Below, in pieces: positions 1-64,000 of a DNA stretch of 64,000 nt (the first letter of the stretch is position 1; every line of letters starts with the position of its first letter). The stretch is from Candidatus Dadabacteria bacterium (GTDB lineage Bacteria > Desulfobacterota_D > UBA1144 > Nemesobacterales > Nemesobacteraceae), in contig JAJECI010000003.1 in assembly GCA_022822065.1 (NCBI GenBank), positions 124,001 to 188,000 on the forward strand. The letters run 5' to 3'. The notes under the pieces were generated by a model that worked only from the letters and a program-made list of their open reading frames with translations, was not told where the DNA came from and ran no database searches. Made by a program: the position numbers and the translations under genes.

Positions 1-561
1 TCTTCCTCCTGGACCTCTGAGGAACTTGAGCTGGAGATAATTTCCTTTTGCCGGGAAAAACTTTTCATGGATCTCTCCCGGGAACTTCCAGGGCTGTCTG
101 GAGCCGGCAGGAGGGAGTTCCTGTTTCAGGCGCTTCACAGGCCCATCAGGGTATGCGGCGTCGTAAAGAACGTGGATGAACCGGGCGGCGGTCCGTTCTG
201 GGTGGAGGGAGAAAGGGGAGAATCCCTTCAGATAGTTGAAAGCGCCGAGGTTGATCAGGGCTCTTCCGCTCAGCGGGGTATCTGGGAGAGTTCGACTCAT
301 TTTAATCCCGTTGATATTGTCTGCGGGGTGAAGAATTTTAAGGGAGAGAAATTTAATCTGAATGGCTTTGTCGACCCCGAAGCCGGAATTATCACCGAAA
401 AGACACTAGGTACAAAGAAGATAAAGGCGCTTGAGCTTCCCGGGCTCTGGAACGGTTCCATGTCCGGGTGGATAACGGTTTTCGTGGAAATTCCTTCCAC
501 CACGTTTAATCCGGTGAAAACCCTCTGGGATCTTCTGAAGGAACCCCATCAGGTAAATTAA
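1..561 (+). CDS. DUF4301-like protein, 5'-truncated by window edge
   Basis: Frame is open from base 1 through the 67..561 ORF; motif RPIRVCGVVKNVDEPGGGPFWV resembles DUF4301; adjacent to a mannose-1-P guanylyltransferase gene. Confidence 0.7.
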   Translation, partial: SSSWTSEELELEIISFCREKLFMDLSRELPGLSGAGRREFLFQALHRPIRVCGVVKNVDEPGGGPFWVEGERGESLQIVESAEVDQGSSAQRGIWESSTHFNPVDIVCGVKNFKGEKFNLNGFVDPEAGIITEKTLGTKKIKALELPGLWNGSMSGWITVFVEIPSTTFNPVKTLWDLLKEPHQVN

Positions 562-597
562 CACCCGGAAGTTTTTCTGTGGAAACCAGATCTCAAA

Positions 598-1950
598 ATG
601 CCTGAAGAAAATCTTTACTGTCTTGTCCTTGCCGGGGGACGGGGAACCAGACTCTGGCCTCTTTCAAGAGAGTCTATGCCCAAGCAGTTCCTCGGGATAA
701 GCGGAGATGACTCGCTTCTGCTTGGGACGCTTATACGTGCCGCCCGTCTTGTTGCTCCGGAGAACATACAAGTCGTGCTTGAGGAAAAACAGCTCCCGCT
801 GATCAAACGGAGTCTTCAATCCACGGATTTCTCGGAAAAAATAAAGATTATTGCGGAACCCGTGGGCAGAAACACCGCCCCGGCGATTCTGCTCGGGACG
901 CTTGGGATTGCCTCTGGAGATGAAAATGCGGTGATAATGGTTTTCCCCTCGGATCATGTGGTTGGGGATGATGATAATTTCCATGATCATGTGCGAAGAG
1001 CAGTCTCGCTTGCCGAAGATGACTACATAGTGTCTTTTGGGATTACTCCCTCAGCACCCGAGACCGGATACGGCTACATTGAGGGTGGGGAGCCGCTTCG
1101 CGACGGCGGGCTCAGAATAAAAAGATTTGTTGAAAAACCCGATGCCGAGACAGCGAGCAAATACCTGCTCTCGGGAAACTTCTTCTGGAACAGCGGAATG
1201 TTCGTTTTCCGGGCCCGGTCTATGATCGAAGAATATTCGACCCTCTGCCCCGAGGTGTATGCGCCAATCCACGGGACTTTTCACGGGGAAATCGATGGGG
1301 ATGTCTACGCCGGAGTTCCTTCCATCCCTCTTGACCGGGCGGTAATGGAGAAGACCTCGCGCGGAGCCGTAATACCGTCTTCTTTTTCGTGGAGCGACGT
1401 GGGATCATGGCGGCTTCTCTACGAGTTCTTCCCGAAAGACCGAGAGGGCAACGTGCTTGAGGGAGATGCAATCCTCGAGGACACGGAGAACTCCCTTGTA
1501 AGAAGCGCTTCGAGGCTTGTCTGCGTAAACGGTCTTCGAAACGTTGCGGTCATCGAAACTCAGGACGCCGTTTTTGTCTCCGACCTTGACCGCTCAAATG
1601 AAGCGGGCGCGTTCGCGGAGAGATTGAAAAGGGAGGGCAGAGAAGAGGCAATCCGCCCAACGGTAGTTCACTATTCTTGGGGTAGCAGAGAAGAAGTTCA
1701 AAAAGGGGAACTCTCAAGAGTAACGAAAACAACTGTTTTTCCCGGCAAATCAGCAAGGACAGAAAATATCCCTTCTGAGAATCTACGACTGCTGGTTCTC
1801 GAAGGGAAGGCCCTTATAATCGGTGAGGAAGGCAGCGATAAACTTGGCCCCGGGCAAACCGTTCTTCTTGAAGACGGGGCAAACTGCGCTGTCGAAAACA
1901 AGACAGATGATATCCTGATCATTCTTGAGGTCTTTTCCACTGTGGGTTGA
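598..1950 (+). CDS. manC: mannose-1-phosphate guanylyltransferase / mannose-6-phosphate isomerase-like
   Basis: LAGGRGTRLWPLSRESMPKQFL nucleotidyltransferase motif, FVEKPD, C-terminal cupin-like region (RPWGxx-like 'VHYSWGSREEV'). Confidence 0.88.
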   Translation: MPEENLYCLVLAGGRGTRLWPLSRESMPKQFLGISGDDSLLLGTLIRAARLVAPENIQVVLEEKQLPLIKRSLQSTDFSEKIKIIAEPVGRNTAPAILLGTLGIASGDENAVIMVFPSDHVVGDDDNFHDHVRRAVSLAEDDYIVSFGITPSAPETGYGYIEGGEPLRDGGLRIKRFVEKPDAETASKYLLSGNFFWNSGMFVFRARSMIEEYSTLCPEVYAPIHGTFHGEIDGDVYAGVPSIPLDRAVMEKTSRGAVIPSSFSWSDVGSWRLLYEFFPKDREGNVLEGDAILEDTENSLVRSASRLVCVNGLRNVAVIETQDAVFVSDLDRSNEAGAFAERLKREGREEAIRPTVVHYSWGSREEVQKGELSRVTKTTVFPGKSARTENIPSENLRLLVLEGKALIIGEEGSDKLGPGQTVLLEDGANCAVENKTDDILIILEVFSTVG

Positions 1951-2015
1951 AAAAAGTAGACGGAGTGGAGTTTTGACTCTGTTTTCCGTTGAGTTATGAT
2001 TTTTCCACCGAGCGG

Positions 2016-2107
2016 GGAGAGGTGGCCGAGTGGTCGAAGGCGCTCGATTGCTAATCGAGTAAGGGGTGAAAGCCCCTTCGTGGGTTCGAATCCCACTCTC
2101 TCCGCCA
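2016..2107 (+). tRNA. tRNA-Ser (GCT), CCA encoded
   Basis: GGAGAGG...TCTCTCC acceptor, anticodon loop TTGCTAA, long variable arm, TTCGAATC T-loop, GCCA end. Confidence 0.96.
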
Positions 2108-2207
2108 TCCATTTTCATAACCCCTTCATATTACAAGGCTTTTTAAGGATTCAGAAAAAGGGTGTTGTCAATTTGTCGTCTTTTTATTTCTTTAGCGATA
2201 AACCGTG

Positions 2208-2716
2208 TCATCTATTACAGTCCTTCTGATTTACTTTCAGATACTCGTTTATAAATTTATCAATCTTTCCTTGAAGGGTGGATAAAAGAAATTTATCTCC
2301 TCCGCCATCTCCTCCATGTGTTCCAGCCGTACCGGTCTCCCATGTTGCAGCTCTGCCATATCCCCCGAATGATTGTACGCCTTGCGTAAAAGAGACTCCA
2401 ATGGAGAAGGCAGTGCTAACTACATTGATATTTACATACAGACCGGGATAATTTTCATAGACATTTAAATACGTATGGGGAGATTCTTCTGAGAAAGAAG
2501 CTTTCTCAATATAAATCCGAGCAGAGCGCAACCTTGACTCTACGAGGTTGATTATATCTCTCATTCTTAGGTTTATTTCTTTGCATCTTCGGACAAATCT
2601 ACTACTAAACCCATCGGGGCGCATTTAGTATAAAGCTTGAATTTCCCCAGTTCCTCGTCTGTTAGTCCACTCGCAGGAACAGCGAACAAGAAAGCAACTA
2701 AGAAAAGTAACTTCAT
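2208..2716 (-). pseudogene. frameshifted small secreted protein (conserved hypothetical)
   Basis: Minus strand ATG at 2716 encodes MKLLFLVAFLFAVPASGLTDEELGKFKLYTKCAPMGLVVDLSEDAKK then TAA; the next frame continues EINLRMRDIINLVESRLRSARIYIEKASF...EYLKVNQKDCNR to 2208; joining needs one extra A at about 2575-2580. Confidence 0.65.
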
Positions 2717-2718
2717 AA

Positions 2719-2823
2719 TCACGACTCCTCTAAATTTTTGATCCACTTCTCAATATCCGCAACCCTCCACCCTCTAGCTAGCTCGCCTAGCTTAACAGGC
2801 TTGGGGAATTCGCCTTTTTCCAT
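2719..2823 (-). pseudogene. AlpA-like phage/integrative-element regulator remnant (C-terminal part)
   Basis: Minus strand reads MEKGEFPKPVKLGELARGWRVADIEKWIKNLEES*, matching the AlpA core 'xGxFPxPVKLGxRAVxWxxxEIxxWI'; N-terminal HTH half is missing, with a stop just upstream. Confidence 0.55.
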
Positions 2824-2857
2824 TTTCTTCGTTTTTCATAATTGCCTACGTTCGGCT

Positions 2858-3136
2858 TCACTTCCCCGACGCTCGCCTCCTATAACAATCGTTGATTCTA
2901 CCTTGATCGCTTTCAAAGAACCTGGCGCATATGTCCATATAGCTCGCGTTCCTGTTTATCGCTTCCCGATCATATGTCATATACCACTTTACCGAATCCA
3001 ATATTTTTTCTGCCTGTTCAGATACAATCAGGCACTCTTTGTATATAGCGAATTCTGTATCGTTGCAACCGGCTTTTACATCAACTGGTAAAAATAGAAT
3101 GGAACAAACGAACAACAAGAAAAGTGTTCTTTTCAT
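2858..3136 (-). CDS. hypothetical secreted protein
   Basis: 92 aa with clear signal peptide MKRTLFLLFVCSILFLPVDVKAG and 4 cysteines. Confidence 0.5.
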   Translation of the reverse strand: MKRTLFLLFVCSILFLPVDVKAGCNDTEFAIYKECLIVSEQAEKILDSVKWYMTYDREAINRNASYMDICARFFESDQGRINDCYRRRASGK

Positions 3137-3204
3137 TTGGTAATCTCATGAGTATTGTACCCGTTCAGGGTTTTTTGTAGCAGGTATATCAAGATTTCTG
3201 GCTG

Positions 3205-4377
3205 TTACAGACTGCACAACTTCTCCATCAGTCTTGGAAGGGAGATCACGGTTGTGTTCTTTCCGATTGGAAACTCATCCGTGCCGCCGTAAACGACGAA
3301 TTTCCTGGTGGCCTTTATATCCTCTGATGCCTGATGAAGGCTGGGTTTTATTTTTGGGGCGACACCATATTTGATCTCGATTGCCCAGAACTCCATGCTT
3401 GATATCCTGAGAACAAGATCAAGCTCGGCGCCGCCGGATGTGCGGTAATAGTAGGGCTCTACGCTGTTTGGGAGAATCGAGACTATATTTTCAATTACGA
3501 ATCCTTCCCAGCTTTTTCCAAGAACGGGGTTTGAAAGCAACGCATGATGATCCGTGATGCCAAGCAGTCTGTGAAGGATACCGGTGTCCCGGACATAGAA
3601 CCGGGGCGATTTGACCAGTCGCTTCTTTACGTTCCCGTACCACGGGCTGAGTCGCCGCAGCAGCAGCAGATCAACGAGAATGTCCAGGTAATGAGCGACG
3701 GTTTTCCCGTCAACTTCAAGATTGTTCCCCAGCTTGGAACAGTTAACGGTTTCTCCCTGAAGATGGGCAAGCATCGTCCATAGAATCCTCAGGCGACTTG
3801 CGGGAACCCTGAATCCCATCTGTGGCACATCCCGCTGCAGGTACGTGCGGATGAACATTTCGAGCCATTCCATGCTCTCTTCGTCGGATGACGCAAGATA
3901 ACTCTCGGGAAAACCGCCCCTGAGCCATAGTTTACGCATGTCGTTCGGGTCGGAATTCGGAACCTCAAGTATGTTGAAACCGTTCATGTAAACATAGTGT
4001 ATGCGTCCGGCCAGACTTTCAGAAGATTGACGAAGCAGGTCCATATTTGCGGAACCGAGCAGAAGGAACTGCTCAGCCCTTCTGCCCGCCCGCCGATTCT
4101 CGTCAATCAGGCCACGCAGGGTCATGAATAGGTCCGGGGCGCGGTGTATCTCATCGATGACAACCAGCTTGTCGCTGTTTGCGGAGAGAAAAGAGACTGG
4201 GTCACGCAGTTTCAGCAGGTCTTCCTGTGACTCAAGATCCAGATAGACGGAATTTCGTTTCCCGGCGATTTCCCGGGCCAATGTCGTTTTGCCGACTTGG
4301 CGCGGTCCGAGAAGAGCGACTGCCGGTGTGCGCTTTACAGCTTTTTCAACTTTTTCCTCAATCCATCTTTGGAGCAT
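3205..4377 (-). CDS. ATP-binding protein, AAA + DUF4143 type
   Basis: LLGPRQVGKTTLAREIAG Walker A, VVIDEIHRAPDL Walker B, C-terminal EIKYG nuclease-like motif; start chosen at MLQRWIEE rather than the ORF-track start 4443. Confidence 0.88.
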   Translation of the reverse strand: MLQRWIEEKVEKAVKRTPAVALLGPRQVGKTTLAREIAGKRNSVYLDLESQEDLLKLRDPVSFLSANSDKLVVIDEIHRAPDLFMTLRGLIDENRRAGRRAEQFLLLGSANMDLLRQSSESLAGRIHYVYMNGFNILEVPNSDPNDMRKLWLRGGFPESYLASSDEESMEWLEMFIRTYLQRDVPQMGFRVPASRLRILWTMLAHLQGETVNCSKLGNNLEVDGKTVAHYLDILVDLLLLRRLSPWYGNVKKRLVKSPRFYVRDTGILHRLLGITDHHALLSNPVLGKSWEGFVIENIVSILPNSVEPYYYRTSGGAELDLVLRISSMEFWAIEIKYGVAPKIKPSLHQASEDIKATRKFVVYGGTDEFPIGKNTTVISLPRLMEKLCSL

Positions 4378-4514
4378 GGTATGTATTTTAGGAGATAGAC
4401 TCCGAAATTGCAAGGTATTTTGCAAAAAAGCATAAAGCCGCACCTTATCTGAATTAAATTTTATCGGGGAGGGAGTCGAGGAGCGTGCCGCCGGGGTGGC
4501 TCAAGAAAGTTCGC

Positions 4515-5804
4515 TTACACTGCCACTGCGTAGGCAACTTCGTTTCTCACGTCTTTTATCTCTACTTTTATTTCCGATCCGGCGCTTAAGCGGTCTTCAG
4601 TCAGCTTTACGTTTATGTAGTTCTCCGTGGTGCATCTTGACTTACTCTCGACAATCGCTTCAAGCGTTCTGCCTATGAACTTCCTGTAGAAGTCTTCTTT
4701 TTTCGTTTTTCCAAGAGCGCGAAGTTCCGCAGACCGTTCTTTTTTTACCTGCGGGGGAATCTGGTCCTGCATGTTTGCGGCAGGGGTCATTTTCCTTACT
4801 GAGTAGGGAAACACGTGAAAATAGGTAAGTTCCGATGCGGCTGCGACGTCGCGGGAGTTTTCAAACTGTTTTTGCGTTTCTCCGGGAAAACCGACCATTA
4901 TGTCAGTGCCGATTGAGGCTTCCGGCAGTGCGTTGCGTATGGCGTCGGTGCACTCAAGGAACTGTTCGGGACTGTATCTTCTTCTCATCTTTCTTAGGAT
5001 GTCCCTGTCTCCGCTTTGGAGTGCCACATGGAAGCTCGGGCAGACGATTTCCGAGTTGGAGACGTAATTGATCAGGTCCTCTCCGGTATCTGCCGGGTCA
5101 AGGGAACTCAGCCTTACTTTTCGCACTGCTCCCGAGTTTTCTATCTCCCCGAGCAAACTGACCAGGTCCGAACCTATGTCCCTTCCGTAGCTTGCGAGAT
5201 GAACCCCGGTGAGAACTACCTCCCTGTAGCCCGCCCGCGCCAGGGTTCTCAGCCTTGAGATCACTTCCTCTGCCTCGAGGCTCCGGGAGCGCCCCCGCGC
5301 CCTCGGTATCACGCAGAACGTGCACGCGTAGTTGCAGCCGTCCTGCACCTTGAGAAACGCCCTTGTCCTGTCGGGAAAGAACCTTATGTCCGGGGTGTCG
5401 AATTTTCTTTTCTTCTCACTGAAGATATCGGATATGAGAACCTTCGGTTCCCTCTGAACCTCTCCCCTGCGGATGACCCCCAGAAGGGATGAGAACTTGT
5501 GGGAGTTTCCGATTACATAGTCGACCTGCTCCATGGCGGAGAGTTGCTCGGGGGAGATCTGGGCGTAGCAGCCCGTGACTATCACCACGCCGCGGGGATT
5601 CGATCTTCTGGCCCTGTACACGTAGTTCCTCGCTTCCGAATCCGCCTTGTGCGTAACCGTGCAGGTGTCTATTACGTACACGTCCGCCGGTTCGTCGAAT
5701 TTGTCGTTCTTTACGAACTCAGCAGAAGGCAGGTGGTTTAGCAGCGCGGCCGTGTCATACTGGTTGACCTTGCACCCCAGGGTTACGACCGAGATTCTCT
5801 TCAT
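4515..5804 (-). CDS. mtaB: tRNA (N6-threonylcarbamoyladenosine-C2)-methylthiotransferase MtaB
   Basis: VVTLGCKVNQYDTAAL, CNYACTFCVIPRARGRSRS radical SAM cluster, C-terminal TRAM-like region. Confidence 0.92.
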   Translation of the reverse strand: MKRISVVTLGCKVNQYDTAALLNHLPSAEFVKNDKFDEPADVYVIDTCTVTHKADSEARNYVYRARRSNPRGVVIVTGCYAQISPEQLSAMEQVDYVIGNSHKFSSLLGVIRRGEVQREPKVLISDIFSEKKRKFDTPDIRFFPDRTRAFLKVQDGCNYACTFCVIPRARGRSRSLEAEEVISRLRTLARAGYREVVLTGVHLASYGRDIGSDLVSLLGEIENSGAVRKVRLSSLDPADTGEDLINYVSNSEIVCPSFHVALQSGDRDILRKMRRRYSPEQFLECTDAIRNALPEASIGTDIMVGFPGETQKQFENSRDVAAASELTYFHVFPYSVRKMTPAANMQDQIPPQVKKERSAELRALGKTKKEDFYRKFIGRTLEAIVESKSRCTTENYINVKLTEDRLSAGSEIKVEIKDVRNEVAYAVAV

Positions 5805-6874
5805 TGCGCTTGCGCCTCTTTTATCCAGCCCCCGCCCAAAACAGTTTCGTCCCTGTAGAAAACGATCGCCTGGCCGGGCGTCACGGCCTTCTGGGGTTCT
5901 GAAAAATTCACTGTCACCTCTCCGTCCCCGCTAACCCTCATCCTCGAAGCGACTGCGCCGTGGCGATACCTTATTTTCGAACTCACTTCGATCTCCTCTT
6001 CGGGAGGCCGACCGACCCAGGACAGGTTTCCCGCCGTAAGCGCGTTGCTGTAGAGATCCTTTTCCTCTCCGACTGTGACCTCGTTTCTCTCGGCGTCGAT
6101 ACCGACGACGTACATCGGCTTTCCCTTCGCGAAACCGAGTCCGCGGCGCTGCCCGATGGTAAAGGACGCGATTCCCCTGTGCCTCGCTACGGGGTTCCCG
6201 TCCATATCCACTATATCACCCTCTATTTTTCCTCTCTTGAGGTAAGGTTCGAGGAATTCCCTGTAGCCGTCTCCCGTGATGAAGCATACTCCCATGCTCT
6301 CGGCCTTCGCGGCGACCCTGAGTCCAATTTCTTCGGCGATCTCTCTCACCTCGGTCTTGGTTTTGTCCCCCAGGGGAAAAATGAGCCTTTGAAGTTCTCT
6401 CTGGCCCAGGGTGAAGAGAAAGTAAGACTGGTCCTTGGCGGGGTCGACGGCCCGCTCAAGGGAATACTCGCCGGTTTCGGCACTTCTGGATATCCTCGCG
6501 TAGTGGCCCGTGGCGAGAAAATCCGCGTCAAGCTCAAGTGCGCGCTTAAGGAGGAAGTCAAACTTCATGAACTGGTTGCAGAGCACGCAAGGTATGGGAG
6601 TTTCTCCCGAATCGTATTTGCTTACGAAATCTGAGACTACCAGTTCCCTGAAGGAGTCCATGTAATTCACCACGTAGTGAGGTATGCCTATCTCGTATGC
6701 GACCCTTCTGGCGTCGCAGACCTCATCCGCGGAGCAGCATCCTCCCTCGCTCTCTCCATAGTCCCAAAGCTGCATGGTCACTCCTATGACTTCATGCCCC
6801 TGGGACTTGAGAAGAGCGGCCGTTGTGGCGCTGTCTACCCCTCCGCTCATGGCTACTACGATTCTCTTTCCCAT
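5801..6874 (-). CDS. mnmA: tRNA-uridine 2-sulfurtransferase MnmA
   Basis: VVAMSGGVDSATTAALLK PP-loop, PCVLCNQFMKFD, ATGHYAR, GVCFI. Confidence 0.95.
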   Translation of the reverse strand: MGKRIVVAMSGGVDSATTAALLKSQGHEVIGVTMQLWDYGESEGGCCSADEVCDARRVAYEIGIPHYVVNYMDSFRELVVSDFVSKYDSGETPIPCVLCNQFMKFDFLLKRALELDADFLATGHYARISRSAETGEYSLERAVDPAKDQSYFLFTLGQRELQRLIFPLGDKTKTEVREIAEEIGLRVAAKAESMGVCFITGDGYREFLEPYLKRGKIEGDIVDMDGNPVARHRGIASFTIGQRRGLGFAKGKPMYVVGIDAERNEVTVGEEKDLYSNALTAGNLSWVGRPPEEEIEVSSKIRYRHGAVASRMRVSGDGEVTVNFSEPQKAVTPGQAIVFYRDETVLGGGWIKEAQAQ

Positions 6875-6994
6875 AACGTAAGGATTCTACCCTAGAAACA
6901 GAGGTGGAGAAACGGAAAAATCCGAATGGCGGGAAACCGGCGCAAACCCGGACCGCGGGGAAACTCCTCCTGCTAAGACGCCATTCCCGGAGTT

Positions 6995-7636
6995 TCAAGT
7001 CAGTCTGCGTGGCAGAGTGTAGCAATATCCGAATCTGGTTGGATTGTCTGCGTTATCGGCAAGATACTTCCTGAGTCCCGCGGCCATCTGTGTCACTTCT
7101 TCCCCGCAGCTGTCTTCATCCAGCGCTTCTCTCGGCACAAGTATGTACGGGCACATCACCATGTGGCTCTTCTCGGGACGGATGGCTTTACCGCCCCAGT
7201 GGCCGGTAAATATAGTCGCCCCGGGAGCGATTTCGCCGTCGGTTCTTGAAACCATATAGAGGGTTCCCACGCTGTGATTTCCATCACCGCTTTCAAACAG
7301 GTAGGAGGCCGCAATGGTTTTTTCAACCTCGCCATTCTCGTTTTTAATGACTTTTGTTCCCTTGTAGATGAATTTCGAGTCGGGGAAAGTGGGGCTTGTG
7401 GAAATGATCTCAACGTTAAGCCTTCCGGCGGATTCATCCCCTTCAAAATACACATCGGCGTCCTCGTAACCACAATCTATTGTATCTTCCTCGTCAATGC
7501 TGAGAAAAAAACCTCTCATTTCCATCGGTTCCGCTTCATCAACATCTTCACAGGATGAGAGCAGAAACAGTCCTGCGATGCAGAACACCGCTGACAAAAG
7601 CAAGGCTCTGAAACTTCTTGACTGCATGATGAACAA
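6995..7636 (-). CDS. putative lipoprotein (paralog of next gene)
   Basis: Signal with lipobox LLSSC; shares MRGFFLSIDE, EIISTSPTFPD, PGATIFTGHW, MVMCPYILVPREALD with 7773..8426. Confidence 0.65.
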   Translation of the reverse strand: MFIMQSRSFRALLLSAVFCIAGLFLLSSCEDVDEAEPMEMRGFFLSIDEEDTIDCGYEDADVYFEGDESAGRLNVEIISTSPTFPDSKFIYKGTKVIKNENGEVEKTIAASYLFESGDGNHSVGTLYMVSRTDGEIAPGATIFTGHWGGKAIRPEKSHMVMCPYILVPREALDEDSCGEEVTQMAAGLRKYLADNADNPTRFGYCYTLPRRLT

Positions 7637-7772
7637 CCTCCTTAGAGCGTATATAGTTCCCTCGAATATTCAGGCGGCGCCGATCCCGCTCACCGTGCGT
7701 TTGAAGTGCTGTCTTTTATAAGCCCGCGCTTCCCGCAAGACTGACCACAGCGCGATGCCTGTGACGACCCTG

Positions 7773-8426
7773 CTATTCAAATACCGTCGGGGAAAATTTC
7801 CCTCCATCGGCAAACTGCCTGTAGCAATCTTCAATCCTGGTCGGATTATCCGCGCTGTCGGCAAAATATTTCCTGAGTCCCGCGGCCATCTGTGTTACGT
7901 CTTTCCCGCAGTTCTCCCCATCCAGCGCGTCTCTCGGCACAAGCACGTACGGGCACATCACCATGGGGTTGCCTTCGGGACGGATGGCATTGCCGGCCCA
8001 GTGGCCGGTAAATATGGTCGCCCCGGGAGCGATTTCATCATCGGTTCTCGAAACGAGATTAAAAGTTCCGGCAGTGCGGCTTCCGTCGCCGCTTTCAGTC
8101 ACATAGGACGCCACAATGGTCTCTTCGATCTGTTCACCCTTGCCTTTGATGATTTTTGTCCCCTTGTAGCTGAATTTCAGGTCAGGGAAAGTAGGACTCG
8201 TGGAGATGATTTCCACATCCAGTTTTCCAGCAGACGCATCTCCCTTTAAATACATGTCGGTGTTCTCATAGCCGCACCCTACCGTACCTGCTTTATCAAT
8301 ACTGAGAAAAAATGCCCTCATCTTGATCGGTTCCGCCTTTTTGTCACATCCACAAGACGAAACCATGAGCAGTAATGCTGCCGACAAAAATAAAACGCCT
8401 GAATTTCTTAACCGCATGATGAACAA
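7773..8426 (-). CDS. putative lipoprotein (paralog of previous gene)
   Basis: Lipobox MVSSC; extensive similarity to 6995..7636. Confidence 0.65.
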   Translation of the reverse strand: MFIMRLRNSGVLFLSAALLLMVSSCGCDKKAEPIKMRAFFLSIDKAGTVGCGYENTDMYLKGDASAGKLDVEIISTSPTFPDLKFSYKGTKIIKGKGEQIEETIVASYVTESGDGSRTAGTFNLVSRTDDEIAPGATIFTGHWAGNAIRPEGNPMVMCPYVLVPRDALDGENCGKDVTQMAAGLRKYFADSADNPTRIEDCYRQFADGGKFSPTVFE

Positions 8427-8654
8427 CCTCCTGGGAATATGTAGAGTTCGGATTAACGGGAACCGAATTGTTCAATGTATAATATCACATTGTGGCGGAT
8501 TGAGAGCCGGAGAAATGAATTGACCGGGATTTTTCAGATTTGCGCGAAGCAGACGGGAGAAAGGCTGTCCGCACGCGAGGGTCTCCCGGCAGATGCGTAT
8601 GGGTGTTAAATCTGCTTTGGCGTCTTTTAAGGGCGGATAAATGAGAGTTGTCCA

Positions 8655-9686
8655 GTGATAAATACGGGAACTAAAACGGATGCTGATCAAGCTTCATGTT
8701 GCCATGCTTCTCCTCCCGGCGAGCCACTTCGGGTCAGCCGGAATCTCAAGGTCTCCCTCGCTCTGCTTCTCTTTCTGGTTGCCGTTTCTTTCCTGCCGCC
8801 TCTCTCGGCCCTCAATGCTTCCCTGCTTGGCTACCTGAAGCTGCTTGCCGCTCCGCTTGCCGCGGGTTTTCTTCTGGGCGGAGCTATAGATTACTTCGTC
8901 CCCGAAGGGTTTATATACAGATATCTCGGCAAAACGGGCGGGGCATCGCTTCTCTATGCGCTTGCGGGAGGCTTTCTCATGTCTTCCTGCTCCCACGGAA
9001 TACTGGCAATAGCGATTCAGCTCTACAGAAAAGGGGCAAGCATACCGGCCGTCATAACCTTTCTTCTCGCTTCTCCCTGGGCGAATTTTCCCGTGACAAT
9101 TCTTCTCATAAGCCTTTTCGGATGGAAGGGGATTCTGTTTATGGTAACGGCCGGATTTATCGCGATTGTTACGGGTCTCATATTCGGGGCGCTTGAGCGG
9201 AGCGGTTATCTTGAGAAAAACGACGTCGCGGATTGTGAGGAAGAATACGAATGGGAGAAGATAAGGAATTTCTCCCTGAGGAGGAGCGTGCCGGGGGTTC
9301 TCAGGGGGAGTCTCAATCTCTCCAACATGGTTCTCTGGTGGCTCATAGCGGGTCTAATAGCCGCTGTACTTATAGACGTGTACGTGCCCGGGGAGTTTTT
9401 CATGCGCTATCTGGGTCCTGACGCGGGCGGACTTCTGCTCACCCTAGCCGGGGCTTCGGTGATTGAGGTCTGCAGCGAGGGAAGTTCAGTCGTGGCGTTT
9501 GAGATCTACGACAAGGTCGGGGCATTCGGCAATCCCTTTGTTTTCCTGATGGCGGGGGTTGTGACCGACTATACGGAGATCGGTCTTCTCTGGACTAACA
9601 TAGGCAGAAAGACGGCCTTGCTCCTTCCCGTAGTGGCCGTCCCTCAGGTGCTTTTTTTTGGGTTTCTCTACAACGCTTTTCTTTGA
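8655..9686 (+). CDS. permease, YraQ/SO_0444-like (putative metal efflux)
   Basis: Multiple TM helices, GGFLMSSCSHGILAIAIQLYRKGAS and LLASPWANFPVTILL motifs, N-terminal Cys pair; GTG start. Confidence 0.8.
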   Translation: MINTGTKTDADQASCCHASPPGEPLRVSRNLKVSLALLLFLVAVSFLPPLSALNASLLGYLKLLAAPLAAGFLLGGAIDYFVPEGFIYRYLGKTGGASLLYALAGGFLMSSCSHGILAIAIQLYRKGASIPAVITFLLASPWANFPVTILLISLFGWKGILFMVTAGFIAIVTGLIFGALERSGYLEKNDVADCEEEYEWEKIRNFSLRRSVPGVLRGSLNLSNMVLWWLIAGLIAAVLIDVYVPGEFFMRYLGPDAGGLLLTLAGASVIEVCSEGSSVVAFEIYDKVGAFGNPFVFLMAGVVTDYTEIGLLWTNIGRKTALLLPVVAVPQVLFFGFLYNAFL

Positions 9687-9704
9687 ACAACAGGGAGAGG
9701 CAGA

Positions 9705-10286
9705 ATGCGCAGATGTCCATGGTGTGAGAAGACCGATATTGAGAGGAATTACCACGACAGGGAATGGGGAGTGCCCGTTTTCTCAGACGCAAAGCAGTTT
9801 GAGTTTTTGGTTCTCGAATCAGCCCAGGCGGGTCTGAGCTGGCTTACCGTTCTTCGAAAAAGAGAGAACTACAGGCGTCTTTATGACGGATTCGATCCAG
9901 AGAAAGTCGCCCGTTACGGGGAGGAGAAGATACAGAAGCTCATGTCGGAGAGCGGAATAATACGCAACCGAAAGAAAATAGAGGCTTCGATAAACAACGC
10001 CGTGCGGTTCCTTGAGATACGGGAGGAGTTCGGGAGTTTTTCCGATTATCTGTGGGGATTTACCGGCGGAGTCCCGGTTACTAACGCCTGGAAGGAACTC
10101 TCGGAGGTACCAGCTTCGACGGAACTTTCGGTGACGGTGAGTCGCGACCTTAAGAAGAGGGGCTTCCGCTTCATGGGTCCCACTATCGTCTACGCTCATC
10201 TTCAGGCGACGGGGGTGGTAAACGATCACCTGGTCTCGTGTTTTCGCTACGAAGAGATCCTGGGCTTAAGCAAGGGAATCAAATAG
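9705..10286 (+). CDS. tag: DNA-3-methyladenine glycosylase I
   Basis: RCPWCEK, YHDREWGVP, FEFLVLESAQAGLSWLTVLRKRENY, C-terminal DHLVSCFR. Confidence 0.93.
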   Translation: MRRCPWCEKTDIERNYHDREWGVPVFSDAKQFEFLVLESAQAGLSWLTVLRKRENYRRLYDGFDPEKVARYGEEKIQKLMSESGIIRNRKKIEASINNAVRFLEIREEFGSFSDYLWGFTGGVPVTNAWKELSEVPASTELSVTVSRDLKKRGFRFMGPTIVYAHLQATGVVNDHLVSCFRYEEILGLSKGIK

Positions 10287-10886
10287 CCGCATCAGGTAAT
10301 CTCCGCTTTGCCTGCTGAACTGGACAATTTCTTCGATTTTTTCTTTGCCGAGATCTTTTTCGATTCTTCTTACCGTTTTTTTTATCGCCAGGGAGTGCGC
10401 GGGATCTTCCTTGGCATGAACCTCTATGAATGTTGAGGGATCGGGAACTGTTTCTAACTCGGGGAAAAGAAGCCCCGATACGTTTTCAAACAGGTAGGAA
10501 TGTCCGAGTATCGCGAGAGGAAACTGCTCGGCGGCGTTCTGCAGGAACTCGTCGTACTCCCTTACGACCTCAAGGCAGAAAGGATTGATCTCCTTCTCTC
10601 CGAGATCCTTTAGATCACGAAGCGCTATCTCGGCGTGTCCGAGTTCTCCCTGTGCGCAGGAATGAAACCTTTTGCTCAGATAGGGGTCGGAGTCTTTCGT
10701 GTTTATACTTGCCATGTTAACAGCTCTTTGACTGAGGAATTCGATTATATAAAAAGTGAGCAGGAATCTTGCGTAGGTTTCTCTGGTGAGGTTTCCGGAA
10801 ACAAGATCCTTTACCTCTTCTTTGCTCTTTACCCTTTGAAGGTAGGTTTCAACTTCAATGTCAAGAAGCGATTCGAGCTTTTCCAT
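10266..10886 (-). CDS. heme-oxygenase-like / iron-containing redox enzyme family protein
   Basis: All-helical ~206 aa; conserved Glu/His pattern (CAQGELGHAEIA, HAKEDPAHS) of HO-like diiron proteins. Confidence 0.65.
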   Translation of the reverse strand: MEKLESLLDIEVETYLQRVKSKEEVKDLVSGNLTRETYARFLLTFYIIEFLSQRAVNMASINTKDSDPYLSKRFHSCAQGELGHAEIALRDLKDLGEKEINPFCLEVVREYDEFLQNAAEQFPLAILGHSYLFENVSGLLFPELETVPDPSTFIEVHAKEDPAHSLAIKKTVRRIEKDLGKEKIEEIVQFSRQSGDYLMRLFDSLA

Positions 10887-11016
10887 TTCGTTTTTCCCAG
10901 AATGAAATTCAGAACGACTATTATAATATAGAAATCCGTATTGTTAATTGTTGCTGGCGTTTTCCGGGTTGACTGCGCCACCTGGCTCAGGAACCATTAG
11001 GAAGCGTTGCTTTTCC

Positions 11017-11093
11017 GCGCCCGTAGCCCAACTGGACAGAGCGCTTGACTACGGATCAAGAGGTTGGGGGTTCGAATCCCTCCGGGCGCGCCA
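11017..11093 (+). tRNA. tRNA-Arg (ACG), CCA encoded
   Basis: GCGCCCG/CGGGCGC acceptor, anticodon loop CTACGGA, GGTTCGAATCC, GCCA. Confidence 0.96.
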
Positions 11094-11302
11094 TAGTTCA
11101 ATATTAGACGCATTTACGAACCTATCAAACAGTTTTTTCAAGGGGCGAGATATAACAAAGGGTCAATCCCTTTAGCCCTAGGTTCTAAAATACAAAGTTC
11201 ATCAACCGGTGTCTTTGTTCAGGAGTTCCAAACTTAAAGGCATCGTATGTGCCAGAAGCCACTTCTGTTGACACTGGCCTTCTATCTCTACCGTCTCTAC
11301 CG

Positions 11303-11521
11303 TCACGTGCTTTGGCTTATGACATGATTTTTGTTAGTAAGGTAGTTCACAATATTAGATACGGTCCACGCGGATGCAGCTAACAATTGCAGGCAATCAC
11401 CCAGTTCAAATGATCCGTAAACAATAACGGAAGTGAACCAAGACAAACTGGCAATCAATTGGCATAACCATTGTATGCTTATATTGGTCTTAATTTCTTT
11501 CTGAACTAATTCTTCTTGCAT
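11303..11521 (-). CDS. small membrane protein, translationally coupled to upstream FAD gene
   Basis: Start at MQEELVQKEI; ATGA overlap with stop of 11521..12639; two predicted TM segments. Confidence 0.5.
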   Translation of the reverse strand: MQEELVQKEIKTNISIQWLCQLIASLSWFTSVIVYGSFELGDCLQLLAASAWTVSNIVNYLTNKNHVISQST

Positions 11522-12639
11522 CAGCAAACACACTCCTCTCCGCAACAGCTCAAATCATCTAGGTAGAGGCCTTCATTACGATATGACTCAAGTGGCGTTG
11601 TATCCATGCCCAATCGTTTTCCAATTGCATTAGCGACAACACCAAACCTCTGGCGATACTTATAAATAAAACAAAAAATAAGATCATCATGGCGGACTTG
11701 TGGACCAACGAGAAACAATCCAGGAGTTTTGGTTGATTCGTCCTCTTCATTCAGCAAACAGTAAGCTTTATCTTTCTCCCAATCAAACAACTCTTTAATG
11801 ACGACCAAGCTACTTTTAAATCCTGTTGCCAAAATAGGTGGTGTGGAACTTTGATAAGGTGATGATTTGCCTCTGACATAAATCAAATACTTGTCCTGCT
11901 CCAACCTTACCTCCTTAACCATGGATTTACCAACAAGCTCAATCCTGTTATGAATTATTTCCTGCTTCAACCTCTCCAACGTAAAAGGCGATAAGTTTTC
12001 ACTTGGGTCAGTTGTTTCTTTACTCCAACGCGCATCGCTGTCTAATACACGAACCTTTTTGCCCAATCGACTTAAATGGATGGCTGCATCAATGCCGCTC
12101 TCATAACCGCCGATAATATAAATTTCATCGCCTTTAACGTGTTCCCAGCTTTTCACCCGGCTGTTATGCAAGCACAATTCAGCACCTGGAATACAATTTG
12201 TATTCGGGTACTGAAATTCTCCGCCCGCCCAAATCAAAAAGCGAGACTCTATCGGCTTTCCTTCAGTAATATGAACTTTAAAAGAGCCTTTAGAGTGAAG
12301 CACCTTCTCTACATTTACATCTTCAACAACTGGCAAACCAAAATATTCTGATATCTCTCTTAAATACAAGGCATACTCCTTGCCGGTAGGGTGTTCCTTT
12401 CGAAGCATATATGCTGGCGAGGTCCCGGATATGACCGCATTAAGGTCAAGATGACCATAGAAGTTAGTTGTAAATGAAGGGGTTAGGAGTTGCATTTCCT
12501 TTGGCCATTTATCGAAGGTCGCGCCGACTTTTTCTCTCTCAAGAACAATCATTCGCTTTAAACCTAAATCCTTGAGCATAGCAGCAATCCCTATTCCCGC
12601 CGGACCGGCTCCAACAATAACAACATCAAATTGTTTCAT
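11521..12639 (-). CDS. FAD/NAD(P)-binding oxidoreductase with C-terminal Cys-rich tail
   Basis: VVIVGAGPAGIGIAAML FAD-binding motif, YIIGGYESGIDAAIHL second nucleotide site, tail LSCCGEECVC. Confidence 0.85.
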   Translation of the reverse strand: MKQFDVVIVGAGPAGIGIAAMLKDLGLKRMIVLEREKVGATFDKWPKEMQLLTPSFTTNFYGHLDLNAVISGTSPAYMLRKEHPTGKEYALYLREISEYFGLPVVEDVNVEKVLHSKGSFKVHITEGKPIESRFLIWAGGEFQYPNTNCIPGAELCLHNSRVKSWEHVKGDEIYIIGGYESGIDAAIHLSRLGKKVRVLDSDARWSKETTDPSENLSPFTLERLKQEIIHNRIELVGKSMVKEVRLEQDKYLIYVRGKSSPYQSSTPPILATGFKSSLVVIKELFDWEKDKAYCLLNEEDESTKTPGLFLVGPQVRHDDLIFCFIYKYRQRFGVVANAIGKRLGMDTTPLESYRNEGLYLDDLSCCGEECVC

Positions 12640-12713
12640 CTCTCTGGCCTCCTAATGTTTCATATCGAAAAGATTTGCTTAACGACAACTGTTTCATTGA
12701 AACATTCCTCATA

Positions 12714-13490
12714 TTAAGTTTTCTGATCCCAGTTTACCATCCTGACCCCTCGTATAGCCAAGGCCGTCGCGGTATATGACAGGATGATGACCGGTCCGGT
12801 GGGCATATCAAACACTGCGGCGAAGGCGATGCCGGACAAAACTGCCACTACTCCGCAGAGCCATGCGACAAGATGAGGCTGTCTTACGCGTACGGCGGCC
12901 AGAGCCGGCAGTATGAGGCTTGCAAAGACTACATAGACGCCGACCAGCTGAACCGATGAAGTGATGGCAAGGGCGAAGAGCAGATAAAATCCAATGTTGT
13001 TTCGCACCTTGGGCCTGGAAAACCAGGCCAGCAATATCAACGCGTAAATAGGTGCGTGTTTTGCCAGATCTGTCCATGTCACGAACAGCATTTGTCCTGA
13101 AAGCAGGTGCTTTACCTCATCTCCACCGTGGGGGTGATCGGCAAGCAGCAGAAGCGCCAGCGATGCGGCAAGTACAAAAGTGCACCCTATGATCGCCTCC
13201 TGTCGCTCGGGCATCGTCGTTTCCACTTTACGGAAAAACAGCCCTGCTGCAACCGCGCAGCTAAGCGCTACGAACTGGATCAGCCACGGAGATGGGTCAT
13301 GGATAAACATGTCATGGATAAACATGTTGCCGACCACAAGCCCGAGTCCCGCAATCTGCGCCACCGCAAGATCAATAAAGATGATGCCGCGGCGCAGTAC
13401 CTCGATGCCCAAGGGAGCGTGGGTAAGTGCAATCATGAGGCCGGCAGCCACTGCCGGCCCGATGATTTCCAGAAGTTCACTGCTTAACAT
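12714..13490 (-). CDS. metal ABC transporter permease (ZnuB-like)
   Basis: Polytopic protein with metal ABC-3 signature (GIEVLRRGIIFIDLAVAQIAGLG, LVGVYVVFASLILPALAA). Confidence 0.85.
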   Translation of the reverse strand: MLSSELLEIIGPAVAAGLMIALTHAPLGIEVLRRGIIFIDLAVAQIAGLGLVVGNMFIHDMFIHDPSPWLIQFVALSCAVAAGLFFRKVETTMPERQEAIIGCTFVLAASLALLLLADHPHGGDEVKHLLSGQMLFVTWTDLAKHAPIYALILLAWFSRPKVRNNIGFYLLFALAITSSVQLVGVYVVFASLILPALAAVRVRQPHLVAWLCGVVAVLSGIAFAAVFDMPTGPVIILSYTATALAIRGVRMVNWDQKT

Positions 13491-13497
13491 GATATGT

Positions 13498-14412
13498 CTA
13501 TTTCAACAAAGCTATAATCCTGTCAAACAGCGCGAACAGATCGCCGCTTTGGCTGTCACCGCCAATGGTGTAAGGAAGCACGACTGCCCTTGCCCCGGTT
13601 TTCTCCGAGAACCATTTGCTAGCTTTATCCGGATCGTAAGGGGTACGGATAATCACATCCGCCGGGCTGTTTCTTAACTTCTGCAGCAGATTCTTCAGGT
13701 GAGAAGTTGTGGGAGGAATTCCGGGTTTCGGTTCAAGCGCCCCCACTCCTTTCATTCCGAGCCAGTCAATCAGATAACTAAACGATTTGTGATGAACCAC
13801 AACCGGCTTTCCTTTAAGCTCGGCGGCCTCGGATTCCCACCGGGATATGGCCTTTTGCATGCGTGATGAAAAATCCCGGTAACTATCTTTATAAAAAGAG
13901 GCGTTTTCAGGGTCGACTCCCGAAAGGCGATCCGCAAGCACTTCGCCTACAATTATTAGGTTGTACGGATTCAGGTGCACGTGGGGATTGCCTTCCGGAT
14001 GTACATCTCCCATGCTGCGGTCGACCACAAGCGGTACTTCGAGCATGGTGACCAGATTTGAAGCCATAAGGTAACCGACGGAACCGGGCTGGAGATCAGA
14101 ACTTGCTTTCTTAAGCAGAACCGGAAGCCAGCCTATCTCAAGACTTGCGCCCGAGCAGATCAGCAAATCGGCTTTGCGCACTTTGGATATCAGGCTTGGG
14201 CGTGCCCTTATGTAGTGTGGATTCTGCAAGGCCGAGGTGGCCGAAAACGCTTTCACCTTGTCACCGCCGACTTCTTGGGCTAGTGCCGCCCATTCCGGTT
14301 CGCAGGCAAATACTTTTACCTTCTCCTGATCAGAAGCGGCGAAAGCGGGGATATGAGAAAACGGCAAAACGGCAAAGAACGCGGTTATAACCGCGAAACG
14401 TAATATATTCAT
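13498..14412 (-). CDS. metal ABC transporter substrate-binding protein (ZnuA-like)
   Basis: Signal peptide, HPEGNPHVHLNPYN, VVVHHKSFSYLIDWLGM cluster A-I motifs. Confidence 0.87.
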   Translation of the reverse strand: MNILRFAVITAFFAVLPFSHIPAFAASDQEKVKVFACEPEWAALAQEVGGDKVKAFSATSALQNPHYIRARPSLISKVRKADLLICSGASLEIGWLPVLLKKASSDLQPGSVGYLMASNLVTMLEVPLVVDRSMGDVHPEGNPHVHLNPYNLIIVGEVLADRLSGVDPENASFYKDSYRDFSSRMQKAISRWESEAAELKGKPVVVHHKSFSYLIDWLGMKGVGALEPKPGIPPTTSHLKNLLQKLRNSPADVIIRTPYDPDKASKWFSEKTGARAVVLPYTIGGDSQSGDLFALFDRIIALLK

Positions 14413-14488
14413 TTTTTCCTCCTTAAGTTTGAAAAGAAGACTCTGCTGCCCGCACGAATGCGCGGGGAATAAAAAGTCTGTTTACAGA

Positions 14489-14773
14489 TCAGGAGGAGAT
14501 GGGAGGTCCGCGAGTAATTCCCGCTTCGCAAGTGTCCCGAACGACTATAACGTCAGCGAGTGGCTGCGGGACGTGCTGTGCGCGGTGAAGAACACGGATT
14601 TCACTCGTGGCGCCGGGATCTGTATAGTCCTGATACTTGGCGTTCAGGCAGGTCTCGCAGGCAATTCCCTCATGCTTATGCTCCTGGGAACCGCACTCGG
14701 CCGCATGGGCAAAGGAAAGCATCTGCGCCCCCAGAAAGGCGATTGTAAGCAATAAGGAAAATGTTCTGCTCAT
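14489..14773 (-). CDS. small secreted Cys/His protein (DUF2946-like?), copy A
   Basis: Signal peptide; EHKHEGIACETC; C-terminal RGPP; near-duplicate of 16572..16862. Confidence 0.6.
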   Translation of the reverse strand: MSRTFSLLLTIAFLGAQMLSFAHAAECGSQEHKHEGIACETCLNAKYQDYTDPGATSEIRVLHRAQHVPQPLADVIVVRDTCEAGITRGPPISS

Positions 14774-14783
14774 CTGTATGGGT

Positions 14784-14834
14784 AAATGAGAAATATTATC
14801 ATTTAACCTACCTTACGAGAAAGTACGGTGTCAA
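14784..14834 (-). promoter_or_regulatory. candidate promoter (TTGACA) with Fur/Zur-like palindrome, copy A
   Basis: aaatgaGAAATATTAtcattt at 14784..14804 plus minus-strand TTGACA at 14829..14834. Confidence 0.5.
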
Positions 14835-14972
14835 TGATGTATGTACTTCAGGCCGTCAGTTCCACCGATTCCTTGGGCCAGTTGCCAAAAAATATGCCGG
14901 GGCCACGAAAAGTAGCCCCGGCAGGAGTATGGAGAGACAAGAGTCAAGTAACGTTTCGTGTCACGGTTGCTC

Positions 14973-16496
14973 TTAGTATTTATGCGCGGCGTGTGCACCT
15001 ATGCTCATTATGTACTGGAGCAGAATCTGGTTGTCGCTCAGGTCCTCACCCAGTTTCTCGTAGTTGTACTGAAGGCGTATGCGGGAAAACTCGCTGTTTG
15101 ACCAGTCTCCCATGACCGCTACCGCATAGGGATCGTGATTTATCCCTGAATCCTTGGGAGAGTAGATCTGGGAATAGCGGGTTCCGATTCTCCATTTCGG
15201 CGAGAACTTGAAAACCCCTTGTGCGTACCAGCCGTGGCTTCCTCCGTCGAGGTACTCTTCGTAGACCTCGCCTCCTTCCTCAAGAGTGTAGATGCCTTCT
15301 TCCTCACGCCAGAAATACTCACCCTGGAGAAGCAACTCTTTCTGGCGGATGTTTCCAGTGGGGGCCCAAACGTAGCGAAAATCAACCGAGTAAAGCCTCG
15401 TGTCGCCCGTAAACATGCCGGCGCTGAAGAACTCCTCATGTCCATGTTCATCCGCGTGGTCATCCATGTGGTCGTCCATGTGGTCGTCCATGTGGTCATC
15501 ATCGTGGTCACCCGCGTGATCATCATCGTGGTCATCCATGTGGTCATCATCGTGGTCATCCATGTGGCCGTTTTCTTCATGGGCATGCTCATCTTCGTGT
15601 CCATGTCCGTGTCCGCCGGCGCGACCGTTTGCCTCTCCGTCAAGGAAATAACCTCCGATTCTCCAGGATGAATTATTTCCTATGTCACCGCCTACCCGCA
15701 GGAAGGCGCTGAATGAGTTTATGTCGCTACCATCAGCCCCTGCAAACGGAAAATCGTCTCCGCGGAAAATACCGCCTCCCGCCTCGACATAGAAGTCGGT
15801 TGGAAGCACGTATGAAATCTGCGCTCCGGTATCATTAAAGGCATTGTCGAGGTACACTCTGTAAGGCAGGGGACGATCGGCGAAATCGTCAGCGTGGGCG
15901 TGATGCTCGTTCATGTATCCAAAAGTCCAGAACGCGCGTCCAAACCTTATCGTCGTTCCCGTTGGAAGCCCGAGACCTGGAAGGGTTTCCACGTATGCTT
16001 CCTCAAGTTCTACCTCAACCCCGCCTCCATGGTCCGCAAGAGCCGTTGTTATGTGGCCGTAAAATTTATCATCGACGCTTGTAGAGAAATTAAGCTCGGT
16101 TTCTCCAAGGGAGATTCCTTCCGCTCCCCGTTCTCCTTCGTGTCCCAAGACAAACCCTGGAATCTCGCCCTCGTCAGAAGAGAATGCGGCGAATTGTCCG
16201 CCCAGTACCGCTCCGATTGAAGGATTAAGGGTGCTGTTGTAAATGGCTCTGCCGGGGTAGACGACATCCTTGCTCTTTGAGTAAGTCGTTTTCGTTTTAT
16301 CCAGAGTTGCCTCAGTCTTCATCTCGGCAAGTTTTTCCTCCATCTTTAAAATCCGGTTCTCATATTCTGACCTCATTTCCTGTATTTCCTTCTTTAAAGC
16401 TTCTATCTCCTGATCAGAAGCGGCAAAAGCGGGGATATGAGAAAACGGCAAGACGGCAAAAAACGCAGTTATTACCGCGAAACGCAATATATTCAT
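14973..16496 (-). CDS. outer-membrane protein with N-terminal coiled coil and His/Asp repeat loop (metal-related)
   Basis: Signal peptide, EIEALKKEIQEMRSEYENRI coiled coil, beta-rich body, HMDDHDDDHMDDHDDDH repeats; start set at MNILRF by comparison with copy A instead of ORF-track 16538. Confidence 0.78.
   Translation of the reverse strand: MNILRFAVITAFFAVLPFSHIPAFAASDQEIEALKKEIQEMRSEYENRILKMEEKLAEMKTEATLDKTKTTYSKSKDVVYPGRAIYNSTLNPSIGAVLGGQFAAFSSDEGEIPGFVLGHEGERGAEGISLGETELNFSTSVDDKFYGHITTALADHGGGVEVELEEAYVETLPGLGLPTGTTIRFGRAFWTFGYMNEHHAHADDFADRPLPYRVYLDNAFNDTGAQISYVLPTDFYVEAGGGIFRGDDFPFAGADGSDINSFSAFLRVGGDIGNNSSWRIGGYFLDGEANGRAGGHGHGHEDEHAHEENGHMDDHDDDHMDDHDDDHAGDHDDDHMDDHMDDHMDDHADEHGHEEFFSAGMFTGDTRLYSVDFRYVWAPTGNIRQKELLLQGEYFWREEEGIYTLEEGGEVYEEYLDGGSHGWYAQGVFKFSPKWRIGTRYSQIYSPKDSGINHDPYAVAVMGDWSNSEFSRIRLQYNYEKLGEDLSDNQILLQYIMSIGAHAAHKY
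15436..15616. repeat. tandem coding repeat (His/Asp-rich)
   Basis: Repeated tggtcatccatg / tggtcatcatcg units on + strand encoding DDHM/DDHDDDH on minus strand. Confidence 0.85.
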
Positions 16497-16571
16497 TTTT
16501 TCCTCCTTAAGTTTGAAAAAAAATTCCGTTGCCCGCACGTATGCGCGGGGAATAAAAAGTCTGTTTACGGC

Positions 16572-16862
16572 TTAGGAGGAAAGGGGAGGTCCGCGTGTAA
16601 TTCCCGCGTCGTAAGCGTCCCGAACGAAGATGACCTCAATGGGTGGCTGCGGGACGTGCTGCGCGCGGTGAAGAACACGGACTTCATTCGTGGTGCCGGG
16701 AGTTGAGAAGTCCTGATACTTGGCGCTCAGGCAGATTTCGCAGGCAATTCCCTCATGCTCATGCTCCTGGGAGCCGTACTCGGCCGCGTGGGCAAAGGAG
16801 AACATCTGCGCTCCCAGAAAAACGATTGTCAGTAGTGAGGAAAGTGTCTTGCTCATCCGCAT
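16572..16862 (-). CDS. small secreted Cys/His protein (DUF2946-like?), copy B
   Basis: Signal peptide; EHEHEGIACEIC; C-terminal TRGPPLSS; paralog of 14489..14773. Confidence 0.6.
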   Translation of the reverse strand: MRMSKTLSSLLTIVFLGAQMFSFAHAAEYGSQEHEHEGIACEICLSAKYQDFSTPGTTNEVRVLHRAQHVPQPPIEVIFVRDAYDAGITRGPPLSS

Positions 16863-16866
16863 TGCT

Positions 16867-16917
16867 AAATGAGAAATATTTTCATTTAGTCTATCATACG
16901 GGAAAGCCCTGTGTCAA
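16867..16917 (-). promoter_or_regulatory. candidate promoter (TTGACA) with Fur/Zur-like palindrome, copy B
   Basis: aaatgaGAAATATTTtcattt at 16867..16887 plus minus-strand TTGACA at 16912..16917. Confidence 0.5.
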
Positions 16918-17082
16918 TGAAGTAAGCGGAGACCGTGAGGTGTTCGGTTTCAACGCGGCGGAATCTTTTCTGTAGCAATCCGAGAAAAACGTGGACCCAA
17001 GAGCCTCAGGCCCCTCCGTCCTGTTGAGTATCTTTGCTGTTTGAGTAACATTACCGCCACGCATCGATTTTCGGAGGTTAAA

Positions 17083-18084
17083 GTGAGCAAAAAACCCATT
17101 CTGGTTACCGGAGACAGACCGACGGGAAAACTTCATCTGGGACACCTTGTGGGTTCGCTTCAAAACCGCATCAGGTTTCAGAGCGAGTACGACTGCTTTT
17201 TTCTGGTCGCCAACCTCCACATGCTGACCACCCATTACGACAGGGCCGTCGAGGTTGAGGAAAACACGATCGAGATGGTGTGCGACTGGCTTTCTGTGGG
17301 AATGGACCCGGAGTGTTCAGTTTTTTATGTCCAGTCCCAAGTGCCTCAGATAACCGAACTCTTTACCATACTCTCGATGCTTTGCCCCGTGCCGAGACTC
17401 CAGAGAATCCCCACCCTTAAGGAGAAAATTCAGGATATGGGAGTGGGGGACAACTACTCGGCCGGGCTTCTCGGGTACCCCGTGCTCATGGCGGCTGACA
17501 TACTGATGTTCCGGGCGACCAAGGTTCCCGTGGGCGAGGACCAGCTGAGCCACGTGGAACTCACAAGGGAGCTTGCCAGAAGATTTAATTTTCTCTACGG
17601 CGATTACTTCGGGGAACCCGAACCGCTTATAAGCGAGGCGTCCCGCCTTGTTGGCACCGACGGGAACAGGAAGATGAGCAAGAGTCTTAACAACTGCATA
17701 TACCTAAGCGACAGCGAAAAGGAAGTTGAGCGCAAGGTAAGGAGCATGTATACCGACCCGAAGAGAATAAGGGCCGACATACCGGGCACCGTGGAAGGCA
17801 ACCCGGTTTTTATCTACCACGATCTTTTCAACGACGATGCCGCCGAGGTCGAGGACCTAAAGGACCGTTACAGAACCGGAAACGTCGGGGACGTGGAGGT
17901 GAAGAAGAAACTCGCCCGCGCCATAAATCTTCTCCTAGAGCCCATCAGGGAGAAAAGGGCGCAGTACGAAAAAAGGACGGACGAGGTAAGGGACATACTC
18001 CGCGAGGGAACCCTCAAGGCGAAACGGATAGCCGAAGAGAACATGGAGGAGATAAAGGAAAAGGTTGGTCTTTTCCGCACGTAG
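17083..18084 (+). CDS. trpS: tryptophan--tRNA ligase
   Basis: [33 protein letters not shown] start at 17083 preceded by GGAGG, preferred over TTG at 17041. Confidence 0.93.
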
Positions 18085-18099
18085 GGCCCCGCGCGTTTG

Positions 18100-18128
18100 T
18101 TGACAGAGACGCGGTCTATTCTATATTC
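18100..18128 (+). promoter_or_regulatory. candidate sigma70-type promoter upstream of ribAB
   Basis: TTGACA at 18100..18105, TATATT/ATATTC at 18122..18128. Confidence 0.45.
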
Positions 18129-18187
18129 TGCTTAAAGGAACTGTTTGTATTTATGATGTTTTTTGGGACGGAAGAGGATATAGGAAA

Positions 18188-19387
18188 ATGAATTCCATCG
18201 AAGAAATTATTGATGACGTAAAACAGGGCAAGCTCGTGATACTGGTCGATGACGAAGACAGGGAGAACGAGGGAGATTTCGTCATACCCGCAGAGAACGC
18301 CACCGCGGAAATGATCAATTTCATGGCTACTCACGGCCGCGGCCTTATCTGTCTTTCCCTTACTCAGGAAGACGCAAACCGTCTGGCTCTTCAACCCATA
18401 AAGCCCGAGTACAACGAAGCTCCCGAGCACACGGCTTTCACCGTTCCCATAGACGCGAAAAAGGGAGTTACGACCGGCATATCGACCCATGACAGGGCCG
18501 CGACGATAAGACAGGCGATATCCGAAGACTCGAGACCTGAGGATTTCGTGCGTCCCGGACATATTTTTCCGCTCATAGCGAAAAAGGGAGGGGTGCTTGT
18601 CCGCGCCGGTCATACGGAAGGCTCAGTCGACATATCGCGGCTGGCGGGTTTCCACCCGGCGTCGGTTATCTGCGAGATAATGAAGGAGAACGGCGACATG
18701 GCGCGCCTTGAGGACTTGATGGCTTTCTCCGAAAAGCACAACATAAAGATCGCCACTATTGCCGACCTGATAAGGTACAGAATAGGAAAGGAAAGTTTCG
18801 TGCGCAGGGTGGCCGAGGCGGAAGTGCCTACGGAGTACGGGGTCTTTCGTGCCATCGCTTTTGAGAATGAAATAGACGGTCTTCAGCACATGGCCTTTGT
18901 GAAAGGGGAACTAAGCCCCGAGGAGGGGACACTCGTTAGGGTGCACTCCGACTGCGCCATAAGCGATATTTTCGGTTCGCTTTACTGCCACAGCAGGGCG
19001 AAGCTTACCGAGTCCCTAAAGATGATAGAGGCAAACGGTTCCGGGGTCCTGGTCTACATAAACCAGGAGTCAAGCAACGGGGGATTCGCGAAAAAGATAA
19101 AGCGCTATTCAGACGGAAAAATAAAGGAGGCCCCCGCCCTTGTTCCGGAGAGGCAGGAGCTCAAGGCTGAACTCAGGCATTACGGAGTGGGAGCCCAGAT
19201 ACTCAGGGACCTAGGAGTGCGCGACATAAGGCTTCTCACTAACAATCCGATAAAGGTAAAGGGGCTTGAAGGATTCGGGCTCAGAATGGTCGGGAGCGTT
19301 CCCATAGACATTTCGGATTACACGGAAAAGGAAGTTGCAATGGGAAAAAGCGCTGATTACGGTAATATTGTTTCAATATCAAAGTAA
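18188..19387 (+). CDS. ribAB: bifunctional 3,4-dihydroxy-2-butanone-4-phosphate synthase / GTP cyclohydrolase II
   Basis: DDEDRENEGDFV, ATHGRGLICLSL, HTEGSVD; GTP cyclohydrolase domain VRVHSDCAISDIFGSLYCHSRA (degenerate relative to consensus). Confidence 0.9.
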   Translation: MNSIEEIIDDVKQGKLVILVDDEDRENEGDFVIPAENATAEMINFMATHGRGLICLSLTQEDANRLALQPIKPEYNEAPEHTAFTVPIDAKKGVTTGISTHDRAATIRQAISEDSRPEDFVRPGHIFPLIAKKGGVLVRAGHTEGSVDISRLAGFHPASVICEIMKENGDMARLEDLMAFSEKHNIKIATIADLIRYRIGKESFVRRVAEAEVPTEYGVFRAIAFENEIDGLQHMAFVKGELSPEEGTLVRVHSDCAISDIFGSLYCHSRAKLTESLKMIEANGSGVLVYINQESSNGGFAKKIKRYSDGKIKEAPALVPERQELKAELRHYGVGAQILRDLGVRDIRLLTNNPIKVKGLEGFGLRMVGSVPIDISDYTEKEVAMGKSADYGNIVSISK

Positions 19388-19398
19388 GAGGGGAGCAG

Positions 19399-19866
19399 AT
19401 GCCTGAAACGATAGAAGGAAAACTGAGCGCCGGGAAATTCCGCTTCGCCATCGTGTCAAGCAGGGTCAACAGTTTCGTAACGAACCCGATGACGGAAGGA
19501 GCGATCGATACCCTAGTTCGCCACGGTGCGGGCCAGAGGTCAATAGACGTGATAAAGGTGCCCGGCTCTTTCGAGGTGCCTTTGGCGGTGAAAAAGGCGG
19601 CTCTGTCAGGAAAATACGATGCCGTCGTGGCGATCGGAGCCATAATAAGGGGACAGACTTCCCATTTTGATTTCCTCGCTTCGCAGGTGACAAAGGATCT
19701 CTCCGCGGTGGCTCTTGAGACCGGAGTGCCCGTCTGCTGCGGCATAATAACCACTGAGACCACCGAGCAGGCCATTGAAAGGGCAGGAGTCAAAGCGGGA
19801 AACAGGGGAAGCGAGGCCGCGCTTAGCGCGCTTGAGATGGTCAATCTCGTAAAAGCGCTTTCCTAG
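19399..19866 (+). CDS. ribH: 6,7-dimethyl-8-ribityllumazine synthase
   Basis: KVPGSFEVPLAVKKAALSGKYDAVVAIGAIIRGQTSHFDFLASQV. Confidence 0.95.
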   Translation: MPETIEGKLSAGKFRFAIVSSRVNSFVTNPMTEGAIDTLVRHGAGQRSIDVIKVPGSFEVPLAVKKAALSGKYDAVVAIGAIIRGQTSHFDFLASQVTKDLSAVALETGVPVCCGIITTETTEQAIERAGVKAGNRGSEAALSALEMVNLVKALS

Positions 19867-19875
19867 ACCTACCAG

Positions 19876-20331
19876 ATGGGGAAGAGAAGGCTATCAAGAG
19901 AAACCGCCCTTCAGTTTCTCTATCAGGCTGATTCAGCCTCCAGGGACAACCACCCACAGTCATCCTACCTGCGTTCCGATTTTGAATCTTTCTGCTCACT
20001 TCATCACGAAGCGGCGGACGGCGAAATGCTTCAGTTCGCGTTTCTGCTCTGCCGGGGCGTTTTGGAAAATGTCGACACCATAGACGGCATCTTAGACAGG
20101 TCTTCTGAGCACTGGAGGGTGTCGAGAATGTCCATGATAGACAGGAACATTCTGCGCCTCTCGGTCTACGAAATCGTTTTCTTGAGCGATATACCTCTGC
20201 CTGTTACTATAAACGAGGCGATAGAAGTGGCCAAGGAGTTTGGGTCGGAGACCTCCGCCGCGTTTATAAACGGCATTCTCGATAAAATCGGAAAAAGCAT
20301 GGAAAGAGGCGAGTTCGGCGATGATGACTGA
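19876..20331 (+). CDS. nusB: transcription antitermination factor NusB
   Basis: RRLSRETALQFLYQAD, MSMIDRNILRLSVYEI, PLPVTINEAIEVAKEFG. Confidence 0.94.
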   Translation: MGKRRLSRETALQFLYQADSASRDNHPQSSYLRSDFESFCSLHHEAADGEMLQFAFLLCRGVLENVDTIDGILDRSSEHWRVSRMSMIDRNILRLSVYEIVFLSDIPLPVTINEAIEVAKEFGSETSAAFINGILDKIGKSMERGEFGDDD

Positions 20332-21355
20332 AGTGATTTCTAAGCTTGTGGAGGGCGGAGACCTTTCGGAAAAAGAGGTGGCCGAGGTCTTTGACCTTAT
20401 GATGGAGGGTGAGCTTCCCGAAAGCCAGATGGCCGCCTTTCTTACGGCACTTCGCATGAAGGGCGAAACCGTTTCCGAGATAACCGGCGTGGCGAAAGCC
20501 CTTTTGGGCAAGGCCCAAAAGATAGACTGCGACCGAGAAACAGCAGTGGACCTCTGCGGGACCGGCGGTGACGGAAGCGGAACGTTTAACATATCCACGA
20601 CTGCTGCCTTCATAGTCTCAGGAGCCGGAGTCACGGTCGCAAAACACGGCAACAGGTCGGTTTCAAGCCCGGTCGGAAGCGCGGACGTGCTGGAGGCGCT
20701 TGGAGTGAAAATAGGCATTTCCCCGTCTCTGGCGCAGCAATGTCTTTCGGAAGCGGGCATAGCTTTTCTTTTCGCTCCCGTATACCATCCCGCAATGAGA
20801 AACGTGGCCAAGTGCAGAAAGGACCTCGGGATAAGGACCGTTTTTAACCTGATAGGTCCCGTGGTAAATCCCGCGGGAGTAAGAAATCAGGTTATGGGAG
20901 TCTACTCCCCGCATCTTCTCGTTCCCGTTGCCGAAGTGCTTAAGAACCTGGGTTCGCAAAAGGTCATGGTGGTTCACGGAGAAGGATGCATGGACGAGAT
21001 AACCGTTGCGGGAAGCACGAAAGTAGCCGAACTTCGCGACGGCGAAATCAGCGAGTACGATCTGCGCCCCGAAGATTTTGCCGTAAAAACCCGCTCGCAG
21101 GAAGAACTAAGGGGCGGGGCGAGCGCCGCCGAAAACGCCGAGATAACCCTTTCTGTGTTGAGAGGAGGGGATGACGGTGCGAAAACAGACGCAAGCCTGC
21201 TTAACGCGATGGCGGCCATATACGTTTCGGGCAAGGTGGCTAGCCTTGCGGAAGCACTTATCCTGGCCAAAGGTTCTCTTTCAAGCGGGGCCGCGCTTGG
21301 AAAGCTCGAGATGCTTGTTGAAATTACCAACCGGAACCAGCCGAATGATTCTTGA
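20321..21355 (+). CDS. trpD: anthranilate phosphoribosyltransferase
   Basis: DLCGTGGDGSGTFNISTTAAFIVSGAGVTVAKHGNRSVSSPVGSADVLEALG. Confidence 0.96.
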   Translation: MMTEVISKLVEGGDLSEKEVAEVFDLMMEGELPESQMAAFLTALRMKGETVSEITGVAKALLGKAQKIDCDRETAVDLCGTGGDGSGTFNISTTAAFIVSGAGVTVAKHGNRSVSSPVGSADVLEALGVKIGISPSLAQQCLSEAGIAFLFAPVYHPAMRNVAKCRKDLGIRTVFNLIGPVVNPAGVRNQVMGVYSPHLLVPVAEVLKNLGSQKVMVVHGEGCMDEITVAGSTKVAELRDGEISEYDLRPEDFAVKTRSQEELRGGASAAENAEITLSVLRGGDDGAKTDASLLNAMAAIYVSGKVASLAEALILAKGSLSSGAALGKLEMLVEITNRNQPNDS

Positions 21356-22118
21356 CGAGATAGTTGCCTATAAAAGGCAGGAACTGGATGAAGCGAAAAA
21401 AAAGATTCCTCTCGGAGAACTCGTGTCTGCCGCCGCAGATTGTTCCCCGGCCATTGATTTTGCCGCTCTCCATGGAAGAACCCGGGGGGTGAAAATAATA
21501 TCGGAAATAAAACGCGCCTCCCCTTCAAAGGGGGTCATAAGGGGTGATTTCGATCATTCATCTATTGCCCGTGAGTACGAGGCTTCGGGGGCTTTCGCGC
21601 TTTCGGTTCTTACCGACCGCAAGTTTTTCGGGGGCGATATTTCCTATCTCTCCGATATAAGAACTCACTCTGCGCTTCCGATTCTGAGAAAGGATTTCAC
21701 CATAGACCCCTACCAGGTTTATGAGGCAAGGTGCCACGGAGCTGACCTCGTGCTTCTCATAGTTGCCGTATTGGACCGCGGGGAAATAGAGGAATATCTT
21801 TCTCTTGCGCGTTCCCTCGGGATGAACTGCATCGTGGAAGTGCACGGCGAGGAGGAACTCGAAACCGCCCTGTTGGCGGGAAGCGAAATAATCGGCATAA
21901 ACAACAGGGATCTTCGGACATTTGACGTTTCGCTTGACGTGTCGAAGAGGCTCTCCGGCATGGTGCCTGAAGGGAAAATCATAATAAGCGAAAGCGGCAT
22001 ATCGTCGGTCAAGGACATGGAAGGACTTATGGCCTGCGGTATAGACACTTTTCTTATAGGAGAAACGTTTATGAAAGCTGAAAGTCCCGGGGAAGCCCTT
22101 CGCGGTTTTCTTTGCTGA
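21345..22118 (+). CDS. trpC: indole-3-glycerol phosphate synthase
   Basis: MILDEIVAYKRQEL, IISEIKRASPSKGVIR, GINNRDLRTFDV; start at 21345 rather than ORF-track 21171. Confidence 0.95.
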   Translation: MILDEIVAYKRQELDEAKKKIPLGELVSAAADCSPAIDFAALHGRTRGVKIISEIKRASPSKGVIRGDFDHSSIAREYEASGAFALSVLTDRKFFGGDISYLSDIRTHSALPILRKDFTIDPYQVYEARCHGADLVLLIVAVLDRGEIEEYLSLARSLGMNCIVEVHGEEELETALLAGSEIIGINNRDLRTFDVSLDVSKRLSGMVPEGKIIISESGISSVKDMEGLMACGIDTFLIGETFMKAESPGEALRGFLC

Positions 22119-22462
22119 TGGAGTGTTTGCCGATCATGCGCGGAGAAGGAAGAAAAAGACCTTGGCTGGCAGTTCTGCTCTCGCTTTTTTTCCCGGGGCT
22201 GGGACAGCTCTACAATGGGCAGTTTACTAAGGCCATCTCGATATTCGCTCTCATAATCATCGTGAACATGCTCTCGCGCGAACCGCTTGCGGTTTTCCTT
22301 GAGTTTGCGGATACCCAGACGCTTGAGGATGTTCCCCGCTCTACACTTACTCTTGTTACGGGGTATTCTCTTGCGACGCTTTTGATTGCGGGGATATCAA
22401 TTTACGATGCGCACGTGACAGCCAGGAAAATAAATCTTGATATTGAAGAAAAACAGTCATAA
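22112..22462 (+). CDS. small membrane protein with PGLGQLYNGQ motif
   Basis: AVLLSLFFPGLGQLYNGQFTKA, TM helices. Confidence 0.6.
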   Translation: MLMECLPIMRGEGRKRPWLAVLLSLFFPGLGQLYNGQFTKAISIFALIIIVNMLSREPLAVFLEFADTQTLEDVPRSTLTLVTGYSLATLLIAGISIYDAHVTARKINLDIEEKQS

Positions 22463-22477
22463 GGAGGAAGAAGACAG

Positions 22478-22990
22478 ATGGAAAGAGACGACGCGGTAGT
22501 GATGAAAGGCAATCCGATTACCCTTATCGGACCTGAGCTGAAAAAAGGCGACCAGGCTCCCGATTTCAGGTGCATGGAGGCTTTTGGGAGCGAGATAGAC
22601 CTCGGGAGCTTCGGTGACGACGTAAAGGTTTTCAACGTCGTGGTTTCGGTGGACACGCCGGTCTGCGATGTTCAGATAAGAAGGTTCAACGAGGAGGCGG
22701 CTGGGCTTTCCGACTCGGTACAGATAATAACGGTGAGCATGGATCTTCCCTTCGCTCAGAGCCGCTACTGCGCGGCTGCCGGAGTGGAAAGGGTGAGGAC
22801 GGCGTCTGATTATCAGCACGCTTCTTTCGGCGAGGCCTACGGGGTGCTTATAAAGGAAAACAGGCTCCTTGCCCGTGCGATTTTCGTCGTGGGTCGCGAT
22901 AACGTGATTGAGCACGTCGAGTACGTTGAAGATATAGTAAATGAACCGGATTACGATGCGGCGCTTGAGGCGGTAAAATCAATAGGATAG
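22478..22990 (+). CDS. tpx: thiol peroxidase
   Basis: GNPITLIGPELKKGDQAPDF, VDTPVCDVQIRRFNEEA. Confidence 0.92.
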   Translation: MERDDAVVMKGNPITLIGPELKKGDQAPDFRCMEAFGSEIDLGSFGDDVKVFNVVVSVDTPVCDVQIRRFNEEAAGLSDSVQIITVSMDLPFAQSRYCAAAGVERVRTASDYQHASFGEAYGVLIKENRLLARAIFVVGRDNVIEHVEYVEDIVNEPDYDAALEAVKSIG

Positions 22991-23005
22991 GGGAGAGGGT
23001 TTAAC

Positions 23006-23263
23006 ATGCAATTTCTTGGACTGGCGATCGCGTTTATAGCGGCTTTCTGGGTTTATACGGATGCGAAAAGCAGGGGCAAGAGCACGGCGAAGGCGTTTTT
23101 ATGGTTCCTCGGCGTGTTCTTTCTCCTCATACTGTTTCTGCCTCTGTGGCTTATCACGAGACCTAAGGTAAAACTCTGTTCTCACTGCGACGAATACTAC
23201 GAATACAAAGAGTCTGACGACTTCTGTTCCAAGTGCGGTGTTGAGTTGAGAGGTGAGGAATGA
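23006..23263 (+). CDS. small membrane protein with C-terminal zinc ribbon
   Basis: Two TM segments then CSHC...CSKC. Confidence 0.6.
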   Translation: MQFLGLAIAFIAAFWVYTDAKSRGKSTAKAFLWFLGVFFLLILFLPLWLITRPKVKLCSHCDEYYEYKESDDFCSKCGVELRGEE

Positions 23264-23290
23264 TATTTTTTAAGCTAGGGTGTCTTTTCG

Positions 23291-23614
23291 ATGAGCGAGA
23301 CGACTGAAAAATCCGAAGTTACCAAAGATGACGTGATGGAGGTGCTCGGCGACATATACGATCCCGAGATACCGATAGATATAGTCAATCTGGGGCTTGT
23401 TTACCGGGTTGCCGTGGAAGGTTCCCAAGTGAATATCGATATGACGATGACGTCTCCCGGATGTCCCGCCGCAACGCAGATAGTAGCCGAGGCCAAGTAC
23501 CTCGTCGAGGAGCTTGACGGAGTCTCCGAGGTAAACATCGAGATCGTGTGGGACCCGCCTTGGGACCCGGGAAAGATGAGCGAAGCGGCAAAGGAAAGCC
23601 TGGGGATGTTCTGA
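23291..23614 (+). CDS. metal-sulfur cluster assembly factor (DUF59 / SufT-like)
   Basis: DPEIPIDIVNLGLVY, MTSPGCPAATQI, WDPPWDPGKMSE. Confidence 0.88.
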   Translation: MSETTEKSEVTKDDVMEVLGDIYDPEIPIDIVNLGLVYRVAVEGSQVNIDMTMTSPGCPAATQIVAEAKYLVEELDGVSEVNIEIVWDPPWDPGKMSEAAKESLGMF

Positions 23615-23638
23615 TGCCCCGCGCTAAAGAGGTTAGAA

Positions 23639-24097
23639 ATGGCAGAAGATCTTGAGATAGGGAGCCAGGCTCCTGATTTTGAAGCTGAAACCTACGGAGC
23701 GGAGAAGGTAAGACTGAGCGACTTCTATTCGAAAGGGACCGTGGCGCTTTACTTCTATCCCAGGGACAACACTCCGGGCTGTACGAAGGAGGCCTGTTCG
23801 CTTCGCGACGCGGAGGAGGAACTTATGTCCCTTGGAGTGCAGGTCCTGGGGGTAAGCACAGACGGGGTAAAATCCCACGAGAACTTCAGGAACAAGTTTT
23901 CACTCAATTTCCCGCTGCTGAGCGACAGAAGCAGGGAGATAGTGGATTTGTACGGGGTAAGGAGCAAGTTCGGTTCCGCCCGCAGGCTCACCTTCCTTAT
24001 AGAAAAAGGCGGCAGGATAGCCCATATCTGGAAGAAGGTTAAAACCTCGTCCCACGCCGAAGAGATAACCGAGAAGGTAAAGGAACTGGGTCTTTAG
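23639..24097 (+). CDS. bcp: thioredoxin-dependent peroxiredoxin, BCP-type
   Basis: YFYPRDNTPGCTKEACSLRD. Confidence 0.93.
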   Translation: MAEDLEIGSQAPDFEAETYGAEKVRLSDFYSKGTVALYFYPRDNTPGCTKEACSLRDAEEELMSLGVQVLGVSTDGVKSHENFRNKFSLNFPLLSDRSREIVDLYGVRSKFGSARRLTFLIEKGGRIAHIWKKVKTSSHAEEITEKVKELGL

Positions 24098-24113
24098 TTT
24101 CCCTGCCGCGAAT

Positions 24114-24866
24114 TTGATGAAGGACCTTCCCAAAGCCGTTTTCATAACCGGTACCGACACGGGAGTGGGGAAAACCGCGGTCACCGCGGCTCTTGCGGCT
24201 TTTCTCTGGGAAAAAGGTCTTGTGACCGGGGTAATAAAACCGTTTCAGACGGGAACGGAACTCGAAGGTCTGAGCGACGCCGAATTCATCTACAAATTTC
24301 TGGGAAGGGATTGCGTGCTGTCCGAAGTATCTCCCTGCCGCCTGCGGGCCCCTCTTTCTCCCTACCGTGCCGCCGCCATTGAAGGGATTGATGTCCCCCT
24401 TGAGGACATAGTAGAACATACGCGGGATTATATATCCCGAAACGAAGTAACCTTGGTTGAAGGCGCAGGAGGTCTCTGCGTGCCGGTTACCCGAAGCTAC
24501 ATGATGGCTGACCTTGCCGTTGATCTTGATGCCCCGATGATCATAGTCACGCGTCCGGGGCTCGGCACCCTTAACCATACCGTCCTTTCGCTTGAGTACG
24601 CGAGGCAAAGGGGCGCACGGGTGCTCGGGGTGGTGATAAACGGGTTTCCGGAACCCGCGGATTTGGCTTCAGCGACCAACCCCGCCGTATTGAGGGATGT
24701 TTTCTCGGTTGACATACTGGGGGTGATTCCCCATTTTCCGGGGCTTGACGTCGAAGGCGGTTCCTCTTCGGGACTCGAGCGGGCAGGGGCAAACTGTTTT
24801 TCCCCGCTTTTCGGTGGGAAATTCTCTGCGGACGCCTTTCTAGAGGAGCTCTCGGAGACAACGTAG
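24114..24866 (+). CDS. bioD: dethiobiotin synthase
   Basis: VFITGTDTGVGKTAVTAALA, LVEGAGGLCVPV. Confidence 0.92.
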   Translation: MMKDLPKAVFITGTDTGVGKTAVTAALAAFLWEKGLVTGVIKPFQTGTELEGLSDAEFIYKFLGRDCVLSEVSPCRLRAPLSPYRAAAIEGIDVPLEDIVEHTRDYISRNEVTLVEGAGGLCVPVTRSYMMADLAVDLDAPMIIVTRPGLGTLNHTVLSLEYARQRGARVLGVVINGFPEPADLASATNPAVLRDVFSVDILGVIPHFPGLDVEGGSSSGLERAGANCFSPLFGGKFSADAFLEELSETT

Positions 24867-24952
24867 CGGTGGTTTTTCCTGACTGCAATTAGTCGCCCCA
24901 GGCTTTTTCCCCGCTAGAATTCTGCGGTTTCTCCGACGCGCCCTCTGAGTTC

Positions 24953-24982
24953 TTGACAGATTGGAAGAACTTGTAATAATAC
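24953..24982 (+). promoter_or_regulatory. candidate sigma70-type promoter upstream of the ACIII operon
   Basis: TTGACA at 24953, 17-18 bp spacer, ATAATA/TAATAC. Confidence 0.45.
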
Positions 24983-25006
24983 TAGCCGATCAAATCTACT
25001 TCCTGA

Positions 25007-25639
25007 TTGATCAACCCGTTTTTCAGCAAGTTTAGGATGAAGAGAGAGAGACAGAGATTTCTGCGTATTGCTATAACCGTTTTACTTGCAACGGTGGGTT
25101 CTTTTCTGTATGCGGAAAGCGCAGAGAGCAGGGATAAAGGCCCCGCCCAGCCCGTTCTTTTCAGCCACAAGATACACGCTGGGGACAACCAGATACAGTG
25201 TCAGACCTGCCACAGCTACACGGAAGTTTCTCCCCATCCCGGTATTCCCTCGATGCAAAAGTGCATGGGATGTCATTCGTACGTCGCCGGAAGGGACGTT
25301 GAATACACCACCCAGGGAGGGCAGACGATCAACATAAGAGAGGAAATAAACAAGGTAAAGGGCTACTGGCGCAGACAGGAACCGATACCTTGGGTGAAGG
25401 TTACCGGAATGTACGGCACGACCTCCGCGGGAATGCCGGAGTTTGTGCGTTTCAACCATAAAAGACACATAAAGCGTGGATTTGAGTGCAGCACCTGTCA
25501 CGGGGAAGTTGAGAAAATGGATGTTGTGCACAAGGCAGAGGACCTGACGATGGGGTTCTGCATAACGTGTCATGAAGAAAATGCTGACAACGAGCAGCAC
25601 AAAACCGAACTGAAGGATTGTCTGACCTGCCATTACTAG
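25007..25639 (+). CDS. actA: Alternative Complex III pentaheme cytochrome c subunit ActA
   Basis: Five CxxCH motifs (CQTCH, CMGCH, CSTCH, CITCH, CLTCH) at head of act-type operon. Confidence 0.88.
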   Translation: MINPFFSKFRMKRERQRFLRIAITVLLATVGSFLYAESAESRDKGPAQPVLFSHKIHAGDNQIQCQTCHSYTEVSPHPGIPSMQKCMGCHSYVAGRDVEYTTQGGQTINIREEINKVKGYWRRQEPIPWVKVTGMYGTTSAGMPEFVRFNHKRHIKRGFECSTCHGEVEKMDVVHKAEDLTMGFCITCHEENADNEQHKTELKDCLTCHY

Positions 25640-25653
25640 GCCGGAGGGGATAT

Positions 25654-28593
25654 ATGTCTCGGAAAGAAAAGAAAGCAAAGGGCGGCATGAAAAGAAGGGA
25701 TTTCCTTAAAGTGATCGGGGTAGCCGGTGGTACGGCTGCCGTTGCCGGAAGCTGTTCAGAGCCCGTCGAGCAGATAATCCCCTATGTTATTCCTCCAGAA
25801 AACGTTATTCCCGGAGTGCCGAAGTTCTACTCGACTACCTGCAGGGAGTGTTCCTCGGGTTGCGGCCTTGTGGTTAAAAACCGCGAAGGACGCGCCATAA
25901 AGGTCGAAGGCAACCCCGAGAGCCCGATAAACATGGGCAAGACGTGCGCCGTCGGCCAGGCTTCCCTACAGGGTCTTTACAATCCCGACAGAGTCCGCTC
26001 CCCGCTTGTACGCAACCCTGAAACCCAGAGATTTGAAGCCATAGGCTGGCAACGGGGCGAGGAAATATTCGCAGAGAAATTAAATTCTCTCGGCTCGGGT
26101 AAGATCGTTTATCTGAGCAACGACATATCTGGAACTTACTCTAAGTTCGTTACGGAGTTTCTAAGACCCCTCAGAGGAAAGCATTACGTTTACGAGACTT
26201 TTTCCCACGAACCCATCAGAAAAGCAAACTCAATAGTTTTCGGAAGAGACGAAATCCCTTCCTACAGGATAGACAAAGCGGATTATCTTCTCTCATTCGG
26301 GGCGGACTATCTTGAGACTTGGCTTTCCACGGTCTCAAACTCCATAGGATATTCAAAGCTAAGAGACATAGACCACGGGAAGACCGGTCAGGTAGTGCAT
26401 ATAGAGCCGCGCTCCGGAATGACCGCTTCAAACGCCGATACGTGGATTGCGGCGAAACCGGGTACGGAGCAGTATCTCGCTCTCGGGATCGCAAACGTGA
26501 TGATCTCAAAGGGGCTTAACAAGGTCGCCCCGGGGCCGATAGCCGGAATGGTTTCAGGCTACACACCCGAAAAGGTTGCCGCGCTCACCGACGTGTCCGC
26601 GGACACCATAAAGAAAATCGCCCGGGACTTCTCGGCTTCAAAAAGTCTGGCGATAGGGGGCGGGACGGCCAATACGGGATCAAATGCCACCGAAACCATG
26701 GTTGCCGTAAACATACTGAACTACCTTGCCGGAAACATCGGCAAGACGGTTGATTTCTCGGATTCTTTTTCAATCTCGGATGCAAGCACCTTCAGCGACA
26801 TGAAGAAGCTGGTGGAGGAAATGAGGTCGGGCAAGGTGGAGATTCTAGTCGTTCATAACGTGAACCCGGTTTTCACGCTTCCCGGGGAACTGAAAGTCGC
26901 CGAGGCGCTTGAAAAAGTTCCGTTTGTCGTGAGTCTCTCCCCGTTCCTTGATGAGACTTCCGAGAAGGCGCATCTAGTACTCCCCGAAAGCACTTCTTTT
27001 GAGAGCTGGGGAGACTACAGTCCTAAAAAGAGCGTGACCGGCATCACTCAGCCCGTCATGAGACCAGTTTTCAATACCAAATCCGCGGGCGATACGCTGA
27101 TATCCGTTTCAAAGAATGTCGAGGCGCTTAAAAACACGTTCGCGGAGAAAAAATACTATGACTATCTAAGAAGCGCCTGGAAGAAAAGGGCCGCGGTCCT
27201 CTCCCCGGGAACAGGCTTCGAGAAGTTCTGGGAGAGTCTTGTTGCAAAGGGTCTTGTGACTGCTACGCCCGCGCCCGTCGAGGTCGCCCTTTCACCGGGG
27301 ATAAGCTCCGTTTCGTTCAGCGATCCGCAGTTCCGGGGAGAAGGGGATTTCCACTTGATCGCTTATCCGTCTTACAGATTTCTTGACGGAAGGGGGGCGA
27401 ACAAGCCGTGGCTTCAAGAACTTCCAGAGGCTCTTACCACTTCGGTGTGGGATTCGTGGCTTGAGATAAATTCCGCCGTCGCGGCAAAAATGGGCCTTGA
27501 GGACGGTTCTTACGTCAAGGTTGATACCCCAGGGGGAAGTTTCGAGGTGCAGGTCTTCGTCTATGAGGGGATGAGGCCCGACACGATCGCTGTTCCGCTG
27601 GGACAGGGACACACATCCTACGGGAGGTACGCGAAGGGAAGAGGCGTGAATCCCTTTGCGCTGTTGCCTGCGGCTACCGACGCACTTTCAGGAGGACTTT
27701 CGCTGCTTTCAACCAAGGCGAACGTTTCATCTCTGAGGAAAAGAGACCTGCTCGTAAGGACCCAGTACACCAAAACCCAGGGAGACAGACACGTTGCCAA
27801 GACAGTTGCCCTTGACCAGATTGGCCACCATAACGGTGCCCACGGGGCAAAGCACTCAGAGCACCCAGATTTCTATCCGGAAAAAGAATACTCCAAATAC
27901 AGATGGGGAATGGCCATAGATCTTAACAAGTGCACCGGCTGCGGGGCCTGCGTGGCAGCGTGTTCCGCGGAGAACAACATTCCCTTCGTAGGAAAGAAGC
28001 AGGTGGCCAAACGCCGCGAGATGAACTGGATTCGCATAGAGAGATTCTTTGAGAAAAACAGCGACGGAAGCCTTGACGTGAGGTTTCTGCCCATGCTCTG
28101 CCAGCAGTGCGGAAACGCCCCTTGCGAGCCCGTGTGCCCGGTCTTCGCGACTTACCACAATCACGAGGGCCTGAATGGCATGATATACAACCGCTGCGTG
28201 GGCACCAGGTACTGCGCGAACAACTGCACCTACAAGGTAAGAAGGTTCAACTGGTATACCTACAAGTTCCCCGAGCCTCTTAACTGGCAGCTTAATCCCG
28301 ACGTGACGGTAAGGTCGAAGGGAATCATGGAAAAATGCACCTTCTGCGTTCAGAGGATAAGTTACGGGAAGGACCTTGCCAAGGATGAAGGAAGGCTTCT
28401 TCGCGACAGGGAGGTTCTTACGGCCTGCGAGCAGGCGTGTCCGAGCGACGCCATCGTGTTCGGCAACCTGCTTGACGAGAAAAGCAGGGCGTCGGTGCTC
28501 TCTGAGGACGATAGGGGCTACAAGGTCTTGGAAGTGGTAAACACAAAGCCCGCGATTACCTATCTTAAGAAAGTCAAGCAGGAAAGAGTGTAA
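25654..28593 (+). CDS. actB: Alternative Complex III iron-sulfur/molybdopterin-like subunit ActB
   Basis: Tat-like MKRRDFLKVIGVAGG, CRECSSGCGL, C-terminal ferredoxin clusters CTGCGACVAAC, CQQCGNAPCEPVCPV; start moved to 25654. Confidence 0.92.
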   Translation: MSRKEKKAKGGMKRRDFLKVIGVAGGTAAVAGSCSEPVEQIIPYVIPPENVIPGVPKFYSTTCRECSSGCGLVVKNREGRAIKVEGNPESPINMGKTCAVGQASLQGLYNPDRVRSPLVRNPETQRFEAIGWQRGEEIFAEKLNSLGSGKIVYLSNDISGTYSKFVTEFLRPLRGKHYVYETFSHEPIRKANSIVFGRDEIPSYRIDKADYLLSFGADYLETWLSTVSNSIGYSKLRDIDHGKTGQVVHIEPRSGMTASNADTWIAAKPGTEQYLALGIANVMISKGLNKVAPGPIAGMVSGYTPEKVAALTDVSADTIKKIARDFSASKSLAIGGGTANTGSNATETMVAVNILNYLAGNIGKTVDFSDSFSISDASTFSDMKKLVEEMRSGKVEILVVHNVNPVFTLPGELKVAEALEKVPFVVSLSPFLDETSEKAHLVLPESTSFESWGDYSPKKSVTGITQPVMRPVFNTKSAGDTLISVSKNVEALKNTFAEKKYYDYLRSAWKKRAAVLSPGTGFEKFWESLVAKGLVTATPAPVEVALSPGISSVSFSDPQFRGEGDFHLIAYPSYRFLDGRGANKPWLQELPEALTTSVWDSWLEINSAVAAKMGLEDGSYVKVDTPGGSFEVQVFVYEGMRPDTIAVPLGQGHTSYGRYAKGRGVNPFALLPAATDALSGGLSLLSTKANVSSLRKRDLLVRTQYTKTQGDRHVAKTVALDQIGHHNGAHGAKHSEHPDFYPEKEYSKYRWGMAIDLNKCTGCGACVAACSAENNIPFVGKKQVAKRREMNWIRIERFFEKNSDGSLDVRFLPMLCQQCGNAPCEPVCPVFATYHNHEGLNGMIYNRCVGTRYCANNCTYKVRRFNWYTYKFPEPLNWQLNPDVTVRSKGIMEKCTFCVQRISYGKDLAKDEGRLLRDREVLTACEQACPSDAIVFGNLLDEKSRASVLSEDDRGYKVLEVVNTKPAITYLKKVKQERV

Positions 28594-29924
28594 TGAGCCA
28601 GATGCAGCAGAGGCCTTTAACTTACGCGAGAGTCACTGAAGACGTAGTCAGGATGGTCGACAAGCCATCCAAGAAGTGGTGGGCGCTTTTTCTTCCCACG
28701 GTGGCGCTCGTGGGACTCGGCGTCACGTGTTTTTTCTATCAGGTAGCGGAGGGGCTTGGAGTCGCCGGCTACCGTCACCCGGTTTTCTGGGGAGTCTACA
28801 TAACCGATTTTGTTTTCTGGGTTGGAATAGCGCACTCGGGAACCCTTATCTCGGCCATACTTTATCTGTTCCGCGCAAGGTTCAGGATGTCCATATACAG
28901 AATCGCCGAGGCCATGACGGTCTTCGCGGTTCTCACGGCGGGACTTTTCCCCATAATTCACCTCGGAAGACCATGGAACTTCCTGTGGCTGATACCCTAT
29001 CCGAATTCAAGGGAACTGTGGATAAACTTCAAGTCCCCGCTTGTCTGGGACGTGTTCGCGGTTGGTACTTATCTTACGGTGAGTTCGGTGTTTTTCGTGG
29101 TTGGAATGATTCCCGATATAGCGGCGATAAGGGACAAGGTGAAGGAAACTCCGAGAAAGATCATATACTCGATTCTCTCCTTCGGATGGAAGGGCTCAAA
29201 CAAGGAATGGCTTCACTACACGAGGGCGTATCTTTATTTCGCGGCTCTCGCCACGCCTCTTGTTCTCTCGGTTCACAGCGTCGTGTCCTGGGACTTCGCA
29301 ATGGGTAACGTTCCCGGATGGCACACCACCATATTCCCCCCGTATTTTGTTGCGGGAGCTATTTTCTCGGGACTCGCGATGGTTATCACCCTTACCATAC
29401 CGATAAGGAAGATTTTCCATCTCGAGGATTACATAACGCTTGATAACTATGACGGCATGGCGAAGCTCATAATTCTGACTTCCTGCATAGTCGGCTACGC
29501 ATACGCGGCGGAATTCTTCATGGCGTGGTACAGCGGAAGTCCTTATGAGTGGGGACAGTTCGTGTACAGGGCGACTGGGGAGTACGCGCTTTTCTACTGG
29601 ACGATGGTGATATGCAACTGCGTAGTTCCGATAGTGCTTTGGTGGGAGAAGGTGAGAAAGAACATAAAGGCGCTTTTTGTCATCTCCATACTGATAAACA
29701 TAGGAATGTGGTTCGAGCGGTTCAATATCATCGTGATATCGCTTTCGAGAGATTTTGAGCCCGGCGCGTGGGGCATATACAAGATATCGTTTGTCGAGGC
29801 CGGCATAACGATCGGAAGTTTCGCGTGGTTCTTCATGTTCTTCCTACTGTTCGTGAAGACTCTTCCCGCGGTTTCCATAGCGGAGATGAAGGAAATACTT
29901 CCGGTGCCGAAGAAGGGAGGTTAG
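28593..29924 (+). CDS. actC: Alternative Complex III NrfD-like membrane subunit ActC
   Basis: NrfD-like polytopic protein; GVYITDFVFWVGIAHSGTLISAILYL; operon position. Confidence 0.92.
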   Translation: MSQMQQRPLTYARVTEDVVRMVDKPSKKWWALFLPTVALVGLGVTCFFYQVAEGLGVAGYRHPVFWGVYITDFVFWVGIAHSGTLISAILYLFRARFRMSIYRIAEAMTVFAVLTAGLFPIIHLGRPWNFLWLIPYPNSRELWINFKSPLVWDVFAVGTYLTVSSVFFVVGMIPDIAAIRDKVKETPRKIIYSILSFGWKGSNKEWLHYTRAYLYFAALATPLVLSVHSVVSWDFAMGNVPGWHTTIFPPYFVAGAIFSGLAMVITLTIPIRKIFHLEDYITLDNYDGMAKLIILTSCIVGYAYAAEFFMAWYSGSPYEWGQFVYRATGEYALFYWTMVICNCVVPIVLWWEKVRKNIKALFVISILINIGMWFERFNIIVISLSRDFEPGAWGIYKISFVEAGITIGSFAWFFMFFLLFVKTLPAVSIAEMKEILPVPKKGG

Positions 29925-29930
29925 CAGGAA

Positions 29931-30437
29931 ATGGATCAGGGCGTAGTCGGAATTTACTCGTATCAGGATTCGGTTCTCTCGGCCGTGGAAAAACTCAAGG
30001 AGGCGGGTTACCGCAACATGAGGGTGTTTTCCCCGTTTCCGGATCACGAAATTGAGGCGGCGGTTGATCTGCCTGAGAGCCCGGTGCGGTTTTTCACCCT
30101 TTTCGGAGGCCTGCTGGGGGCGACCTGTGGAATCGGTTTTACGGTTCTTACTTCAAGCTCCTGGCCCATAGCGGTGAGCGCCAAGCCCATAGTCTCGATA
30201 ATTCCCTACATGGTGATCGTTTTTGAGCTCACGGTGCTTTTCGGCGCGCTTTCAACCTTTCTGGGGCTGATAGTGAATTCCCTTATAAGACAGAGAACCC
30301 CGGTGAGGCTTTACGACGAGCGTTTTTCGGATGACAAATTCGGTGTTGCCGTTATATGCGAGAAGGAAAACATAGGCGCGGTTGAAGCGATATTAAATTC
30401 TACGGGAGCTGAAGAAATCAAGTTTGATGAAGCATAG
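29931..30437 (+). CDS. actD: Alternative Complex III subunit ActD (DUF3341)
   Basis: FTLFGGLLGATCGIGFTVLTSSSWPI; two TM helices; operon position. Confidence 0.9.
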   Translation: MDQGVVGIYSYQDSVLSAVEKLKEAGYRNMRVFSPFPDHEIEAAVDLPESPVRFFTLFGGLLGATCGIGFTVLTSSSWPIAVSAKPIVSIIPYMVIVFELTVLFGALSTFLGLIVNSLIRQRTPVRLYDERFSDDKFGVAVICEKENIGAVEAILNSTGAEEIKFDEA

Positions 30438-31008
30438 AAAGTTTTTCCGGACAGTTCCGGGGGGAGCCCGGGTTTTCAATTTCCCTGTGGGATTGAAAGT
30501 GTGCGCGGTGGCCGCTTTTGCGGTTGCGCTTTCGCTTTCTTCCGCCCACTCGCTTCCCTGGTCTTGGGACATGTGGTCTCAGGACTCTGTTCAGCCCTAC
30601 GAGGAACCCGTGCTTTTCCCGCGCAACTCGATTTCCACCGACGGCGGGAAAACCAAGCTTGAGGACAGGGACAAGGTCGAACTTATGGAAAAGGGGCCGG
30701 TTCCCAGAAACAATGAGTCGGTAGCCAGGGGAGCGAAGGTTTACAAAGAGCAGTGCGCCGTGTGTCACGGTCCCGGGGGATTGGGGGACGGAATCATAAT
30801 AAAGAAAGGGCTCGGTTTTTACCCGGTTAACCTTACCACGCCGGCCGTGGCGCAGAGAACCGACGGTTACATCTACGCCTATATACGCTACGGGGGCAAG
30901 GTGATGATGCCCTCTTACAGCGAGAACATATCGGAACAGGACGCCTGGCACGTGGTCAATTACGTGAGAAAGCTTCAAAAGCCGGGTTCTGTCAAGGAGA
31001 ATCAGTAG
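30424..31008 (+). CDS. actE: Alternative Complex III monoheme cytochrome c subunit ActE
   Basis: GAKVYKEQCAVCHGPGGLGDG, MMPSYSENIS. Confidence 0.9.
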   Translation: MMKHRKFFRTVPGGARVFNFPVGLKVCAVAAFAVALSLSSAHSLPWSWDMWSQDSVQPYEEPVLFPRNSISTDGGKTKLEDRDKVELMEKGPVPRNNESVARGAKVYKEQCAVCHGPGGLGDGIIIKKGLGFYPVNLTTPAVAQRTDGYIYAYIRYGGKVMMPSYSENISEQDAWHVVNYVRKLQKPGSVKENQ

Positions 31009-31012
31009 AACG

Positions 31013-32191
31013 ATGGATCAGTCCGTAAACCAGGAAATACTGGCGAAGAGAAACCAGATACCCGGCTGGGTGTTCAAGGTTTTCCTCGCTCTGGCGGCTG
31101 TGGGCGTAGTGGCTTTCGTAGTTAACGCCAGGGGGGAGAGGGCCGAGGAGGTCTGGCAGCTTTTCCTGGTGAATTTTCTTTTCTGGACGGGAGTGGCTCA
31201 GGGCGGGCTCGTGTTCTCCTGCATACTGAGGATAACCAACGCCAGGTGGGGAAGGGGACTTCTCCGCATAAGCGAGGGCTTTGCGAGCTTCACGGTGGTC
31301 TCCTTGGTGCTCCTGCTGGTTCTTTTCATCGGACAGGAATTCGTCCTTCCCTACGCGCATCATCACTACCACAGCCCCAAGGACATATGGCTTAATATGA
31401 ATTTCGTAATGGCGAGAAACGTAATAGGTTTCTCGATTCTTCTCGTCCTGAATTACTTCTACCTCAGAACATCCATAGAACAGGATCTCAACGGCAAGGA
31501 GAGAATCGTCAGGTTAAAGAAGCTTGCCCCCGCCGTAATTCTGGTCTACGCCCTTGTTTTTTCCCTTTTCGCCTGGGATTTCATGATGTCGCTTGATCCT
31601 CACTGGTTCAGCACGCTTTTTGGACCCTACTACTTTATTGGAAGCCTCATAGCGGCCATAGGGGCGACGATAATACTCTCGGTTCCCCTCAAGCGTTATC
31701 TGGGACTTGACGACTACCTCTCCCTTCATCATTACTGGGATATGGGAAAGATACTTCAAGGCTTCTCTCTTTTCTGGGTTTACCTCATGTTCTCCCAGCT
31801 TCTTACGATCTGGTACGCGAACATGCCCGAAGAGACGGGATTTGTGATAAAAAGGGTGGTGGATGAGCCTTTCCGCTCCTTTGCCTGGGCTATCCTCACA
31901 TGCTGCTTCATATTTCCTTTTGTTTCCCTGCTGCCCCGCACGCACAAGATAGTTACCCCGATAGTTGTCTTTATCGCCACGGTTTCTTTCTCGGGCCTCT
32001 GGATGGACAAGTTCCTGCTGATTATCCCTTCGCTTACCGACGAGCTGGTTTTCAGTATCAATCACTTCCTGATCACTCTCGGTTTTCTCGCGGGGTTCGT
32101 GGCGACATTCCTTCTGTTTGTAAACAGGTTTCCGGTAATACCTTTCGGCGACCCGTACTTTGACGGCAAATCAAAAGGAGGAGGGCATTAA
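31013..32191 (+). CDS. actF: Alternative Complex III quinol-oxidizing membrane subunit ActF
   Basis: Polytopic; FLFWTGVAQGGLVFSCILRITNARWGR; DWMMSLDPHWFST-like 'DFMMSLDPHWFSTLFGPYY'. Confidence 0.9.
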   Translation: MDQSVNQEILAKRNQIPGWVFKVFLALAAVGVVAFVVNARGERAEEVWQLFLVNFLFWTGVAQGGLVFSCILRITNARWGRGLLRISEGFASFTVVSLVLLLVLFIGQEFVLPYAHHHYHSPKDIWLNMNFVMARNVIGFSILLVLNYFYLRTSIEQDLNGKERIVRLKKLAPAVILVYALVFSLFAWDFMMSLDPHWFSTLFGPYYFIGSLIAAIGATIILSVPLKRYLGLDDYLSLHHYWDMGKILQGFSLFWVYLMFSQLLTIWYANMPEETGFVIKRVVDEPFRSFAWAILTCCFIFPFVSLLPRTHKIVTPIVVFIATVSFSGLWMDKFLLIIPSLTDELVFSINHFLITLGFLAGFVATFLLFVNRFPVIPFGDPYFDGKSKGGGH

Positions 32192-32192
32192 G

Positions 32193-32342
32193 ATGAAGCT
32201 TACTCCTGAACAGCTCGACAAAATAGTTCTGCTTTTCACTGTGAAAGTGGCTATCGGTATCGCGGCTTTCATAGGCATAGTGGCCACCGTAGCGCTTTTC
32301 GGCACCAAGATAGCCCCATTGATGGGCAAGCTTCCTTGGTAA
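32193..32342 (+). CDS. 49-aa single-TM protein at the 3' end of the ACIII operon
   Basis: ATG at 32193 preceded by AGGAGGAGGG; MKLTPEQLDKIVLLFTVKVAIGIAAFIGIVATVALFGTKIAPLMGKLPW. Confidence 0.65.
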   Translation: MKLTPEQLDKIVLLFTVKVAIGIAAFIGIVATVALFGTKIAPLMGKLPW

Positions 32343-32478
32343 TACCGACGATCTCCCTACCGTTGCGCATAAACTGAGCGCGATAGAACATATCTTAAGA
32401 CGTCTTGCTCGAAACCGGATATAATTTCCGCGCGGGTTTTTCCGTTTTTCATAAAAACATCTTCCAAGGAGTTTTTCC

Positions 32479-32829
32479 ATGTCCAAAGACGCCGAAATCA
32501 AGCTGAAGGTAGTCCTAGGGGACGACAATGTTCCCGAGGAGCTTTTCTGGGAGGCTTCCCAATCCGAGGAACCGGGGGAGAAGCGCTGTGAAGCAGTTTT
32601 TATTTCCATGTGGGATGCCGAGAAGAAAGAATCTCTGGTAATAGATCTTTGGACCAAGAAAATGGAAGTGGGAGAGATGAACTATCATTTCTACTATACG
32701 ATGATGAAGATGGCCGACACGTATGAAAGGGCTACCTCCGAGGAGCGGATATCGAACAGAATGAGAGAATTCGCGGGCGAATTCGCCGAGATGGTCCTGG
32801 AGTCTTTCGGAGGCCAGAAAAATTCCTGA
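32479..32829 (+). CDS. GldC-like protein
   Basis: LDDNVPEELFWEASQ-type start, VIDLWTKKMEVGEMNYHFYYTMMKMADTYERATSEE resembles gliding motility protein GldC. Confidence 0.7.
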   Translation: MSKDAEIKLKVVLGDDNVPEELFWEASQSEEPGEKRCEAVFISMWDAEKKESLVIDLWTKKMEVGEMNYHFYYTMMKMADTYERATSEERISNRMREFAGEFAEMVLESFGGQKNS

Positions 32830-32856
32830 CCGACATCCACCTAATGCCTTGCAGGC

Positions 32857-32890
32857 TAGGGAAACCCCGGGGTTCCCCGGCATTTCCCTA
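32857..32890. terminator. candidate bidirectional hairpin between convergent genes
   Basis: TAGGGAAA-CCCCGGGGTTCCCCGGCA-TTTCCCTA with inner CCGGGG/CCCCGG stem; no strong T-tract. Confidence 0.4.
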
Positions 32891-32910
32891 ATCTGACAAC
32901 CCGAAAGAGA

Positions 32911-33309
32911 TCAGTAAAAAACTCTCACGGCGATAAAGGCGAAGAAAAAGCCTACGCACCATAGAAGCACGGACAACAGATATATCCAGTTGCTTGTCTT
33001 TCGCAGCCTGGCACACGCTATTGCCTGCGCCGGGTCAATCGGACAAGGGGCGTTTCTTGCCCTCCAGAGCGCAACTCCGGCGATCAGAAGCACCGCGCCT
33101 GAGATTCCGAACGTCAATATCTTGTATTTTGACAGCGCGATCAGCCAGGGCGCGGTGCCTACGATTCCCGCGAGAGTGGCACCAGCCCCGAGAGTCACTA
33201 ACAGCGCGGGAAGCGCGCAGCACACAAGCGTTCCAGCGGATGTAACCAGGCTGAGCGTGGGAAGAAGCGTTTGCTTCACTCCGTAGTCAGGGGTGGCGTT
33301 ATCCATGTT
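32911..33309 (-). CDS. MerT-like metal transport membrane protein
   Basis: TSAGTLVCCALPALLVTLGAGATLAGIVGTAPWL; TM helices; downstream of HMA-domain gene; start set at MDNATPD. Confidence 0.68.
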   Translation of the reverse strand, partial: NMDNATPDYGVKQTLLPTLSLVTSAGTLVCCALPALLVTLGAGATLAGIVGTAPWLIALSKYKILTFGISGAVLLIAGVALWRARNAPCPIDPAQAIACARLRKTSNWIYLLSVLLWCVGFFFAFIAVRVFY

Positions 33310-33682
33310 CGCATCCCCTCCCAATGGCGGCTATGTTGTACCCGGAGTCCGTGATAAGCTTCGTAAGCGTCGCGTCGTCAATGGTCAATCCTGGCTTCAT
33401 GGCGACCACTACGGAGCCTTTGCCGAGATCGACCTTGATACCGGCGACATCGCCGCGTTTCAGAAAGACTTTTTCCAGGGAACGTGCGCAGAAGTCGCAT
33501 ACAAGCCCGTTCACCTTGATGTTGACGGTGTCTTCACAGGATGCGTTCTCTATGCTGTTGGAAGCCTTAACCGCTTCCACCGCTTCACCTTCATGGTTGT
33601 GTTTGTGTTCTCCATGTTCCGCATTGCTATGGAACGCAAAGAAAAGTGTGATAAACGCAATTGTAATAATTGATGGTTTCAT
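33299..33682 (-). CDS. secreted heavy-metal-associated (HMA/MerP-like) protein
   Basis: Signal peptide, His-rich EHGEHKHNHEG, VNGLVCDFCARSLEKVF CxxC HMA motif. Confidence 0.82.
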   Translation of the reverse strand: MKPSIITIAFITLFFAFHSNAEHGEHKHNHEGEAVEAVKASNSIENASCEDTVNIKVNGLVCDFCARSLEKVFLKRGDVAGIKVDLGKGSVVVAMKPGLTIDDATLTKLITDSGYNIAAIGRGCEHG

Positions 33683-33692
33683 GATTTTCTCC

Positions 33693-34340
33693 CTAAAATC
33701 TTATTATTAAGTTAAACAGAATCCCACCTTTGTCGCTGATTCCGACCTCGGCGAGATACTGGTTTTTAAAAAACCGCACAAAAGGCGTAAAGATGATGTT
33801 ATCTCTCTCGCCCGTGATGTGGTCAACCTGGAGCATGAGCCACGTGTGAACATCGTCGTAATCCCCCAAGTAGGGGGCGATTCCCACTCGCGCTTTTTGC
33901 CTGAAGAACTTGGCTATATCTTCTGCGTAGTAAACGCGGTTCTCATAACTGGTAAAACACCGTCGATTTTCCCAGTCAAGGGCGATATCCGTAAACGCGG
34001 CGGGCTGAGGCTTGCCGTCAGGCAATCCGAGGTCATCATAGGCCACTCCCAAGCCGCTTTTAAGGTAGAAATTTGCCTGCGAGGCCGGTGCGTTGTGGCG
34101 CTTCACCAAGTAATTAAACTGCACGCCGTGGAACTGCCAACCCTCCCCGGGCCAGTATTCGGTCCTGTATCCTATCGAATACCTGGCCGTCGGCGAATAA
34201 TGGACGTGGAGAGAATGGGCGTTCTTGTCGTTTTTCTGCATGATTGTCCATCCGCCCGGGTATGACACCGGACGGGAGAGAGACGGGGAAGCGTATCCCA
34301 GCAAAACCACGCAGCATAAAGCGAAAACTGCTGATTTCAT
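33693..34340 (-). CDS. secreted, probably beta-barrel conserved hypothetical
   Basis: Signal peptide MKSAVFALCCVVLLGYASPSLS; alternating aromatic strands; ends in LIIRF as OM proteins often do. Confidence 0.55.
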   Translation of the reverse strand: MKSAVFALCCVVLLGYASPSLSRPVSYPGGWTIMQKNDKNAHSLHVHYSPTARYSIGYRTEYWPGEGWQFHGVQFNYLVKRHNAPASQANFYLKSGLGVAYDDLGLPDGKPQPAAFTDIALDWENRRCFTSYENRVYYAEDIAKFFRQKARVGIAPYLGDYDDVHTWLMLQVDHITGERDNIIFTPFVRFFKNQYLAEVGISDKGGILFNLIIRF

Positions 34341-34417
34341 ATTTCCTCCTGAATATCTTGATTATAGTCTGGCAACGCCGAAGCGAAGCCATTTGGGCGT
34401 GCGGACGCGCGGATTGA

Positions 34418-34765
34418 TCAGGAGGTATGTTTTGGAGGCTGGAAGGGGGTATCGACCTGGCGGGAGGATAAAAGCTCATCGACTGGAATTCCGACGGCGA
34501 TTTTCCCGTGATTATCTTTTGATTCTTGAAGCGACAGAGCGTTTATCTGGACGCAGTGCAGGCAATTGCAGCCATCGCATTCATCTGAATTCTGATCCCG
34601 CGATTCTTCGGTGTTATGGCAAGGCATGTCCATATCGCCGTCCATCTGCATTTCGACGGGAGCTTCATGCATATTCATCAGACATGTGGAGAAGGCGTTT
34701 GCCGTGCCACCGGCGAACAACATAATGCACACAAGAAACAGCGTTACCGTTTTCATAAAACTCAT
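34418..34765 (-). CDS. CopL-like secreted Cys/His/Met-rich small protein
   Basis: Signal peptide; MQMDGDMDMPCHN, DECDGCNCLHC. Confidence 0.55.
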   Translation of the reverse strand: MSFMKTVTLFLVCIMLFAGGTANAFSTCLMNMHEAPVEMQMDGDMDMPCHNTEESRDQNSDECDGCNCLHCVQINALSLQESKDNHGKIAVGIPVDELLSSRQVDTPFQPPKHTS

Positions 34766-34865
34766 ACCCTAATTATAAGTTATTGAATGTTGGTTTAAGT
34801 TTCAAGGGTAAAAGTCTGAAGAATTGGCTACTTGCGAATCTGCAGATAGATTCTATCACCGGTTC

Positions 34866-35798
34866 TTATCTGAATTCCAGTATTACCTCTTTTGCGAAAA
34901 GCTCTATGGTCTTGGGGTTCATCACGTCGGAGAAGAAAATCGTATACTTGGATATCCCCTTCTCGATATCCGAGTTGATCTTCTTCACGCAGTCTTCCGG
35001 GGTTCCCACGATTCCGAGTTTTTCTATGTCTCCGAAGAATCCGTAGCGTCTCTGGGCCTTTTCGAGTTTTTCAGGGAGATCTTTTCTGTCCTCGACCAGA
35101 ACGCAGACGGTCTGCTGAGATATCGTTATATCTTCTATGTCTCTCCCGACTTCCTCGCAGTGCCCGCGCAGTATTGAATGCTTGCGGTCAAAATCGATCG
35201 CGCTTGTCGCGGGACAGTTCCATTCATCGGCGAGTTCCGCTACTGCTCTCAAGAGAAACTTTTCCCCTGAGCCTCCGATACATATTGGGATGTGGGGACG
35301 CTGAACGGGCTTGGGGTTGCACAGCGCGTTTTCCACCTTGTAATGTTTTCCGGAGAAAGAGGCAGTCTCATCAGTCCACATCAGTTTAAGTATCTGGGCT
35401 GCTTCTTTAAGCATTTCTATTCTTTCTTTAGTTGACGGGAAGGGATACCCGTAAGCGAGGAATTCCTCTTCAAACCACCCGGCCCCTATTGCGAACTCAA
35501 CCCGTCCGTTGCTTATCACGTCAAGCGTTGAAGCCATCTTGGCAAGCAGGGGAGGGTGCCTGAATGGGTTGCAGAGCACCATCGTTCCGAGCTTTATGTT
35601 TTCCGTTACGGTAGAGAGAGCGGACATGAGCGTCCAGGGTTCGTAGATGTCGATTCCTATTATTCCCTGACCCAGAACATGATCGTAGAACCACACGGAA
35701 TCGTATCCCGTTGAGTCGCATAACTGCGCCGCGGCTTTTATATCTTCAAAATCTATTTTCTGCTGTCTCAGCATTACTCCGAATTCGGGTCTGCCCAT
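34866..35798 (-). CDS. LLM-class (luciferase-like) flavin/F420-dependent oxidoreductase
   Basis: GYDSVWFYDHVLG, GRVEFAIGAGWFEEEFLAYGYPFPSTKERIEMLKE. Confidence 0.88.
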   Translation of the reverse strand: MGRPEFGVMLRQQKIDFEDIKAAAQLCDSTGYDSVWFYDHVLGQGIIGIDIYEPWTLMSALSTVTENIKLGTMVLCNPFRHPPLLAKMASTLDVISNGRVEFAIGAGWFEEEFLAYGYPFPSTKERIEMLKEAAQILKLMWTDETASFSGKHYKVENALCNPKPVQRPHIPICIGGSGEKFLLRAVAELADEWNCPATSAIDFDRKHSILRGHCEEVGRDIEDITISQQTVCVLVEDRKDLPEKLEKAQRRYGFFGDIEKLGIVGTPEDCVKKINSDIEKGISKYTIFFSDVMNPKTIELFAKEVILEFR

Positions 35799-36070
35799 TG
35801 GTTTCTATCTCCGTTCTCTGGTGGTTATCCGCGCCTGGATGGCGCACAGGTAATTATCCCTTCAGTCAGTGGCACTGTAAACACGGCAATGGTATTTTGC
35901 TTCCTGAGAGAGAAATAAGAATTTGCGAGATGTTCAATGTTTTGCTTCTTTATGCTATCATTACGGGCGACGGGAAAAAAGAAGGTTGACAATCCCAGAA
36001 GGACTTTTTGTCGCCTGTTTCGAAATAAGGAATTCCGTCTCTTCTTAAATTTACGATCCTGAGGTTTCCA

Positions 36071-36685
36071 ATGAAAAACGCAGTTGTTTTCGTTTTATGC
36101 TTTATCTTTGCCTTTATTGCTTTTCCCGGAGACGGGTATTCTCATTCCGATCCCAGTCATAAAAAAAATACGTCCGCTGAATCTAGCGGCAAAAAAGAAA
36201 GGAGAAAGCCAATGGTTCTTATTTCAACTTCGCTAGGTGACATAAAACTTGAATTATATGAAGAGCAGGCGCCGATCACGGTAACGAATTTTCTTTCCTA
36301 CGTGGAAGAGGGTTTTTTCGACGGCACCATCTTTCACAGGGTGATAAGTAATTTCATGATACAGGGCGGTGGCATCACTGCGGACATGAAACAGAAGCCG
36401 ACTAAGGCCCCGATAAAAAACGAGGCCAATAATGGCCTTAAAAATGAACGTGGAACCATAGCGATGGCTAGGACCTCCGATGTGGATTCCGCGACGTCAC
36501 AGTTTTTTATAAATCACAAGGACAACGCTTTTCTTGACCACGGTGCGCGTGACTTCGGCTACGCTGTGTTCGGAAAAGTGGTTGAAGGAATCGAGGTTGT
36601 TGACAAAATCGCCGCCGTTCAGACCAGGCCGGGTGATGTTCCCGTCGAGATGGTGTCTATTTTGTCCATTAAGGCCATCAATTAA
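36071..36685 (+). CDS. cyclophilin-type peptidyl-prolyl cis-trans isomerase with N-terminal signal peptide
   Basis: [24 protein letters not shown] signal; [28 protein letters not shown]. Confidence 0.92.
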
Positions 36686-36703
36686 CAGACGGTCTTTTTT
36701 TTC

Positions 36704-37747
36704 GTGTCGGAAGAAATCACTTACAAAAGCGCCGGTGTTGACGTCAAGGAAGGCGAGAGGTTCGTGCGGCTTATAAAACCTCTCGTCGAGTCGACCTACG
36801 GCGAAAGCAAAGTAAGCCCGCTCGGGGGTTTTGCGGGCGCTTTTCCGTTTGATGCGGGGGCTTTCAGCGAACCCCTGCTTGTATCCGCAACAGACGGCGT
36901 CGGCACGAAGCTCAAAACGGCATTTTCCGCGCGCAGATTTGATACGATAGGCATAGATCTGGTTGCCATGAGCGTTAATGACGTGATTACGTGCGGCGCG
37001 AAACCTCTGTTTTTTCTTGATTATCTGGCCACCTCAAAGCTCGATTCGGAGCAGGCGGCCGAGGTGGTGAAAGGTATCTGCGAGGGATGTGTCCAGGCGG
37101 GATGCGTGCTTATCGGTGGTGAGACGGCGGAGATGCCCGGATTTTACGCCGAGGGGGAGTTTGATCTTGCGGGTTTCTGTGTCGGAGTGGTGGAGAAGGA
37201 TCTTTATATTGACGGCACCGGGATAGGGCCCGGCGACGCGGTTATCGGGCTTGCTTCAAGCGGTCTTCATTCAAACGGCTACTCGCTTGCGAGAAAGGTG
37301 CTTTTTGATGTCGGGGGTTACTCTATGGATTCAAAGCCCCGTGGCCTCTCAAAGCCTCTGGGAGAGGCGCTTCTCGAACCCACAGTCATATACTCAGGAG
37401 CCGTCCTCGGGCTCTGCGAAAAGTTCAACGTAAAAGCCCTTGCCCACATGACGGGCGGCGGGATTCCGGGAAATCTCTCAAGGGTCATTCCCGACGGGCT
37501 TTTTGCGGCGATTGAGGGCCAGAGCTGGCCTGAACCTCCCGTTTTTGACCTGATAATGAAAACCGGAAACATAAGCCGCGACGAGATGTACTCGACGTTT
37601 AACTGCGGGGTAGGGATGATAGCGGTGCTGCCGCGGGAGCAGGTAGAAGAAGCAACCTCCTTCGCGCGGGACCTACTGGAGGCGGCTTACCTTATCGGCG
37701 AGATAAAGGAACCTGACACCCCCGGCCCCAAGGTCCGCATTCTCTGA
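36704..37747 (+). CDS. purM: phosphoribosylformylglycinamidine cyclo-ligase
   Basis: TYKSAGVDVKEGERFV, SATDGVGTKLK, HMTGGGIPGNLSRV; GTG start. Confidence 0.95.
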   Translation: MSEEITYKSAGVDVKEGERFVRLIKPLVESTYGESKVSPLGGFAGAFPFDAGAFSEPLLVSATDGVGTKLKTAFSARRFDTIGIDLVAMSVNDVITCGAKPLFFLDYLATSKLDSEQAAEVVKGICEGCVQAGCVLIGGETAEMPGFYAEGEFDLAGFCVGVVEKDLYIDGTGIGPGDAVIGLASSGLHSNGYSLARKVLFDVGGYSMDSKPRGLSKPLGEALLEPTVIYSGAVLGLCEKFNVKALAHMTGGGIPGNLSRVIPDGLFAAIEGQSWPEPPVFDLIMKTGNISRDEMYSTFNCGVGMIAVLPREQVEEATSFARDLLEAAYLIGEIKEPDTPGPKVRIL

Positions 37748-37757
37748 GGACGTGAAC

Positions 37758-38654
37758 TCAGTTGTAGTATCTTCTTACCCACTTCGGAAGCTTGTAATCG
37801 AAAGTGGCCGGTATCTTCAGCTTTTCTTCTTTCCAGCTTTCAGGAAAGGGGTTGTAAGGGGAGGCCACCCTTATTGTCCGCAGCACCTCCCTGTCCAGAT
37901 TCTCGAAACCTGAAGACTCGATTATCCTCACGCTTTCAAGATATCCGTCCTTTCTGAGCGTGAAAACGATCCGGAGGTTTCCCTGCTCCCTTCTTACCTG
38001 CGACTCCCTGGGATACTTCCAGACCTGATAGATCCTCTCTTTCAGCTTCGTGAAATAGGAAATGTATTTGTATTCCGTAGTGTTGAGATCAACGGTGATT
38101 TCCTTCTCGACGTCCTTCGTGCCGAGGAGCTGTTCCTCGGTATTGTAGTCAAACGGAACGTCCGTTATTCTCGGGTTTACCATCTGCGAAGCGGAGGAAT
38201 CTGGACTGTTTTGGGACAGTTCGTTGGGGGATGCTTTTCTTTTTTCGGGCTTGTTTCTGTCTCCTTCGGGTATCATGGCGATCCGGTCTTTTTCAGGGGA
38301 GAATCTTTCCGTGCTTTCTTCCTGCTGTCCGGGTTGAACCGCCCCTGCGGGTTTTCTTTGCGCCGTGCTTTTCTTTGTCGTCTTTGGAACGGACTTTGAG
38401 AGTTTTGTCGTGTCGTCTATCGTAGTCTCTTTTTCAGCCTTGTGAGACTTGTCAGCGAGCCTTGACGGCTTGTCGGGGGGTTCAGTCTCTTTAACCGGTA
38501 TCTCGATGAGTTCTATGTATGTTCTCTCAAGCGAATCCTTGAGACTTTCGGGGTCGGGCAGTATCTCTGAGAAAAGAAACTGAATCAGCAGGAGATTCAG
38601 CACGGTTGAGATCAGAAGAAAAACCGGGAAAGGGACTTTTCTGTTCCTGTTCAT
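37758..38654 (-). CDS. TonB family protein (energy transducer)
   Basis: N-terminal TM, charged/proline linker, C-terminal LKERIYQVWKYPRESQVRREQGNLRIVFTLRKDGYLESVRIIESSG. Confidence 0.85.
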   Translation of the reverse strand: MNRNRKVPFPVFLLISTVLNLLLIQFLFSEILPDPESLKDSLERTYIELIEIPVKETEPPDKPSRLADKSHKAEKETTIDDTTKLSKSVPKTTKKSTAQRKPAGAVQPGQQEESTERFSPEKDRIAMIPEGDRNKPEKRKASPNELSQNSPDSSASQMVNPRITDVPFDYNTEEQLLGTKDVEKEITVDLNTTEYKYISYFTKLKERIYQVWKYPRESQVRREQGNLRIVFTLRKDGYLESVRIIESSGFENLDREVLRTIRVASPYNPFPESWKEEKLKIPATFDYKLPKWVRRYYN

Positions 38655-38696
38655 CGGGGCTTACCAGTGTTTCGGCGCGCGCGGGGCGGGGCCTGT

Positions 38697-39725
38697 TTAT
38701 ATCTTCAGTATATTCTGTATGAGAACCCTGGCAAAATCGGCCGTTTTGAGGTCGCCTCCCAGGTCCCGGGTCTTGTCGCCGTTTGAAAGGGCTATGTTGT
38801 AAGCCGTTTTTATCTTGTCGGCCGCCTCTCTCATATCCTCTCTTCCTTCTGAATCGGCCAGATACCTAAGCATCATCACAGCTGACATTATCAGGGCGAG
38901 CGGATTCGCTATTTCGAGTCCCGCTATGTCCGGCGCGGACCCGTGCACCGCTTCAAAGACCGAGTATTCATCACCTATGTTGGCGCCGGGAACAACGCCG
39001 AGTCCTCCGACAAGGCCGGCGCAGAGGTCGCTCATCACGTCACCGTAAAGGTTCTCAAGCAGTAGCGTGTCAAAAAGGCCCGGGTCCTGAACCAGTCTCA
39101 TGCATCCCGCGTCTATGATGTACTCCTCATACTCGATATCCGGGTACTGTTCGCTTGCCTCCCTTGCCTTTCTTATGAAAAGACCGTCGGTGATCTTCAT
39201 TATATTGGCCTTGTGAAACACGGTCACCTTTTTTCTGTTTCTTTTTCTAGCGTATTCGAAACCCCATCTGGCGATTCGCTCGCACGCTCTCTCGGTCGCG
39301 ACTTTCATGCTCATCACGACCCCGGGGGAGACCGTGTTTTCAACGCCGCTGTAAAGGCCTTCGGTGTTCTCGCGCACGATTACTATGTTAACGTCGGAGA
39401 ATCTGGTCCTCACGCCTTCAATGTTTCGTACCGGCCTTACGGCCGCGTACAGGTCAAGTTTTTTTCTCAGTTCCACGTTCGCCGATGAAAACCCCTCTCC
39501 TATGGGGGTCGTACACGGGCCCTTGAGCGCGACTTTATGCTCCCTTATGGCGTCCAGAGTGACTTCCGGCAGGACTTCCCGGTACTTTTCTATAGCCGAT
39601 ACGCCGGCCCTTCTTATGACCCATTCGATCTTGGCTCCGGAAGCGGCGATGACATCCTTTGTCGCTTCGGCGATTTCCGGGCCGATACCGTCCCCGGGGA
39701 TTAAAACGATTTTTCTAGCGCTCAT
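38697..39725 (-). CDS. isocitrate/isopropylmalate dehydrogenase family (probable NAD-isocitrate dehydrogenase)
   Basis: VLIPGDGIGPEI, IVRENTEGLYSGVE, GDVMSDLCAGLVGGLGVVPGANIG, EAVHGSAPDIAG. Confidence 0.9.
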   Translation of the reverse strand: MSARKIVLIPGDGIGPEIAEATKDVIAASGAKIEWVIRRAGVSAIEKYREVLPEVTLDAIREHKVALKGPCTTPIGEGFSSANVELRKKLDLYAAVRPVRNIEGVRTRFSDVNIVIVRENTEGLYSGVENTVSPGVVMSMKVATERACERIARWGFEYARKRNRKKVTVFHKANIMKITDGLFIRKAREASEQYPDIEYEEYIIDAGCMRLVQDPGLFDTLLLENLYGDVMSDLCAGLVGGLGVVPGANIGDEYSVFEAVHGSAPDIAGLEIANPLALIMSAVMMLRYLADSEGREDMREAADKIKTAYNIALSNGDKTRDLGGDLKTADFARVLIQNILKI

Positions 39726-39748
39726 AATCTGTACGTGTGATACGGTTT

Positions 39749-39761
39749 GAAACCAGGTTTC
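39749..39761. other. 13-bp perfect palindrome upstream of the dehydrogenase gene
   Basis: GAAACC-A-GGTTTC, overlapping GGTTT-G-AAACC at 39744..39754. Confidence 0.5.
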
Positions 39762-39850
39762 TACGAAACATATATGTTCTTATCTGGCAAGTTACGTGCC
39801 GACAAACCACTTTCCGTGTCCGCATGTCCGCAAAGCTTTTGCCAGGCACT

Positions 39851-40432
39851 TCAGCCCAGTTTCTTTAGAAGCAGCACCCCAACCAGAAGCAGTACGAAAA
39901 ATATAACCGTAAATATGTTGAAGTATTTGTCGATAAGCAATTTTACTCTCGCTCCGAAAACCGAAAGGAGGAAGGCAATTATTGCGAACCTGGCAGTTCT
40001 TCCCACGGCGCAGGCGGCGATGAAGGCCAGGAAGTCGACCTTGAAGACTCCCGCCGTCACGGTGAACGCCTTAAAAGGTATGGGAGTGAAGGCCGCGGCC
40101 AAAACTGCTTCAAACGCGTTCTCCGAATACTTGTCGCCTACAACGGCGAACGTCTCCGCGGTTATTATATGGGAGAGAAAGAAATCCCCGACAAGTTCCC
40201 ACACCCAGTATCCTATGAGATACCCCGTTGCCGCTCCCAGTACGGAAAAAACGGAGCAGTAAAGAGCGAAGCGGTATGACTTTCGGGGGTTACCGAGGCA
40301 AAGCGCCATGAGAAGCGGATCGGGAGGTATCGGAAAGAAAGAGGCTTCCGTGAAGGAAACCAGGGAAAGCGCAAAGGGACCATGCTTTCTGTCCGCCCAG
40401 CCCAGAACCCAGTCGTAGAGACTTCTAAGCAT
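39851..40432 (-). CDS. DedA/YqaA-family (VTT domain) membrane protein
   Basis: SFTEASFFPIPPDPLLMALCLG, IPFKAFTVTAGVFKVDFLAFI. Confidence 0.85.
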   Translation of the reverse strand: MLRSLYDWVLGWADRKHGPFALSLVSFTEASFFPIPPDPLLMALCLGNPRKSYRFALYCSVFSVLGAATGYLIGYWVWELVGDFFLSHIITAETFAVVGDKYSENAFEAVLAAAFTPIPFKAFTVTAGVFKVDFLAFIAACAVGRTARFAIIAFLLSVFGARVKLLIDKYFNIFTVIFFVLLLVGVLLLKKLG

Positions 40433-41183
40433 GGTTCTCTAGTTTTTCCCTGAGCTCTTCGAGGTACCCGTAATCGGTCATATCAAGCTTTATAGGGGTT
40501 ATCGAGACATAGCCTTCAAGAACGGACACTATGTCGGAGTTTTCAATTCTAAGGGAATCAAGCTCGTTTCCGCCTATCCAGTAATACTTTTTCCCCCGGG
40601 GATCAGTTTTTTCCACTATTGGTGCTTGGTAAACCCTTTTGCCCTGGCGCGTAACCCGTATTCCCTTTATTTCTTCGAGGGGAAGGTTAGGCACGTTCAC
40701 GTTTAGCAGGGTGTTTTCGGGAAGACCGGCTTTAAGAACGAATTCCGCGGCCACTCTTGAGTAGTGGGCGGCGGTTGGGAACAGGAAGTTCTTTTTTGCC
40801 GCAAGCGATACCGCTATTGCGGGGATTTTCATGAGGGTTGCCTCTATCGCGGCGCTTACGGTTCCTGAATACGTTATGTCATCTCCCATGTTGGCGGCCA
40901 TGTTTATTCCGGAGACCAAGAGATCAGGTTTTTTCTCGCCCAGGATTCCGTTCACGGCGAGATTTACGCAGTCCGTGGGAGTTCCGTCAACGGAGAACAC
41001 TCTCTCTGAGATTTCTTCGATTCTGAGAGGTCTCATGAGGTTGAGCGAGTGGCTCGAAGCGCTCTGGTCGCGGTCGGGAGCCACCGTGTAGACCTCTCCG
41101 AGATGAGACAGAGCGTCTCCAAGGGCTTTTAGGCCTTCTGAGTTCACCCCGTCGTCGTTTGAAAGCAGTATTTTAGTCTTCAT
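40425..41183 (-). CDS. surE: 5'/3'-nucleotidase SurE
   Basis: ILLSNDDGVNSEGLKALG, VDGTPTDCVNLA, SGINMAANMGDDITYSGTVSAAIEA. Confidence 0.95.
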   Translation of the reverse strand: MKTKILLSNDDGVNSEGLKALGDALSHLGEVYTVAPDRDQSASSHSLNLMRPLRIEEISERVFSVDGTPTDCVNLAVNGILGEKKPDLLVSGINMAANMGDDITYSGTVSAAIEATLMKIPAIAVSLAAKKNFLFPTAAHYSRVAAEFVLKAGLPENTLLNVNVPNLPLEEIKGIRVTRQGKRVYQAPIVEKTDPRGKKYYWIGGNELDSLRIENSDIVSVLEGYVSITPIKLDMTDYGYLEELREKLENHA

Positions 41184-41192
41184 GTCTGGGAA

Positions 41193-41269
41193 TGGTCGGG
41201 GTGACCGGATTTGAACCGGTGACCCCCGGCTCCCGAAGCCGGTGCGCTACCAAGCTGCGCTACACCCCG
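41193..41269 (-). tRNA. tRNA-Pro (CGG)
   Basis: CGGGGTG/CACCCCG acceptor, anticodon loop TTCGGGA on minus strand, ACCA end encoded. Confidence 0.95.
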
Positions 41270-41541
41270 AATAAAAAGTTCCGGCTAGATTTTAACCCAT
41301 CAGGGATTTCTCGCAACAGCATGTTAATGGTGCGTTACCTGAGACTGTGAGAGTATTCAGGCAAAACAATTTTTCTGGCAACGAGTTATTCAAAAATGTC
41401 TCAGAAATACAAAATCAAAGAGAGTTCTGGTATTCTTGAGCCTGTTTTTGGCTGCCGGATAGCTATTTTGGTATGCTAACAGTGCTGCTGACTAATATCT
41501 TCACAGCCCGAAATAGCATATTATGGGACTTATACACGTAA

Positions 41542-42141
41542 CTAACCACGCTCATATACACTTACCACCGGCCTTGTTTTTGTTTGTCGGAGTTGTTGAC
41601 ATTCCTGCTTTGCCCAAAAATAAGCCTCGGACGCAGTGCCCCCGTTTTGTGTTACTTCAATCTGTTTTTTCTGTCTGTGGGCGGAACATGTTTTACAACG
41701 ACTTGCCAGCCCAGTAGACCTGTTACGGTCCGTGTGAAATTCCGAGACCGGGAGCTTTTGCCAACACCACGAACAGACATGATATCCTGAAGGTTTCCGA
41801 GGGTATTTTTTCCTCAGTCGCCGATTCCTCCTTGACGACCATCGGTTGTTCCGGATTTTTTCCGCCTCCGGGTTTTTCTGAATCGGATGCCCATTCGCAT
41901 AAATGTTTATCGGGTCCTTGAGTCTCAGGATTTGTTCTCGCTCCTCCTCGTCCGCAGTCTCCTGGTCGTGATGACTGGAGAGGACTTGTATTTTTGGTGA
42001 CGGCATTATCAGCAACTTGTTGTGTAATTTATGGTTGCATGGGTGGTATTTATGTTGTGCCATGCGTTTTTTCATGCCTGTCCTTGTTTGCCCGACATAA
42101 GCCGACCCGTCGGGGAAGGTGATTTTGTATATTTCGATCAT
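41542..42141 (-). CDS. GIY-YIG domain protein with CxxC zinc-finger tail
   Basis: MIEIYKITFPDGSAYVGQTRTGMKKRMAQH; CSWCWQKLPVSEFHTDRNRSTGLASRCKTC. Confidence 0.75.
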   Translation of the reverse strand: MIEIYKITFPDGSAYVGQTRTGMKKRMAQHKYHPCNHKLHNKLLIMPSPKIQVLSSHHDQETADEEEREQILRLKDPINIYANGHPIQKNPEAEKIRNNRWSSRRNRRLRKKYPRKPSGYHVCSWCWQKLPVSEFHTDRNRSTGLASRCKTCSAHRQKKQIEVTQNGGTASEAYFWAKQECQQLRQTKTRPVVSVYERG

Positions 42142-42506
42142 CCTTTCCTTCGAATCGGGCAACAAAAAAGCCGGGTTATGGCTCTGTCGCCTATAAGTTT
42201 GATCTTCACATCGACTGCGGAAAGCGTGTAGTCGCCCGCGTTGCCGCCAGTTGTGAAGCCTAGGGCAAGATTCCAGCGGTTGCTGCCGAAGGAACCGATG
42301 ATTGCGTTGGTGGTCCCCACGATCTGCCCGGTATTGCTTGTCAGGGTTGTCTGCGCCGCCGCCAGAAAAAGGGCGAGGAAAAGAAAAAGGAGAGGGAAAC
42401 TCCCGGCGCTGGCGAAGCCACGCCGCCGGATTTTATGGGGGGGGGGGATGCAGGATGGGTTAATGAAGACTTCTTTTAGGTAGAACTCTTCGTTCCTAAA
42501 ATGCAT
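42138..42506 (-). pseudogene. truncated 5' end of a secreted surface protein (choice-of-anchor-type domain)
   Basis: Signal sequence FPLLFLFLALFLAAAQ then TTLTSNTGQIVGTTNA...ALGFTTGGNAGDYTLSAVDVKIKL, ending abruptly where the GIY-YIG gene begins. Confidence 0.5.
42437..42447. repeat. G11/C11 homopolymer tract
   Basis: 11 consecutive G on + strand, in or just upstream of the minus-strand signal-peptide ORF. Confidence 0.9.
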
Positions 42507-42652
42507 GTATGCAGTATAACATCATGCTGAAAAGCCAACAAATTTTCGCAAATTGTGAGGAGCTGTGACTTAACTTCGGTACTTTCGCATCGTAAGTGCG
42601 GAAGCCGGAAAACAATGGAATTTGCCTTGGAGGCTGACTTGCGGATTTGGTT

Positions 42653-42728
42653 TGGTCGGGGTGACCGGACTTGAACCGGTGACCCCCGGTCCCCCAGACC
42701 GGTGCGCTACCAACTGCGCCACACCCCG
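42653..42728 (-). tRNA. tRNA-Pro (GGG)
   Basis: CGGGGTG/CACCCCG acceptor, anticodon loop CTGGGGG on minus strand, ACCA end. Confidence 0.94.
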
Positions 42729-42776
42729 TATGAATAGAAGCCGGATCAGAAGCGAACGGGACACGGCATGGCCCGT

Positions 42777-43127
42777 CTAGAGATCCTGTCTCAGGGATTT
42801 TAACTCATTTAGAATTTCGCGCAACAGCGCTTTGTCCGAATAGAGGGGGGATATATCTCCGCTTCCGCTTTTCTCATCCCTGAGCCTTTTCTGCACTCCG
42901 GCTATAGTGAATTTCTGATCGTGAAGCAGGTGCTTTATCTTGTGAAAGAGATAAATCGTGTCCTTGTCGTAAAGCCTCTGGGACTTCCTCCTGATAGGCC
43001 TTACCTCTTTGAACTCGGTTTCCCAGTATCTGAGAACATAGGGTTTTACTCCTATGATCTCGCTTACCTCTCCTATCTTGAAATAAAGCTTGTCCGGCAA
43101 GGACAGATCTGAAAGTATTCCAGACAT
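42777..43127 (-). CDS. MerR-family transcriptional regulator
   Basis: YFKIGEVSEIIGVKPYVLRYWETEF. Confidence 0.88.
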   Translation of the reverse strand: MSGILSDLSLPDKLYFKIGEVSEIIGVKPYVLRYWETEFKEVRPIRRKSQRLYDKDTIYLFHKIKHLLHDQKFTIAGVQKRLRDEKSGSGDISPLYSDKALLREILNELKSLRQDL

Positions 43128-43183
43128 GCTTATATTATCATTTCAATACTGGGGAAAAGTCAAGATATAATTATGTCAATCAG

Positions 43184-43786
43184 TTATAAGACACCTTTAA
43201 AGGATTTTCTATGTATCGGGCAGGGCCCCAGATTTCGCAGGGCGCCGAGGTGCTCTTTCGTGGGATAACCCTTGTGGCGGGAAAAACCGTATCCGGGATA
43301 CTCCCTTTCAATCTCGGTCATGATGCGGTCTCTTGTAACCTTCGCTACAATTGAAGCGGCCGCTATTGACGCGCACTTTGAGTCACCCTTTATTATCGCT
43401 TTTTGCTGGATAGGGAGAGAAGTCTTCGAGTTGCCGTCTATGAGAATACAGTCCGGTTTTTTCCCTAGGGCCAGAACGGCTTTTTCCATCGCGAGAAGTG
43501 CCGCCCGCAGGATGTTTATGCGGTCAATCTCCTCGGCCGCGGTCATGCCGACCGAGTAGGCGAGGGCTTTTTCCCGGATCTGTTCGAAGAGCTCGTTTCG
43601 TCTTCTCTCGGAAAGCGCCTTCGAATCCCTGAGTCCTTGAATCGGCCGGGCCCCATCGAGTATGACGGCACCCGCCACTACAGGTCCCGCGAGACATCCT
43701 CTTCCGGCTTCGTCGACCCCGGCCACGATTCTACCGGATCCAGAGATTCTATCTTCAATATGTAAAAGGCAGTCGGATTCAGACAA
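43184..43786 (-). CDS. rnhB: ribonuclease HII
   Basis: VAGVDEAGRGCLAGPVVAGAVIL, KGDSKCASIAAASIVAKVTRD. Confidence 0.95.
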   Translation of the reverse strand: MSESDCLLHIEDRISGSGRIVAGVDEAGRGCLAGPVVAGAVILDGARPIQGLRDSKALSERRRNELFEQIREKALAYSVGMTAAEEIDRINILRAALLAMEKAVLALGKKPDCILIDGNSKTSLPIQQKAIIKGDSKCASIAAASIVAKVTRDRIMTEIEREYPGYGFSRHKGYPTKEHLGALRNLGPCPIHRKSFKGVL

Positions 43787-43794
43787 TTTCCGTG

Positions 43795-44682
43795 TTACGT
43801 GAGCCCGTAGTTTTCAAGTTCTCTTTTCAGTCTTTCGAGACTTTCTCCCGAAAGCTCGTAAAGCGGGGCTCTTATCTCGGGACTGATTTTTCCCATGACG
43901 GCCAAGGCGGCCTTTACAGGTATCGGATTTGATTCCACGAAGAGAACGCTGCTAAGCGGAAGGAGGCGGTAGTGAAGCTCTTTAGCCCTCTCAAGTTCTC
44001 CCCTGGCAAAGGAGTTGTACATTTCCGACACGTCCGCGGGAGCTATGTTCGCCGTTACGCTTATGAAACCCTTGCCCCCCACCGTTAAAAGTGGGTAGTT
44101 AACCGCGTCGTCTCCCGAGAGAAGGATCAGGTCCTCTCCGCAGAGAAAAATGATTCTGCTTGCCTGCTCTAGCGAGCCCGAGGCTTCCTTGATGCCGATT
44201 ACGCTCTCGCAGTCGCAAAAAAGCCTCTCCACGGTTTCCGGCTCTATGTTTACGACCGTGCGTCCCGGCACGTTGTAGAGTATCAGGGGAACGGACGTTT
44301 TGTCAGCAATGGTGCGGAAATGCCGATAGATTCCTTCCTGTGTGGGCTTGTTGTAGTAAGGGGTCACCACCAGGGCCGCGTTCGCACCGGCCTTCTCCGC
44401 GAATTTCGTGAGGCGCAGGGCTTCCTCGGTGCTGTTTGACCCGGTGCCCGCGACCACGGGAACCCTTTCCTTTACCGTATCCACGGTGAATTTTATTACT
44501 TCTTCATGCTCCGCGTGAGACAGGGTGGGGGATTCTCCGGTGGTTCCGACCGGAACTATGCCGTGGGTTCCGCTCTCTATGTGGAACTCTATTAACTCTT
44601 CAAGCCGCCCGTAGTCAACGGCGTTGTCTTTAAACGGCGTTACTATCGCTACTATAGAACCGTGAATCATTTTTTTCTCCAT
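43795..44682 (-). CDS. dapA: 4-hydroxy-tetrahydrodipicolinate synthase
   Basis: VPVGTTGESPTLSHAEHEEVIKF, YYNKPTQEGIYRHF, GIKEASGS. Confidence 0.95.
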   Translation of the reverse strand: MEKKMIHGSIVAIVTPFKDNAVDYGRLEELIEFHIESGTHGIVPVGTTGESPTLSHAEHEEVIKFTVDTVKERVPVVAGTGSNSTEEALRLTKFAEKAGANAALVVTPYYNKPTQEGIYRHFRTIADKTSVPLILYNVPGRTVVNIEPETVERLFCDCESVIGIKEASGSLEQASRIIFLCGEDLILLSGDDAVNYPLLTVGGKGFISVTANIAPADVSEMYNSFARGELERAKELHYRLLPLSSVLFVESNPIPVKAALAVMGKISPEIRAPLYELSGESLERLKRELENYGLT

Positions 44683-44691
44683 ACCAAGAGG

Positions 44692-45219
44692 CTATACCCT
44701 AACTTTTTTACCGCAGGAAGAACAGAAGACGCTAGCGGCGGGAATTCTTGCTCCGCAGTGCATGCAGAAAAAAGTCTCTCCGTCCCCGGCGGAGAGTTCG
44801 ATGGCCTGGGACATCGCCTCTTCGAATTTCCCGGTCAGTTCCTCAAACTCTTTTCTGTACTGCTGATGAAACATTATCGAGTCTTCCGCGTCAACCGTTT
44901 TTATTTCAAGCTTGAGTCCCTTGCTCCTTGTGGAACCGAACTTGTGATGCGTTATGGTGTCAAGCTCTATGTCTCTGAGAACGTTCGCTTTGGAACTGTC
45001 TTTAAGTATCAGGACCCTTTTTCTCGTAAGCATCAGGATGCTTCTGAAAAAAGTGTTTCTGTCTATCCAAGCCCTCGGCTTGTACGTTGAGCTGAGGGTC
45101 GGAACCGTGAGCAGCACGGAATCGTCTTCCCCGAGCAACTCCTTCAGTTCATCGGAGTCGATCCTCGACGGCGCAATGAAAAAATCCGAAAGCTTTTTCA
45201 GGATACCTCTTTCAGACAT
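44692..45219 (-). CDS. PH-like domain protein with C-terminal zinc ribbon
   Basis: CMHCGARIPAASVFCSSCGKK at C terminus. Confidence 0.6.
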   Translation of the reverse strand: MSERGILKKLSDFFIAPSRIDSDELKELLGEDDSVLLTVPTLSSTYKPRAWIDRNTFFRSILMLTRKRVLILKDSSKANVLRDIELDTITHHKFGSTRSKGLKLEIKTVDAEDSIMFHQQYRKEFEELTGKFEEAMSQAIELSAGDGETFFCMHCGARIPAASVFCSSCGKKVRV

Positions 45220-46243
45220 GGTTTCGAACCAGAAGCTCCGCTATCTGCACGGCGTTAAGAGCAGCTCCCTTTCTTAACTGGTCTCCGCTTACCCAGAGAG
45301 AAAGTCCGTTTTCGACCGTGTAATCCTCCCTGATTCTTCCTACGAAGCAGTCGTCTTTCCCGGAACTTTCAACCGGCATCGGATATTCTGAACTCCCAGG
45401 GTCGTCAACGAGCGAGACCCCGGGAAAATTCCTTATGGCCTCCCTTGCCTCCTCCACCGTCAGCTTTCTTTCCGTCTCCAGGTTGAGTGAGACCGAGTGG
45501 GACCGGAAAACCGGAACTCTCACGGTCGTCGCCGTGAGGACTATTGAATCATCCCCCAGTATCTTGCGGGTTTCGTTGTGAAGCTTCATCTCTTCTTTCG
45601 TGTAGCCGCTCTCCGTAAAGGAGTCTATGTGCGGGATCACGTTAAAGGCTATCTGGTGGGGAAACGTGTTTGTTTCGCGCGGGGGCTCTTCGCTCTCGGA
45701 CCAGTTTCGCACCTGGCTTTCAAGTTCCGCTATCCCACCGGCTCCCGCTCCCGAGACCGCCTGAAAGCTTGTCGCCACCACCCTTTTTATTCTTGATACG
45801 TCATGAATGGGCTTAAGCGCCATAATGGCTACCGCGGTCGTGCAATTGGGGTTGGCAACTATTCCTTTTTTTTCGTGAAGCGCGGCCGCCTGAGCGTTTA
45901 TCTCGGGTATTACGAGGGGAATTTCGGGGTCCATCCGAAACGCCGAACTGTTGTCGATAACCACCGCTCCGCTTGCGACGGCGCAGTCCGCGTATTCTCT
46001 GCTTCTCTCGGAGCCGGCGGAAAAAAGAGCTATGTCTATGCCACGAAAGGAGTCCTCGCCCAGCACCGAAACGGCTATCTCCTTTCCGCGGAAACTGTAT
46101 TTTCTCCCTAGGGAGCGCTCAGAAGCGAGAAGGCGAAGTTCTCCCACGGGGAAATTTCTTTCCTCGAGTATCTGCATCATCTCTTGCCCCACGGCGCCCG
46201 TGGCTCCCGCTATCGCCACGTTGTATTTTTCTTTTCTTTCCAT
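45212..46243 (-). CDS. asd: aspartate-semialdehyde dehydrogenase
   Basis: VAIAGATGAVGQEMM, GIVANPNCTTAVAIMALKPI, RVPVFRSHSVS. Confidence 0.95.
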   Translation of the reverse strand: MERKEKYNVAIAGATGAVGQEMMQILEERNFPVGELRLLASERSLGRKYSFRGKEIAVSVLGEDSFRGIDIALFSAGSERSREYADCAVASGAVVIDNSSAFRMDPEIPLVIPEINAQAAALHEKKGIVANPNCTTAVAIMALKPIHDVSRIKRVVATSFQAVSGAGAGGIAELESQVRNWSESEEPPRETNTFPHQIAFNVIPHIDSFTESGYTKEEMKLHNETRKILGDDSIVLTATTVRVPVFRSHSVSLNLETERKLTVEEAREAIRNFPGVSLVDDPGSSEYPMPVESSGKDDCFVGRIREDYTVENGLSLWVSGDQLRKGAALNAVQIAELLVRNHV

Positions 46244-46250
46244 TTCCCGA

Positions 46251-46703
46251 TCAGTCCGCCCGGTTGCGGTACTTTGATTCGATTCCGGCTACTTTTTCTA
46301 TGTTTTCCTTTTCCGAGGGATCCGGTCCGCTCTGGAACCACGCGTCAAGGATCTCTTTCGCTACGTCAGGGGATACAAGACGCAGACTCATGGCGAGTAT
46401 GTTCGCGTCGTTCCACATACGCGCGCCCGCGGCCGTCTTTGAATCCGTACACAGAGCCGCCCTTATTCCGGGGACCTTGTTCGCGGCAATGCTTACCCCC
46501 GTTCCCGTCGAGCAGAACAGTATTCCCTGGTGGCACTCTTTTTGAGAAACCCTCTCGGCCACCTGCTCCGCGACTTCCGCCCATTCCACGTTTTCATCCG
46601 CGAGCGGTCCGAACAGCTCAACTTCCATGTCCCTTTTGCGAAGCTCTTCTATTACCTCTTCGGTGAGAGCGTTTTTTTCATCACTTCCAACAGCGATCTT
46701 CAT
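46251..46703 (-). CDS. rpiB: ribose-5-phosphate isomerase B / RpiB-LacA family
   Basis: MKIAVGSDEKN, GILFCSTGTGVSIAANKVPGIRAALC; start moved to 46703. Confidence 0.88.
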   Translation of the reverse strand: MKIAVGSDEKNALTEEVIEELRKRDMEVELFGPLADENVEWAEVAEQVAERVSQKECHQGILFCSTGTGVSIAANKVPGIRAALCTDSKTAAGARMWNDANILAMSLRLVSPDVAKEILDAWFQSGPDPSEKENIEKVAGIESKYRNRAD

Positions 46704-46972
46704 CTTCGGGGTCTCCTTTCTCGGACCGAAAAACATGCCGATTCATTTTCATATAAGTCTATACCATAATATGGCGGCAACATCACGGGGTCAAACAATC
46801 TGTTAATTGGTGCGAATTACCGTACTGAGAATTTTGGCTCAGCAGAGCAATCTGGAGGCATCTGGGAGCTGAATGACAGGCAGATTTCACTAATATCTCC
46901 GCGTTTTGCACAAGTGGTTTCCGTCTACGCGCCGGTTGTAACGGGTTTTGTCTTAGGATAAGATCAAGTAAC

Positions 46973-48832
46973 TTGAATATGGAGGCAGAAGATATGTTCC
47001 CCCGGCGAAATTCACAAGGTTATATTGGCACTGGCAATCCTTTATATTCTGAACTCGGGAGGGGCTGTAACGCCTGCTCACAAAGGCGATGGCGGAAGTC
47101 ATGCAGCCGGGTCGGTGTTTTTTTCGTTGCCCTTGCGTTTTTTGCGGTGCTGCCGTTGCTTGCCTGCTTTCACGATAGTTCCGACGAGAAAACACTAACG
47201 TTAGCCATCACCACCGAACCGCTTACCCTGAATCTCGCCCTCGCGAAGGACGCGGGGTCGGTCGATGTTCTGGGATATCTCTTCGAGGGCCTGACCGAGA
47301 CCTCGTGGCTGACCGACCAAATTGAGCCGGCGCTGGCCGAGTCCTGGACACATTCGGATGACGGTCTGACATGGACTTTCTCACTGCGCAAGGACATAGC
47401 TTGGCACGACGGAACACCTTTTACGGCGCACGACGTGGACTTCACCTTCAACCGCATCATCTATAACGAGGAGATCGGGGCGCCCGCCGCGGCGGCGTTT
47501 AACTTCCGGTTTCTGGATGAAGCTACCGGCACTTGGACGGAAGCAAGGATGACCGTTACGGCGCTTGACGACTATACTGTCCAGTGCGTTTTACCGGTGC
47601 CGTTTGCCCCCTTCCTTCGCTCCATGGGTACCGCTATCTATCCGAAACACATTCTAGAACCGTACGTGGATAACGGCACTTTCAACGAGGTATGGGGTAT
47701 CGACACGGACCCGGCCGAAATCATCGGCACCGGCCCCTTTACCATCGAGCGCTACGACCCGGGCGACCGCGTGGTCCTGCGCCGTAACCCGAACTACTGG
47801 CTTAGGGATGATGAGGGCCGCAGTCTGCCGTACTTAGACAAAATCGTTCAACTTATCGTTCCCGACTCGGAGACCAGACTCGCCAAGTTCAAGGCCGGGG
47901 AGACAGACGTTCATGGCGTGCTGGGCGAGGAGTTCGCGGAACTTGAACCATTGCAGGCGGAGGGAAACTTCACGATCTACAAGAGGGGTCCTGGTTTCGG
48001 GTCTAGTTTTCTGACATTCAACATGAACCCCGGCGCAAACCCGGACACGGGAGAGCCCTACGTTGTACCAAACAGGCTGAAGTGGTTCCAGAACACGCAG
48101 TTCCGCCGGGCTGTCACGCACAGCATTGACAAAGACGCGATCATCCGCGACGTACAGCACGGACTCGGCTCCCCGCAGTGGTCCTCCATCAGTCCGTCCG
48201 CGGGTGACTTCCACAATCCCGACGTGCGACGGTACGAGTACGACATCGCCGAAGCCAATCGCATTCTTGATAATCTCGGCTGGATGGATACCGACGGGGA
48301 CGGGATTCGCGAAGACGACGCGGGCAATCCGATTGTGTTCTCGCTGGTGATACCAACCCAGAGCAGCACAAGTGAAATGATAGGCATGATTATCAAGCGG
48401 GGTCTCGGGGACATTGGCGTCAGGGCGGATCATGAACTGGTTGAGTTTGGAGAAATCGTCTCCCAGTTGACAGTTTCCTATGACTGGGAAGCCGTTGTGA
48501 TCGGCTTCACCGGCGAAGCGGACCCGCATAGCGGCATTGCTTTATGGCACAGCAGCGAGGGCTTTCACCTTTGGTATCCGAACCAGGCGCAGCCGGCGAC
48601 GGACTGGGAAGCCGAAATTGACGACCTTTACGTGAGGGCCAGTCAGGAACTGGATCGTGATGAGCGCGTAGCGCTCTACCACCGCATTCAGGAAATTGCG
48701 GCCGAGAACGTGCCGCTTATCTACACGACACATTCCGAACGGCTGAGCGCCGTCCGAAACGTCTTCGGCAATCTAACTCCCACGTTATACGGACTCTGGG
48801 ATATTCGCTATCTGGATCGAACTGATCTATAG
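46973..48832 (+). CDS. peptide ABC transporter substrate-binding lipoprotein (SBP family 5)
   Basis: Lipobox-like LPLLAC, WTFSLRKDIAWHDGTPFTAHDVDFTFNRI, GTGPFTIERYDPGDRVVLRRNPNYW; start uncertain. Confidence 0.9.
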   Translation: MNMEAEDMFPRRNSQGYIGTGNPLYSELGRGCNACSQRRWRKSCSRVGVFFVALAFFAVLPLLACFHDSSDEKTLTLAITTEPLTLNLALAKDAGSVDVLGYLFEGLTETSWLTDQIEPALAESWTHSDDGLTWTFSLRKDIAWHDGTPFTAHDVDFTFNRIIYNEEIGAPAAAAFNFRFLDEATGTWTEARMTVTALDDYTVQCVLPVPFAPFLRSMGTAIYPKHILEPYVDNGTFNEVWGIDTDPAEIIGTGPFTIERYDPGDRVVLRRNPNYWLRDDEGRSLPYLDKIVQLIVPDSETRLAKFKAGETDVHGVLGEEFAELEPLQAEGNFTIYKRGPGFGSSFLTFNMNPGANPDTGEPYVVPNRLKWFQNTQFRRAVTHSIDKDAIIRDVQHGLGSPQWSSISPSAGDFHNPDVRRYEYDIAEANRILDNLGWMDTDGDGIREDDAGNPIVFSLVIPTQSSTSEMIGMIIKRGLGDIGVRADHELVEFGEIVSQLTVSYDWEAVVIGFTGEADPHSGIALWHSSEGFHLWYPNQAQPATDWEAEIDDLYVRASQELDRDERVALYHRIQEIAAENVPLIYTTHSERLSAVRNVFGNLTPTLYGLWDIRYLDRTDL

Positions 48833-48937
48833 TGGGGATTCTGGGCTTTAGGACAAGATGATTCCGGACACCCGCAGCGTGGGTGGAAATCCGGCTTTTC
48901 TCCGGGAGATGACTGTCTGTAAGAGGGGCTTTTGTTC

Positions 48938-48965
48938 TTGACAGCAATTCCCTAGTATTTATAAT
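48938..48965 (+). promoter_or_regulatory. consensus sigma70-type promoter upstream of etfBA
   Basis: TTGACA-N16-TATAAT, both hexamers perfect. Confidence 0.65.
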
Positions 48966-49055
48966 CATACGCCTAGCTAAGGAGTCAGCTTTTCGGCTGC
49001 TTTTTCCTTAGGTTTTCATCTCTATTAAATCAGTCCAGCATGGAGGTAGTATCAG

Positions 49056-49898
49056 GTGAAGATAGTGGTTTTTATAACACAGACGCAGGACACCGAAGCA
49101 AGGATAAAAGTCGGTTCCTCAGGCGATTCCATAGACACAGAAGGCATGAAGTGGATCATGAATCCCTACGATGAGTTCGCCGTCGAGGAGGCCATCAAGA
49201 CCAAGGAAGCATACGGGGGAGAAGTTGTTCTCATTGCCGCGGGTCCGCAACGCGCTTCACAGGCGCTGCTTCAGGGGCTTGCAATGGGTGCCGATTCCGC
49301 GGTGCATATTTCGGATGAAGCTCTAGGCGAAACCGTGGATTCGCTTGTTCTCTCGAAGCTCGTCGCGTCGGAACTTGGGAAGATTGAAGGGGTGGACCTG
49401 ATTTTCACGGGAATGAAGATTATTGACGAAGAATCCGTGCAGGTCGGCATACAGATAGCCGAGGAACTTGGAATTGCGCATCTTGCACTTGTAAGCAAGG
49501 TAATTGATGTAAAACCTGACGAGAAAAAGCTGGTCTGCCAGAAAGAGATCGACGGCGGGAGCGTTTCCGTCGAGGTTTCTCTGCCGGCCCTTATCACCTG
49601 TCCCGACGCTATGAACGAACCCCGCTACGCGTCTGTTCCCAATATAATGAAGGCGAAGAGAAAACCGATGAAAATGGTTTCCCTGGACGATGTGGATTTC
49701 GGTTCTCTCGGTATAAACAGGGATGCCGTGGGCAAATCCGGGGCGAAGATAAAAACCGTGAATCTTGAGGTTCCCGAGGTGGAGAGAAAGCTGAAAATCA
49801 TAAAGGGAAGCGATGAGACCACGGTCAAGGGAGATGAGATTGCCGAGTCCGCAAGGGAACTCGTTAAGCTTTTAAGAGATGACGCGAAGGTCATATGA
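49056..49898 (+). CDS. etfB: electron transfer flavoprotein subunit beta
   Basis: MNPYDEFAVEEAIKTKEAYGGEVVLIAAGP, ALITCPDAMNEPRYASVPNIMKAKRKP. Confidence 0.93.
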   Translation: MKIVVFITQTQDTEARIKVGSSGDSIDTEGMKWIMNPYDEFAVEEAIKTKEAYGGEVVLIAAGPQRASQALLQGLAMGADSAVHISDEALGETVDSLVLSKLVASELGKIEGVDLIFTGMKIIDEESVQVGIQIAEELGIAHLALVSKVIDVKPDEKKLVCQKEIDGGSVSVEVSLPALITCPDAMNEPRYASVPNIMKAKRKPMKMVSLDDVDFGSLGINRDAVGKSGAKIKTVNLEVPEVERKLKIIKGSDETTVKGDEIAESARELVKLLRDDAKVI

Positions 49899-49953
49899 TC
49901 CGGGACGTCCGGGGTTGCTTTATCAGAAAGTATCGCTAGGAGGCTTGAATTAA

Positions 49954-50937
49954 ATGAGTAGTGAAATCTGGGTTGTTGCTGATATAAAGGCCGACGGAGA
50001 AGTAAGAAAGGTAACCTTTGAGGTCCTTTCCGAGGCCAGAAGAAAACTTGGGGGTCCTGTCTGCGCGGTGCTGCTAGGAAGCGGCGTTTCAGACAAGGCT
50101 TCTGAACTTGCAGGCTACGGAGCGGAGAAAATCTACGTGGTCGACAATCCCAACCTCAAGGATTTTAATCCCGACGGTTACGTGAAGGCCCTTTGCGGAC
50201 TTATAGGGAAACACTCTCCCGCGGTTGTGCTCTCAGGCAACACGGCTTTTGCGGAGGATTACATGCCCAGAGTTGCTTCCGGCGTGGGTTCGGGGCTTGC
50301 CATGGACTGCATCGATATAGGCATGACCGACGATGGGAGGCTTAGGATAAAAAGGTATTCACACTCGAGCAGAGCGATATCCACCCAGGAGTTCAACGGC
50401 GATGGAAGCGCGATGATAGCCACCGTAAGGCCCAATTCCTTTAAGGAAGAGGAGTCGGCCGGCGCGGGGGAGGTCGTCAGCGAAGATGCGGGGATTACGG
50501 ATGCCGACATAAGGATCAAGGTGCTTGAGATAAAGACCAAGGAGTCCGACAGACCTGAGCTTACCGAGGCCGAGAGGGTGGTTTCCGGCGGCAGGGGTCT
50601 TGCGAGCGAGGAGAATTTCAACCATATATACGATCTTGCGGACCTGCTGGGCGCGGCTGCGGGAGCGACAAGAGCCGCGGTCGACGCGGGATACTGCCCT
50701 TATGACATGCAGGTCGGCCAGACCGGAAAGGCGGTGTCTCCCATACTTTACGTCGCGGTCGCCATATCCGGGTCGGTACAGCATTTCTCCGGCATGGGTT
50801 CATCTAAGGTGATAGTTTCCATAAACAAGGATCCGGAAGCCCCGATTTTTGCGAAATCCGATTATGGAATCTGCGGAGACCTTTTCCAAGTTCTTCCCCC
50901 GTTAACAGAAGAACTTAAGAAAGCCCTGTCCGAGTAA
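49954..50937 (+). CDS. etfA: electron transfer flavoprotein subunit alpha
   Basis: VVSGGRGLASEENF, GATRAAVDAGYCPYDMQVGQTGKAVSPILYVAVAISGSVQH. Confidence 0.95.
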   Translation: MSSEIWVVADIKADGEVRKVTFEVLSEARRKLGGPVCAVLLGSGVSDKASELAGYGAEKIYVVDNPNLKDFNPDGYVKALCGLIGKHSPAVVLSGNTAFAEDYMPRVASGVGSGLAMDCIDIGMTDDGRLRIKRYSHSSRAISTQEFNGDGSAMIATVRPNSFKEEESAGAGEVVSEDAGITDADIRIKVLEIKTKESDRPELTEAERVVSGGRGLASEENFNHIYDLADLLGAAAGATRAAVDAGYCPYDMQVGQTGKAVSPILYVAVAISGSVQHFSGMGSSKVIVSINKDPEAPIFAKSDYGICGDLFQVLPPLTEELKKALSE

Positions 50938-50946
50938 CGAAACCCG

Positions 50947-51759
50947 TCACACTATATCGACGACTTCCGTTTTTTCCATGGGTCTGCCGAGGAACCTTGA
51001 CGCGATTGAGGTAAAGGTTTCCGAGTCGTCGGTGAGGTAAAAAGACATCTCCCGCGCTTTGCCGTCCTCTCTTAGCAGCCCTTGAGCCCTTAGTATGTTT
51101 TCAGTCTGCTTTGCGGTCTCTTCAGCCGAGTCGACGAGACTTATCCTTTCACCCATAACTCCGGCGATCGTATTTTTAAGAATAGGGTAGTGTGTGCAGC
51201 CGAGTATCAGCACGTCTATTCCGGATTTTCTCAAGTCTCCCAGATATTTCTCGGCTATAAGGACGGCGGTTTCGTCATTTTCCCATCCTTCTTCTGCAAG
51301 CGGAACGAAAAGCGGGCAGGGTTTTGAGTGTATCTCGACCGGTGAGGAGCAGAACTCACGCAGTTTTTTTTCGTAGGAGCCGCTTTTTATGGTCGCCTGG
51401 GTTCCTATGACTCCTATTTTCCCGTTTGCGGTGAGTTCCGAGGCTCTTTTTGCCCCGGGTTCAACGACTCCGACCACTGGAATCTCAAGATTCTCCTTAA
51501 GCATCTCTATTGCGTACGCGGATGCGGTGTTGCACGCTACGACCAGAAGCTTTATGTTTTTTGAAAGGAGGAAATTCGTAGTGCTTTCAACGTACTTTCT
51601 AACGGTTCTTTGGGATTTTGTTCCATAGGGAACCCTGGCTGTATCGCCGAGGTATACGATGTTCTCTTCGCAAAGGAGATTCATTATCTCCTTTGAGACC
51701 GTAAGTCCTCCTATCCCGGAATCAAAAATACCTATAGCCTGATCTTTTCTTTCTTCCAT
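50947..51759 (-). CDS. murI: glutamate racemase
   Basis: IGIFDSGIGGLTVSKEI, LVVACNTASAYAI, ILGCTHYPIL; start moved to MEERKDQ. Confidence 0.94.
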   Translation of the reverse strand: MEERKDQAIGIFDSGIGGLTVSKEIMNLLCEENIVYLGDTARVPYGTKSQRTVRKYVESTTNFLLSKNIKLLVVACNTASAYAIEMLKENLEIPVVGVVEPGAKRASELTANGKIGVIGTQATIKSGSYEKKLREFCSSPVEIHSKPCPLFVPLAEEGWENDETAVLIAEKYLGDLRKSGIDVLILGCTHYPILKNTIAGVMGERISLVDSAEETAKQTENILRAQGLLREDGKAREMSFYLTDDSETFTSIASRFLGRPMEKTEVVDIV

Positions 51760-51831
51760 TATCCTGTTGCGGTGTCTGCGTACTTGCTTCGAGGACCAGA
51801 AAAGAGATCCTGAATCCTCCGGGAAAGACAA

Positions 51832-52854
51832 TCAACTCTTTTTCTTTGAATTTGAGCTTACTTTTTTGTATTCGTTGAGATAATCATCGGCGAAGCGCCT
51901 GGTTCTCTCCACCCTCTCTTTCCTTCTTTCCTTTCTTTTCTCCGCTTCTTTCCAGAGACGGATTTCGTAGGGAGTTTCGGGGGTGAATTCCGGCACTGAA
52001 ACAGGAGTTCCGCTTTCGTCGATTTTTACATATGTGAGAAACGCCGTGCACGCGTGGGATGATTCTCCGGTCTCGGTGTCATACGAATCGACCTTGATCG
52101 CGAGTTCAAGGGACTTGCTTCCCACGTAGGTGATGCCGGCCTTGAATTCAATCAGGCTTCCGACGTTAAGGGGGGAGTAGAAGAAAAGATCGTCAAGAGA
52201 CCCGGTAACCAGAACTCCCTTGGTGAACCTCTTCGCCAGTATGGCGGCGCTTTCGTCAATGTACTTCATAAGCTTTCCGACGGACATGAATTTTCCGTAA
52301 AAGGCATCTTCCGGGAGCACCATCTTGGTGGTGTTGAAAATAAGCCTCGTGTTCTCCGTCTCATCCGCTATGTTGGAGACGTTGCTTTTCCTTTTCTTTA
52401 TCTCGGGAAGTCTCCGGATTTTTCTTTCCTTCGCCCGGGCTATGAGCTCCCGTTCGACCGTGCTGGACGCGCTGAGCCTCGTTTCTATCTTTCTCGGTTT
52501 TACATCTTCGCCTACGGCGACAAAGGACATGTAGGAGAGGGTTATAAGCTTCTTCTCGTCGGTTTCGCCGTCTTCTGAATGTACTCGCACTGCGATTTCA
52601 ATGGACGAATTTCCAACATGCTCAACCCAGCTTTCAAGGACCACTATTTCCCCGATCTTTACGGGGTTTAGGAAATCTATGCTGTCCGCTGCTCCCAAAA
52701 CCGCGGGCCCGTTTGCGAATTTAAAGGACGTTATGCTGCCCGTGAGCATGATCCAGTCCATGAGTATTCCGCCGTGCAGGGTGCCATGGTTGTTCGAGTG
52801 TTCGGGAAGAACGTACTGAACCATCTTGTTTGCGCTTTCGCGTATTGAGATCAT
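51832..52854 (-). CDS. acyl-CoA thioesterase with two hotdog domains
   Basis: NNHGTLHGGILMDWIMLTGSITSFKFA plus second repeat YGKFMSVGKLMKYIDESAAILAKRF. Confidence 0.88.
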   Translation of the reverse strand: MISIRESANKMVQYVLPEHSNNHGTLHGGILMDWIMLTGSITSFKFANGPAVLGAADSIDFLNPVKIGEIVVLESWVEHVGNSSIEIAVRVHSEDGETDEKKLITLSYMSFVAVGEDVKPRKIETRLSASSTVERELIARAKERKIRRLPEIKKRKSNVSNIADETENTRLIFNTTKMVLPEDAFYGKFMSVGKLMKYIDESAAILAKRFTKGVLVTGSLDDLFFYSPLNVGSLIEFKAGITYVGSKSLELAIKVDSYDTETGESSHACTAFLTYVKIDESGTPVSVPEFTPETPYEIRLWKEAEKRKERRKERVERTRRFADDYLNEYKKVSSNSKKKS

Positions 52855-52900
52855 GGGTTTCTTCGCCGCGTGCCGCCGCGGCGTGCGCTCCGGGAGAGAC

Positions 52901-55156
52901 TCAGTCCGACTGGGCGCGGAGAACTATCTCTTCCCCTTTAACGGAGAAAGTCGCCTTGCCGCCGCCTGAGAGTTCTCCGAAGAGAATCTCCTTTGAAAGT
53001 CTCTCCGCTATCTCGGAGTTTATTACTCTTTGCACGGGTCTTGCGCCCAGCTGGGGATCGTAGCCTTTGCGGGCGAGAAAAAGCCTCGCTTCCGGCGTAA
53101 GACTGATCGTTACTTTTTTCGGGATGAGTCTCTGCTGAAGCTCTCCGATCAATTTGTCCACTATTCTCTCTACCACCTCTATATCAAGAGGGTTAAACCT
53201 GATGATTTCATTCAGCCTGTTTCGGAATTCAGGGGAGAAATACCTGTCTATGGCTTCCGGACTCCTGTCCTCGAACTCTTTTTTCGCGAACCCGACATTT
53301 CTGTTCATGCTTTCCTTCGAACCGGTGTTCGTCGTCAGAATCAGGACTACCTGGCGAAAATCCACCTTCCTCCCGTTTGAATCCGTGAGCGTCGCGTGAT
53401 CCATTACTTGGAGCAGGATGTTGTATATGTCTTCGTGCGCCTTCTCGATTTCGTCGAGCAGAAGGACGCAGTGGGGAGATTTGTATATGGCTTCGGTAAG
53501 CTGTCCTCCCTGGTCGTAGCCTACGTATCCCGGCGGTGAGCCTATGAGACGGGAGACAGTGTGTTTTTCCATGTATTCGCTCATGTCGAAACGTACGAAT
53601 TCAACTCCCATAAGCTCGGCGAGTTTTTTCGCAAGTTCGGTCTTTCCTACCCCCGTTGGTCCCGAGAACATGAACGAGCCCACTGGTTTTTCAGGCTCGC
53701 TTATGCCGGCGCGCGACATCTGTATGGCGTTTACGAGCTTGTCTACGGCCTCGTCCTGGGCGTAGATGAATTTCTTAAGATTGTCCGCGAGATCGTGAAG
53801 CAGGTTGCGGTCTTCGACTTTTACCGACTTGGTGGGTATTTTCGCGATCTTCGCAACCAGTTTTTCCATGTCGGACACTTTTACCTGCCTCGTTACCTCG
53901 GGATCAGGATTGCGAAGTTTCACCGCGGCGCCGGCCTCATCCATGATGTCAATCGCCTTGTCCGGAAGCTTCCTGTCCGTTATGTGCCTGTCGGAGAGTT
54001 CTATGCACGCTTTTATCGCTCCCCGGGAGTATTTAACGTTGTGGTAGTTCTCGTAGTGGCGCTTAAGTCCGAACAGGATTTTTCCGCAGTCCTCAACCGA
54101 CGGCTCATCCACGCTTATTCTCTGAAACCTTCGGGAAAGTGCGTGGTCTTTCTCGAAGATGATCCTGTACTCCTTAAGCGTCGTGGTTCCTATGCATTTT
54201 ATGTCTCCTCCGGCAAGGGCAGGCTTCAGCATGTTAGATGCGTCAAGGCTTCCGCCGGAAACCGCTCCGGCGCCTATGACCGTGTGGATCTCGTCTATGA
54301 AAAGCACGTTGTTCGGATCCTTCTTGGTTTCGTCTATTACGGCGTTGAGCCTCTCCTCGAAGTCCCCCCTGTATTTGGTTCCGGCCGTTAGGGTTCCTAT
54401 GTTCAGGAGATGTATCTTGAGGCTTTTCATCACTTCGGGAACTTCTCCCGAGACGATCCTGTGAGCAACTCCCTCCACGATCGCCGTTTTTCCCACTCCT
54501 GCGTCTCCGACGAGCACGGGGTTGTTTTTCTTTCTCTTGCCGAGGATATGAACTATTCTCTGTACCTCTTTTTCCCTTCCTATCAGCGGGTCGATGCTTC
54601 CGTTGCGGGCTTTTTCGATCAGGTCGGTGCAGTAAAGCTCAAGGGGGTTCTTGGCCTCGGCCTTTTTCGCTTCCTTCGGCTGCTCTTTACCGTTCGGGGC
54701 TTTCTCCTGCTGTTCATCGGGCCCCTCGCTTTTTCCGTGGGATATCTGCTTTATAACGGCGAAACGAGTGAGTCCATGGCGGTTAAGGAAATACACAGCG
54801 TGCGATTCGGGAACCCTGAACATGGCGACCAGTATGTTGGCCCCGGTTATTTCTTTTCTCTCCGCGCTTTCGGCGTGCATGGATGCTACCCTGAAGATGT
54901 ACTTACTTCCCTCGGAGTAGGTTGGTTCCGGGAGGTGGGGAGAATCGATGGAGGATATGTCTTTACTGAGATGCTTCTCTATGTCATTTGCGAGAAGCTC
55001 GGTGTCGACGTCGCACTCTATTAGCACCTCAGCAGCGATCTTGTCTCTTGTGAGTTCAAGGAGTATGTGCTCCGGGGTAATGAATTCGTGCTTGCGGTCC
55101 TTTGCCTGCTGGTAAGCGCGGTAAAGTGTTTTTTCGAGTTCTTCTGATGCCACCAT
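52901..55156 (-). CDS. clpA: ATP-dependent Clp protease ATP-binding subunit ClpA
   Basis: GDAGVGKTAIVEG, GPTGVGKTELAKKLAE, N-domain; downstream of clpS. Confidence 0.96.
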   Translation of the reverse strand: MVASEELEKTLYRAYQQAKDRKHEFITPEHILLELTRDKIAAEVLIECDVDTELLANDIEKHLSKDISSIDSPHLPEPTYSEGSKYIFRVASMHAESAERKEITGANILVAMFRVPESHAVYFLNRHGLTRFAVIKQISHGKSEGPDEQQEKAPNGKEQPKEAKKAEAKNPLELYCTDLIEKARNGSIDPLIGREKEVQRIVHILGKRKKNNPVLVGDAGVGKTAIVEGVAHRIVSGEVPEVMKSLKIHLLNIGTLTAGTKYRGDFEERLNAVIDETKKDPNNVLFIDEIHTVIGAGAVSGGSLDASNMLKPALAGGDIKCIGTTTLKEYRIIFEKDHALSRRFQRISVDEPSVEDCGKILFGLKRHYENYHNVKYSRGAIKACIELSDRHITDRKLPDKAIDIMDEAGAAVKLRNPDPEVTRQVKVSDMEKLVAKIAKIPTKSVKVEDRNLLHDLADNLKKFIYAQDEAVDKLVNAIQMSRAGISEPEKPVGSFMFSGPTGVGKTELAKKLAELMGVEFVRFDMSEYMEKHTVSRLIGSPPGYVGYDQGGQLTEAIYKSPHCVLLLDEIEKAHEDIYNILLQVMDHATLTDSNGRKVDFRQVVLILTTNTGSKESMNRNVGFAKKEFEDRSPEAIDRYFSPEFRNRLNEIIRFNPLDIEVVERIVDKLIGELQQRLIPKKVTISLTPEARLFLARKGYDPQLGARPVQRVINSEIAERLSKEILFGELSGGGKATFSVKGEEIVLRAQSD

Positions 55157-55157
55157 G

Positions 55158-55493
55158 TCAGCTCTCCGCCTTTTGAACTTCAAGTATGCATTTTAGCGGA
55201 TGTTCATATTTTTCCGCCAGATTTTTTACCTGTTTCACCTTCGTAGTAGCTATATCGTAGGTGTAGCAATCGACGACGCTTTTTCCCTTCGTGTGAGCCT
55301 CGAGCATTATTCTCCTGCTGTCGTTTTCATTCTTGAAAAACACCTTCATCAAAACCCACACTACGAAGTCCCTCGGTGTGTAGTCGTCGTTCAGCAGGAC
55401 TATGAGATACATATCCGGTCTTTTTACGCGGATATCCTCCCTTACGACCTGCTTGGGATCATGTGTATGGGTCGGGTTCTCGTGCTCGGACAT
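55158..55493 (-). CDS. clpS: ATP-dependent Clp protease adaptor ClpS
   Basis: YLIVLLNDDYTPRDFVVWVLMKVF; start at MSEHENP. Confidence 0.94.
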   Translation of the reverse strand: MSEHENPTHTHDPKQVVREDIRVKRPDMYLIVLLNDDYTPRDFVVWVLMKVFFKNENDSRRIMLEAHTKGKSVVDCYTYDIATTKVKQVKNLAEKYEHPLKCILEVQKAES

Positions 55494-55503
55494 GGCGAGT
55501 ATA

Positions 55504-56700
55504 TTATACGATTTTTTGTTGGGATTTGCCACCACGGGCCCGTTTGAGCGGGGAGTGGCGGTTGTACTCAGAGATAAGCGAGCGCATATAGGGTCTTTCT
55601 CCCCGAAGGAAATTGTCTATGGATTTCTGCGCTCCCGGATTGAAAAACAGGTGGGAACTGTAAACCGGTACCGCTTCAAAGCCGCGGAGGAATTTGTGCT
55701 CGCCCTGCGCTCCGGCCTCGAAAACGTTTATTCCGTTGTCTATGGCGAACTCTATCGGTCTGTAGTAACAGCACTCAAAATGAAGGTAAGGCACCTCGAT
55801 GCTGCATCCCCAGTACCTGCCGTAGAGCTTGTCGCCTTTTCTGAAGTTGATTGTGCCGCCGACCGGATTGCCATCTATCTTCGCGATCACAAGCACGGTT
55901 TTTTCCCTGTAGGTTTCGAATATCAGGTCGAAAAACTCCCTGTTGAGATAGGCGTTTCCCCATTTCCTTGAGCTGGTGTCAACGTAGAATTCCCAGATTG
56001 AGTCTATGTGCTCGGGGCGTATCTGTTCTCTCTCGAATACTTCCACCTCTACGCCCAGATCGCCGAGGCGGCGTTTTTCCTTCCTTATCTGTTTTCTTCT
56101 TCCCGAGCGAAGATCCCCGAGAAAGTCGTCAAAACAGAGGTAGCCCGAGTTATGCCAGTGGTACTGGTGAGTGAGTCTTGAGAGAAACCCGCAGTCAGAA
56201 AGCATCTCCTGCTCCTCGGCGGTTACGAACAGAAAATGTATTGAAGAGAGGCTTTTAAGGGAGCATACCTCAACCAGTTTCTTTATTAGTTCCCGCCCGC
56301 AGGTTTCGTAATCATACCCTGTTCGAACGATTATTCTCGGGCCGGTTGTCGGGGTAAACGGCACTCCCGCGACCGCCTTGGGATAATATCTCAGCCCGGC
56401 GTCCTGATAAGCCCGGGCCCACTCCCAGTCGAATATGTATTCGCCGTAGGAATCGGTTTTCAGGTAGAACGTAACCGCCCCGACGAGCTTTTTCCCTTCG
56501 CGCAGCAGAAGATGGCGCGGCTCCCATCCGGTGCCCGGACCCACGCATCCTGATTTCTCGAGGGCGAAAAGAAAATCAAACTCGAAAAAGGGGTTGTTAT
56601 CGGGCTGGATGGAGTCGTATTCTCTTTTTTCGATTTCCGTTATCGAATGGCATATCTGGAATGCGGTTGATTTTTTAGATAGCTTTTTTTGTACCTTCAT
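55504..56700 (-). CDS. DUF482/FemAB-like GNAT-superfamily protein
   Basis: PFFEFDFLFALEKSGCVGPGTGWEPRHL, GRYWGCSIEVPYLHFECCYYRPIEFAID, GAQGEHKFLRGFEAVP. Confidence 0.85.
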   Translation of the reverse strand: MKVQKKLSKKSTAFQICHSITEIEKREYDSIQPDNNPFFEFDFLFALEKSGCVGPGTGWEPRHLLLREGKKLVGAVTFYLKTDSYGEYIFDWEWARAYQDAGLRYYPKAVAGVPFTPTTGPRIIVRTGYDYETCGRELIKKLVEVCSLKSLSSIHFLFVTAEEQEMLSDCGFLSRLTHQYHWHNSGYLCFDDFLGDLRSGRRKQIRKEKRRLGDLGVEVEVFEREQIRPEHIDSIWEFYVDTSSRKWGNAYLNREFFDLIFETYREKTVLVIAKIDGNPVGGTINFRKGDKLYGRYWGCSIEVPYLHFECCYYRPIEFAIDNGINVFEAGAQGEHKFLRGFEAVPVYSSHLFFNPGAQKSIDNFLRGERPYMRSLISEYNRHSPLKRARGGKSQQKIV

Positions 56701-56770
56701 TATCCGCGATCGGCGAGCAAAGAGGGTATCGCCGGGAAATAGTATCAGGTTTCTTTTTGTTTTTGTCGAG

Positions 56771-58657
56771 ATGATAAGCTTGTCAGGCATATGTCATTCC
56801 TTCGCTGGTAAGGAACTTTTCCGAAACCTTGAGTGGGGTATAAAAAAGGGAAGAAAATACGGTCTTGTAGGTCCGAACGGCTCGGGTAAAACCACGCTGC
56901 TTGAGATCGTAATGGGACTCATGGAACCGGAAAAAGGGCAGGCCTCCGTTCCCTCCGCGCTGACCGTGGGCTATCTGCCGCAGATAATGGATCTGGGAAC
57001 GGGCGATCTTACCGTGCTCTCGGCGGCCCGCGCGGGCGACCCCGACGAAGGCGAAGACGGTTCCGAAAAACCCGTTCACGAAGCCGAGAAAATCCTGTTC
57101 GGACTGGGTTTTACGGGGGAAGAGCTCTCCCATAAGGTTTCTTCTCTCTCGGGAGGCTGGAAGATGCGGGTCGAGCTTGCGAGAATACTTCTTCTGGAAC
57201 CCCGGGTTCTTCTTCTCGATGAGCCGACCAACCATCTTGACATAAAAAGCATCGAGTGGCTTGAAGGGTACCTTGGGAACTACCGCGGAACCGTGGTTCT
57301 CGTATCTCACGACAAATATCTCCTTGACCGCATGGTTGACACGATAGCGGAGCTTGAAGGCGGGGTGATAAGGGAGTTTCGGGGCGATTATTCCTCTTAC
57401 CTTGAGAGAAAAGAGCAGATTGCCTCGGTCGCCGAGGCGACTGCCAAGAACCGGGAGAGAAAACTCCGGGCGCAGCGCCGTTTCATAGAGCGTTTCAGGT
57501 ACAAGGCTTCAAAGGCAAGACAGGTGCAGAGCAGGATAAAAATGCTTGAGAAAATGGAACCCGAAGCCTCGTCCCCGGAGACTCGCAGAACCCTTGAGTT
57601 TGATTTTCCCGCCCCCGAGCGCGCGGGACGCGTGGTTTACGAGATAAGCGATTTCTCAAAGGAGTATGAAACTCCCGGAGGCGCGAGGAATGTCGTTTTC
57701 CAAGACTGTCCCGCTCTTCGCGTGGAAAGGGGAGACAGGGTAGCCGTTACAGGGAGAAACGGCGAAGGGAAAACCACCCTCTGCAAGATGATTGCCGGTG
57801 TGGAGGGCTTCTCCGGACAAAGCCGCCTCGGCCACAACGTGACCCTGGGCTACTACGCGCAGAACCAGGACGAGATGCTTAATCCTCAGAACACGGTCTA
57901 CGAAGAGTTCATCGGAGCCTATCCTCTTTTTTCCCAGACCGAGGCAAGAACGCTTCTGGGCTCGTTTCTTTTCGGCGCTTCCGACATAACCAAGAAAGTC
58001 TCGGTTCTCTCGGGCGGCGAGAAAAGCCGCCTGTCCCTTCTCAAGATTCTGGTTTCCCGCTCCAATTTCCTGGTTCTCGACGAGCCCACAAACCACCTTG
58101 ACATGGCTTCGAGGGAAGTGCTTCGCCGCGCTCTGGAGGAATATTCCGGCACCTTTCTGCTGATAAGCCACGACAGGTATTTCATTGACAGCCTCGTGAA
58201 CAGGATATGGTACGTGGAAGGAGGAGGGGTCGAGACCTTTATAGGCAATTACTCGGAATTTCTCGAGAAAAAAGCCCGCGACTCAGGTGACCAACAGATT
58301 CTCGTCGAGGTACAAAACGACGAACCCAGGAAAAAAACCGCAAAAACCATCGAGGCGGAGCGGCGCAACCGGCTATACAGGGAACTTCAGGAAAAAGGCA
58401 TAGAGAACATGGAGAACTGGACGCTTCTTTCGAAAAAGCAGATGGAGAACGCCCTTTCGGATCTCGAGAGCAGGATCTCGGAGTGCGAGACCGAGAAAGA
58501 GGAAATGGAAAAGCTTCTTACGAATCCCGAAACGTTTCCCCAAGGCACTGATTGGGAAGAAAAAACAAGACAGTTCGGCGAACTTAAGGCAAGGCTTTCC
58601 GCTCTTTACGGCAGGTGGGATGAGGTGAGCGAGCACATGCGCAGGAATTTCAGTTGA
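56771..58657 (+). CDS. ABC-F family ATP-binding protein (Uup/EttA-like)
   Basis: Two ABC cassettes: GPNGSGKTTLLE/LSGGWKMRVELARILL and GRNGEGKTTLCK/LSGGEKSRLSLLKIL; start at MISLSGI (56771), not ORF-track 56531. Confidence 0.93.
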   Translation: MISLSGICHSFAGKELFRNLEWGIKKGRKYGLVGPNGSGKTTLLEIVMGLMEPEKGQASVPSALTVGYLPQIMDLGTGDLTVLSAARAGDPDEGEDGSEKPVHEAEKILFGLGFTGEELSHKVSSLSGGWKMRVELARILLLEPRVLLLDEPTNHLDIKSIEWLEGYLGNYRGTVVLVSHDKYLLDRMVDTIAELEGGVIREFRGDYSSYLERKEQIASVAEATAKNRERKLRAQRRFIERFRYKASKARQVQSRIKMLEKMEPEASSPETRRTLEFDFPAPERAGRVVYEISDFSKEYETPGGARNVVFQDCPALRVERGDRVAVTGRNGEGKTTLCKMIAGVEGFSGQSRLGHNVTLGYYAQNQDEMLNPQNTVYEEFIGAYPLFSQTEARTLLGSFLFGASDITKKVSVLSGGEKSRLSLLKILVSRSNFLVLDEPTNHLDMASREVLRRALEEYSGTFLLISHDRYFIDSLVNRIWYVEGGGVETFIGNYSEFLEKKARDSGDQQILVEVQNDEPRKKTAKTIEAERRNRLYRELQEKGIENMENWTLLSKKQMENALSDLESRISECETEKEEMEKLLTNPETFPQGTDWEEKTRQFGELKARLSALYGRWDEVSEHMRRNFS

Positions 58658-58735
58658 GAATAGTCCGGTTTCAGTACTGCGGGTTTTTCTTTATAATGAT
58701 GAAACCCACGATTTTCTGATTTAAGGGAACTTTGG

Positions 58736-60391
58736 ATGAACGCAGCCGTAATAGCGATAGTCGTAATAGCTCTTTACCTGGTCGGGTACAGGTATTACTC
58801 GAAGTTCATTTCCGAGAAAGTTTACGGAGTAAGAGACGGGGAGCCTACTCCTGCCCACCAGTTGCGGGACGGCGTGGACTACGTTCCTGCCGGCAGGCAC
58901 GTTCTTTTCGGCCATCATTTCGCATCCATAGCGGGTGCCGCGCCGATAATAGGGCCGGCCATAGCCGTGTTCTGGGGGTGGGTTCCGGCGATTATCTGGG
59001 TCGTGTTCGGAACAATCTTCATCGGGGCTGTTCATGATTTCGGCGCTCTGGTTATCTCCGCAAGAAACAGGGGAAGATCCGTGGGGGATCTTGCCGGTAT
59101 ATTTATAAGCCCGCGGGGAAGAACCCTTTTTCTTCTCATAGTCTGCTTTCTGGTCTTTTTCGTGATAGCAGTTTTCGCCTACGCAATCGCGGTTCTTTTC
59201 GTAAGCTTTCCCGCGAGCGTGCTTCCCGTGAACTTCCAGATACTGGTGGCGCTTGTTATCGGGTTTCTTTTCTACAGGAAGAACGTTCCCATTCTTTGGC
59301 CATCAATTATCGCGCTTACGCTCCTTTACTTCATGGTCTGGGCGGGAACAAAAGTCCCCCTGACCATCCCCGAGGTGATGGGAAGCCAGGTGGTGACATG
59401 GGTGATCATTCTCATGGTTTACTCCTTCGTGGCGTCGGTTCTTCCCGTGTGGATGCTTCTTCAGCCCAGGGACTACATAAACGGAATCCATCTTTTCGTG
59501 GGGCTCGCGATACTTATAACGGGCATAATGGTGTCTCATCCCGAAATGCAGGCCCCGGCCATCAACTTCGCCGCCGACGGGCTTCCCGTTCTTCCGTTTC
59601 TTTTCATAACCGTTGCGTGCGGAGCGGTAAGCGGATTCCATGGTCTTGTCGCGAGCGGAACCACCTCGAAGCAGCTTGACAAGATGTCGCACTCAAGATT
59701 CGTGGGTTACGGTGGCATGCTGGGGGAGGGCACTCTTGCCATGATAGCGACTCTCGCGGTCGCGGCGGGGATAGAGCGTAGCGAATGGCTTGAGCACTAT
59801 CATTCTTGGGAATCGGCATCAAGCGGCGGCATAGCGAATTTCGTCATGGGAACTTCGAGTTTTCTTACCTCAATCCACATTCCCGAGGTGCTGGGGACCA
59901 CCCTTATAAGCGTGATAGTGATAAGTTTCGCGGCAACCTCCCTTGATACAGGGGCCAGGATACAGAGGATCGTCATAGGCGAACTCGGGGAGGCCTACGG
60001 CATCAAGGCTCTTAAAAACAGGTATATCGGGGCGTTTTTCGCCATCGTGCCCCCGCTTGCGCTCGCGCTTTTCGCCCAGGTTCCCGGCAAGGGGCCCGGC
60101 TCGGGAGGATTTCTGCTCTGGCCTCTTTTCGGGGCTACGAACCAGCTGATAGCCGGAATCACGCTGCTTCTTATTACCCTTTATCTCAGAAGATCGAAAA
60201 AACCGTTTATCTACACGTTCGTGCCGATGATTTTTCTGGTGGCAATGACTACTGCCTCCATATTTTTCAACCTTAAGTATTTTCTAGATAACACGCTTCT
60301 TTTCAGCCTCTCAGCGATAATGTTCGTTCTTGCCGTCTGGCTGATTTTTGAGGCCGCAGTCGTGTCTAGAAAAATTCCTGGCGACGGGTAA
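58736..60391 (+). CDS. cstA: carbon starvation protein CstA family
   Basis: PAGRHVLFGHHFASIAGAAPIIGPAIAVFWGWVPAIIWVVFGTIFIGAVHDFGAL. Confidence 0.94.
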   Translation: MNAAVIAIVVIALYLVGYRYYSKFISEKVYGVRDGEPTPAHQLRDGVDYVPAGRHVLFGHHFASIAGAAPIIGPAIAVFWGWVPAIIWVVFGTIFIGAVHDFGALVISARNRGRSVGDLAGIFISPRGRTLFLLIVCFLVFFVIAVFAYAIAVLFVSFPASVLPVNFQILVALVIGFLFYRKNVPILWPSIIALTLLYFMVWAGTKVPLTIPEVMGSQVVTWVIILMVYSFVASVLPVWMLLQPRDYINGIHLFVGLAILITGIMVSHPEMQAPAINFAADGLPVLPFLFITVACGAVSGFHGLVASGTTSKQLDKMSHSRFVGYGGMLGEGTLAMIATLAVAAGIERSEWLEHYHSWESASSGGIANFVMGTSSFLTSIHIPEVLGTTLISVIVISFAATSLDTGARIQRIVIGELGEAYGIKALKNRYIGAFFAIVPPLALALFAQVPGKGPGSGGFLLWPLFGATNQLIAGITLLLITLYLRRSKKPFIYTFVPMIFLVAMTTASIFFNLKYFLDNTLLFSLSAIMFVLAVWLIFEAAVVSRKIPGDG

Positions 60392-60400
60392 GACGCCACG

Positions 60401-61006
60401 TTACATATCCTTTCTGTCCCGAAGCGCCTTGCCGAGCGTGAGTTCGTCTATGAACTCTATGTCTCCGCCGACGGGTATTCCGTAGGCTATTCTCGAGGTT
60501 CTGATCCCGAGGGGCTTTATAGTTCTTGAAAGGTAAACTGCGGTGGCCTCGCCTTCGACGTTCGTGCCGGTCGCGATTATTATCTCCTTTATGTCTTCGC
60601 GTTCCGCCCTGCTCACGAGTTCTTTTATACGGAGGTCTTCGGGACCCACGCCTTCAAGGGGGGAGATTACCCCGTGGAGGACGTGGTACTGTCCCCGGAA
60701 CTCCCCGCTTCTCTCAATTGCCAGCAGGTCAAGGGGCTCTTCAACGACGCAGAGAACCTGCGGGTCTCTTGAAGGGTCCGAGCAGAGCGCGCACGGATCC
60801 TTTTCCGTGAAGTTAAAGCACGTGCTGCACATGATGACGTCGGATTTTGTTCTGATTATCGCGCTTGAGAGACTGCGCGCGTAGCCTTCCGATGATCGGA
60901 ATATGTGAAATGCAAGGCGGGTCGCGTTTTTCTCGCCGATTCCCGGAAGCTTGGAAAGTTCTTCTATGAGTCTTGAGATCGGCTCGGGAAGGCCGGTTCT
61001 TTGCAT
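60401..61006 (-). CDS. recR: recombination protein RecR
   Basis: LSKLPGIGEKNATRLAFHI, CSTCFNFTEKDPCALCSDPSRD, GTNVEGEATAVYL. Confidence 0.96.
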   Translation of the reverse strand: MQRTGLPEPISRLIEELSKLPGIGEKNATRLAFHIFRSSEGYARSLSSAIIRTKSDVIMCSTCFNFTEKDPCALCSDPSRDPQVLCVVEEPLDLLAIERSGEFRGQYHVLHGVISPLEGVGPEDLRIKELVSRAEREDIKEIIIATGTNVEGEATAVYLSRTIKPLGIRTSRIAYGIPVGGDIEFIDELTLGKALRDRKDM

Positions 61007-61007
61007 C

Positions 61008-61325
61008 TCAGATAAGCCCCGGCGGAAGCCCCATGCCGGCTGTAAAACGAGAGACTTCCTCTTTCATAAGCTCCTGTCCCTTGTAAAGGGCCTCGTTTAC
61101 GGCGGCGGTTACCAGGTCCTGGAGCATCTCAATGTCGGTTTCGTTTATTATCTCCGGTTCTATTGCTATTGACGATATCTCCCCCTTGGCCTTCGCCGTA
61201 ACCGTGACCATCCCGCCCCCGGAAGAGGCTTCCACGGTCTTTTCCCCGGCCTCGTTCTGAAGGCGCTCCATCTGCTCCTTCATCTTCCCCATCTGCTTCA
61301 TGATGTTCTTCATGTTTCCGCCCAT
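61008..61325 (-). CDS. YbaB/EbfC family nucleoid-associated protein
   Basis: MGKMKEQMERLQNEAGEKTVEASSGGGMVTVTAKAKGEI. Confidence 0.93.
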   Translation of the reverse strand: MGGNMKNIMKQMGKMKEQMERLQNEAGEKTVEASSGGGMVTVTAKAKGEISSIAIEPEIINETDIEMLQDLVTAAVNEALYKGQELMKEEVSRFTAGMGLPPGLI

Positions 61326-61343
61326 TTTCATTGTTTTTCACCC

Positions 61344-63035
61344 CTAACTTAGATTTTTTCTTTTTATCACGCTGGCGTCAAACTGCCGGATTGCGTAGTT
61401 CACCAGCTCGTCTTCCGCGGGATCAGGCTTTTTTGAAGCTCTGCCGGCCCCGTTAATTCCCTCGTCGTTTACGGTATCTATATCGAGCCTTATTTTCTCA
61501 ACGCCGAGCATTTCCCTTAGTATCTCTCTTAATTTCCCTGATTTTTTAAGCTCTTTTTCATGATTTATGCCGTTTTCAAGAAATTTTACGCTCACCCGGC
61601 TTCCGTTTACTTCAAGGAGATGGGCCTGTGCAAGCTTTCTTGCTAAAAACTTGTCTTTGCCGTGCACAAAGTCGACGACCTCCTGCTTTGCGGGACCGCC
61701 GCCCGAGGTTTGTTTCCCGACGGGAGGCGCTTGTATTTCCTTTGCCTGTTTTTCGTTTTTGCCCGCGTCTTTTTCCTCAACATGTCTGCTCTCTTTCTTC
61801 TCGGGTTTGTCTTTCCGTTTCTCGGGGTCGCGCGTCGCGGCTTTTCTCTGCCCTCCCAGGGAACCCGGTGTTTTCTCCGTGCCGAAACCCTGCGGCGACA
61901 GTTTCTCAAGTTTTTTCAGAATGTCGTCTATCTTTTCGACTTTTTCGACCGTGCTCATCTTTACGAGCGCAAGTTCAAGCACGATTTCCGGGTAAAAGGA
62001 GCTGCGTATTTTCTCTCCCCCGTCGATCATTACGTTAAAAAGGAGCTCCACGGTCTCCGTGGATTCGTTCTTCACCAGTTCCGATAGCTCGTCCTTTTCA
62101 TCCGGGGACAGGTCAGAGACGAAATCCTTGCCGCAGATTTTAAGGTAGAGCAGGTTCCTGAACATGTAGATGATGTCCTGGGCCATTCTCCTCGGGCTTA
62201 TCCCCTTCGACGCGGCGTTTCGCACAAGCTCAACGCATTTCGCCGGTTCCTTGGCGAAAACGGCTCTTAGGATGCTTTTAAGCGATTCGTTATCCGGTAT
62301 GCCGAGCAGACTTATCACGTCCTTGTGGGTTATTCTGTCTTCAAAGGACACCGTCAGCTGGTCAAGCAGGCTCAGGGAATCCCTCATGCTCCCCTCCGAT
62401 TCCCTTGCAATCAGGTAAAGGGTTTCCGCATCGATTTTTATCTTCTCCGCCTTCGTTATTTTCTCGAGAGACTCCTTTATTTTCTCGACGGGTATTTTCT
62501 TGAAGTCGTATCTCTGGCAGCGGGATATGATGGTCGGGGGAACCTTGTGGGCCTCCGTGGTCGCCAGTATGAAAATTGCGTGCTCCGGGGGCTCTTCCAT
62601 TATCTTGAGAAGGGCGTTAAAGGCCGACTGGGAGAGCATGTGCACTTCATCAATTATGTAGACTTTTTTTCTCGCGGAAGCCGGGGAGTATTTCACGCTT
62701 TCTATTATCTCACGAACGTCGGCCACGCCCGTGTGCGACGCGGCGTCGATTTCCTGCACGTCAAGCGATTTTCCCTCTGATATTTCCTCGCAGATTGAGC
62801 ACTGGTCGGTTGAGCAGGGATACTTCTCTCCGTCTTTTGTATCGCAGTTTACGGCCTTGGCGACGATTCTAGCGGTGGATGTCTTGCCCGTGCCTCTCGG
62901 GCCGGCGAAAAGCAGCGCGTGGGCTATTTTTCCGGATTCGATTGAGTTTCTGAGGGTTACGGCGGGGAATTCCTGACCGACGAGGTCTTCAAAAGTCTGG
63001 GGGCGCCACTTGCGGGCGAGTACTCTGTATGCCAT
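61344..63035 (-). CDS. dnaX: DNA polymerase III subunit gamma/tau
   Basis: AYRVLARKWRPQTFEDLVGQ, FAGPRGTGKTSTARIVAKAVNC, DEVHMLSQSAFNALLKIMEEPP; start at MAYRV. Confidence 0.96.
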   Translation of the reverse strand: MAYRVLARKWRPQTFEDLVGQEFPAVTLRNSIESGKIAHALLFAGPRGTGKTSTARIVAKAVNCDTKDGEKYPCSTDQCSICEEISEGKSLDVQEIDAASHTGVADVREIIESVKYSPASARKKVYIIDEVHMLSQSAFNALLKIMEEPPEHAIFILATTEAHKVPPTIISRCQRYDFKKIPVEKIKESLEKITKAEKIKIDAETLYLIARESEGSMRDSLSLLDQLTVSFEDRITHKDVISLLGIPDNESLKSILRAVFAKEPAKCVELVRNAASKGISPRRMAQDIIYMFRNLLYLKICGKDFVSDLSPDEKDELSELVKNESTETVELLFNVMIDGGEKIRSSFYPEIVLELALVKMSTVEKVEKIDDILKKLEKLSPQGFGTEKTPGSLGGQRKAATRDPEKRKDKPEKKESRHVEEKDAGKNEKQAKEIQAPPVGKQTSGGGPAKQEVVDFVHGKDKFLARKLAQAHLLEVNGSRVSVKFLENGINHEKELKKSGKLREILREMLGVEKIRLDIDTVNDEGINGAGRASKKPDPAEDELVNYAIRQFDASVIKRKNLS

Positions 63036-63069
63036 GATGTCAAGACCAGCGACCAGGTATCCGTAACGC

Positions 63070-63143
<74 letters not shown>

Positions 63144-63300
63144 ACTGGATTGTTCTCCAAACAGGCGAACCGTTGCGGTCCGGTCTAATCAATCTACACA
63201 AAAACAGTTTTTTTAGAAATGCGAGATGGCGAAATTCGTTGAGTATCAGGGAAAAACGATACGATATGCCGGTTGGCGGAATTTCCGCCGCGACGCCTTT

Positions 63301-64000
63301 TTAACGGTCGGGGTTGTTTTTGATCTGCTTTTCAATGAGCTTCGCGCGTTTTTCTATAACGGAGCATATATCCGCGAAGATCGGGGACTTTACCACCTCT
63401 TTTTCAAGAGAGTTTCTGAGCGCAGGAGCGTTCTCAAGGCAGTTTTGGGCGGTGGTAAGAAGCAGTTCCTCGAGATTCTTTCTGGCAACCGCGGTATCGG
63501 GAACGAGTCGCCGCCAGTGGCTTGGAAATATCCTTTCCGGATCGTACTTCTTGCCGATCTTCATGGCCATTTTCCTTGCCAGTTGCGGATAAACGGCCGT
63601 GCTCAGCAGATCGTAGGACGGGGCAAGTTCGGGTTTTCTTGCCCTGTAGAGAAGTGAGAAGTTCTTTGCGTGCGCGTCCGCGTTGCCGATCAGGTAGTTG
63701 AATATCACTTTTTTCAGAAAATCGAGCTGATCCGCGGCAGGTCTCAGGCTGTGTTCTCTCAGCACCTCCATGCAACGGGATATGCCGGGTCCCCCTTCGC
63801 GTTCATATCTGCTTTCCGGGGCGATACCTAGGGCTTGGCAGAAGTCTTCCTGGTGCAGCCTTTTTGTATGACCCCCTTTGTCTGTTACGCGGTCGTAACG
63901 CTCCACGAGCAGGTAGGGCGCGTCATCTGACCATCTCGCTTCAACATCCGGAGCCTCGATTCCGACCATTCGCGCAAGACGCATGCAGAACAGTTCATTC
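63301..64000 (-). CDS. HipA-like kinase, C-terminal part (gene continues past window end)
   Basis: NELFCMRLARMVGI...YLLVERYDR, HQEDFCQALGI, FNYLIGNADAHAKNFSLLY, LAPSYDLLST. Confidence 0.9.
   Translation of the reverse strand, partial: NELFCMRLARMVGIEAPDVEARWSDDAPYLLVERYDRVTDKGGHTKRLHQEDFCQALGIAPESRYEREGGPGISRCMEVLREHSLRPAADQLDFLKKVIFNYLIGNADAHAKNFSLLYRARKPELAPSYDLLSTAVYPQLARKMAMKIGKKYDPERIFPSHWRRLVPDTAVARKNLEELLLTTAQNCLENAPALRNSLEKEVVKSPIFADICSVIEKRAKLIEKQIKNNPDR

Follow-up and report, generated by a model that had tools for sequence, protein, structure and literature searches.

Results

Genes at the locus and the duplicated block

The window, by which we mean the whole stretch of 64,000 nucleotides that was analysed, comes from a Candidatus Dadabacteria genome of 1.63 Mb. 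Its relatives are likewise Candidatus Dadabacteria MAGs, which we take to be probably sponge-associated. The genes described here lie on the minus strand in the order small gene A, outer-membrane protein (OMP), small gene B, substrate-binding protein (SBP) and ABC-3 permease. A blastn comparison of the region with the window returned a single 520-bp match between 14322..14841, on the SBP side, and 16406..16924, on the OMP side (86.5% identity, one gap, E value about 1e-178; all features on the minus strand). Common to both blocks are an operator, a promoter, a small gene, a hairpin, a ribosome-binding site and 30 leader codons. The leaders (16407..16496 in the OMP gene, 14323..14412 in the SBP gene) encode the identical peptide MNILRFAVITAFFAVLPFSHIPAFAASDQE in the window's genome; their DNA differs at six positions, six of them synonymous and none nonsynonymous. 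Similarity between OMP and SBP stops at codon 30-31. The small proteins A and B of the window are 75-76% identical. A preliminary description of the locus had anticipated each of these points: the end-to-end alignment, with block ends correct to within 1-5 bases, the shared first 30 codons, the unrelated cargoes beyond codon ~30 and the paralogy of the small proteins.

Repeats are often broken or duplicated in short-read MAGs, and three contigs of the genus (G013, G008 and G010) stop near the module, as might be expected if one module had been wrongly doubled in assembly. The copies are about 13% different, and the same junction is present in eight independent MAGs, and in most of these a long contig runs past the module, to trpS in one direction and to the next gene in the other. 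A collapsed or expanded repeat, against which the preliminary description had cautioned, can thus be dismissed with near certainty.

The SBP gene (13498..14412) encodes a ZnuA/AztC-like protein of 304 residues. Residues 34-295 match Pfam PF01297 with an E value of 2.5e-39 and 135.8 bits, above the cut-off of 29, in keeping with its earlier designation as ZnuA-like. The best named NCBIfam model is AztC (64 bits, under the cut-off of 350), and the top PDB matches are Mn SBPs. The permease (12714..13490, 258 residues) matches PF00950, and its gene is followed by an FAD oxidoreductase gene. A PF01297 SBP with a PF00950 permease resembles the ZnuA/AztC-type zinc ABC importers, in which cluster A-I SBPs are paired with ABC-3 permeases. 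Unlike these importers, the present operon contains no ATPase gene and has an OMP and a small Cys/His protein ahead of the SBP, which itself carries a borrowed OMP leader. The best ATPase match in the window's genome lies in a separate metal ABC cluster on another contig (C8), beside a DtxR-like gene.

The OMP gene (14973..16496) encodes 507 residues, comprising the leader, a coiled coil, a predicted porin-like β-barrel and a His/Asp-rich loop. The structural model is of low confidence (mean pLDDT 48) and shows about 16 strands and an N-terminal coiled coil. With this low-confidence model, Foldseek gave a probability of 1.0 for OmpT, OprO and DcaP, and the nearest folds are the porins OmpT, DcaP, OprO and AlgE. 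The model thus predicts a porin-like β-barrel, consistent with the preliminary assignment as a His/Asp outer-membrane protein. The His/Asp loop is coded by 24-bp/12-bp repeats and varies in length or is absent between species; the Vibrio OMP has its own EDHDHGHADEHGHDHSHG loop. Outer-membrane zinc receptors of the ZnuD type are the known system with which a His/Asp-loop barrel under a Fur-family operator can be compared. They share with our OMP the outer-membrane barrel, the His/Asp-rich loop and, apparently, a Fur-family operator, but the barrel modelled here is of porin size, with a coiled coil N-terminal to it and no plug. Pfam detects no TonB plug domain in it, and the plug and 22-strand barrel of a ZnuD-like TonB-dependent receptor are thus not what we find. 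An Azonexus homologue gives a weak TonB-receptor barrel match (E = 0.003).

Small gene A (16572..16862) encodes 96 residues with a signal peptide, an EHEHEG stretch, a CxxC motif and a C-terminal RGPP; its duplicate, small gene B (14489..14773), encodes 94 residues. All B copies have a cysteine where A copies have tyrosine or histidine. The AlphaFold model of the small protein is mostly disordered (pLDDT 58). Neither the small protein nor the OMP is assigned to a family by Pfam or NCBIfam. Through its distant relatives the small protein is DUF2946-like: its betaproteobacterial counterparts have the CxxC and C-terminal R(A/G)PP motifs in common with DUF2946 (PF11162), yet none of the members tested reaches the Pfam cut-off (best 20-21 bits against 23.7, E about 5e-4 to 8e-4) and the Dadabacteria copies have no match to this model at all. 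DUF2946 proteins are present in a Caulobacter Zur data set (PMC4176598).

Ancestral operon and direction of the duplication

We compared 14 genomes of the genus (G000-G013). Eight of them (G000, G002, G005, G008, G009, G010, G011 and G012) contain two copies, the second module lying between OMP and SBP, and in all eight the SBP begins with the OMP leader. In five others (G001, G003, G004, G006 and G007) there is a single copy and the order is small gene, OMP, SBP, permease; here the OMP has a leader of the MNILRFAVITAFFAVLPFSH... type, and the signal peptide of the SBP is another one (G006, for instance, has MKHLLTLLSILLPGLLFVAPAFSFA). The contig of G013 ends after the OMP. A further contig, L038, which was binned as Poribacteria, is of the two-copy type with a second leader that is not intact.

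At the betaproteobacterial loci the OMP is directly followed by the SBP (30/30), a small CxxC/R(A/G)PP gene stands in front in 27/30, and the SBP starts read as unrelated signal peptides. The small-OMP-SBP order recurs in an alphaproteobacterial bin and in Sulfurovum mangrovi, and Vibrio campbellii has the order OMP-SBP-permease. The two partner genes of the Sulfurovum locus bear the annotation 'hypothetical protein'; next to them are genes for a 'zinc ABC transporter substrate-binding protein' and for a permease, but none for an ATPase. Besides Dadabacteria, the parent module occurs in Beta-, Alpha- and Gammaproteobacteria and in Campylobacterota.

Because relatives and outgroups show the single-copy order, comparison of these loci identifies the ancestral operon as small gene, porin-like OMP, SBP with its own signal peptide, and permease. 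By the same comparison the leader was originally the OMP's, and the SBP is the recipient, which gained duplicates of the promoter, the small gene and the OMP leader and lost its own signal peptide. The preliminary description had proposed duplication and capture of a regulatory and secretion cassette, which is borne out, but had the cassette belong first to the importer and then be copied in front of the OMP, putting the OMP under importer control. Taken by themselves, the two blocks are symmetric and carry no signal of direction. However, in single-copy relatives and outgroups it is the OMP that bears the leader and the SBP has another signal peptide, all in one operon, and upstream of the derived copy stands a fossil SBP start; transfer from importer to OMP is therefore highly improbable. 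What had been described as a module driving two different cargo genes is better seen as the division of one old operon, to which both genes already belonged, between two putatively co-regulated units.

On the SBP side the copies group in a single clade that includes the A copy of G012 (97/94 support), and they have one common junction; on this phylogenetic evidence, the duplication probably had a single origin. The position of the G012 A copy is likely due to conversion. In the SBP gene tree the single-copy genome G003 sits on a long branch among the duplicated genomes, and its position is not resolved in the permease and OMP trees. Its placement in the SBP tree is probably unreliable, reflecting long-branch attraction or recombination.

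The chimeric SBP, its old 5' end and the hairpin

The window's SBP is a chimera of OMP leader and SBP mature part, joined in frame at the signal-peptide junction (...AFAASDQE/KVKVFACEPEW). If cleavage occurs after AFA, the mature SBP would be about five residues longer. In two-copy genomes the sequence from the OMP stop to small gene B can be aligned with the beginning of the SBP gene in single-copy relatives; in the window this decayed remnant of the old signal peptide and mature start occupies 14862..14959. Its start codon has changed from ATG to ACG, and it contains a frameshift and a 38-bp deletion at 14882/14883; the signal-peptide core and ...CCCAAGGAATCGGTGG are kept. The remnant is less decayed in G005, G008 and L038, where it still reads ...PAYSFA(K/R)VKVF.CKPKW. 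The SBP residues KVKVFACEPEWAALAQE.GG are accordingly present twice, in the remnant and in the live gene just after the leader. Two template jumps during one round of replication could have produced this doubling, as could a tandem duplication with a later deletion.

Within the remnant, a terminator-like hairpin (TGCCGGGGCTACTTTTCGTGGCCCCGGCA + TATTTTTT, 14883..14923) is formed by the codons for LPGLLFVAPA of the dead signal peptide. The GC-rich 12-bp stem (about -25 kcal/mol) is followed in the window by a T-run of 7 T in 8, so that the sequence has both hallmarks of an intrinsic terminator. In the nine two-copy sequences, outer-stem bases are invariant at 16/16 positions, against 38/112 (34%) of the other remnant columns (Fisher p = 2e-7). 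Since the loop of G010 is inverted with its outer stem kept, the sequences suggest that conservation of the stem no longer depends on coding. G006 and G007, in which the signal-peptide codons are intact, already have the hairpin, and its conservation may for this reason have a cause other than termination. In the intact gene of these two genomes it could attenuate SBP expression; such attenuation would be a plausible reason for an independent SBP promoter to have been favoured. G000, G002, G009 and G011 have the best T-runs, and those of G005, G008, G010, G012 and L038 are weak. Judging from these features, the predicted hairpin most likely ends the small A-OMP transcript.

Operators, promoters and regulator

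A palindrome search located a Fur-family-type operator upstream of small gene A (TAAATGAAAATATTTCTCATTTA, 16866..16888) and a second one, operator B (TAAATGATAATATTTCTCATTTA, 14783..14805), in the derived block. That the same palindrome occurs in both blocks had been noticed before; the operator sequence TAAATGANAATATTTCTCATTTA is found exactly twice in the window, whereas 100 shuffles gave an expectation of 0 even with 3 mismatches allowed. Promoter A (16888..16917) consists of TTGACA, an 18-nt spacer and TAGACT, and the TTGACA -35 element of promoter B lies at 14829..14834. In all 23 module copies the palindrome stands just downstream of a TTGACA-type promoter element.

The window's genome has only one other close operator site, which covers the start of a Fur-family gene (L070:1868-2326); a MerC-like gene comes next. 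Related palindromes occur throughout the genus and, where checked, overlap the start codon of the Fur-family gene and accompany the MerC-like gene. The Fur-family gene lies within ~6 kb of the operon in G001, G006 and G007. The related palindrome at the start of the regulator gene supports the action of an autoregulated metal repressor on both modules, and the regulator is probably an autoregulated Zur. It is nearer to Fur than to characterised Zur in NCBIfam and PDB searches, and a 7-1-7 Fur box is equally compatible with the operator; the signal may therefore be iron or another metal. Zur boxes have been described in 7-1-7 and 23-bp forms (PMC6103462). The type of SBP, the His/Asp loop and the CxxC partner argue that the metal is probably zinc. 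We also searched with a looser operator pattern allowing two mismatches, which gave 84 strand-hits against 34 for a reversed-pattern control, too noisy to define a regulon, and this line was dropped.

Divergence of the two copies

Within genomes, dN/dS between small genes A and B is 0.41-0.56 in seven genomes and 0.96 in G011; given the values in the seven, both copies are under constraint by this measure. The A module evolves faster than the B module. At synonymous sites the B copies differ little from one another compared with the flanking genes; this could point to a B module that spread horizontally in recent times, but the flanks contain no clear tract.

The modules might alternatively be kept alike by recurrent gene conversion, with shared regulation or the leader being what matters. 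The B clade includes the A copy of G012, and the A and B copies of G009, G002 and G011 lie close together, as concerted evolution would predict; but the small-gene identity of A and B within genomes (82.7%) is no higher than that of B copies between genomes (87.3%). As a general process, concerted evolution is not supported by this comparison and we consider it unlikely.

A more serious competitor is that the duplication was selectively neutral, the chance outcome of a template switch or of tandem duplication and deletion that preserved expression and export of the SBP but brought no gain in regulation. Two template jumps in a single event account for all junctions, the doubled SBP residues included, and the small genes evolve fairly fast (dN/dS about 0.3-0.7 in most comparisons, with the G011 value above these). 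Yet eight species, with trpS dS of up to about 0.6, have kept both copies with operators and reading frames intact, conservation of the B module is similar to that of its flanks, and the hairpin stem is invariant. On balance a purely neutral origin seems improbable, although less so than the other alternatives considered here.

Discussion

We propose that the ancestral state was a promoter and operator followed by the genes for a small secreted Cys/His protein, an OMP with the leader, an SBP with its own signal peptide, and a permease. In what was probably a single event within the genus, a segment reaching approximately from the -35 element to OMP codon 30 was copied into the start of the SBP gene, joining it in frame at the signal-peptide junction, so that the OMP leader now serves to export the SBP. 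The old SBP 5' end stayed upstream and has decayed, its dead signal-peptide codons providing a GC-rich hairpin and T's that most likely end the small A-OMP transcript. The two present units would be small A-OMP and small B-SBP-permease. The same Fur-family regulator, most likely Zur, would repress both at near-identical operators, and shortage of a metal, most likely zinc, would open both. Freed from read-through past the OMP and the hairpin, the SBP could be made in amounts that differ from those of the OMP, as could the rest of the importer. The sequences themselves show the duplication and its direction, the chimeric SBP, the remnant, the conserved hairpin and the operator at the regulator gene, whereas termination, the identification of the regulator as Zur, zinc as the metal and an advantage in dosage are inferred from them. 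We assign a probability of about 0.8 to this explanation as a whole, that is, duplication into the SBP start, splitting of the operon and co-regulation of the resulting units.

Chimeric genes that arise by duplication with capture of a promoter or leader likewise gain a new promoter and 5' coding end. In contrast to such cases, the donor here is a neighbour in the same operon, the swap corresponds exactly to a signal peptide, and the replaced 5' end persists as an intergenic fossil. A search of the literature outside subscription returned nothing relevant on signal-peptide capture of this kind or on terminators derived from dead coding sequence, and no description of a small-OMP-SBP-permease operon. 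The latter module, present in at least four bacterial groups, is apparently undescribed. From its gene content, often lacking an ATPase, we regard it as an uncharacterised outer-to-inner-membrane metal uptake module. The combined proposition, that a natural signal-peptide swap split this operon, that the discarded signal-peptide codons became a terminator and that the operon is such an uptake module, is offered tentatively, at somewhat less than even odds.

The locus preserves an unusually complete record of a one-step change of a bacterial promoter and export signal: the donor is adjacent, the fossil of the replaced start is readable, and living relatives show the states before and after. Both the reuse of dead coding sequence as a terminator and the interchangeability of outer-membrane and periplasmic signal peptides are directly testable here. 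The parent module, for its part, suggests a conserved porin for metal uptake in the outer membrane, encoded by genes that still carry the annotation 'hypothetical protein'.

Variation within the metal operon

The His/Asp loop of the outer-membrane protein (OMP) is encoded by a 24-bp tandem repeat (2 x 12-bp) at window positions 15441-15567. Its length differs widely among species, and in three of the single-copy genomes, G001, G006 and G007, a Glu-rich sequence takes its place. The genes for the substrate-binding protein (SBP) and permease (window 12714-14412) have no ATPase gene with them in the operon; the genome's best ATPase hit sits on C8, in a separate metal ABC cluster. The modules of Vibrio campbellii (L156) and Sulfurovum (L157) likewise come without an ATPase gene, but that of Azonexus (L043) includes one.

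Between species, the synonymous divergence of small gene B, the derived copy on the SBP side, is often 2-4 fold lower than that of the ancestral small gene A, and also often 2-4 fold lower than that of the flanking genes. In G010 (L055, about 2507-2535) the terminator-like hairpin in the decayed SBP remnant differs from that of every other species in having its loop inverted, while its outer stem is the same.

Related loci

The arrangement of small gene, OMP and SBP, with or without the permease, is conserved in Beta-, Alpha- and Gammaproteobacteria and in Campylobacterota (L156, L157, L043, L041, L079-L107); across these loci neither the OMP nor the small protein has a named family. The contig L038 (JAAXHL010000045.1), filed as Candidatus Poribacteria, shares the metal operon and the oxidoreductase beside it at 83-90% identity; it resembles Dadabacteria and is likely mis-binned. 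Within the window, a cluster at 32911-34765 resembles mercury/metal transport genes by eye. It encodes a paired-Cys membrane protein, an HMA-like protein rich in His, and a pair of small secreted proteins, of which one carries a CxxCxC motif.

The trpS locus of G004 (L048, contig C50, 5600-6160) and G007 (L052, contig C1, 5581-5655) still holds pieces of the same metal operon as the window: the operator in exact form in G004, codons 1-37 of the small gene, and permease pieces with 88-96% identity to the window permease. Both genomes carry an intact, more diverged single-copy operon elsewhere. The operon at trpS has apparently been lost in G004 and G007.
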